Source: a bacterium (GTDB lineage: Bacteria; JAJVIF01; JAGGVT01). From it: a DNA stretch of 28,525 nt. The position numbers were made by a program, and so were the translations under genes. A model generated the notes under the pieces. The model saw only the letters and a program-made list of their open reading frames with translations. It ran no database searches and was not told the DNA's origin. The DNA is taken from positions 1 through 28,525 of the forward strand of contig JAGGVT010000054.1 of NCBI GenBank assembly GCA_021157815.1, read 5' to 3'. Position 1 is the stretch's first letter; every line of letters starts with the position of its first letter. Below are positions 1 to 28,525 of this stretch, in pieces.

Positions 1-38
1 AGTTGTTTCGCCCCCTTCGTGCCCGTGCGCCCGTATTC

Positions 39-60
39 TCTATATTTACGAAGCGGACAA
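39..60 (-). promoter_or_regulatory. Conserved 22-nt motif downstream of csrA (copy 1)
   Basis: On the minus strand this reads TTGTC, eight bases, then AAATATAGA. The same motif, matching at 17 of 22 positions, recurs at 1113-1134 between flgL and fliW. Each copy sits just before the next flagellar transcription unit, so it may be a promoter or regulator site. The gene it would serve lies beyond the window edge; flagellin is common in that place. It does not fit a sigma70 promoter, because TTGTC and TATAGA are too close. Confidence 0.3.
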
Positions 61-85
61 ATTAATTCTTCAATAAGTTCAATTT

Positions 86-334
86 CTACTTCTTCTTTTT
101 GGATTTGAGCATTTGTTCGATGGCTTTGAGGTCATCGACCGTGGCTGTGTCGCTGAGCGCCGCCTTTATTGTTGCCTGTTCAACTTCGGTCAGGAGTTCC
201 CCCCTCAATATGGAAACTTCCTTTGGGGCATTAATGCCGATTTTGACAATGTCCCCCTTGATCTCAACAATGGTTATTTCGATGTTCCCACCGATTAGTA
301 TTTTCTCGTTGATCTTCCTTGACAGTACGAGCAT
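86..334 (-). CDS. csrA: Carbon storage regulator CsrA, translational regulator
   Basis: The 82-residue protein begins MLVLSRKINEKILIGG, the classic CsrA start, and contains GINAPKEVSILRGE, the conserved RNA-binding core. CsrA dimers bind GGA motifs near ribosome sites and repress translation, classically of flagellin. The ATG at 334 is preceded by GAGAGG about six bases upstream. A longer frame to 409 would add 25 unrelated residues that overlap fliW, so it was rejected. The protein is about 20 residues longer than E. coli CsrA (61 residues), with a lysine-rich tail. Extended CsrA is typical of lineages where FliW binds it as a non-competitive antagonist. It follows fliW by 16 bases, so the two are almost certainly cotranscribed. 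Confidence 0.95.
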   Translation of the reverse strand: MLVLSRKINEKILIGGNIEITIVEIKGDIVKIGINAPKEVSILRGELLTEVEQATIKAALSDTATVDDLKAIEQMLKSKKKK

Positions 335-350
335 ATCAATCCTCTCGTTG

Positions 351-1007
351 TCAGGCCGATTCCGGTGGGGACACCACCTCCCCGGCACTGACGTTGGCTT
401 TATCATCAAATTTTATTTCATTATCCGCAGCCTCATCCCCCGTATTGGCCGCCGATTCAGTTGCCACCTTAACCGCCGGAGATGTGCATCCGACAGAAAC
501 AAGAACATCATTTTCGTCCGATTCCCCCGCCCTTTCATCAAAAAGCGGCTGCGCTACTTTGAACGGCCCCTTCTCCAGAATGACCTGCCATCCTCTTTTA
601 GTCTCAGCCTGCAGGATTAACGGCGCTGCCAGATTAGCTGTAATCCCGCTCGGATCGCCGTGTGGAACCGTCACAAGAACCAGAACCTGGATTTCACCAT
701 CGGCTTCATCGAGTCCAAGGCGCATAATTCCCGGCTCGTCCTGCCGTATGATGTAATCCGGAAAAACAATCATCGGATTCATCACAGGAATCGCCAAATC
801 ATCGCGATCAAGCGAATGAAGCCACATGAAAATCGTTTCGCTCTTATGTTCGGCGTTAATTAACGCGAAACGATAATAGTTTTTCAGTCCCATCAACCCC
901 TGGGGGAAATCCCAGACATACTCAGCCGGAATATCCAATTCCCCGAATCGGGACGAGTTAAGCCGTATGGTGGAGGAATCTTTTGGATTCGTTATATTTT
1001 CCTGCAA
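351..1007 (-). CDS. fliW: Flagellar assembly factor FliW (CsrA antagonist) with long acidic tail
   Basis: Residues about 10-150 match FliW: FGELDIPAEYVWDFPQGLMG near the N-terminus, then FALINAEH, FMWLHSLD, VFPDYI, and LVLVTVPHGDPSGITANLAA. FliW binds flagellin and, when released, CsrA, forming a partner-switch that matches flagellin translation to secretion. The preferred start is the TTG at 1007, which has GGAG six bases upstream. An in-frame TTG at 1019 is possible but lacks a ribosome site. The protein has 218 residues, against 130-160 in most FliW. The last 60-70 residues are acidic, low-complexity and of unknown role. csrA follows directly. Confidence 0.92.
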   Translation of the reverse strand: MQENITNPKDSSTIRLNSSRFGELDIPAEYVWDFPQGLMGLKNYYRFALINAEHKSETIFMWLHSLDRDDLAIPVMNPMIVFPDYIIRQDEPGIMRLGLDEADGEIQVLVLVTVPHGDPSGITANLAAPLILQAETKRGWQVILEKGPFKVAQPLFDERAGESDENDVLVSVGCTSPAVKVATESAANTGDEAADNEIKFDDKANVSAGEVVSPPESA

Positions 1008-1023
1008 TGCGCTCTCCAATCAT

Positions 1024-1073
1024 CCGGCTCAAACGCCGGAATCAATTATACCAGAATTAATAAAGTTTTACAT
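1024..1073 (-). promoter_or_regulatory. Extended -10 promoter and leader hairpin of fliW-csrA
   Basis: On the minus strand TGGTATAAT (1045-1053) is a perfect extended -10. The -35 at 17-nt spacing is poor, as is usual for extended -10 promoters. The leader then carries CCGGC-N6-GCCGG (1024-1039), a small hairpin, followed by two GGA motifs around the ribosome site. GGA motifs are CsrA contacts in other bacteria, so autoregulation is conceivable. Confidence 0.5.
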
Positions 1074-1112
1074 CTCTTAAAAGCCGTGGTGAGAGCTTTC
1101 CCTTCTTTCTCT

Positions 1113-1134
1113 TCTATATTTATCGAACAGACAA
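1113..1134 (-). promoter_or_regulatory. Conserved 22-nt motif upstream of fliW (copy 2)
   Basis: This is the second copy of the motif at 39-60, reading TTGTC, eight bases, then AAATATAGA on the minus strand. It lies between the flgL stop and the fliW promoter. The segment GTTCGATAA weakly resembles the flagellar sigma28 -10 (GCCGATAA), but no convincing -35 accompanies it, so the role is open. Confidence 0.3.
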
Positions 1135-1160
1135 GCGAGTAATTGAATTATTCGCATGTT

Positions 1161-3881
1161 CTATCTCAAATAATCCAGCAAACTCATTGTCAGGACTCTG
1201 CTTCCCACATTCAACGCGGCGTTAAGCAAAGCCTCCTGTTCCCCCAGCGCCATGATTACTTCCGCGATATTCGCGCTTTCGATATCCGCGCGATCTGACT
1301 TGACATTAAAATCCTTGTTCATTAGCAGTGTCGATGTTCTTTCGAACCGATTCGCGGTCGCGCCGATAAACGCCTGATGCTGGAGGAAATTGTCCATGTC
1401 AAGGTCAACCAGACCGAGATATTCCTCACCCACTTTATCGCTGCGTGTCGGGTCGAGAAGGCCATCCGTTGAGATCGAGTGAAATCCAAGCACATCGGTT
1501 TCAGTTTCAAACATACTGTTGAAAGTCTCCCGCTCGACTCCATCAGGATTGGCTGCTGATATTTTCAGTCCGGTGATTTTACGTGTTGTTGTGTTTTCAA
1601 TTACAAGTCGCCCTGAGCGGTCGTAACTAACTTTTGCCTTCGTGCCGAGGAATTCATCGTATGCTCGTATCAGATCCTCAAGAGTGTCTGTTGTACGGTA
1701 CACCATTGAATATGATCTACCCTCCTCTTCGAACGTGATAATGTCGCCATCGAAAACTTCCGTGAATTCGCCATCCTGGTTTGTGAGTCCGCTTAGCAAT
1801 GTCTCTTCTTCCGCAATGCCAAGCAGCGAATCCCTTGTTTCGATTAATGTATTGAAAATATTCTGCGGATTTAATTTGATTCCCTTGCCCTCGGATGTTC
1901 CACCGCCATCGATTGCTGTACCAACCACGAAACCGAGATCTGCCAGAGCTGTTCCATCTGTGATTGCAAGATCAACGCCGCGTACATCGCTGCCATCATC
2001 GAATGAGGAAATGCTGATATATTCCGCGCCGGGAGGTCCCTCGACTGTCGCGCTAATGCTTCCGAAGAGTTCAGCATCAGAGGCAAACTGCGTGTTGATC
2101 TCACTTGCAAGAGCGTTGATATCCGCATATGCGCCATCCCGCAGTGTGATAGTAATTGGGTCGAGATTTAATCCCGAATATGAAACAGATGCCCCAAGGT
2201 CGATTTCCATTGTGTCGTTTACACCGGCTGTAATAGTTACCGGAAAAGCGGCAATAGGGACACCGTCGATATGAGCGAGAGTTGGATCCTCGAGCAGACC
2301 AAGCCCTGTAAGCGTACCGGTGGTTGAATCTGTCAGTTGGAGTGCATCAGCAGTGATCTCATGCCCTGTCTTGACAGTTTCAATCAGAACACGGCCATTA
2401 TTCTCCCGGGCTCGTACAACACCCCGGAGAGTTACCTCATGGTCAAACTGGTAATTTAGTTCATCGATTAACTCAGAGAGTGTTCCAGTATTTGCGGCTC
2501 TCAGGTCAACTTCAACCTGCTCAGGATTTTCTCCCGTCCTGCTTATCATTGAATTAATATCGATGAAGAATTTGTCGGTGCCGTCCGTACCAGCTGTACC
2601 GGAGTTAGTGAGCGGCGCCGGGTCGGGAGCCGCGATAAGATTCAGATCAGCTGAATCGGAGGCTGAATCCAGTGTGCCGTCAATTTCACCGCCGATTTGC
2701 AAATCTGCTGTTCCGATTGACGCTCCTGTTTCCACAGTTGACAGCCTTAAAGTGCCGGCGATATCCTCCACGAGAATCTTGTCAGCGCCGAATGCAATAT
2801 CAACTTCATTCTGAATTGCATCTGCGAGTTCGGCAGCGTCGGCATATGTGCCTTGAGGAATTACTATGCTGTGCGCTGCAGCTACGCCATCGTTTGCGTT
2901 AGGGCCAAGATGCAGGTTGAGAATGTTGTTAGTATCGTCATAAGTGAGATTTGCGACAGCGCCTGCGGCATCGAATATCGCGCCTGTTGAATCAATTACG
3001 GGCATGGTTGGTGCGGTTATGCCGCGATTGAATGCGCCCCGCAGATTCAGTCCCAGGTCATCAAGGAGAACGCCGTTCTGATTATCCGAGATTTCAATTT
3101 TTTCCGAACTTGTTGTCGATTCCAGTTTGAGATATCCGCTGTCAGTGGTCGCCATGACCTTGATGCCATCCTCGTCGTTAATCATGTCGCGGACATCCTC
3201 AAGAGTGTGCGTATTATTAACGATTATTGTTTTGTCATTTATGGTTAGTTTTCCGCTGAATCCCATGGGTTTATCCACAGGCAGATAATCTCCCTTGAGA
3301 GTATAAGTTTGTTCCAGAAACATTTCCTTGCCGTTTATATTGAATTGCAGGCGGTTTAAATCGCCGATTCTCCTGTGGATTTTTCCCAAATCCCCAATGT
3401 AATTAACCGAGCCGAGGAATCCATCCCATTTTGAATTTGACCCAATAAACGAATTGGTCATGGTTTCATAGCCGCTGAAGATATACCTGTCACGGAACAA
3501 ACTCTGGCTGTCTTCCAGTATTGACTGAAGATATTGGTCCATATTGAGTGCGAGAGCGCCACGGTCAGCGGGACCCAGTGAGTCATTGGCGCCATAGACC
3601 ATGTCAGTGCGAGCGTCAGTGATCTTGGTAATCATACTTTGCATTAACGTGTCCATGTATTCGACCTGTGACAGGCCGTTTGCAATATTCTTCTGATACT
3701 GCGCGATTTTTTGTTCCTGCGCTTTAAAACTCAGGATATGCCCGATTGCAAGGGGACCATCCGATGGTTTCGAGTAATTGACACCACGCGCTACTTTGAA
3801 TTGGTATTCAAGCAGCTTCTCATTGATGCCGCCGATGTTCTTTAAAAACTGCTTGACCATCATGCCTTGTGTAACTCGCAC
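1161..3881 (-). CDS. flgL: Flagellar hook-associated protein 3 (FlgL), very large
   Basis: FlgL forms the hook-filament junction together with FlgK and is exported by the flagellar type III system. The N-terminus (MRVTQGMMVKQFLKNIGGIN, later YIFSGYET near residue 135) and the C-terminus (about 815-906, NVKSDRADIESANIAEVI then ALNVGSRVLTMSLLDYL) are the helical D0/D1 arms. The roughly 600 residues between contain several beta-rich modules of the flagellin 'hook IN' kind, for example SGKLTINDKTIIVNNTHTLE and ITITLRDGAYADINALASEI. Typical FlgL has about 300 residues, so the surface-exposed D2/D3 region is greatly expanded. The start is GTG at 3881 with GAGGTGAT upstream. It lies 41 bases after flgK. 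Confidence 0.9.
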   Translation of the reverse strand: MRVTQGMMVKQFLKNIGGINEKLLEYQFKVARGVNYSKPSDGPLAIGHILSFKAQEQKIAQYQKNIANGLSQVEYMDTLMQSMITKITDARTDMVYGANDSLGPADRGALALNMDQYLQSILEDSQSLFRDRYIFSGYETMTNSFIGSNSKWDGFLGSVNYIGDLGKIHRRIGDLNRLQFNINGKEMFLEQTYTLKGDYLPVDKPMGFSGKLTINDKTIIVNNTHTLEDVRDMINDEDGIKVMATTDSGYLKLESTTSSEKIEISDNQNGVLLDDLGLNLRGAFNRGITAPTMPVIDSTGAIFDAAGAVANLTYDDTNNILNLHLGPNANDGVAAAHSIVIPQGTYADAAELADAIQNEVDIAFGADKILVEDIAGTLRLSTVETGASIGTADLQIGGEIDGTLDSASDSADLNLIAAPDPAPLTNSGTAGTDGTDKFFIDINSMISRTGENPEQVEVDLRAANTGTLSELIDELNYQFDHEVTLRGVVRARENNGRVLIETVKTGHEITADALQLTDSTTGTLTGLGLLEDPTLAHIDGVPIAAFPVTITAGVNDTMEIDLGASVSYSGLNLDPITITLRDGAYADINALASEINTQFASDAELFGSISATVEGPPGAEYISISSFDDGSDVRGVDLAITDGTALADLGFVVGTAIDGGGTSEGKGIKLNPQNIFNTLIETRDSLLGIAEEETLLSGLTNQDGEFTEVFDGDIITFEEEGRSYSMVYRTTDTLEDLIRAYDEFLGTKAKVSYDRSGRLVIENTTTRKITGLKISAANPDGVERETFNSMFETETDVLGFHSISTDGLLDPTRSDKVGEEYLGLVDLDMDNFLQHQAFIGATANRFERTSTLLMNKDFNVKSDRADIESANIAEVIMALGEQEALLNAALNVGSRVLTMSLLDYLR

Positions 3882-3922
3882 TTTATATCACCTCTGAATT
3901 GCTTTCAGAATTGTTGCTGCAA

Positions 3923-5719
3923 TTAACCAGACCCCAAACCAAAGATTATGGTTTCTATCATGGAATCCAGTGTTGATGAAACTCTGGCGGCTCCCTCGAA
4001 AGCCCGCTGGTACTGAATCATGTTCAATGATTCCTCATCTATTGAAACACCGCTGATTTGCGCTCTTTGGTTATCAAGCTGGCTTAGAAGCATTTCCTGA
4101 TTTGCCGTAAGCCTGTAATTTGCCTGAGCCTGCGATCCAAGTTCTCCAATAATGCTGTTGTAATAATCCATAAAGGAGGAACCCTCAACCGCGTTCATGC
4201 TGTCGTTTAATTCAGCTATATTTAATGCGTTCGAATTGTCGCCAGCGCCGGAGTACATTCCGAATTCATCCTCACTTGCCGCGGCGATGATATCCAGATT
4301 ATCCTGAAGAGCCAGCGAGATGCTTATCATGTCCATTGCGTTTGTATATGCTCTCGCGGTTTCAGTTGTAACAACTTCGGCATCAGTTACTCCGGTTATC
4401 GCAGTAAGGAAATTAGATGAGCCTTCATGAGTATGAATCGTCTCGCTGACATCGGGCGGGTTATATAAATCCAGTTGAACGCGTATGCCGGTGTAGTCAT
4501 CAACAAGCGATGCCCTGACATACGGCTGCGCCTGGTTTATCTTCTCAAGCAGTTCCCCAACTGTTATCGCCTCAGCAGGTTTAACATCCTTTGGCGTTAT
4601 TTCGATTTCAGTATGCTGCACATAGAATTTTCCGCTTGTAATGCCAAGTTCATCGATTGGCGTATCAAGTGTTGTTCCCGGTGGAAATGCAATTGTACCT
4701 GTTAATGACGCTGTATTATAATCACGGAAAAATGACCTGCCGGATTTCCCATCCATGCCATAACCAAGTCGATGCTGGTGGTTAATCCTGTTAACCAGAG
4801 CCGAGGCGCAACGGTTCAGTTTGTCCTGATATGCGGGAATCGTTTCATCACGCATTTCAAGAAAACCTTTCAGCTCGCCTGCTGTAATTCGCGGCCTGAC
4901 GCCATTTTCGAAATAGACATCAACATTGCCATAGCTTGAATCCAATTTCGTCTCAGTGGCAAGTTCAACAACATGCTCCTTGTCCACGACAGCCATGCCG
5001 CTTATCAGAACCGCGACTTCGCCATGATCCCTTTCAATAGTGTCGATATTAACGAAAGCGCTAAGTTGCTCAATCAGAAGATCACGGGCATCCTTGAGAT
5101 CGTTTGCCTTGTCGCCAATCCCCTCAATAGTTATTATCTGAACGTTGATATCCGATATCTGGTGGAGGATATTGTTAATTTCATTAACGCCCATTATGAT
5201 CGAACGGTTCTGGTCCGCTCTGAGCGATTTCAATTCACTGTCGATCATATTGAACGTTTCGGCAAGATTAATGCCCTTCTCCCGCACATTAGCGCGTTCA
5301 CTGTTCAACTCGGGCTGGTTGGACAAATCCGCGAAAGCGTTAAACAGCTCGGTTATTACGCTTGACAATCCGGATTCGCTTGGCTCGTTGAGTGTAACCT
5401 CAAGCTTTGAAAATCCGGTTTCCTTCGCGGCAAACCATCCGCTATCGCTTGTTGAGTTCCTGATAATGTGATCAAGATAAACATCGCGCATTCGCTCAAT
5501 CGAACGGACATTCACACCTGTTCCCAATTGAAGGGGAACACTGCCCGGACGGTTCATTCCGGGATAAACAATAGGCCTGCCAGCTACCAGTTCAGGCCGC
5601 TGCCTTGAATAGCCCGGCGTGTTGGCGTTAGCGATATTGTGCGCGGTAACCTCAAGCCCTTTCTGTGCCGCCATGAGGGCTTTCATTGAGATTGTAAATC
5701 CGAAAAATGTTGATACCAT
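3923..5719 (-). CDS. flgK: Flagellar hook-associated protein 1 (FlgK)
   Basis: FlgK is the first junction protein on the hook, below FlgL. The 598-residue product has the family N-terminus GLEVTAHNIANANTPGYSRQ near residue 22 and the family C-terminus SIDEESLNMIQYQRAFEGAA near residue 560. These form the coiled-coil D0/D1 arms. The length is close to the usual 450-650. It starts with ATG at 5719 behind GGGAG, 21 bases after the FlgN-like gene, and is followed by flgL, matching the usual flgN-flgK-flgL order. No unusual insertion is seen. Confidence 0.95.
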   Translation of the reverse strand: MVSTFFGFTISMKALMAAQKGLEVTAHNIANANTPGYSRQRPELVAGRPIVYPGMNRPGSVPLQLGTGVNVRSIERMRDVYLDHIIRNSTSDSGWFAAKETGFSKLEVTLNEPSESGLSSVITELFNAFADLSNQPELNSERANVREKGINLAETFNMIDSELKSLRADQNRSIIMGVNEINNILHQISDINVQIITIEGIGDKANDLKDARDLLIEQLSAFVNIDTIERDHGEVAVLISGMAVVDKEHVVELATETKLDSSYGNVDVYFENGVRPRITAGELKGFLEMRDETIPAYQDKLNRCASALVNRINHQHRLGYGMDGKSGRSFFRDYNTASLTGTIAFPPGTTLDTPIDELGITSGKFYVQHTEIEITPKDVKPAEAITVGELLEKINQAQPYVRASLVDDYTGIRVQLDLYNPPDVSETIHTHEGSSNFLTAITGVTDAEVVTTETARAYTNAMDMISISLALQDNLDIIAAASEDEFGMYSGAGDNSNALNIAELNDSMNAVEGSSFMDYYNSIIGELGSQAQANYRLTANQEMLLSQLDNQRAQISGVSIDEESLNMIQYQRAFEGAARVSSTLDSMIETIIFGLGSG

Positions 5720-5740
5720 CTTCCACTCCCAAACTCTTGA

Positions 5741-6265
5741 TTATATCTTCTGGTCCAGAAGACGCTGTCTTGTATCGACTTTCTTTTCTGCCATTCCTTT
5801 TTCATCGTATGTTTCCGTGCTGACATGGGTCAGAAGGCATTCCATGCATGATTGAAGAACCTCTCGCCCCTGTTGAATCAGCAGGCGATTTGTCTCCTGA
5901 ATCTTCGCGACATCCTGCAGTATCGCCCTGAGATTTCCCTTGACTCTTTCCTGAGACCTGAATGCCATTGTCAGGTCTTTCTCGGGAATGCCGTCACCGG
6001 GAAAAGCCTTTTTCCACGATAGCGTGTCCTTTGCCGGCCGTGTCAGTCGAGTTGCGATGAAATTATCGAGAAGCTCAGAACGTTCCCTTTCGAGATTTCT
6101 GATCTTTGCGATTGATTCCTCGATCTCAAATGTAACCTGCTTGATATTCTCAGGATTGGATTCAATCAGGTAATTCTGCTTTTGTGTCAGAAGCAGTTTG
6201 ATATGCTCATAGTGCATGAGTTCTTTTTCGAGAATTTGTGTTTCCCCAAGGATATATTTTGGCAT
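5741..6265 (-). CDS. FlgN-like export chaperone for FlgK/FlgL
   Basis: This 174-residue, mostly alpha-helical and charged protein is the first gene of the minus-strand flagellar operon. FlgN proteins are small cytoplasmic coiled-coil chaperones for FlgK and FlgL. This one has the expected size, helical heptad character and ERERSELLDNFI-type segment of the family, and the expected position immediately before flgK. Sequence conservation in the family is low, so the call rests largely on position. The start is ATG at 6265 behind GGGAG. No flgM precedes it in the window. Confidence 0.7.
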   Translation of the reverse strand: MPKYILGETQILEKELMHYEHIKLLLTQKQNYLIESNPENIKQVTFEIEESIAKIRNLERERSELLDNFIATRLTRPAKDTLSWKKAFPGDGIPEKDLTMAFRSQERVKGNLRAILQDVAKIQETNRLLIQQGREVLQSCMECLLTHVSTETYDEKGMAEKKVDTRQRLLDQKI

Positions 6266-6485
6266 GATAATTCTCCCGTTGAAAAATATTAACCGGTTAT
6301 TATTTCGTCCTTTATTAAATTGACTTAAGGTTAATTAATTCTCTTTAAGAGAAATCTGTTTCGCTTGGAGTTATTAATAATTAATGAGAAGGGATATTGA
6401 GGTGATGGAATTGATGCATTAATTGGTGCTGCATAAAATTTGTACCCGGTACCAATTGATTTTTTTAATTCGTACCCGGTACAAA
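6266..6485. other. Gap between flgN and the glycan operon
   Basis: This 220-base AT-rich gap is upstream of flgN and downstream of the WecA-like gene. It holds TCTCTTTAAGAGA near 6341-6353, a palindrome that could be a regulator site, and two copies of the GTACCSGGTAC palindrome, listed separately. I could not find a convincing sigma70 or sigma28 promoter for flgN. Confidence 0.5.
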
Positions 6486-6487
6486 TT
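6437..6487. repeat. Two direct copies of palindrome AATTYGTACCCGGTACMAATT
   Basis: Copies lie at 6437-6457 and 6467-6487, 30 bp apart, and each is a near-perfect 21-bp palindrome with a C at its centre. The second copy overlaps the stop codon of the WecA-like gene. A third copy, with G at the centre, is at 18969-18988. They may be operators or a very small mobile palindrome. The first has a T-run after it on the plus strand, but no plus-strand gene ends here. Confidence 0.7.
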
Positions 6488-7517
6488 AATCCTGACTGTC
6501 GTTTCCATTAATCACAGGAACCTTGTCGAGGCGCCACCAGAAAACAACTCCCAGAATGAAAATAACTATTGAAAGCATAACGCCATAGTGAATTGAGCTG
6601 TGCCACATAATCACGGCGTTTAGTCCGAAAATGGCATTAATCCCCCAGACCATCATTACAGCTGTGGTTTTGGAGAATCCGAGTGATACGAACCTGTGGG
6701 ATGTGTGATCCATCCCGCCCTCCCAGAAATACATTTTCCTTGCCCATCTTGAAAACGCGACAAAAAAAGTATCGAAGACAAACAAACCTACAAGAAATAT
6801 CGGAGCGAGTGTTGTCATGACCCCGGTATGGCGTCCAATCATGAGTCCGAGCGTGGCAAGAGAGAATCCGAGAAGAATGCTGCCTGCATCGCCGAGAAAA
6901 ATTTTTGCCTTCGGAAAGTTATATCGCATGAACCCAAGATACGCGCCGCCAACCGCGAGAGCGAGTCCGACAACCGCCGGGTCGGATTTCAGATACGCCA
7001 GATACGCCATGAACAGTGCTGTAATCACACCACATCCGGATGACAGCCCGTTCATGTTATCCATTAAATTCGCTGAATTCGTGATTCCCAGAAACCAGAA
7101 AAGCGTGAGCGGGTAGTTGAAAAAATGATACGAGGTGAATTCAACCGAGTATCCGCTTAAATACAGCACAGTCGCGGAGATGCCTATGGATGTCATCTTG
7201 ACTCCCGCTGGAAGCCCGACAAGGTCATCCAGAATTCCGGCGAGAAATATCAGAGTGAATCCGACAAGCAAACTTAACGGCGCCATCGGCTCGATTGAAA
7301 ACAGGTTGTTCAGTGAAAGAAATCCGGTAATCAGAAGCGCGATATAGATAAACAAACCGCCAAGATAAGGCGTTGCTTTCTTGTGGATTCGTCGCGCATC
7401 GGGAATGTCAACAATGTTGTATTTCAGCGCGATTGCACGCGCGAGTGGAGTACCGGCAAGTGTAACAAGAGCGGCAATCAAAAAATATATTCCGGGATTG
7501 GTGAGAAGTCTATCCAT
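6486..7517 (-). CDS. WecA/TagO-type undecaprenyl-phosphate sugar-1-phosphate transferase
   Basis: This membrane enzyme moves a HexNAc-1-phosphate from a UDP-sugar to undecaprenyl phosphate and starts O-antigen, ECA or wall-polymer synthesis. The 343-residue product has about ten hydrophobic segments and all family motifs: DIPDARRIHKKATPYLGG (37-54), the DD pair at 97-98, NSANLMDNMNG (147-157), FLGDAGS (207-213) and HTSHR (271-275). MraY is less likely because the linked genes make activated sugars. It begins two bases after the stop of the UDP-sugar dehydrogenase and lacks a strong ribosome site, so translational coupling is likely. Confidence 0.88.
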   Translation of the reverse strand: MDRLLTNPGIYFLIAALVTLAGTPLARAIALKYNIVDIPDARRIHKKATPYLGGLFIYIALLITGFLSLNNLFSIEPMAPLSLLVGFTLIFLAGILDDLVGLPAGVKMTSIGISATVLYLSGYSVEFTSYHFFNYPLTLFWFLGITNSANLMDNMNGLSSGCGVITALFMAYLAYLKSDPAVVGLALAVGGAYLGFMRYNFPKAKIFLGDAGSILLGFSLATLGLMIGRHTGVMTTLAPIFLVGLFVFDTFFVAFSRWARKMYFWEGGMDHTSHRFVSLGFSKTTAVMMVWGINAIFGLNAVIMWHSSIHYGVMLSIVIFILGVVFWWRLDKVPVINGNDSQD

Positions 7518-7519
7518 TG

Positions 7520-8875
7520 CTAGAGCAGATACACGTTGCCGGGTTTGGCTCCAAGACGTTTCGTGGCGTTTTTAGTATCGAAAATAAGCTGTGATTGGTC
7601 CACGATAAGCTTGTAATCAAAAACGTCATGATCAACTATTAAAATAACCATGTCCTGCTTTCCAAGAAACTCCGCGGTAAGTTCGCATGATTTAAGCCCA
7701 ACCGGATTTGCCAGAAGCGGGTTGTAGTCATCATGCCATTCTCCGACAATAATCTCGGGAACGTACGGGTCGGAATAGCTAATATCAGCGCCGTGATGCA
7801 AAAGCAGTTCCATTATCCTGAACGATGGAGAGTTTCTTGAATCATTGATGTTTTTCTTGAAAGTAACACCGAGAACAAGAATTTTGGAATTTTTAACAAC
7901 CTTGCTTTCCCTGTTCAGAAGGTCGAATATACGCCCCATTATCCAGTCCGGCATTCTTATATTCGTCTCAGCGGCAAGTTCGATAAACTTGGTTGAAAAA
8001 TCGAATTCACGAGCTTTCCACGCAAGATAAAACGGGTCAACCGGAATGCAGTGTCCGCCGACTCCGGGTCCCGGATAGAACGGCATGAATCCGAAAGGCT
8101 TGGTCGCGGCTGCGTCAATAACCTCCCAGATGTTTATATTCATCCGGTGGCACAATGTCGCGAGTTCGAATATCAAAGCGATATTAACGCTTCTGAATGT
8201 ATTCTCCAGGAGTTTCACCATTTCAGCGATTGTTGGTGAACTGACAGTAACCACATTGTCCTTTCCTACAACAGCGCCATATAACCGCCTTGCAATATCC
8301 GTACCTTCCGGCGTGATTCCGCCAACCACTTTTGGAGTGTTTTCGATTGAATATTCATCATTGCCTGGGTCAACTCGCTCGGGAGAAAACACAAGCGTGA
8401 AATCAGTTCCCGCTTTCAACCCGCTTTTTTCAAGGATAGGTTTGACCAGTTCAACAGTTGTTCCCGGATAAGTTGTGCTTTCAAGTATTACGATATGCCC
8501 TTTCTTGAGGTACTTCGCGATATTTATGCTTGCATCCTCAATATAAGAGACATCAGGAGTTTTGTTTTTTGTGAATGGTGTAGGCACGCAAATAAAAATG
8601 GCATCGGCGTCAGCTATAATTGATTTATCCGTTGTGGGAACAAATAATCCTAAATCAACCGATTTCTTCAAGCGTTCATTTGGAATATCGTTTATATGGC
8701 TGATGCCTTTTTTCAAATTTTCAACGGTTTCATCGCGAACATCAAGTCCGTAAACCTGAAAATCATCCTCGCTGAAACTCATTGCAAGCGGCAGTCCGAC
8801 ATAGCCGATTCCGACTATTACGATTTTCGCCGTTTTGTCATCAATTCGTTTTATCATGCCCTTAAAGGCTGACAT
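7520..8875 (-). CDS. UDP-N-acetyl-hexosamine 6-dehydrogenase (WbpA/TviB type)
   Basis: The enzyme oxidises the C6 alcohol of a UDP-HexNAc to a uronic acid using two NAD+. The 451-residue product has the Rossmann motif GIGYVGLP (22-29), ICVPTP (95-100), a Lys221/Asn225 pair in EMVKLLENTFRS, and the catalytic Cys276 in PGVGGHCIPVDPFYL. The segment after the cysteine (AWKAREFDFSTKFIELAAE) resembles the UDP-GlcNAc dehydrogenase WbpA more than the UDP-glucose enzymes. The start ATG at 8875 has GAGG nine bases upstream. It is followed by the WecA-like gene with a two-base gap and preceded by an epimerase, so it likely feeds a HexNAcA-containing glycan. Exact substrate is inferred. Confidence 0.85.
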   Translation of the reverse strand: MSAFKGMIKRIDDKTAKIVIVGIGYVGLPLAMSFSEDDFQVYGLDVRDETVENLKKGISHINDIPNERLKKSVDLGLFVPTTDKSIIADADAIFICVPTPFTKNKTPDVSYIEDASINIAKYLKKGHIVILESTTYPGTTVELVKPILEKSGLKAGTDFTLVFSPERVDPGNDEYSIENTPKVVGGITPEGTDIARRLYGAVVGKDNVVTVSSPTIAEMVKLLENTFRSVNIALIFELATLCHRMNINIWEVIDAAATKPFGFMPFYPGPGVGGHCIPVDPFYLAWKAREFDFSTKFIELAAETNIRMPDWIMGRIFDLLNRESKVVKNSKILVLGVTFKKNINDSRNSPSFRIMELLLHHGADISYSDPYVPEIIVGEWHDDYNPLLANPVGLKSCELTAEFLGKQDMVILIVDHDVFDYKLIVDQSQLIFDTKNATKRLGAKPGNVYLL

Positions 8876-8929
8876 TAAAATCGCCTCGCTGTAATATTTT
8901 CAATTCAGTATCCGATAAAACAAACTCAA

Positions 8930-9009
8930 ACTCAGTAACCCGGCATCCCCTTGCCGGGGTATTGCTCAGGAAAACTCAGTAACCCGGCATCCCTTTGCCG
9001 GGGCATTGC
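8930..9009. repeat. Two copies of GTAACCCGG-type palindromic repeat
   Basis: Direct copies at 8930-8970 and 8974-9009 each read ACTCAGTAACCCGGCATCCC, then a loop and TGCCGGGG followed by ATTGC. The CCCGG/CCGGGG halves form a hairpin. Related copies lie at 10722-10757, 20871-20993 and 24368-24393. They sit between the epimerase stop and the dehydrogenase start and may act as a hairpin in the operon transcript. Confidence 0.8.
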
Positions 9010-9018
9010 AAAAAAAGA

Positions 9019-9996
9019 TCAAACTGTCTTGTAATGCTCCTTAGCCCATTCAACAGTATGTTTCAAGCCATCTCTGATATCAATATTCGCTTCAAATCCA
9101 AGTATATCACGCGCGCGAGATATATCCGGCTGGCGTCTTGGCGTCTCCTGAAAATCCGTCCCGAAAACCTCCTCGAAACTCTTCTGCTCGCGGCCAACCT
9201 TAACACTGACAGCTTCCTCGACAAGGTCAGCCAGTTCGTTGATTGTCTCCTCTTTTGCATTGCCGATGTTGAATACCATGCCTTCGCCTTTTGGATTCTC
9301 AAACGCGAGTCTTGTGCCACGCACGGTATCTTCAATATAAGTAAACGAACGTGTCTGCTCACCATTTCCGAAAATGGTCAACGGTTCGCCCCTTAACGCC
9401 TGGCTGATAAATCGTGCTATTACCGAGCCGTAACCTGATTCATCAATGCGTGGGCCATAGGAATTAAAATACCTGACCGCGACGCATTTCAATCCCATCT
9501 CCTTTTTGTACGCCATTATCAGATGTTCATCCAGCGCTTTTGCAACAGCGTATGACCATCGCGGAATATGAGTCGGGCCGGGTGAACGGATATCATCCTC
9601 TTTTAGCGGAGTCCTGTCGCTCATGCCGTAAACTTCGGATGATGACGCTATCAGAGTTTTCACTTTGCATTTAGCCGCGGTTTTGATAACACTATGCGAA
9701 CCGTGCACATTGGTTATCATTCCATCGAGGGGCCTGTCAACAATGTTCTTCACTCCAACCGCTGCCGCCAGATGATATACGCCGTCAACTTCAGGCACAA
9801 TTTTCTCAAGAAGCGATTCGTTCAGAATTGTATCCTCGAACAGGTTGAAATTGGAATTTGATTCATGATGCGCGATATTCTCACGTTTCCCGGTTGAGAA
9901 ATTGTCGATGACATCCACCTGATGTCCGTCCGCAATCAGTGAATCCACCAGATGTGAACCTATATATCCCGCCCCGCCGGTTACGAGGTAACGCAT
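9019..9996 (-). CDS. NAD-dependent NDP-sugar epimerase/dehydratase (extended SDR)
   Basis: This 325-residue extended short-chain dehydrogenase acts on nucleotide sugars. It has the NAD-binding TGGAGYIGSH (6-15), a SSSEVYG active-site segment (118-124) and the catalytic Tyr149-x3-Lys153 in WSYAVAKALDE. Later motifs VRYFNSYGPR and RSFTYIEDTVRG bind the NDP-sugar. It could be a C4 epimerase acting on the product or substrate of the WbpA-like enzyme, as TviC does with TviB, or a UDP-glucuronate decarboxylase relative. Sequence alone does not separate these. The start at 9996 is chosen because GGAGG lies seven bases upstream; an in-frame start at 10017 would add seven residues without a ribosome site. 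Confidence 0.85.
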   Translation of the reverse strand: MRYLVTGGAGYIGSHLVDSLIADGHQVDVIDNFSTGKRENIAHHESNSNFNLFEDTILNESLLEKIVPEVDGVYHLAAAVGVKNIVDRPLDGMITNVHGSHSVIKTAAKCKVKTLIASSSEVYGMSDRTPLKEDDIRSPGPTHIPRWSYAVAKALDEHLIMAYKKEMGLKCVAVRYFNSYGPRIDESGYGSVIARFISQALRGEPLTIFGNGEQTRSFTYIEDTVRGTRLAFENPKGEGMVFNIGNAKEETINELADLVEEAVSVKVGREQKSFEEVFGTDFQETPRRQPDISRARDILGFEANIDIRDGLKHTVEWAKEHYKTV

Positions 9997-10043
9997 TGAC
10001 AAACCTCCAGCAATCAATTTCCCTCCATGAATAAAAGATAGTG

Positions 10044-10073
10044 ATTATAACATGATACAAGAATAAATTTGAA
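10044..10073 (-). promoter_or_regulatory. Promoter of the minus-strand glycan operon
   Basis: On the minus strand TTCAAA (10068-10073), 18 bases, then TATAAT (10044-10049) preceded by TGT, giving TGTTATAAT, a perfect extended -10. The start point would be near 10037, leaving a leader of about 40 bases before the epimerase ATG. Confidence 0.55.
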
Positions 10074-10164
10074 TGTTCTTTGAATCTCAGTCTGTGAAAA
10101 TGCAACCAAATGCTTTATATTTACGCCTAAATATTTTACGTAACTTTATCTTGAGGTTCTATTT

Positions 10165-10710
10165 ATGGCTGATCATTGTTCATATAAGAAAGTGCGCAAA
10201 TTTGATAATTCCCTTAGGTTGTTGATTCATAATCCACGGAAAGTATTCAAGCCTTATGTCAAACCCGGCATGAGTGTAATGGATTTCGGATGCGGCGCCG
10301 GATTTGCCTCAATCGGCATGGCGAATCTTGTTGGCAGGGATGGCAGGGTTTTGTCTGTTGACATGCAATCTGAAATGCTCGATATGGTAAAAGCTCGTGT
10401 TAAACAGAATGGTCTTGAAGAGATAATAAGCACTCATCAGTGCGATGCCGATTCCCTTAACGTCGATGGCATGTTCGATTTTGTCAACGCTTTCTGGGTG
10501 GTTCACGAGGTTCCCGATTCGAAATCATTTCTGCAGGAGGTTTATTCTCATCTCAATTCGGGCGGGAGATTATTCATCGCGGAACCAATGTATCATGTCA
10601 CAGGAACTGGTTTTAAAAACCTGATAAAAATGGCTGAGGATATTGGTTTCAGCGTTGATTCCAAGCCTCGACTCCTGCTGTGCATGACAGTTGTGCTGAT
10701 TAAGAAATGA
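10165..10710 (+). CDS. Class I SAM-dependent methyltransferase, substrate unknown
   Basis: The 181-residue product has the SAM-binding motif I VMDFGCGAGFASIG (about 38-51), the acidic motif II in GRVLSVDMQ (about 56-64), and a post-core GGRLFIAEP near residue 132. That is a compact class I methyltransferase fold without extra domains. The N-terminal HNPRKVFKPYVKPGM is typical of small UbiE-like or arsenite-methyltransferase-like proteins, but it is too short for UbiE. The CXXXC arsenic-binding cysteines are not evident. It starts with ATG behind TTGAGG, is divergent from the glycan operon and convergent with the metalloprotease gene. The substrate cannot be told. Confidence 0.8.
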   Translation: MADHCSYKKVRKFDNSLRLLIHNPRKVFKPYVKPGMSVMDFGCGAGFASIGMANLVGRDGRVLSVDMQSEMLDMVKARVKQNGLEEIISTHQCDADSLNVDGMFDFVNAFWVVHEVPDSKSFLQEVYSHLNSGGRLFIAEPMYHVTGTGFKNLIKMAEDIGFSVDSKPRLLLCMTVVLIKK

Positions 10711-10721
10711 AACATCCAGGC

Positions 10722-10757
10722 TCGTAACCCGGCGTCCCTTCGCAGGGGTTCCGTTCA
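10722..10757. repeat. Degenerate GTAACCCGG-type repeat
   Basis: CGTAACCCGGCGTCCCTTCG, then CAGGGGTTCCGTTCAG. It belongs to the family at 8930-9009 but its hairpin is damaged. It separates two convergent genes and may have acted as a terminator-like hairpin. Confidence 0.6.
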
Positions 10758-10764
10758 GAATTCG

Positions 10765-11481
10765 CTATTGCCCAATCTTGATATTCATATCCGCGAGTTT
10801 CTCAAGGCACTTGTCACAAAAAAACTCACCACCGGAATCCAGTGTGGCAAGGGAATCATGAAATGCCATCACACATTCGGGGTTGGAACAGTGTGTTAAA
10901 CCGAACGTATGCCCCAATTCGTGGCGCACCAGCTTTCTGATTCGTTCGTGGTAAATCTCACGATGTTGCGCATCTATCAGCTCACCGCCATCTGATGCCG
11001 GCTTGAGCCTGTTTAAACTGACAAGTCCGATAAGCCCGCCCATTGCAGCCTGGCCGAAAATGAAATTGTAACCTTCCGCATAGATATCCTCATTTGTCAG
11101 AGCGATTAAACGAAATGTATCCTTTGGTACTCCTCGTTCATCCGTGATGTAATTCCGAATAAAATCCGCTTTCACCTGTCCAACGCGTCCCTCAGGAAAG
11201 TGAGGTATTTCAATTTGATTGAGGATTTTCACCGGATGCTTTAAATCATGGGCAATCATCTCACTAACTGCCGCGAGAGTGTCATCATCGATATTCCCGA
11301 CAGGCTGAATGTAAATGACATTGCCCAGGCCCGGCGATGGCGGATAAATACCCAATCCGTTTCCCAACATGGAGTTGTTCAGAATACTGTTAAATGCCAG
11401 CCACGCAATGATTAACAACGCCGGCACAAGCACAATCAGCAATCGAATTATCAGCAGTTTGTTTTTCTTTTTCGCATCCAC
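10765..11481 (-). CDS. Archaemetzincin-like zinc metalloprotease with N-terminal membrane anchor
   Basis: The 238-residue product has the archaemetzincin signature. HELGHTFGLTH (187-197) supplies three zinc-binding histidines and the catalytic glutamate. It is followed at once by C198, then C203, M205, C222 and C225, a second, cysteine-based zinc site. Archaemetzincins are known from archaea and vertebrates and, more patchily, bacteria; substrates are poorly known. Here residues 8-34 form a strong hydrophobic segment after a lysine-rich start, so the enzyme is probably anchored with its catalytic domain outside the cytoplasm. The start is GTG at 11481 without a ribosome site. An extended -10 lies only 11 bases upstream, so the leader would be about five bases. 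Confidence 0.85.
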   Translation of the reverse strand: MDAKKKNKLLIIRLLIVLVPALLIIAWLAFNSILNNSMLGNGLGIYPPSPGLGNVIYIQPVGNIDDDTLAAVSEMIAHDLKHPVKILNQIEIPHFPEGRVGQVKADFIRNYITDERGVPKDTFRLIALTNEDIYAEGYNFIFGQAAMGGLIGLVSLNRLKPASDGGELIDAQHREIYHERIRKLVRHELGHTFGLTHCSNPECVMAFHDSLATLDSGGEFFCDKCLEKLADMNIKIGQ

Positions 11482-11492
11482 GATTCATGAAT

Positions 11493-11501
11493 ATTATAAC
11501 A
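11493..11501 (-). promoter_or_regulatory. Extended -10 promoter just upstream of the metalloprotease gene
   Basis: TGTTATAAT on the minus strand, a perfect extended -10 with no good -35. The start point would fall around 11485, giving a nearly leaderless message for the GTG at 11481. Confidence 0.45.
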
Positions 11502-11514
11502 GCCTATTAAGTGC

Positions 11515-11543
11515 TTGACCTGAGCATTTGGCTGGATTAATTT
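11515..11543 (+). promoter_or_regulatory. Candidate promoter of mqnC
   Basis: TTGACC, 17 bases, TAATTT. This matches the TTGACA-N17-TAATAT style seen at other genes here. The start point would be near 11550, some 30 bases before the mqnC ATG. Confidence 0.4.
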
Positions 11544-11579
11544 TACTTTGTGTAGAATCACGTTTAAGATTCTTGAACA

Positions 11580-12602
11580 ATGCGAAGAATATCTTTTAAT
11601 AAGACTCTGGATTTAATCGAAAATGCCTCGCTTCACGAGCTGGGGCAAATCGCGAATTCAATTCGCTTTGAGATGCATCCTGACGATACCGTTACTTACG
11701 TTTCCGACCGCAATATCAATTATACAAACATCTGTGTTTCAGGATGCCTTTTCTGCGCGTTTTACGCACGTGATGAAAACACCGGCTGGATTTTATCCGA
11801 ATCCGAGATTCATGAAAAAATCGCGGAGGCGCAGAATGCAGGCGCGACGCAGATTCTTCTCCAGGGCGGACTTAACCCATCGCTGAAAATCGAATTCCAT
11901 GAGGAGATGATTCGCAGCATAAAAAAGAAATTCAAAATACACCTGCACGCTTTCAGCCCTCCTGAGATTGTCCACATTGCGAATATCAGCGGAATCTCCA
12001 CACTCGATGTTCTCAACCGCCTTATTGATGCCGGCATGGATTCAATCCCCGGAGGCGGCGCGGAAATCCTTGTGGATGACATTCGAAAAAAAGTGTCGCC
12101 AAACAAATGCTCATCGGATGAATGGCTCGATATCATGCGCGAGGCTCATTCGCTCGGACTCAAAACCACGGCGACAATGATGTTCGGAATCGGTGAGAAT
12201 AACAGGCAGCGGATTGAGCACCTTCAGAAAATTCGCGACCTTCAGGATGAAACCGGCGGATTCACGGCGTTTATCGCGTGGACATTTCAACCATCAAACA
12301 CAGCTCTTTCTGAAATGGAATCCCCCGGCGGTATTGAATATCTTAGGATGCTGGCAGTGTCTCGAATATTTCTGGACAACGTGGAAAACATACAGGCGTC
12401 ATGGGTTACACAGGGAGAAAAAATTGGCCAGATTGCGCTTTTCTTTGGCGCGAATGACATGGGCGGCACTATGATGGAGGAAAATGTGGTACGCGCGGCT
12501 GGTTGCGAAATCAATCTGACTGAAACGCGCCTTGTGGAAATAATCAAACGCGCCGGCTTTGTCCCCAAAAAACGAAACACACTGTATGAGATTCTTGAAT
12601 AG
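11580..12602 (+). CDS. mqnC: Cyclic dehypoxanthinyl futalosine synthase MqnC (radical SAM)
   Basis: MqnC is the radical SAM enzyme that cyclises dehypoxanthine futalosine in the futalosine pathway to menaquinone. The 340-residue product has the CX3CX2C iron-sulfur motif in CVSGCLFCAFYA (C52, C56, C59). Further family motifs are VSDRNINYTN (41-50), ATQILLQGGLNP, SIPGGGAEIL and FIAWTFQPSNT. These last motifs separate MqnC from its relatives MqnE and the F420 enzymes CofG/CofH. The ATG at 11580 is the natural start, although no clear ribosome site precedes it. No other mqn gene is in the window, so the pathway genes must be scattered. A hairpin follows 25 bases after the stop. Confidence 0.92.
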   Translation: MRRISFNKTLDLIENASLHELGQIANSIRFEMHPDDTVTYVSDRNINYTNICVSGCLFCAFYARDENTGWILSESEIHEKIAEAQNAGATQILLQGGLNPSLKIEFHEEMIRSIKKKFKIHLHAFSPPEIVHIANISGISTLDVLNRLIDAGMDSIPGGGAEILVDDIRKKVSPNKCSSDEWLDIMREAHSLGLKTTATMMFGIGENNRQRIEHLQKIRDLQDETGGFTAFIAWTFQPSNTALSEMESPGGIEYLRMLAVSRIFLDNVENIQASWVTQGEKIGQIALFFGANDMGGTMMEENVVRAAGCEINLTETRLVEIIKRAGFVPKKRNTLYEILE

Positions 12603-12626
12603 CTGGATATATGAAAAATAAAACAA

Positions 12627-12654
12627 ACAAGGTCCCGATTTCTCGGAACCTTGT
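12627..12654 (+). terminator. Hairpin after mqnC
   Basis: ACAAGGTCCCGA, TTTC, TCGGAACCTTGT forms a 12-bp stem with one mismatch and a four-base loop. A strong T-run is missing, so it may be a weak terminator or a message-stabilising hairpin. Confidence 0.55.
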
Positions 12655-12696
12655 ATCCCTCCCCACATAGCCATCAGAAACTAGTCGAGGTTTTAC

Positions 12697-12725
12697 ATCT
12701 TAAAAAAACTGAGTTTTTTAAAGAT
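12697..12725. repeat. AT-rich hairpin in the mqnC-downstream gap
   Basis: ATCTTAAAAAAACT and AGTTTTTTAAAGAT face each other across one base, a 14-bp inverted repeat with one mismatch. Its A-run and T-run arms suit a bidirectional terminator, but no gene is known to end into it from the right. Confidence 0.5.
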
Positions 12726-13044
12726 CTCCTTTCGCTAGTCTTAATCTACATGTATATATAACTAACAAACTCCATGCCAGTTTGGACTTATTTTGAAATA
12801 TTTGGGAGATAATCCAGCCATTTCAAGATGAATGTCGCGAACGCTGATTCAATGCGGTTCAGGAGACAAATGCCAATTAGTATTCAGGATATTTTTTTAA
12901 GATTGTCGAAATGCGCTATTCTCGATAGTCGCTCAAAATATCAAAAAGCTAATCTTCGATATCAAAAAGTTAATATTTGGAAAGCATCCAGCGTATGCGA
13001 TTTAACATTATTGTTAACATAATTGTTAATTAGCCGCCCATATC
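12726..13044. other. AT-rich gap without a supported gene
   Basis: I see no credible gene here. It holds a direct repeat ATATCAAAAAGYTAAT at 12938-12953 and 12959-12974 (21-bp period). It also holds overlapping inverted half-sites TTAACA-N4-TGTTAACA-N4-TGTTAA at 13002-13029 (12-bp period), which look like a regulator-binding array. A 64-codon frame here has no ribosome site or recognisable content. Confidence 0.5.
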
Positions 13045-13148
13045 GCCGGGAGCTTCGGCACCCTTGCCGGAAACCTGAGTGCGTTAGCACTCCTGTAAAA
13101 AACCGGGGCTTACGTTCCTTTGCCGGCAAGGATGCCGACGCTCCCGGC
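13045..13148. repeat. 104-bp nested palindromic element
   Basis: The arms 13045-13070 and 13123-13148 are inverted repeats of 26 bp with two mismatches. Each begins or ends in GCCGGGAGC and carries TTGCCGG at its inner edge. A second perfect hairpin GAGTGC-GTTA-GCACTC sits inside at 13077-13092. The structure is that of a REP- or MITE-like element, and no coding frame is supported within it. Confidence 0.8.
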
Positions 13149-13366
13149 ACGGTTGATAAAGGCATTCCCGATTAAAACCCATGTCCTGAAACCGAGCCCC
13201 GAACGTTAGTGAGGGGTAGGTACGACAATAGATGAGCTTGAATAACCATCGGAAAACATTTCCCGACAGGCTCTCACATTCGAGCCTTGGATAATTCTTC
13301 GAAGTACCACACATGGAAATTCGAAAATTAAATCATATTAAGAATGATGATTTGATGTGATCGTGA
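13149..13366. other. Gap right of the nested palindrome
   Basis: No gene is supported. It includes the hairpin GGCTC-N8-GAGCC at 13270-13287 and the segment CCCCGAACGTTAGTGAGGGG at 13196-13215, whose CCCC/GGGG ends can pair. These look like remains of further palindromic repeats. Confidence 0.4.
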
Positions 13367-13372
13367 TATAAT
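13364..13372 (+). promoter_or_regulatory. Extended -10 promoter upstream of the coiled-coil membrane gene
   Basis: TGATATAAT is a perfect extended -10 with a weak -35. The start point would be near 13379, leaving a leader of about 94 bases to the GTG at 13473. Confidence 0.45.
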
Positions 13373-13472
13373 TTTAACCCCTTTTTAACGGGAGTATGTT
13401 CATGAACCATAGGGGATGATTTGATACTCTTATTAGAGATATGTTTCGCCGATATTTCAAGGAGAATGAACT

Positions 13473-13949
13473 GTGGAAATTTTTCAGACAATACTTATTG
13501 CAGTGATTGCAATTCTTCTCTTGTTATGCCTGATTATATTAAATGGCATGGCGAAGCAGCTCGCGTCAACTTTCAAGAACATTGAGGAGAAGCTTAATCC
13601 GGCGATAGACAACATTCGTGATGCGAGCGAGAAACTCATTCCCCTGATTGATACTGTCAAAAACAAGTCGGATGAAATTGAAAAGGTTCTTGATGCTCTG
13701 CCTGAAACGATTGAGAATCACAGGGAGATTTCAGCGCAAATCAGGTCTCTTGCCGAGGAAATAGGTTTGCAGACTCCTGAGATTAGACGGTCGCTTCAGA
13801 ATTTCACACACACCGCGGGGTATATTAAAGGGCAGGCGGATGAACTCAGCGGGAAAGTCGCGCCGACAATTAACAAGATTTCAGGAATAATACAGGCGTT
13901 TACAGAAGGATTTAAAATTTTTTCATCATATAAAAAGAAACGTAAATAA
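13473..13949 (+). CDS. Membrane-anchored coiled-coil protein (DUF948-like)
   Basis: The 158-residue product has one N-terminal membrane segment (about 4-24, ILIAVIAILLLLCLIIL) and then long amphipathic helices rich in E, K, I and L. Repeating spacing such as NPAIDNIRDASEKLIPLIDT resembles DUF948 proteins. The tail is basic (YKKKRK). It starts with GTG behind AAGGAG eight bases upstream. The next gene encodes a YtxH-like protein, and DUF948 and YtxH genes are often neighbours in other bacteria, which supports the call. Function is unknown; envelope stress association is inferred from that pairing. Confidence 0.65.
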   Translation: MEIFQTILIAVIAILLLLCLIILNGMAKQLASTFKNIEEKLNPAIDNIRDASEKLIPLIDTVKNKSDEIEKVLDALPETIENHREISAQIRSLAEEIGLQTPEIRRSLQNFTHTAGYIKGQADELSGKVAPTINKISGIIQAFTEGFKIFSSYKKKRK

Positions 13950-13994
13950 GTGCCGAAGCAGGCACATATCATCAATCTAAGGAGGATTGTTGAA

Positions 13995-14297
13995 ATGGCT
14001 GAAGAAGAAATCACTGTTGTTGAAGAAGATGAGGATACACCGACCGATGTTATCAAGTGGATTAGCGCCGGTTTTGGCGTGGGTCTTCTGGTTGGCGGAA
14101 TTGTTGGGCTTCTGCTTGCCCCGAAAACAGGCAAGGACAGCCGTAAACAACTCAAGTCGTTCACCGGTGAACTCAGCGAGCGAACACAGAAACTTGCAAA
14201 AGACCTTGGCGAGAAAGTCGACTCTACAAAAGATGTCCTGACTGAATCCGTCAAAGCCGGAAAAGCCAAATACGATGAATTAACCGGTGATGATTAG
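13995..14297 (+). CDS. YtxH-domain-like small membrane protein
   Basis: This 100-residue protein has an acidic N-terminus, a glycine-zipper membrane segment (GVGLLVGGIVGLLLAPKTG, about 33-51) and a charged helical tail. The hydrophobic glycine-rich segment ending in LLLAPKTGKDSR is the hallmark of YtxH proteins, which are linked to general stress in Bacillus. The ATG at 13995 is preferred because AAGGAGG lies nine bases upstream. A GTG at 13950, right after the upstream stop, would add 15 residues without a ribosome site. It forms an operon with the preceding gene. Molecular function is unknown. Confidence 0.75.
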   Translation: MAEEEITVVEEDEDTPTDVIKWISAGFGVGLLVGGIVGLLLAPKTGKDSRKQLKSFTGELSERTQKLAKDLGEKVDSTKDVLTESVKAGKAKYDELTGDD

Positions 14298-14361
14298 TAA
14301 TCGTTGAAGGCGGATATCTATTTTTAAAAGTATTTCTCCCACACAGGGGGATTATTTTTTC

Positions 14362-14390
14362 TTGACAAGCAAACATTTGTTCAGTATAAT
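14362..14390 (+). promoter_or_regulatory. Consensus sigma70 promoter of dinB with embedded LexA-like box
   Basis: TTGACA (14362-14367), exactly 17 bases, TATAAT (14385-14390): a perfect sigma70 promoter. Between them AAACATTTGTTC (14371-14382) matches the GAAC-N4-GTTC core of the Gram-positive-type LexA operator except for one base. A repressor there would block RNA polymerase, as expected for a DNA-damage-induced polymerase. It also shows that translation cannot start upstream of it. Confidence 0.8.
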
Positions 14391-14460
14391 TAAGGCGGTA
14401 CCGTTATCGCTTTTCCAAAATAACGCAAAAGGAAAAAAGGAAAAAGGAAAGGGAACACCG

Positions 14461-15642
14461 ATGGCTGTCCGGCGTATTTTCTGTCTCGATATGGATTGCT
14501 TTTTTGTCTCGGTCGAACGGGTGCTCAATCCGGTGCTGAAGGGCAAACCGGTAATAGTCGGTGCGAAGCCTGATGAGCGCGGCGTTGTGTCCGCCTGCTC
14601 CTATGAAACGCGCAAATTCGGTGTCCATTCCGGAATGGCAAGTTCATGCGCTGGACGCCTTTGTCCGCACGCGATTTTTCTTCACGGCAACGGAAAGCAT
14701 TACACACTCTTTTCCCGTGAGGCTCGCGCTATTTTGGAAACTTATGTCCCTGTCGTGCAGGCGGCATCGATTGATGAATTCTACCTTGACATGACCGGTA
14801 CCGAGCGCCTTTACGGTCCCATGCTTAAAAGCGCGAAGCGGATAAAACGCATGATATATCGCGGCACCAAACTTCCATGCACGATTGGAATAGGGTCATC
14901 GAAAATGATTGCGAAAATCGCCTGCAATCTGGCAAAACCGGATGGCATTCTGGAGGTTGCTCCCGGCGATGAGGAAATTTTTCTTCGCGACCTTCCTGTT
15001 GGCGAGATGCCCGGAATCGGCAAGGTAATGCAGGAAAAATTGCACGAGTGGGGAATTTGCAATCTTGGTGAGGTCGCTGAAATCCCGCTGCCAATCCTGA
15101 AAAGCGCGTTTGGAAAGCATGGCGAAATAATGAGAGTTCGAGCACGCGGCATTGGAAGCGGTAATGTCAATCCCATTGGCGGGCCGCCGAAAAGTATCGG
15201 GCATGAATCCACTTTCAGCGTTGACAGCGAAAATCCCGCCATGATTGAATCCGTTCTGTTTCGCCTTGCTGAAAAAGTAGGGCGGCGGCTTCGTAAAAAG
15301 AAACTGGTAGCGCGAACCATAACACTGAAATTTCGCCTGAGTAATTTCAAAACAATCACACGCGCGCACACTCTCGACCAGCCAACCGACCATGATGAGA
15401 CCATTTTCTCTGTCGCGCAAACACTGTTCAGAAAAGCGTATGGCTCACGCAGTCGAGTCAGGCTTGTCGGCATAAGAGCCACAAAACTATCCATAAACGC
15501 GGGACAGCTTTCTCTTTTCGGCACGGAGGATGAATTGAGAAAGCATAACTTTTACAGCGGATTGGACAGGATACGAAATCGTTACGGCTTCGGAGCGATT
15601 GTAAGCGGTCGTAATTTCAAAAACGCCAAAACAAGCGCATGA
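14461..15642 (+). CDS. dinB: DNA polymerase IV (Y-family, DinB)
   Basis: DinB is an error-prone translesion polymerase. The 393-residue product has the palm motif FCLDMDCFFVSVE with metal ligand D10 and steric-gate F15, and ASIDEFYLDMTG with D105 and E106. The helix-hairpin-helix GIGSSKMIAKIACNLAKPDG region and the little-finger domain follow. QLSLF at 349-353 is a standard sliding-clamp-binding motif, followed by the family's RIRNRYGFGAI. The ATG at 14461 has a purine-rich GGAAAGGG upstream. A frame start at 14362 falls inside the promoter and was rejected. Transcription from a promoter with a LexA-like box suggests SOS control. Confidence 0.95.
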   Translation: MAVRRIFCLDMDCFFVSVERVLNPVLKGKPVIVGAKPDERGVVSACSYETRKFGVHSGMASSCAGRLCPHAIFLHGNGKHYTLFSREARAILETYVPVVQAASIDEFYLDMTGTERLYGPMLKSAKRIKRMIYRGTKLPCTIGIGSSKMIAKIACNLAKPDGILEVAPGDEEIFLRDLPVGEMPGIGKVMQEKLHEWGICNLGEVAEIPLPILKSAFGKHGEIMRVRARGIGSGNVNPIGGPPKSIGHESTFSVDSENPAMIESVLFRLAEKVGRRLRKKKLVARTITLKFRLSNFKTITRAHTLDQPTDHDETIFSVAQTLFRKAYGSRSRVRLVGIRATKLSINAGQLSLFGTEDELRKHNFYSGLDRIRNRYGFGAIVSGRNFKNAKTSA

Positions 15643-15666
15643 ACAATATTTTGATTTAGCTTATTA

Positions 15667-15765
15667 GTAGGGGCGAACCTTGTGTTCGCCATGTATTTGT
15701 GCTTAACCTTCTGGGCGAACACAAGGTTCGCCCCTACATTAGCGCTTTTTCAACAGCCCAGGCTG
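15667..15765. repeat. Palindromic element with perfect 24-bp inverted repeats
   Basis: 15667-15690 and 15714-15737 are perfect 24-bp inverted repeats, GTAGGGGCGAACCTTGTGTT then CGCC, across a 23-bp spacer. They are followed by TTTTTCAACAGCCCAGGCTG (15746-15765). The element at 27370-27534 also pairs GTAGGGGC-type hairpins with TTTTTCAACAGCCCC, so both belong to one family. The hairpin may end dinB transcription. Confidence 0.8.
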
Positions 15766-15811
15766 CAGCGCTACCGAAAAGCCACACTCAACACATAAAA
15801 AAAATCTCCTC

Positions 15812-15840
15812 TTGCCATTCATAAATAAAAACTGTAATAT
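15812..15840 (+). promoter_or_regulatory. Candidate promoter of the large lipoprotein gene
   Basis: TTGCCA, 17 bases, TAATAT. It matches the local promoter style. The start point would be near 15847, with a leader of about 110 bases before the ATG at 15957. Confidence 0.5.
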
Positions 15841-15956
15841 ATTAGTTGAACTATTTTGAGGAAAATTGTTTTACTCCTGACTTGCTCAGGCCCATTGAGG
15901 TATTTTCACAAATCAGTCTGTTTTTTCTTAAATCATTTTTGGAGGTCATTAATATA

Positions 15957-18803
15957 ATGTTAACTATATGTAGAGGAACAGTCATAACAATTATTCTCAC
16001 ATCGATGTTTTTAATTGGCTGTTCATCAGGAAATAATAATCCCGTAGCGCCTGGGGGAGCATCGGATAATTCACCGGTTGCGGGGCTTGAATCAGAAGGC
16101 ATGAATCCCGGCAATCCATTGATTGGAATATGGGATGTTGTTGTTGACCCTGCTGGCATGACAGCGGAGGCATCGCTGCCAAGGTCAACTGATTTAATAG
16201 GGGATGCCTTTTATTGTGACATCACCTTCTTCCTTACCGGAACGCCATGTTCGGACTGCCTTGTGATTAAAGGCATCGCTCTTGATGCGGATGAGAACAT
16301 CGTCCTTACAACAGGTGTGCATCATCCATTTGAACCGGCAGCGCGCCTTGATTTGAACGTGTTCGACCTTCGGATGCTGGTCGCATGGAAAGATGCTCCG
16401 TCAGTTATGACTTTCCCGGCAATTGAAGCGGATGTCGATGGCAACGGCTCGATGGATGGGCCTGTCAGCGGGTATTTCGGATTCCTGCTCAACGCTGAAG
16501 GATACTCGACTATTTTTGATTCCCTTGCCGAACCAGCGTTGGGCGTGGCATATCCGGGCAATCTCGTGCCGTTTGTGAATCTCTTTGTTGACCCATCGGA
16601 TGGCAACTATGATATCACCGCCAATCCAGACAACGGCTTCACTGATTTGGGAAATCCATCAGGGCGAAATGTTTTCCCGATGGGATCGGATGAGGAAACA
16701 ACGGAACTTGTTTTCGCAAAGCGAAACGGTGTTTTTGAATTCACAATTGCGCTTGAAGCCGCTTACGGGCAAAGCTCCATTAGATATACAAGAATGGACC
16801 CGAAATATTTCCTCCCGGAGTTTAACCGCAAGGAAGCATATTCAGTGGATATCAATATAGATTCAAATGAATTGCTTGCCGGCGACTCCTCTACCAGCGC
16901 GGATCTGACCGTTTCAGTCGTTGATTGGCAGGCGGGTATTGATCCGGTCGCGACTTGGGACCCGGATACCATACCGCTCGATTCAATTCGACACAAATCA
17001 GATGTCAAGCAGGTGATTCTTGATGTTCCTGACATAATGACCGATTCGCAGTCAATGGCCACGCCGGATTCCGGTGATGGCAGTTTCGCTGATCCATATA
17101 CTTTCTCTTTCACAATGCAAAATACTCAGGAAGCCGGACTGGGATGGTATGTCGGACTTGTCGCTGTAAGAGACGACATGGTTGATGTTATCCCCGGCGG
17201 TGAAAATTGGCCGCCAATGGGAATCGAGCGTGATGGCTTAACACAGCACACTCTTCGCGATTTCACGGCATACAACATGTTCAATATTTTTGTAGCTGAA
17301 GAGGTTATTCCTCCCCCTGTCGCGATAATCTCCGAGCCTGATGATGACATCATAATTGAGTCCGGAACATGGGTGCATTTCGACGGCTCCACCTCCACAC
17401 CCGGAGGCTGGCCTGCGGAAGACTATGAGTGGGATTACGATTATGATACGGTCGGACAAATTTTCACGTTGGATGAATTTGGCCAGACTGTTGATCACCT
17501 GTTTACAAATACAACCACTGACCCAATTATTTATTTTGTCGCTCTGAGAGTTACCGATTCACTGATGCGGTCAGATATCGATACAGTTCGCATAACTGTG
17601 AATCCCGGAGTTCCACCGAGCTGGGGCGATCCTGTTCGGTTGACTTTCACGGAAGACCAGGACGATACAATCAGCTTGAGCGGAGATGCCATAGCTGTTG
17701 ATTCCAGAGGCGTTGTTCATGTTATATACAGCGAAAAGGCAATTGCTCCTGATCCTGCAGACACATTCCGAATTAAATATGTAACTTATGATGGCTCGGT
17801 TGTTTCCACACCTGAGGTTATCAGTGGAGCGGAATCATTCTCAACACCGATGTTCGGATTCCCCCAGACATCGCCCCAACTGCCGGGACCGTCACTCGCG
17901 ATAGACAGTTCAAACGAACTTCATGCTGTATGGACAGACATTTCCGGCATTCAATACACATATACTACTGGCGGCACATGGAATAATCAAATTAACACTT
18001 ATGACCTTGATGAAAATCCCGATATTGTTCCAACAGTCGCTGTTAATGCCAACGATGATGTTATGTTCACATGGTTAAGCAGGCGTTACAACTATTATGA
18101 TGACACCAAGCCAATGCCCAAAGTGCATTATGTCTTCAATAATGGGACAGCAACCACTCTGGTCGAATTCAATAACGTTATAGGCGGTGAGCCATACCTT
18201 ACTGAAATGGGTTTTGATGCTTTCGCGCTTGTTTACGTTGATGATAATCCTGGGCTGCCGGGTAGTGAAAATGACTTTTTCATTACTCGATTTGAACGTG
18301 CTGCATGGGAAACTCCAAATCCGATTCCACTTGATAACCCCGCGGTTTTACGTGGGTATATCGGTGCGCGTTCAGGCTCTTTCGATTTGAATGTCGTATG
18401 GAGCGATGTGCTGGCATCGCCGGCAACCATGCGCTTCAAACATTACACGGCTGATATCTCATCATGGGCTGACGATTACACAGCATACGATGACGCTTTT
18501 GTACTCAGCATGCCGTCTCCTGTCAGGATTGAGGTACTGGATGACGGAACTGCATTCCTCTTCTGGTCGGATACAATCATGCTCAAGGAAAGATGCCTGT
18601 GGGTCGCTTTCAACGAGAACGATGATGAAGCCACAATCCTCGCTGAAACTACCGAGGAAATTGATCCTGACAATCCAGTAGGCGAACGTCAGATTAACTC
18701 AACAAACCGTGATGGAATTGTCCACGTAATCTGGCAGGATTTGAGGAATTCATCCTCACCAACCGACCCGAAGCAGGAGATTTACTACTGCTGTTACCAG
18801 TAG
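15957..18803 (+). CDS. Large lipoprotein with PKD-like domain and beta-propeller-like C-terminus
   Basis: The 948-residue product has a lipoprotein signal: MLTICRGTVITIILTSMFLI followed by G and the lipidated Cys22. The start at 15957 is chosen because the signal peptide begins there and GGAGGT lies ten bases upstream; 37 extra upstream codons carry no signal. Residues about 30-440 are beta-rich and unassigned. About 450-550 resemble a PKD domain (WVHFDGSTS near its start and YFVALRVTDS near its end). The remainder has repeated strands such as GVVHVIYSEKA, ELHAVWTDISG and GIVHVIWQDLRN, like sialidase/BNR-type propeller blades. It is probably surface-exposed or periplasmic. A strong terminator follows. 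Its precise role is unknown. Confidence 0.8.
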   Translation: MLTICRGTVITIILTSMFLIGCSSGNNNPVAPGGASDNSPVAGLESEGMNPGNPLIGIWDVVVDPAGMTAEASLPRSTDLIGDAFYCDITFFLTGTPCSDCLVIKGIALDADENIVLTTGVHHPFEPAARLDLNVFDLRMLVAWKDAPSVMTFPAIEADVDGNGSMDGPVSGYFGFLLNAEGYSTIFDSLAEPALGVAYPGNLVPFVNLFVDPSDGNYDITANPDNGFTDLGNPSGRNVFPMGSDEETTELVFAKRNGVFEFTIALEAAYGQSSIRYTRMDPKYFLPEFNRKEAYSVDINIDSNELLAGDSSTSADLTVSVVDWQAGIDPVATWDPDTIPLDSIRHKSDVKQVILDVPDIMTDSQSMATPDSGDGSFADPYTFSFTMQNTQEAGLGWYVGLVAVRDDMVDVIPGGENWPPMGIERDGLTQHTLRDFTAYNMFNIFVAEEVIPPPVAIISEPDDDIIIESGTWVHFDGSTSTPGGWPAEDYEWDYDYDTVGQIFTLDEFGQTVDHLFTNTTTDPIIYFVALRVTDSLMRSDIDTVRITVNPGVPPSWGDPVRLTFTEDQDDTISLSGDAIAVDSRGVVHVIYSEKAIAPDPADTFRIKYVTYDGSVVSTPEVISGAESFSTPMFGFPQTSPQLPGPSLAIDSSNELHAVWTDISGIQYTYTTGGTWNNQINTYDLDENPDIVPTVAVNANDDVMFTWLSRRYNYYDDTKPMPKVHYVFNNGTATTLVEFNNVIGGEPYLTEMGFDAFALVYVDDNPGLPGSENDFFITRFERAAWETPNPIPLDNPAVLRGYIGARSGSFDLNVVWSDVLASPATMRFKHYTADISSWADDYTAYDDAFVLSMPSPVRIEVLDDGTAFLFWSDTIMLKERCLWVAFNENDDEATILAETTEEIDPDNPVGERQINSTNRDGIVHVIWQDLRNSSSPTDPKQEIYYCCYQ

Positions 18804-18837
18804 CGTCGATTGAATTATAGTTTAAAGAACATCCAGC

Positions 18838-18861
18838 CCGGGGCAATTGCCCCGGTTTTTT
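18838..18861 (+). terminator. Rho-independent terminator after the large lipoprotein gene
   Basis: CCGGGGCAATTGCCCCGG is a perfect 18-bp palindrome followed by TTTTTTG and another T-run. It lies 34 bases after the stop codon. Confidence 0.9.
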
Positions 18862-18911
18862 GTTTTTTTATTATTCGATCCGATATCACATCTGCATCAT
18901 CCTGGGTGCCG

Positions 18912-18943
18912 CCCACACATCACGTCTTTTTGTGATATGTGGG
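18912..18943. repeat. Hairpin in the lipoprotein-ECF gap
   Basis: CCCACACATCAC and GTGATATGTGGG pair over 12 bp with one mismatch across an eight-base loop containing TTTTT. It resembles short palindromic repeats elsewhere in the window. No gene ends directly into it. Confidence 0.55.
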
Positions 18944-18968
18944 TGAAATACATAACTTCACACAATTT

Positions 18969-18988
18969 AATTCGTACCGGGTACAAAT
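18969..18988. repeat. Third GTACCSGGTAC palindrome
   Basis: AATTCGTACCGGGTACAAAT matches the pair at 6437-6487, with G instead of C at the centre. It lies about 430 bases upstream of the ECF sigma promoter. Confidence 0.65.
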
Positions 18989-19141
18989 GAGGCTGTTATT
19001 CTGAAAGAATATATAGATTCCAGGCATGTAAAAGGAGCAAGTGGAAAATCTGGATAAGTAGTTCCACATAGTATTCAATTTGAATCCGTTTTTGCCTTAT
19101 AAGTTCGGTAAAATCAGAAGAAGCAAAATGGGCAATTAATC

Positions 19142-19324
19142 GGTGTCAGACACCTTGAGTGTCCTAATGTAGGGTGTCGGACTCTTTCATATTATTCGCA
19201 CAATGATGCTGTGAGGCATGAACAGGCTGGTAGGCAGACTTTACTATATATGGCATTTGAAATTAACTTGGGATATAGGTGTCAGACTCCTTGACAATAC
19301 CATTATCAAGGTGTCTGACACCGG
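19142..19324. repeat. Cluster of GGTGTCAGACACC repeats
   Basis: Four elements: GGTGTCAGACACCTTGA (19142-19158), GGTGTCGGACTCTTT (19173-19187), GGTGTCAGACTCCTTG (19278-19293) and the inverted CAAGGTGTCTGACACC (19307-19322). The last two form a 16-bp stem with one mismatch and a 13-base loop. A 68-codon frame across them only translates the repeat and is not a gene. The remaining bases between 18990 and 19400 show nothing else I can support. Confidence 0.75.
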
Positions 19325-19407
19325 TAAAAAAGGTGCTATTTGCAGATGTTATATCGCGACACACCTTACAGTTTTAATCTATAAAAAAAACAAAAATAAT
19401 CCGTCCA

Positions 19408-19462
19408 GTGTCTTGACACGCTAACACACTTGTGGTAATATTGTATCAGTGTACTAAGACAC
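19408..19462 (+). promoter_or_regulatory. Promoter of the ECF sigma gene, bracketed by inverted repeats
   Basis: TTGACA (19413-19418), 17 bases, TAATAT (19436-19441) preceded by TGG. GTGTCTT (19408-19414) and its complement AAGACAC (19456-19462) bracket the core, and GTGTC-TT-GACAC overlaps the -35. This suggests a repressor or loop-forming operator. The leader to the ATG would be about 150 bases. Confidence 0.6.
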
Positions 19463-19597
19463 AATGCAAAACGTCTTAACCACACTAAAGGTACCTGAAT
19501 AGGGGCGAATACAAAAAATGGTGGGTTTTAGTAAATCCCTATCGTGGGATGAAATGTACTTTAACAAAAATGCTTTTCAAGGAGAGTGAAACCTATC

Positions 19598-20212
19598 ATG
19601 GGAAACTGTACAACTTACCCAAACGGTATTAGTTGTCTCAGTGAGTCGGAGATGATTGACAGGATTTTACAGAGCGAAACTCAGTTGGTGGATGAATTGT
19701 TCAAGCCGTACGATGTACGCGCGCGATCAATTGCAAGGCGCTTTCTTCACTGCGACACCAGCAGGATTGATGATGTTGTCCAGGAAGCTACTATGAAAGC
19801 GTACCTGAATCTTAATCGACTGAGAAACCGCGAGCGATTCGGAAGCTGGTTTCTGACCATTGTTCGCAACATGGCGATTGACGCTGCCAAACGAGAGAAC
19901 GTATATATTGACAAGCCAATCGATGATTCAAAATGGGATTTTGATTCATGGTTGATGAACCGTCCGTGTAATGCAGTGGGGCCATCCGAACGAATCAGCC
20001 TTGCCGATATGGCTCAACGGCTGAAAAGCGAACTTTCAATTCTCGACCGCGCGTATGGCGAACCGCTCTGGATGCTCTATTTCGAGGAAAGGTCATACAA
20101 CGAGATTGCTGACATTCTGGGCAAGCCACTGGGCACGATTAAATCACTGATTCATCGCGGAAAGGCGATTCTTAGGGAGCGGATTTATGGTGAAGCGACA
20201 GCCGCGGCATAA
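19598..20212 (+). CDS. ECF-family RNA polymerase sigma factor
   Basis: The 204-residue product has only regions 2 and 4, as in ECF sigma factors. Region 2 covers FKPYDVRARSIARRFL, DDVVQEATMKAYLNL and RFGSWFLTIVRNMAIDAAKR, which bind core polymerase and the -10. Region 4 covers PLWMLYFEERSYNEIADILG and KPLGTIKSLIHRGKAILRER, the -35-binding helix-turn-helix. The start is ATG 19598, with AAGGAG 13 bases upstream; the in-frame GTG at 19586 is only one base from that ribosome site. No zinc-finger anti-sigma gene is adjacent, so its control is unclear. A repeat array and a GntR-type gene follow. Confidence 0.88.
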   Translation: MGNCTTYPNGISCLSESEMIDRILQSETQLVDELFKPYDVRARSIARRFLHCDTSRIDDVVQEATMKAYLNLNRLRNRERFGSWFLTIVRNMAIDAAKRENVYIDKPIDDSKWDFDSWLMNRPCNAVGPSERISLADMAQRLKSELSILDRAYGEPLWMLYFEERSYNEIADILGKPLGTIKSLIHRGKAILRERIYGEATAAA

Positions 20213-20236
20213 TTCAGCAGACAGTTGTAAGCATGT

Positions 20237-20347
20237 TGGTACATGCATGGAAAATGCAGCAGACACATTAATGCAGCAGACACATTAATGTGCAGACACA
20301 TTAATGTGCAGATACATTAATGTGCAGATACATTCCGGCATGTACCA
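20237..20347. repeat. Tandem array of CACATTAATGTG palindromes flanked by inverted repeats
   Basis: Five units of 16-17 bp run from about 20254 to 20336. They start as ATGCAGCAGACACATTA and become ATGTGCAGACACATTA and ATGTGCAGATACATTA. Unit junctions form the perfect palindrome CACATTAATGTG. The array is bounded by TGGTACATGC (20237-20246) and its exact complement GCATGTACCA (20338-20347). It sits between the ECF sigma stop and the GntR-type gene, so it could be a multi-site operator. It is too short and lacks unique spacers, so it is not CRISPR. Confidence 0.85.
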
Positions 20348-20370
20348 TCTGCCATTTTTAACTGAATCAG

Positions 20371-20399
20371 TGAAATTATTTCATTATTAATGTTAAAAT
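20371..20399 (+). promoter_or_regulatory. Promoter and candidate operator of the GntR-type gene
   Basis: TGAAAT-T-ATTTCA (20371-20383) is a perfect palindrome where a -35 would be. It is followed by TGTTAAAAT (20391-20399), an extended -10 with one mismatch. A regulator bound at the palindrome would block the promoter, so autorepression by the GntR protein is plausible. Confidence 0.5.
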
Positions 20400-20423
20400 C
20401 AAAAGGAGTAGGTGAGAGGATTT

Positions 20424-20855
20424 ATGGCGGATGGATTAACATACTCAACCGATAAACCGCAAGAGCGTGAGATTTCCGAACTTGGCATCCGGATTGACAA
20501 GCGCGCGAGTGTGCCGATTTTTGTCCAGATACAAAACGCTTTCAAGTATCTGATTGCCACAGGCACACTGCTGCCATCCGACCAGCTGCCATCCGTGCGG
20601 AAACTCGCGAAGGAACTTCAGATAAATCCCAATACAGTTGACAAAGCCTACATGATGCTGGAAAACGAGGGCTTTATTTCAATTGAGAAAGGCAGGGGAA
20701 CGTTTGTCAGCGGCGCAAGCGACCATCTCCCATCAGAGGAAAGAAAGCGCCAGATTGACATACTGGCAAAAGACTTCATCAACAACGCCTACAAATTGGG
20801 ATTGTCACCGGAGGAAATTAAAACGGAAATTGAAAAAAGGCTTCCAAAAAAATGA
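20424..20855 (+). CDS. GntR-family transcriptional regulator, YtrA-like
   Basis: The 143-residue product has the GntR winged helix-turn-helix: VPIFVQIQNAFKYLIATGTL, QLPSVRKLAKELQINPNTVD and KAYMMLENEGFISIEKGRGT. Only about 45 residues follow, giving a short helical C-terminus as in the YtrA subfamily, which often dimerises and controls transporter operons. There is no ligand-binding UTRA or FCD domain. The start is ATG 20424 or GTG 20412. The ribosome site AAGGAG lies three bases from the GTG, which is too close, so the ATG is favoured with GAGAGG. The stop is followed by a palindromic repeat and a lipoprotein gene; no ABC transporter is adjacent. Confidence 0.88.
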   Translation: MADGLTYSTDKPQEREISELGIRIDKRASVPIFVQIQNAFKYLIATGTLLPSDQLPSVRKLAKELQINPNTVDKAYMMLENEGFISIEKGRGTFVSGASDHLPSEERKRQIDILAKDFINNAYKLGLSPEEIKTEIEKRLPKK

Positions 20856-20870
20856 AAGCAAAACTATTCA

Positions 20871-20993
20871 TGTAGCCCGGGAATCCATTTCCCGGGATAA
20901 TGCGTGGCTAAACCCCGTAGCCCGGTTTCTCATTAACCGGGGCAATGCCTGGCTAATTCACGCTTTTTCCCGGCTAATGAGAAGCCGGGCTAC
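20871..20993. repeat. Composite GTAGCCCGG palindromic repeat
   Basis: A first hairpin GTAGCCCGGGAATCCATTTC then CCGGG is followed by a larger inverted pair. Arms at 20917-20941 and 20969-20993 are 25 bp with two mismatches, each carrying GTAGCCCGG and TCTCATTA. The right arm reaches the start of the next gene. It belongs to the family at 8930-9009 and 24368-24393. It appears to have inserted between the GntR gene and the lipoprotein gene. Confidence 0.85.
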
Positions 20994-22134
20994 AATGTTA
21001 TTTTTGATTTTCGCTCTTGTTATTCTTGCAGGATGCCCATCCGATACCCCCCCTGATGACACTCCAGCTCAAAACAAAGATCAAGACAATGGGCTTAAAC
21101 CCCTTGTCTCCGATGAAACAACCGAAAAAATCCCATTGCCCTTTCCGATTGCCTATACATCCGAAAGAGATGGCAACGCCGAAATTTATATCACGTTTTT
21201 TGAAAACTCAGCCGGTATCAATATAACAAAACATGAATCGAAAGATTATGGATTCAAGCCGTTTCGCGATGGCGGTGTTTTTATCTCACAGCGCGAGGGT
21301 GACCACGACATTTTTTATGTCCACATCAAAGATGAATTAATATTCGAAAATCTTACTTTGAATCCGTCGGTTGAAAAACAGATGGCGGTGTCCTGCGATT
21401 ATCAAAAACTGCTGTTTACAAGCAATCGCGATGGCGACATGGAGATTTTTCTCTACAGCCGCGAGGGTTTCCCCCCCAGAAACCTGACACGGAATGAATC
21501 CACCGATTCGTTTCCGGTATGGATGCCTGATGGCAAAACCTTCCTTTTCGAAAGTAACCGCACCGGTGATTGGGAAATATTCATGCGATCTGTTGATGGT
21601 GGAGCGAACACTAACCTGACAAACAATAATGCCAACGAGCATTTTGCGCAGGTTTCACCTGATGGAAAATATATGGCGTTCGAATCTGACCGCAACGGCG
21701 CACAGGATATTTATTTGTTCGAGTTTGAAAATGAAACAGTTCGCTCAATTATTAATGACAAATCAATGGATGACTCACCTGTTTTTTCAAATGACAGCAA
21801 ATATATCGCATGGAATCACGACCAAAACGGCAGAAGCCAAATTTGCATTATTAACCTGAACTCATGGGAAATTTCAGAACTGACTGCCCCCTCGGCTGAC
21901 AACTGGATATCAGGCTTTTCTCCGCATGACAACTTGATTCTTTATGTCTCAAAGCAAACCGGCAATCTTGATGTATGGTTCATGAGCATCGATGGCTCTG
22001 GCAAAACACAGGTTACGAACAGTGAAGCATCCGATTACTACCCCGTTTTCCTCCCCGATTCAGCAATTGAAATTACCCGCTCGATTTACAAACAAAAATA
22101 TCCTGATTTTGAATATGGCAAGCCACTTGATTAA
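20977..22134 (+). CDS. Lipoprotein with TolB-like six-bladed propeller (PD40 repeats)
   Basis: The 385-residue product starts MRSRATMLFLIFALVILAGC, a lipoprotein signal with Cys20. It then shows repeated PD40 blades: TSERDGNAEIYI, TSNRDGDMEIFLYS, WMPDGKTFLFESNRTGDWEI, VSPDGKYMAFESDRNGAQDI, YIAWNHDQNGRSQICII and YVSKQTGNLDVWFMSIDGSG. Such propellers, as in TolB, bind proteins in the periplasm. The start is uncertain: ATG 20977 lies inside the repeat arm, ATG 20995 just after it, and neither has a ribosome site. The frame stays open back to 20683 through the repeat and part of the GntR gene, but that upstream part has no coding character. It was chosen because the basic residues complete the signal peptide. 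Confidence 0.75.
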   Translation: MRSRATMLFLIFALVILAGCPSDTPPDDTPAQNKDQDNGLKPLVSDETTEKIPLPFPIAYTSERDGNAEIYITFFENSAGINITKHESKDYGFKPFRDGGVFISQREGDHDIFYVHIKDELIFENLTLNPSVEKQMAVSCDYQKLLFTSNRDGDMEIFLYSREGFPPRNLTRNESTDSFPVWMPDGKTFLFESNRTGDWEIFMRSVDGGANTNLTNNNANEHFAQVSPDGKYMAFESDRNGAQDIYLFEFENETVRSIINDKSMDDSPVFSNDSKYIAWNHDQNGRSQICIINLNSWEISELTAPSADNWISGFSPHDNLILYVSKQTGNLDVWFMSIDGSGKTQVTNSEASDYYPVFLPDSAIEITRSIYKQKYPDFEYGKPLD

Positions 22135-22212
22135 CGGCAATGTTTTTCATACAATTTGAGGCATCAGGAGATTATTTACGAAAACACAATCACCCATTGT
22201 GGGAGGTTTGTA

Positions 22213-22956
22213 ATGCGGATTTCAATTACATTATTATTCATGGCATTATTTATTATTTGCGCTCTTGCGAATTCACCGGATGTCCGGGCTGATGAAAACG
22301 GCGAATGGGTTAAATACATGACTTGGAAGGGCGAAGTGGATGAGCTGATTATTATGCGGCTTGAGAATGAAACCGTAAAGGTTGATTACCCGGTCGGCAG
22401 CGGATTCAGGAACGCGACAATTACTTTCTTTGAGGGTGACCCGTTAATCGAGTGCGCCGCCAAAGTCGAGGTGAAAAAAGGCCGTGGTAATGTCGCAGTT
22501 AGAAAACAGTGGTGGCAGAAACCTGACAACACAATCAGGCTGCAGATACTGGATGAGGAACCCGGATGGGGCGAGTATGAATTTACTGTATATTATCAGG
22601 TTGGCGAACTGTCCCACTCTGAAAAAGCAAAATACGAAAATGCGGTTAGCAAGACGCTCTATAAGTATGATGTTCATCACATGAATGTCGCTTTGGAAAA
22701 GGAAGATTTGGTAAATGCACTCAGATGGGCTAGAAGCGCATATAGAATCGATCACCTGAACTGGGAGATTCTTAATATTATAGGCGAACTTCATTATCTG
22801 CTTAACTCAAAAGAACAGGCAGAGGATGTATTTATTATTCTTCGCGACTACGGTTATCTAACAGACGAGAACATGGAAAGATTCAAGGAATTGGATCCCT
22901 ATGAAGCCAGCAAGAAACCCAAATCAGAAGAGGACGAAGAAGAAAAGGAAGAATAA
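22213..22956 (+). CDS. Secreted protein of unknown function with helical repeat region
   Basis: The 247-residue product has a signal peptide (MRISITLLFMALFIICALAN, cleavage near residue 19 or 26). A beta-rich middle part (residues about 27-140) follows. Next come helices resembling TPR units, for example LVNALRWARSAYRIDHLNWE and LHYLLNSKEQAEDVFIILRD. The tail is highly acidic (KPKSEEDEEEKEE). GGGAGG lies six bases before ATG 22213, deciding the start over an earlier frame opening at 22156. It follows the propeller lipoprotein by 78 bases, so the two may be cotranscribed, and a strong terminator follows. I do not recognise the family. Confidence 0.7.
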   Translation: MRISITLLFMALFIICALANSPDVRADENGEWVKYMTWKGEVDELIIMRLENETVKVDYPVGSGFRNATITFFEGDPLIECAAKVEVKKGRGNVAVRKQWWQKPDNTIRLQILDEEPGWGEYEFTVYYQVGELSHSEKAKYENAVSKTLYKYDVHHMNVALEKEDLVNALRWARSAYRIDHLNWEILNIIGELHYLLNSKEQAEDVFIILRDYGYLTDENMERFKELDPYEASKKPKSEEDEEEKEE

Positions 22957-23069
22957 TCCCGGTGATTATCGCGGGAAGCGCCAGGTATTAATATTTTTTG
23001 CGTTTCACATCTTGCGATATTCAGTGATATTAAGTATAATTCAAATGTAATAAAGAAAACTCAGCGGTT

Positions 23070-23097
23070 CCCCTCGTCGTCTGGCGAGGGGTTTTTT
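23070..23097 (+). terminator. Rho-independent terminator
   Basis: CCCCTCG, eight bases, CGAGGGG, then TTTTTT. The outer AAAACTCA and TGAGTTT can extend the stem. It ends the transcription unit of the preceding secreted protein gene. Confidence 0.9.
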
Positions 23098-23173
23098 ATT
23101 GAGTTTATTTTCCTTAAAAATCAGGCAAGATGCATAATCAGAAAAGCGTTGTTATTCCCATGTAACAAGATTC

Positions 23174-23332
23174 CGTCATTCCCGCGAAAGCGGGAATCCA
23201 TTTTTATCTTAAACAATACTATCGCACAGGTCTTTCCATTCCTGGTTGAAGTTTTCAATCAACTCAATCTTCCACGCATTGCCTAATATTCGAACCATAA
23301 GAAAATGGATTCCCGCTTTCGCGGGAATGACG
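23174..23332. repeat. Inverted pair of GTCATTCCCGCGAAAGCGGGAATCCA repeats
   Basis: The left copy lies at 23174-23204 and the right, inverted copy at 23299-23332. Each has the internal hairpin ATTCCCGC-GAAA-GCGGGAAT or its complement. This repeat type is scattered through many bacterial genomes. The 94 bases between the copies hold the GIY-YIG-like remnant listed next. It lies upstream of the lpxL-like gene. Confidence 0.85.
23209..23298 (-). pseudogene. Remnant resembling the C-terminus of a small GIY-YIG nuclease
   Basis: The minus strand between the two repeats reads MVRILGNAWKIELIENFNQE followed by WKDLCDSIV and a stop, 29 codons. From memory, the WKIELIE...NPEWKDLY pattern is the C-terminal end of short (about 90-100 residue) GIY-YIG endonucleases of the COG2827 type. 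The catalytic GIY-YIG half is absent, so it cannot be active. The frame continues upstream into the repeat without a stop. It may be the trace of a nuclease gene that was bounded by this repeat. The call rests on one short motif and needs a database search. Confidence 0.5.
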
Positions 23333-23382
23333 TGTTATTCTACCTGACATGCTATACACCTCTTAGTCATTTCGCTTGACTC

Positions 23383-23391
23383 TGATATAAT
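23383..23391 (+). promoter_or_regulatory. Extended -10 promoter abutting the lpxL-like gene
   Basis: TGATATAAT ends seven bases before the ATG at 23399. The predicted start point is at 23398-23399, so the message would be leaderless, which fits the lack of a ribosome site. No good -35 is present. Confidence 0.5.
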
Positions 23392-23398
23392 AAAGTTA

Positions 23399-24322
23399 AT
23401 GGCTACCCGTATCAGAAAAAGACTGGAACGCTACGGTGCGCTTTTCGTTTTCTGGTTGGCGAATTTGTTAAATCGAAAAGCTGCGTTGAGAATGGGGGTG
23501 TTTCTCGCCGACATTGCGTACAACTGCATGGGAAAATTCCGCCGTGTCGCGCTTGAGAATGTTGATACCGCTTTTAAAGATTCAATCACAAAAGAAAGAA
23601 AAGAGGAAATCGCAAGAAACGCTTTTCGTACACTCGCGAAAACAATGATCGATTTCGTTCGATTCGGGAAATACTCTCAATCGGAACTACTTGCATTAGC
23701 CAGTCGTGTCGAGGGATTGGAACATCTTGAATCCGCCATGAAAAGCTCACCGGGTGGAGTAATTGGAATGTCCAGCCACATTGGCAGCTGGGAGTATATG
23801 GGAGCATGGCTTGTCGCCAGCGGATTTCCTCTCGCCGCTGTCGGCAAGGAACAGCCGGATGCCGTAATCACAAAACTCATGCTGCAACTTCGCTCGGATG
23901 TTGGCATTGAACATATCCCCCGTACCAGAAGCGGCAACAAAGCCATTATTAAAGCGCTTAACTCAAAGAAAGTCCTTGGATTAATCGCTGATCAAAACGG
24001 CGGTAAAAGTGGAATTTTCGTGCCCTTTTTCAATAAGATGGCGGCAACTTTCAAAGGTCCTGCTCAACTGGCAATGAAGAAAAAAGTTCCAATCATCATG
24101 ATTGCTACCTTGTGGGAGGATAACGAATATATAGTAAAATTTTTTCCTCCGATTGAAATGGTCGATACAGGCGATAACGATGCCGACCTGTATGAAAATA
24201 CGCTCCGATGCCAGAACCAGATTGAACAGTTGGTTCGAGAATATCCAGACCAGTGGCTGTGGGGACATCGCAGATGGAAAACCAGGCCGCCTGATGAATC
24301 AGTCGATTCTGGCGCCAACTAA
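23399..24322 (+). CDS. Lipid A biosynthesis acyltransferase (LpxL/HtrB family)
   Basis: The enzyme adds a secondary acyl chain to Kdo-lipid A or its precursor at the inner membrane. The 307-residue product has a hydrophobic N-terminal anchor (GALFVFWLANLL), the catalytic H127-x4-E132 in MSSHIGSWEYMG, and GLIADQNGGKSGIFVPFFNK with the KMAATFKGPAQLA segment of the family. It ends with QWLWGHRRWKTRP, also diagnostic. LpxL, LpxM and LpxP cannot be separated by eye. The ATG at 23399 has no ribosome site and an extended -10 right before it. It is the strongest evidence in the window for an LPS-type outer membrane. Confidence 0.9.
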   Translation: MATRIRKRLERYGALFVFWLANLLNRKAALRMGVFLADIAYNCMGKFRRVALENVDTAFKDSITKERKEEIARNAFRTLAKTMIDFVRFGKYSQSELLALASRVEGLEHLESAMKSSPGGVIGMSSHIGSWEYMGAWLVASGFPLAAVGKEQPDAVITKLMLQLRSDVGIEHIPRTRSGNKAIIKALNSKKVLGLIADQNGGKSGIFVPFFNKMAATFKGPAQLAMKKKVPIIMIATLWEDNEYIVKFFPPIEMVDTGDNDADLYENTLRCQNQIEQLVREYPDQWLWGHRRWKTRPPDESVDSGAN

Positions 24323-24367
24323 ACGATGATATTATTAGAGAAACATCATCATTATTTTGTGGAACTT

Positions 24368-24393
24368 GTAACCCGGTTTCTCATTAACCGGGG
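24368..24393. repeat. GTAACCCGG-type repeat upstream of the GT4 gene
   Basis: GTAACCCGGTTTCTCATTAA then CCGGGG. It matches the left arm at 20917-20941 except for one base. It lies about 60 bases upstream of the first coding-like codons of the glycosyltransferase. Confidence 0.8.
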
Positions 24394-24507
24394 TAGTGCT
24401 TGCCTGATTAACTGTTTTGCCATGGAGATTGTGCTATAGCAGAAGGTGGAAAAATACTTCTGGTAACACAACTTTTCCCGCCTGAAACCGGCGCGGGACA
24501 GACTCGC

Positions 24508-25689
24508 ATGTTTGAATTCCAGCGCGGATTGAAATCACGTGGATTTGATGTTACTGTCCTTACCGCCCTTCCAAACTATCCAACCGGAAAAGTATTCCCT
24601 GAATTCAGGGACAAAACCGAATACTGGGATGAATCTGAGAAAATTCTGCGAACAAATATCCGGCCATTCAAACGCAGATCATCACTACTCAGAGTGATTA
24701 CATATCACACGTTTCTGAAATCATCGCAGGCGGGTGACAAGAGGCATTTTGCGCCCGGTTCGTTTGACATTGTGATAGCAACGTCGCCGCCAATTTTTAC
24801 CGGGCTTGCGGGATGCGCCATTGCTACAAGGCACAATGCGAAACTGATTTTTGACATTCGCGATGTCTGGCCCGATATCGCTGTGAACATGGGATTGATT
24901 TCAAAAGGCAGCCTTCCAGAGCGCTGGCTTAATTCGATTAACAGTCGCATACTTAAACAAAGTGATCGCGTTCTTGTTACCAACTGCACCGACAGCCAAT
25001 TAATTGCTGATAAAGGATATCCGCCGGATAAAATAATTAAAATTCCCAATGGCGCGAGCCTTAAAACTTTTAACACGATACCGGATGAACAGCGGCGTCT
25101 GGGTCGAGAGAAACTGGGCATCGATGACAAATTCGTAATATGCTACTCCGGTTCCTTTAATCAGGGGATGAATGACGTTGGCACTTTTGTCCCGCTTATG
25201 GAGAAACTTAAGGGCGATAACGACATTGTTCTTTTCCTGATTGGCGATGGCGAAAACCTCCAGGATATTCGTGATGATGTTGCTAAAAAGAAACTGGATA
25301 ATATCAGGTTTCTCCCTCATCAGGAACTGGATGATCTCAACATTACGCTGAATCTTTCCGACATGGGACTGATTCCCAGAAAGCGCCTTTATAATGGAAT
25401 GAGTGGCGGATTGCCTGTAAAAATGTTCGAATGCTGGGCGTTGTCAAAACCGGTTCTCCTTGCCGCAAGTTCAGGCAGCGAGGAAAGGGAACTTCTGGAA
25501 AACGTAAATGGGGGAGTGGCAGTGGCTCCGGGTGATATTGATGCCATGGCTGATTCGCTTATCCGCATGAAGAGCAATTCCAAATTGCGTGAGGAATCCG
25601 GCAAAAATGGCATGCTGGCTGTGGAGCGCGATTTCAGCCGCGAGGCTACACTGGTCAAACTTGTCGAAATCCTGAACGACATCAAATAA
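24508..25689 (+). CDS. GT4-family glycosyltransferase (WbuB-like), 5' end damaged or non-canonical
   Basis: This is a GT-B fold retaining glycosyltransferase for cell-surface glycan assembly. The 393-residue part from the first ATG shows FDIRDVWPD, KIPNGASLKTF, CYSGSFNQGMNDVG, FLIGDGENL and the donor-site region with EERELLE and PGDIDAMADSL, as in WbuB-type enzymes. However, in-frame codons upstream (24448-24507) read GGKILLVTQLFPPETGAGQT, the conserved N-terminus with its Gly-rich loop. No ATG, GTG or TTG is available there. An ATA at 24454 sits four bases after AAGGTGG, so translation may begin at this near-cognate codon, or the gene may be impaired. 24508 is only the first standard start. 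Confidence 0.82.
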   Translation: MFEFQRGLKSRGFDVTVLTALPNYPTGKVFPEFRDKTEYWDESEKILRTNIRPFKRRSSLLRVITYHTFLKSSQAGDKRHFAPGSFDIVIATSPPIFTGLAGCAIATRHNAKLIFDIRDVWPDIAVNMGLISKGSLPERWLNSINSRILKQSDRVLVTNCTDSQLIADKGYPPDKIIKIPNGASLKTFNTIPDEQRRLGREKLGIDDKFVICYSGSFNQGMNDVGTFVPLMEKLKGDNDIVLFLIGDGENLQDIRDDVAKKKLDNIRFLPHQELDDLNITLNLSDMGLIPRKRLYNGMSGGLPVKMFECWALSKPVLLAASSGSEERELLENVNGGVAVAPGDIDAMADSLIRMKSNSKLREESGKNGMLAVERDFSREATLVKLVEILNDIK

Positions 25690-25696
25690 CACTATG

Positions 25697-25829
25697 CCCC
25701 CACCCCAGCCCTCCCCGCGAGCGAGGAGGGAGAAAATAACATCTATTGTTCGTGGTCGTATTGGCGTGACACTTGGTTTACAAATAAAATACATTTCCAC
25801 CCGTTCGCGGGGGGATTAAGGGGGGGGGA
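25697..25829. repeat. Two related G/C-run repeats between convergent genes
   Basis: CCCCCACCCCAGCCCTCCCC then GCGAGCGAGGAGGG (to 25730), and in opposite orientation CCGTTCGCGGGGGGATTAAG followed by a G-run (25801-25828). The latter includes nine consecutive G residues at 25820-25828. Both resemble a repeat seen in many draft genomes as CCCCCACCTTAATCC. The left copy also can fold as CCCTCC-N10-GGAGGG. Nothing else is seen in the 151-base gap between the two copies and the adjacent genes. Confidence 0.6.
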
Positions 25830-25884
25830 TGTGAATTTCGGTTTGCAGCCTTCCTACCATGATGCTTCGTCGCTATTCAATTAT

Positions 25885-26640
25885 TCAAACCGTGGTTTTC
25901 TGAGTTTGAGCGCTTTCTTCTTTCTTAAGGCTACCATTTACCGATTTAATCGCGCCGTTGTCCAGGACGTTATTTGGGGAATTGAATTTCTCACGCGCTT
26001 CGAACAGATTTTCTATGCAATGGACAGCGGTGTGAAGAATGATTTTCATGTCAAATCCGAATGATCGATGTTCGATGTAGAACAGGTCCAATCGGAGCCT
26101 GTTGTATGCCTGGAAAGCATCCAGTTTCTTAAATTGAGCCAGACCGGTAATTCCGGGCTTGACAGTATGGCGGCGGTCGAACTCGGAATACTGCGCGCTG
26201 AATAATTTAACAAAGAACGGCCTTTCAGGTCGAGGGCCCACAACGCTCATGTGTCCCAGCAGAACGTTTACAAATTGTGTAAGTTCATCGATTTTCGCTT
26301 TCCTGATAAAACTGCCGACCTGGCCAATCCTGCCATCGCCATCCTCGCGTGAGAGGACAGGCCCGTTGTTTTCAGCATTCGGGGGCATGCTTCTAAGCTT
26401 AACCAGATGGAAGATTTTGCCGTTAAATCCAACGCGTTTCTGGATATAAAAAACCGGTCCCGGTGACTCCAACTGCATTAGAATTGCCGCTACCAGTACA
26501 AAGGGCGAGCTGAGGATTAAAAACACAACCGCAAAAACAAAATCAAAAATCCTCTTGGAGAATTCATAAAATGGCTTATAGGGAGACTCCTGTAAAGGGA
26601 GCCCATTTAGTTCATATTTATGGGAAACCCTGCTTTCCAT
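25885..26640 (-). CDS. PglC/WcaJ-type polyprenyl-phosphate sugar-1-phosphate transferase
   Basis: The 251-residue product is a bacterial sugar transferase that moves a sugar-1-phosphate onto undecaprenyl phosphate at the inner membrane. Motifs are KRIFDFVFAVVFLI (a membrane segment, 29-55), SPGPVFYIQKRVG (59-71), KLRSMP (81-86), and KIDELTQFVNVLLGHMSVVG with the catalytic D118-E119 pair, then PRPERP. It is a single-module enzyme with about 40 extra polar residues at the C-terminus. It is a second, mechanistically different initiating transferase beside the WecA-like one. The start is ATG 26640 (AGGT upstream); a TTG at 26652 is also in frame. Confidence 0.88.
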   Translation of the reverse strand: MESRVSHKYELNGLPLQESPYKPFYEFSKRIFDFVFAVVFLILSSPFVLVAAILMQLESPGPVFYIQKRVGFNGKIFHLVKLRSMPPNAENNGPVLSREDGDGRIGQVGSFIRKAKIDELTQFVNVLLGHMSVVGPRPERPFFVKLFSAQYSEFDRRHTVKPGITGLAQFKKLDAFQAYNRLRLDLFYIEHRSFGFDMKIILHTAVHCIENLFEAREKFNSPNNVLDNGAIKSVNGSLKKEESAQTQKTTV

Positions 26641-26672
26641 AACAATTATCAACCTGGCATAAAAGGAATATC

Positions 26673-26701
26673 ATTATATCTGAATTGCCTTTTTTTCGCA
26701 A
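26673..26701 (-). promoter_or_regulatory. Promoter of the sugar transferase gene
   Basis: On the minus strand TTGCGA, 17 bases, TATAAT. The start point would be near 26666, about 26 bases before the ATG. Confidence 0.5.
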
Positions 26702-26745
26702 TAGTTATAACAGAATTTTAACAGTATATCGGGCATGTGTTATTT

Positions 26746-26780
26746 ATCGACTTGACATACTTAAAATGTCGATATAACAT
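26746..26780 (+). promoter_or_regulatory. Candidate promoter of the FtsB-like gene with palindrome
   Basis: TTGACA (26752-26757), 17 bases, TAACAT (26775-26780). ATCGAC and GTCGAT bracket the -35 and spacer as a perfect inverted repeat, and GACAT-N7-ATGTC lies within. It could be an operator. The leader to the ATG at 26934 would be about 150 bases, with no ribosome site seen. Confidence 0.4.
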
Positions 26781-26933
26781 ACACTCTGGTTACAAGTTCT
26801 GTTTCTTAACAAATTGCTGATTCAATCTCTTTGGTGCAGACAGATATTTCGCTGTTATGCCGGATTGCCATTATCCTTTTGTTTTTTTACGGTGAGGGTA
26901 TCTGAGTCAGTAAAATAATCAGAGATAAAAAAT

Positions 26934-27227
26934 ATGAGTCCCTCACACCGTTATATAAAATTTTTCCTCTACAAGTTTATTTTACCATGTTTTGCGATTT
27001 TTGCATTCTTTGTACTCGCTTTACAGATAGGAAATGAAATTAGCCATATCAGACGCCTTACCGGCGATGTCCAAAAATATCAATCCCAACTGAACGAGAA
27101 GAAGCTTCGTGAGATTGAACTCAGGCGCGAGAAGATAGTCATGGAGATGGATGACTACAAGGATGCTATCGCAAAAGCAAACGGCGCGCCACTTGATGTT
27201 GGTGAGGAACGCGTTGTTGTCAGGTAA
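26934..27227 (+). CDS. FtsB/DivIC-like septum formation initiator protein
   Basis: This 97-residue protein has a short basic cytoplasmic start, one membrane segment (about 12-31, FILPCFAIFAFFVLALQIG) and then a coiled coil (ISHIRRLTGDVQKYQSQLNE, KKLREIELRREKIVMEM). The end DVGEERVVVR resembles the PGExVV end of FtsB/DivIC proteins. FtsB is a bitopic divisome protein that pairs with FtsL. The topology, size and end motif fit, but the family is weakly conserved. A tandem 8-bp repeat starts right after the stop codon. No other division gene is in the window. Confidence 0.6.
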   Translation: MSPSHRYIKFFLYKFILPCFAIFAFFVLALQIGNEISHIRRLTGDVQKYQSQLNEKKLREIELRREKIVMEMDDYKDAIAKANGAPLDVGEERVVVR

Positions 27228-27240
27228 GGTTCTCGAACAG

Positions 27241-27360
27241 TTAGCAGGTTAGCAGGTTAGCAGGTTAAAAGGTTAGTAGGTTAGAAGGTTAGCAGGTTAG
27301 CAGGTTAAAAGGTTAGTAGGTTAGAAGGTTAAAAGGTTAAAAGGTTAGCAGGTTAGTAAG
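27241..27360. repeat. 8-bp minisatellite, 15 units
   Basis: Fifteen exact-length units of TTAGNAGG-type sequence: TTAGCAGG, TTAAAAGG, TTAGTAGG and TTAGAAGG. Units 2-6 and 7-11 are in identical order, so there is a 40-bp higher-order duplication. The 8-bp period breaks any reading frame, so it is non-coding. The unit resembles the telomeric hexamer GGTTAG only by chance. Confidence 0.9.
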
Positions 27361-27369
27361 TGAAAATAC

Positions 27370-27534
27370 GGAACGTGGACAAGGTTGGGGCTGTTGAAAA
27401 AGGGCTGAATGTAGGTGGTAGGTCTCTGTGCCTACCCTAAATATTGGCATAAATACAGGGCAACCACAGAGAGTTGCCCCTACGGTCTGGGATATAATGG
27501 GGTTTTTCAACAGCCCCAAGGCTGTCCGTGTTCC
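27370..27534. mobile_element. MITE-like element with 32-bp terminal inverted repeats
   Basis: Ends at 27370-27401 and 27503-27534 match as inverted repeats over 32 bp with five mismatches. The inner 17 bp TTGGGGCTGTTGAAAAA are identical. Inside are two hairpins with complementary loops: GGTAGG-TCTCTGTG-CCTACC and GGGCAAC-N8-GTTGCCC. No transposase frame fits in 165 bp. The element at 15667-15765 shares the GTAGGGGC hairpin and the TTTTTCAACAGCCC end. No target-site duplication could be confirmed by eye. Confidence 0.6.
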
Positions 27535-27566
27535 GATTACAGCTATTAATTACTGGCTCGATTTGG

Positions 27567-27595
27567 TTGACAGTATATTCCGTCTTTGATAATAT
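27567..27595 (+). promoter_or_regulatory. Promoter of the charged low-complexity protein gene
   Basis: TTGACA, 17 bases, TAATAT preceded by TGA. This combines a full -35 with an extended -10 and is one of the strongest promoters in the window. The start point would be near 27602. Confidence 0.65.
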
Positions 27596-27643
27596 TTATG
27601 TTTTGAATACTATTCAACGTCAGTTGGAAGGTGTGATCTATTT

Positions 27644-28075
27644 TTGGCTGAAACGTCAGAAGATAAAAAAACGGATGAAATTCCCGTGGAAGATGCGGCT
27701 AAAGTAAAGCCTGAGCAGGTTGATTCTGAAGCGACTCAATCATCCACGGATGAACAAAGCAATGTCGAAGCTGTTCCGATGGAAAAAACCGATAACAGTG
27801 ATTCCGATGATGCGGGGCAATCAAAACAGGATAACGAGCCATCCAAAGGAGATGACAAGCCATCCAGAAAAGATGACGAGCCATCCAGAAAGGATGACAG
27901 GCAGGATTCTCGTGATGGCGGCCGTCGTGGCGGCGGGTATCGACATGAAAGAGGAGCCAGAGGGGAAATGAGCTTCGAGGAAAAGATGCGAGCGTTCAAG
28001 AAACAGAGTGATGAGCGGTTACATCATATCAAGCGAAGCCGCGAGGCTAAAATCGGCAAGAAAAGAACTCGTTAA
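27644..28075 (+). CDS. Charged low-complexity protein with basic C-terminus, function unknown
   Basis: The 143-residue product is acidic and disordered at first (about 1-80), rich in D, E, S and Q. Three heptapeptide repeats EPSKGDD, KPSRKDD and EPSRKDD follow (residues 65-85), encoded by three 21-bp DNA repeats at 27836-27898. An arginine- and glycine-rich stretch (RDGGRRGGGYRHERGARG) comes next, then a helical end MSFEEKMRAFKKQSDERLHH and IKRSREAKIGKKRTR. The RGG-like part suggests RNA or DNA binding, but this is inferred. The start is TTG 27644 behind GGAAGGTG, with a strong promoter upstream and a terminator after. I do not recognise a characterised family. Confidence 0.75.
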   Translation: MAETSEDKKTDEIPVEDAAKVKPEQVDSEATQSSTDEQSNVEAVPMEKTDNSDSDDAGQSKQDNEPSKGDDKPSRKDDEPSRKDDRQDSRDGGRRGGGYRHERGARGEMSFEEKMRAFKKQSDERLHHIKRSREAKIGKKRTR

Positions 28076-28107
28076 TTTCCTGTAATGTAATCATTCTGGA
28101 AACACAG

Positions 28108-28131
28108 TCGGGCTTTAGCCCGATTTTTTTT
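28108..28131 (+). terminator. Rho-independent terminator
   Basis: TCGGGC-TTTA-GCCCGA followed by eight T residues, 32 bases after the stop of the preceding gene. Confidence 0.92.
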
Positions 28132-28176
28132 ATGGGAGCGGTTTTTTAAGGAACGCCACTATATTTCCCGATACGG

Positions 28177-28206
28177 TTTACAAAACGAGTCAGAATAGTA
28201 TATATT
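28177..28206 (+). promoter_or_regulatory. Promoter of tRNA-Leu
   Basis: TTTACA (28177-28182), 18 bases, TATATT (28201-28206). The start point would be a few bases before the mature tRNA at 28218. Confidence 0.5.
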
Positions 28207-28217
28207 TAATACGCAAT

Positions 28218-28305
28218 GCCGGAGTGGCGGAATTGGTAGACGCAGCGGACTTAAAATCCGCCGGTACCTTGTAGGGCCTTGCGGGTTCAAGTCCCGCCTC
28301 CGGCA
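28218..28305 (+). tRNA. tRNA-Leu (anticodon UAA)
   Basis: The acceptor arms GCCGGAG and CTCCGGC pair perfectly. The anticodon stem GCGGA/TCCGC encloses the loop CTTAAAA, giving anticodon TAA. A long variable arm follows, as in leucine tRNAs, then the T arm GCGGG-TTCAAGT-CCCGC. CCA is not encoded after the discriminator A. A T-run directly follows and probably terminates transcription. Confidence 0.96.
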
Positions 28306-28525
28306 GTTTTTTTATCCCTCTGGAAGATGCTCGGATAACCTGTATTTAGTCGTTCCTGAAAAAGTCCAAAATTCATGTGTTTAAGGGGATTACAAGTGAA
28401 CTAATGTCAGTTGGAATTGCATGGTATTGTTGAAAAATGCTAAAAACCTGGTGATTTTATAATATTGGTAAAATGCGGAACCTGGGAGCGCTGGTCTCTG
28501 ACCGGCACCTGTATAAGGTTAATAG
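28306..28525. other. Gap at the right window edge
   Basis: After a T-run I see no gene. TATAAT at 28458-28463 lacks a good -35. The segment GGGAGCGCTGGTCTCTGACC (about 28485-28504) has TGGTC-TCT-GACCG pairing and looks like the beginning of another palindromic repeat cut by the window edge. Confidence 0.35.

Follow-up and report, generated by a model that had tools for sequence, protein, structure and literature searches.

Which enzyme moves the palindromic repeats that form both ends of a 159-bp unit in a bacterial contig? The unit occupies positions 23174–23332 of the window, i.e., the whole stretch of 28,525 nucleotides analyzed here (contig JAGGVT010000054.1 of assembly GCA_021157815.1). 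CGTC-type palindromes of this kind (GTCATTCCCGC..., GTCATGGCCGGG... and their relatives) are among the commonest repeats of bacterial genomes, and the published survey left their mover open. In that survey, CGTC REPs were defined by a CGTC or TGTC tag, a stem of 8–9 bp starting with AT, a loop of 4–5 bases, and a CCA tail, often in inverted pairs, and were reported in Bradyrhizobium, Neisseria, and other bacteria; no tyrosine transposase flanked by CGTC REPs was found, and the CGTC REPtrons were supposed to have been lost (Di Nocera et al. 2013, PMC3733652).

A repeat-bounded remnant of a GIY-YIG nuclease gene

The ends of the unit are perfect 31-bp inverted repeats, identical at 31/31 bases (23174–23204 against 23302–23332), and each end contains an exact copy of GTCATTCCCGCGAAAGCGGG (23175–23194 on the plus strand and 23312–23331 on the minus strand; shuffle expectation, 0.02). 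Between them, just as the sequence-only reading of this locus had described, lies a minus-strand frame of 29 codons (MVRILGNAWKIELIENFNQEWKDLCDSIV), which runs from M at 23298 to its stop codon, TAA, at 23209–23211. The order of the parts on the minus strand is CGTC tag, hairpin, CCATTTT, short leader, 21 codons, TAA, and inverted end. In gene orientation, the 5′ terminal repeat (23302–23332, minus strand) consists of CGTC, the hairpin ATTCCCGC-GAAA-GCGGGAAT, and the tail CCATTTT, and the 3′ terminal repeat (23174–23204, plus strand) is the same CGTC-hairpin-CCA unit in inverted orientation, pointing inwards. The remaining leader, CTTATGGTTCGAATATTAGGCAATG (23276–23301, minus strand), extends as far as an internal-deletion junction at about 23276–23281, which was located in an alignment of 12 copies, and it matches the leader that precedes a 5′ half gene on contig C80 of the same genome. 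The C-terminal 21 codons of a GIY-YIG gene, WKIELIENFNQEWKDLCDSIV (23212–23274, minus strand), were assigned by homology to intact genes and by a clade HMM.

Copy comparison further delimited two outer tails. The 3′ tail GAATCTTGTTACATGGGAATAAC (23151–23173, minus strand) is a degenerate tandem unit that is also present beyond the 3′ end of other copies, and the 5′ tail GCATGTCAGGTAGAATAACA (23333–23352, minus strand) is related to the CAGGTCGAATAACC units found beyond the 5′ end of other copies. Degenerate tandem units of ~18–24 bp lie directly outside the element ends at these two window positions and at L036, L078, L095, L099–L101, L104, L110, and L148. In the host genome, the tails of the 5′ and 3′ sides are unlike each other and their polarity is mostly kept; in other genomes, the 3′ side is where most of the tandem units are found (at least three GAATGA downstream in 8 loci versus at least three TCATTC upstream in 1). 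An Rfam scan of the window identified one tRNA and no other match.

Several lines of evidence indicate that the enclosed frame encodes the C-terminus of a GIY-YIG nuclease, as the earlier reading had suspected. Aligned with L001 (contig C141), the intact homologue that the host genome carries, the remnant is identical at 11/21 positions (BLASTP E 5e-7, one comparison). Among all 1,058 window frames, the remnant scored highest against an HMM built from 91 intact homologues (22.0 bits, E 7e-6), compared to a top score of 9.1 bits for the same HMM on 20 shuffled windows. Six columns of this segment are invariant in the family (K, L, I, N, W, and D; ten diverse homologues), and all of them are kept in the remnant. 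The sequence-only reading had looked to Pfam PF01541 for confirmation, and this profile did not match the 29-residue peptide because the model ends at homologue residue 77 (of 95) and the remnant corresponds to residues 75–95. The intact homologue scored above the curated cut-off of PF01541 (64.7 bits, E 9.5e-18). At L098 and L108, the homologue reading frame extends into the 3′ repeat, and the protein ends in repeat-encoded residues such as WIPTSVGMT.

Multiplied gene-less copies in the host genome

The 20-base palindrome was found at 107 places in the host genome with two mismatches or fewer and its reversed control at none, in agreement with the claim that the repeat is very widespread. A search with the window region recovered about a dozen related units in this genome, the best with 80–84% identity. 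At least nine copies (the window, L074–L080, and L082) have one internal-deletion junction in common, at which the leader ...TTCAAATATARGRCAATG is fused directly to ...TGGAAGATTGAGTTGATT, an outcome that nine separate gene decays would not yield. The outer flanks of the copies have no mutual similarity beyond 90 bp, which argues against segmental duplication. The earlier view of the locus as a decayed copy was correct in that a remnant of a GIY-YIG gene is present, but not in taking it for a single decayed gene; on the evidence of the aligned copies, the window unit is one copy of a multiplied, already gene-less derivative. Further copies carry other internal deletions (L036, L050, L081, L083, and L087). 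With bacterial MITEs, the unit has in common its inverted ends, its internal deletion, and the multiple dispersed copies of one derivative. Unlike MITEs, it ends in REP hairpins instead of IS ends. No direct repeat suggesting a target-site duplication was seen outside the ends of the unit, where the outer tails obscure the junctions.

The GIY-YIG/repeat family looks to be dying in the host genome, since the sole gene piece beside the window's repeat type, the 5′ half gene on contig C80 (L034), is truncated, being cut off by a different palindrome, and the one intact gene stands among related but different repeats. The surroundings of this intact gene (L001, contig C141) form a double-hairpin array (GTCATTCTGAACTTGATTCAGAATCC ... 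GGATTCCGGGTCAAGCCCGGAATGAC). A palindromic mini-element of ~130 bp (GGGGCTGTTGAAAAAG ... CTTTTTCAACAGCCCC) sits within the GTCATTCCCGCGAAAGCGGG palindrome at 10 places or more (L041–L050, L053, L075, L076, and L080), and the CGAAAG left on either side of it is a possible 6-base target duplication.

Inverted repeats around intact nuclease genes

The collection of intact homologues relied on protein sequence alone and covered 385 sampled genomes, 76 of which had a match. The flank test scored, for each gene, the best inverted match of the 120 bp upstream of its start to the 120 bp downstream of its stop and set this against the scores of control windows of equal size from other parts of the same loci. 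In the first sample (70 loci and 420 controls), the medians were 13.25 versus 7.5, and 40/70 genes exceeded every control. The second sample comprised 80 loci, the best of a larger set, from named genomes of Omnitrophota, candidate-phyla-radiation groups, Nitrospirota, Planctomycetes, Chloroflexi, Bacteroidota, Proteobacteria, and others; 75 of its genes entered the flank test, and 53/75 exceeded all 450 controls. The p-values of the two samples (1e-27 and 9e-28, respectively) are indicative, since the second sample was a selection of best loci, a few loci are common to both samples (L123 and L202 are one locus), and close relatives were counted without correction. The highest control was not exceeded by 30/70 genes in the first sample and 22/75 in the second, and in a distant sister group (UPF0213/YhbQ-like genes) the flank test was positive for only 4/20. 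Inverted bracketing of the enzyme gene beyond the level of other sequence, an organization like that of RAYT genes, was therefore found in both samples, and the enrichment that the sequence-only reading had predicted at intact genes was confirmed.

Among paralogues, L187 and L191, which belong to one genome, are similar in DNA from the GTC of one repeat to the GAC of the other and nowhere else. In L094 and L123, also from one genome, the similarity sets in at the GTC of the 5′ repeat and stops where the 3′ repeat begins. At the level of DNA comparison, the data show an association of nuclease and repeat as well as amplification.

Genomes were considered repeat-rich when they contained at least 10 GTCATTCC-N8-14-GGAATCC repeats, as was the case for 43 of the 385 sampled. 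A GIY-YIG gene was present in 27/43 repeat-rich genomes versus 49/342 others (odds ratio, 10; p 3e-11; the sampled genomes are not phylogenetically independent). The other 16/43 repeat-rich genomes had no GIY-YIG match at 1e-8.

Repeat architecture and nuclease clade

The repeats beside intact genes follow one plan, consisting of (C/T)GTC, a hairpin with an AT-initial stem, and CCA. The tag was CGTC or TGTC in 143/156 of these hairpins, and it is CGTC in the window copy; 157 hairpins were followed by CCA in 126 cases and by CTA in 17 (143/157 for either). Random windows with a hairpin amounted to 20/445. Stem pair 3 is TA, CG, AT, or GC, and stem pair 6 is CG, TA, or GC, with both sides altered in a compensatory manner; as the hairpin search demanded pairing, the independent evidence lies only in the variety of the pairs and in the CCA tail. 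The window repeat and the gene-side hairpins match CGTC REPs in the tag, the AT-initial stem of 8–9 bp, the loop of 4–5 bases, the CCA tail, and the frequent inverted pairs. In contrast to the survey, which found no enzyme, repeats of this type stand here on both sides of a GIY-YIG gene in many phyla.

Mapped on the nuclease tree, the repeat classes (CC-type, TTGCGA-type, and CTGA-type) required 11 changes versus 29.6 when shuffled, and 0/200 shuffles were as low. The nuclease motif K(A/G/S)GSR accompanies the TTGCGA class, and the motif found alongside the CTGA class is mostly KGW. A repeat class that tracks the nuclease clade is the pattern that a cognate enzyme-target pair would show; related genomes also share both by descent.

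Sites compared between genomes

The sample contained three other genomes of the host's own phylum, none close enough for an empty-site comparison, and no clean empty site for the unit was found at the Bradyrhizobium, Sinorhizobium, and Rhizobium plasmid sites. At one intergenic site of Bradyrhizobium, some species have the complete unit, G396 (L300) has one with an internal deletion, and other repeats are found elsewhere. Since the alternative alleles hold other repeats, there is no clean junction, and the site, as judged from its alleles, shows turnover without direction. Some GIY-YIG genes, e.g., in Bradyrhizobium, may be passed on stably without leaving their site. A supposed empty site between hflX and mazG of Sinorhizobium was rejected because the gene is present in both alleles and only the repeat copies differ. 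The GIY-YIG gene stands there (L264 and L265) amid several copies of a long mosaic palindrome that resembles RIME elements and whose copy number varies by strain. The Rhizobium plasmid sites had no empty allele. An origin from phages was also rejected, as two distant phage records were found and no more. PLSDB records of megabase size that are called plasmids (NZ_CP119140.1 and others; Neisseria, Aeromonas, and Sinorhizobium) look chromosomal.

A candidate mechanism and its alternatives

The locus probably derives from a mobile unit moved by an Ssn-like GIY-YIG nuclease, of which it would be a MITE/REPIN-like, non-autonomous copy. The complete mobile unit would be [CGTC-hairpin-CCA]-leader-GIY-YIG gene-[TGG-hairpin-GACG]. 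The small Ssn-like nuclease would recognize its own repeat in single-stranded form, folded into a hairpin that carries a GTC tag and a CCA tail, and would nick it where this strand becomes accessible, as in incoming DNA or at replication forks. Host repair or replication could then copy or join the nicked repeat, a repeat pair, or all the DNA between two inverted repeats into another place, and any segment with both ends could be spread in trans, whether or not it had lost the gene. To our knowledge, no GIY-YIG enzyme rejoins DNA, so insertion would have to come from host functions. The proposal that the nuclease mobilizes the repeat in parallel to RAYTs is supported by the enrichment at intact genes and by the finding that no RAYT-like gene of the host is bracketed by the repeat; that the GIY-YIG protein itself catalyzes the movement, via a single-strand nick-and-repair route, is what we infer. 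Ssn-like nucleases are likely the REPtron enzyme of CGTC repeats. On balance, we also favor the broader view that they are dedicated CGTC mobilizers, which would represent a second, independently evolved type of REPtron that cuts single-strand hairpins and moves mini-elements in trans.

Ssn is a single-strand nuclease that modulates transformation in Neisseria. A 2025 paper reportedly treats Ssn as a family of GIY-YIG single-strand nucleases acting on the Neisseria NTS repeat, with thousands of homologues. It is conceivable, but in our view unlikely, that nuclease and repeat serve in genome marking or the control of DNA uptake, the role described for Ssn/NTS in Neisseria, with the gene-side repeats as cutting or regulatory sites and the spread of the repeats achieved by other means. 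The homologue of N. gonorrhoeae (L263), which we take to be Ssn, is 60% identical over 91 residues and has the same repeat type nearby, and regulation or termination could be a further function of the hairpins found in the leader and after the stop, but a role in uptake leaves unexplained the gene-less copies (at least nine) with one junction, the two-sided inverted bracketing, and the paralogues that end at repeats. The repeats of the gonococcal homologue face outwards, opposite to most loci.

We consider it quite improbable that the repeats owe their movement to HUH/Y1 (RAYT-like) transposases and merely carry the GIY-YIG gene as a passenger or parasite. Y1_Tnp genes occur in 36/43 repeat-rich genomes versus 174/342 others (odds ratio, 5) and in 14 of the 16 repeat-rich genomes that have no GIY-YIG match, so Y1 transposases are not dismissible on co-occurrence alone; however, seven repeat-rich genomes have no Y1 gene, and five of these seven carry a GIY-YIG gene. 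The host genome contains nine Y1 genes, and none of them is bracketed by the window's repeat, for which reason they are disfavored as its mobilizers; a single one has such boxes nearby, on one side. Two are bracketed by a different inverted repeat of their own (AAAAGGGGACGGACAC type, e.g., L370) and the rest by none recognized, and the former provide an internal positive control for the bracketing method. The gene that the repeat does bracket is a GIY-YIG gene and not a tyrosine transposase of the HUH/Y1 type. Among 30 other Y1 genes, none had a box within 150 bp, and the 2013 survey, too, saw no CGTC-flanked tyrosine transposase (PMC3733652). The host Y1 genes L370 and L375 lie between inverted repeats of the GGGGACGG/GGGACAG type, and the palindrome by which the GIY-YIG gene of contig C80 (L034) is truncated belongs to a similar type; two repeat systems exist side by side in the host genome.

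A chance composite, in which a decayed gene with no relation to the repeat came to lie between two copies of it, given how abundant it is in the host genome, and further copies arose by segmental duplication, is hardly credible given the inverted bracketing above local controls, the copies with a common junction and without common outer flanks, and the repeat class that follows the nuclease tree.

Relation to known systems and implications

The unit resembles RAYT-REP systems (REPtrons and REPINs), where tagged hairpins likewise bracket one small gene in inverted orientation, many copies are gene-less, and the repeat type tracks the enzyme type. Unlike in those systems, the enzyme here is a GIY-YIG nuclease without kinship to HUH/Y1 tyrosine transposases. 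Compared with Ssn and the NTS/dRS3 repeats of Neisseria, the nuclease type and the repeat type agree with those found here; the differences are the repeat-bounded multiplying unit with gene-less derivatives in our loci and the reversed orientation of the gonococcal repeats. The accessible literature yielded no paper linking GIY-YIG with REPs; one Moraxella paper mentions GIY-YIG and RAYT. The pairing of nuclease and repeat itself is probably not new. As far as can be told, the present analysis adds gene-less derivatives that have multiplied, units that run from one repeat to the other, and a connection with CGTC REPs.

The occurrence of repeat-bracketed intact genes across many bacterial phyla makes the nuclease a candidate for the missing mobilizer of CGTC repeats. 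A small nuclease without kinship to the known REP transposases thereby becomes a concrete and testable candidate for their mover. If this is true, REP-type systems arose at least two times with unrelated enzymes, and a single-strand nuclease would be linked to the genome-wide spread of repeats.
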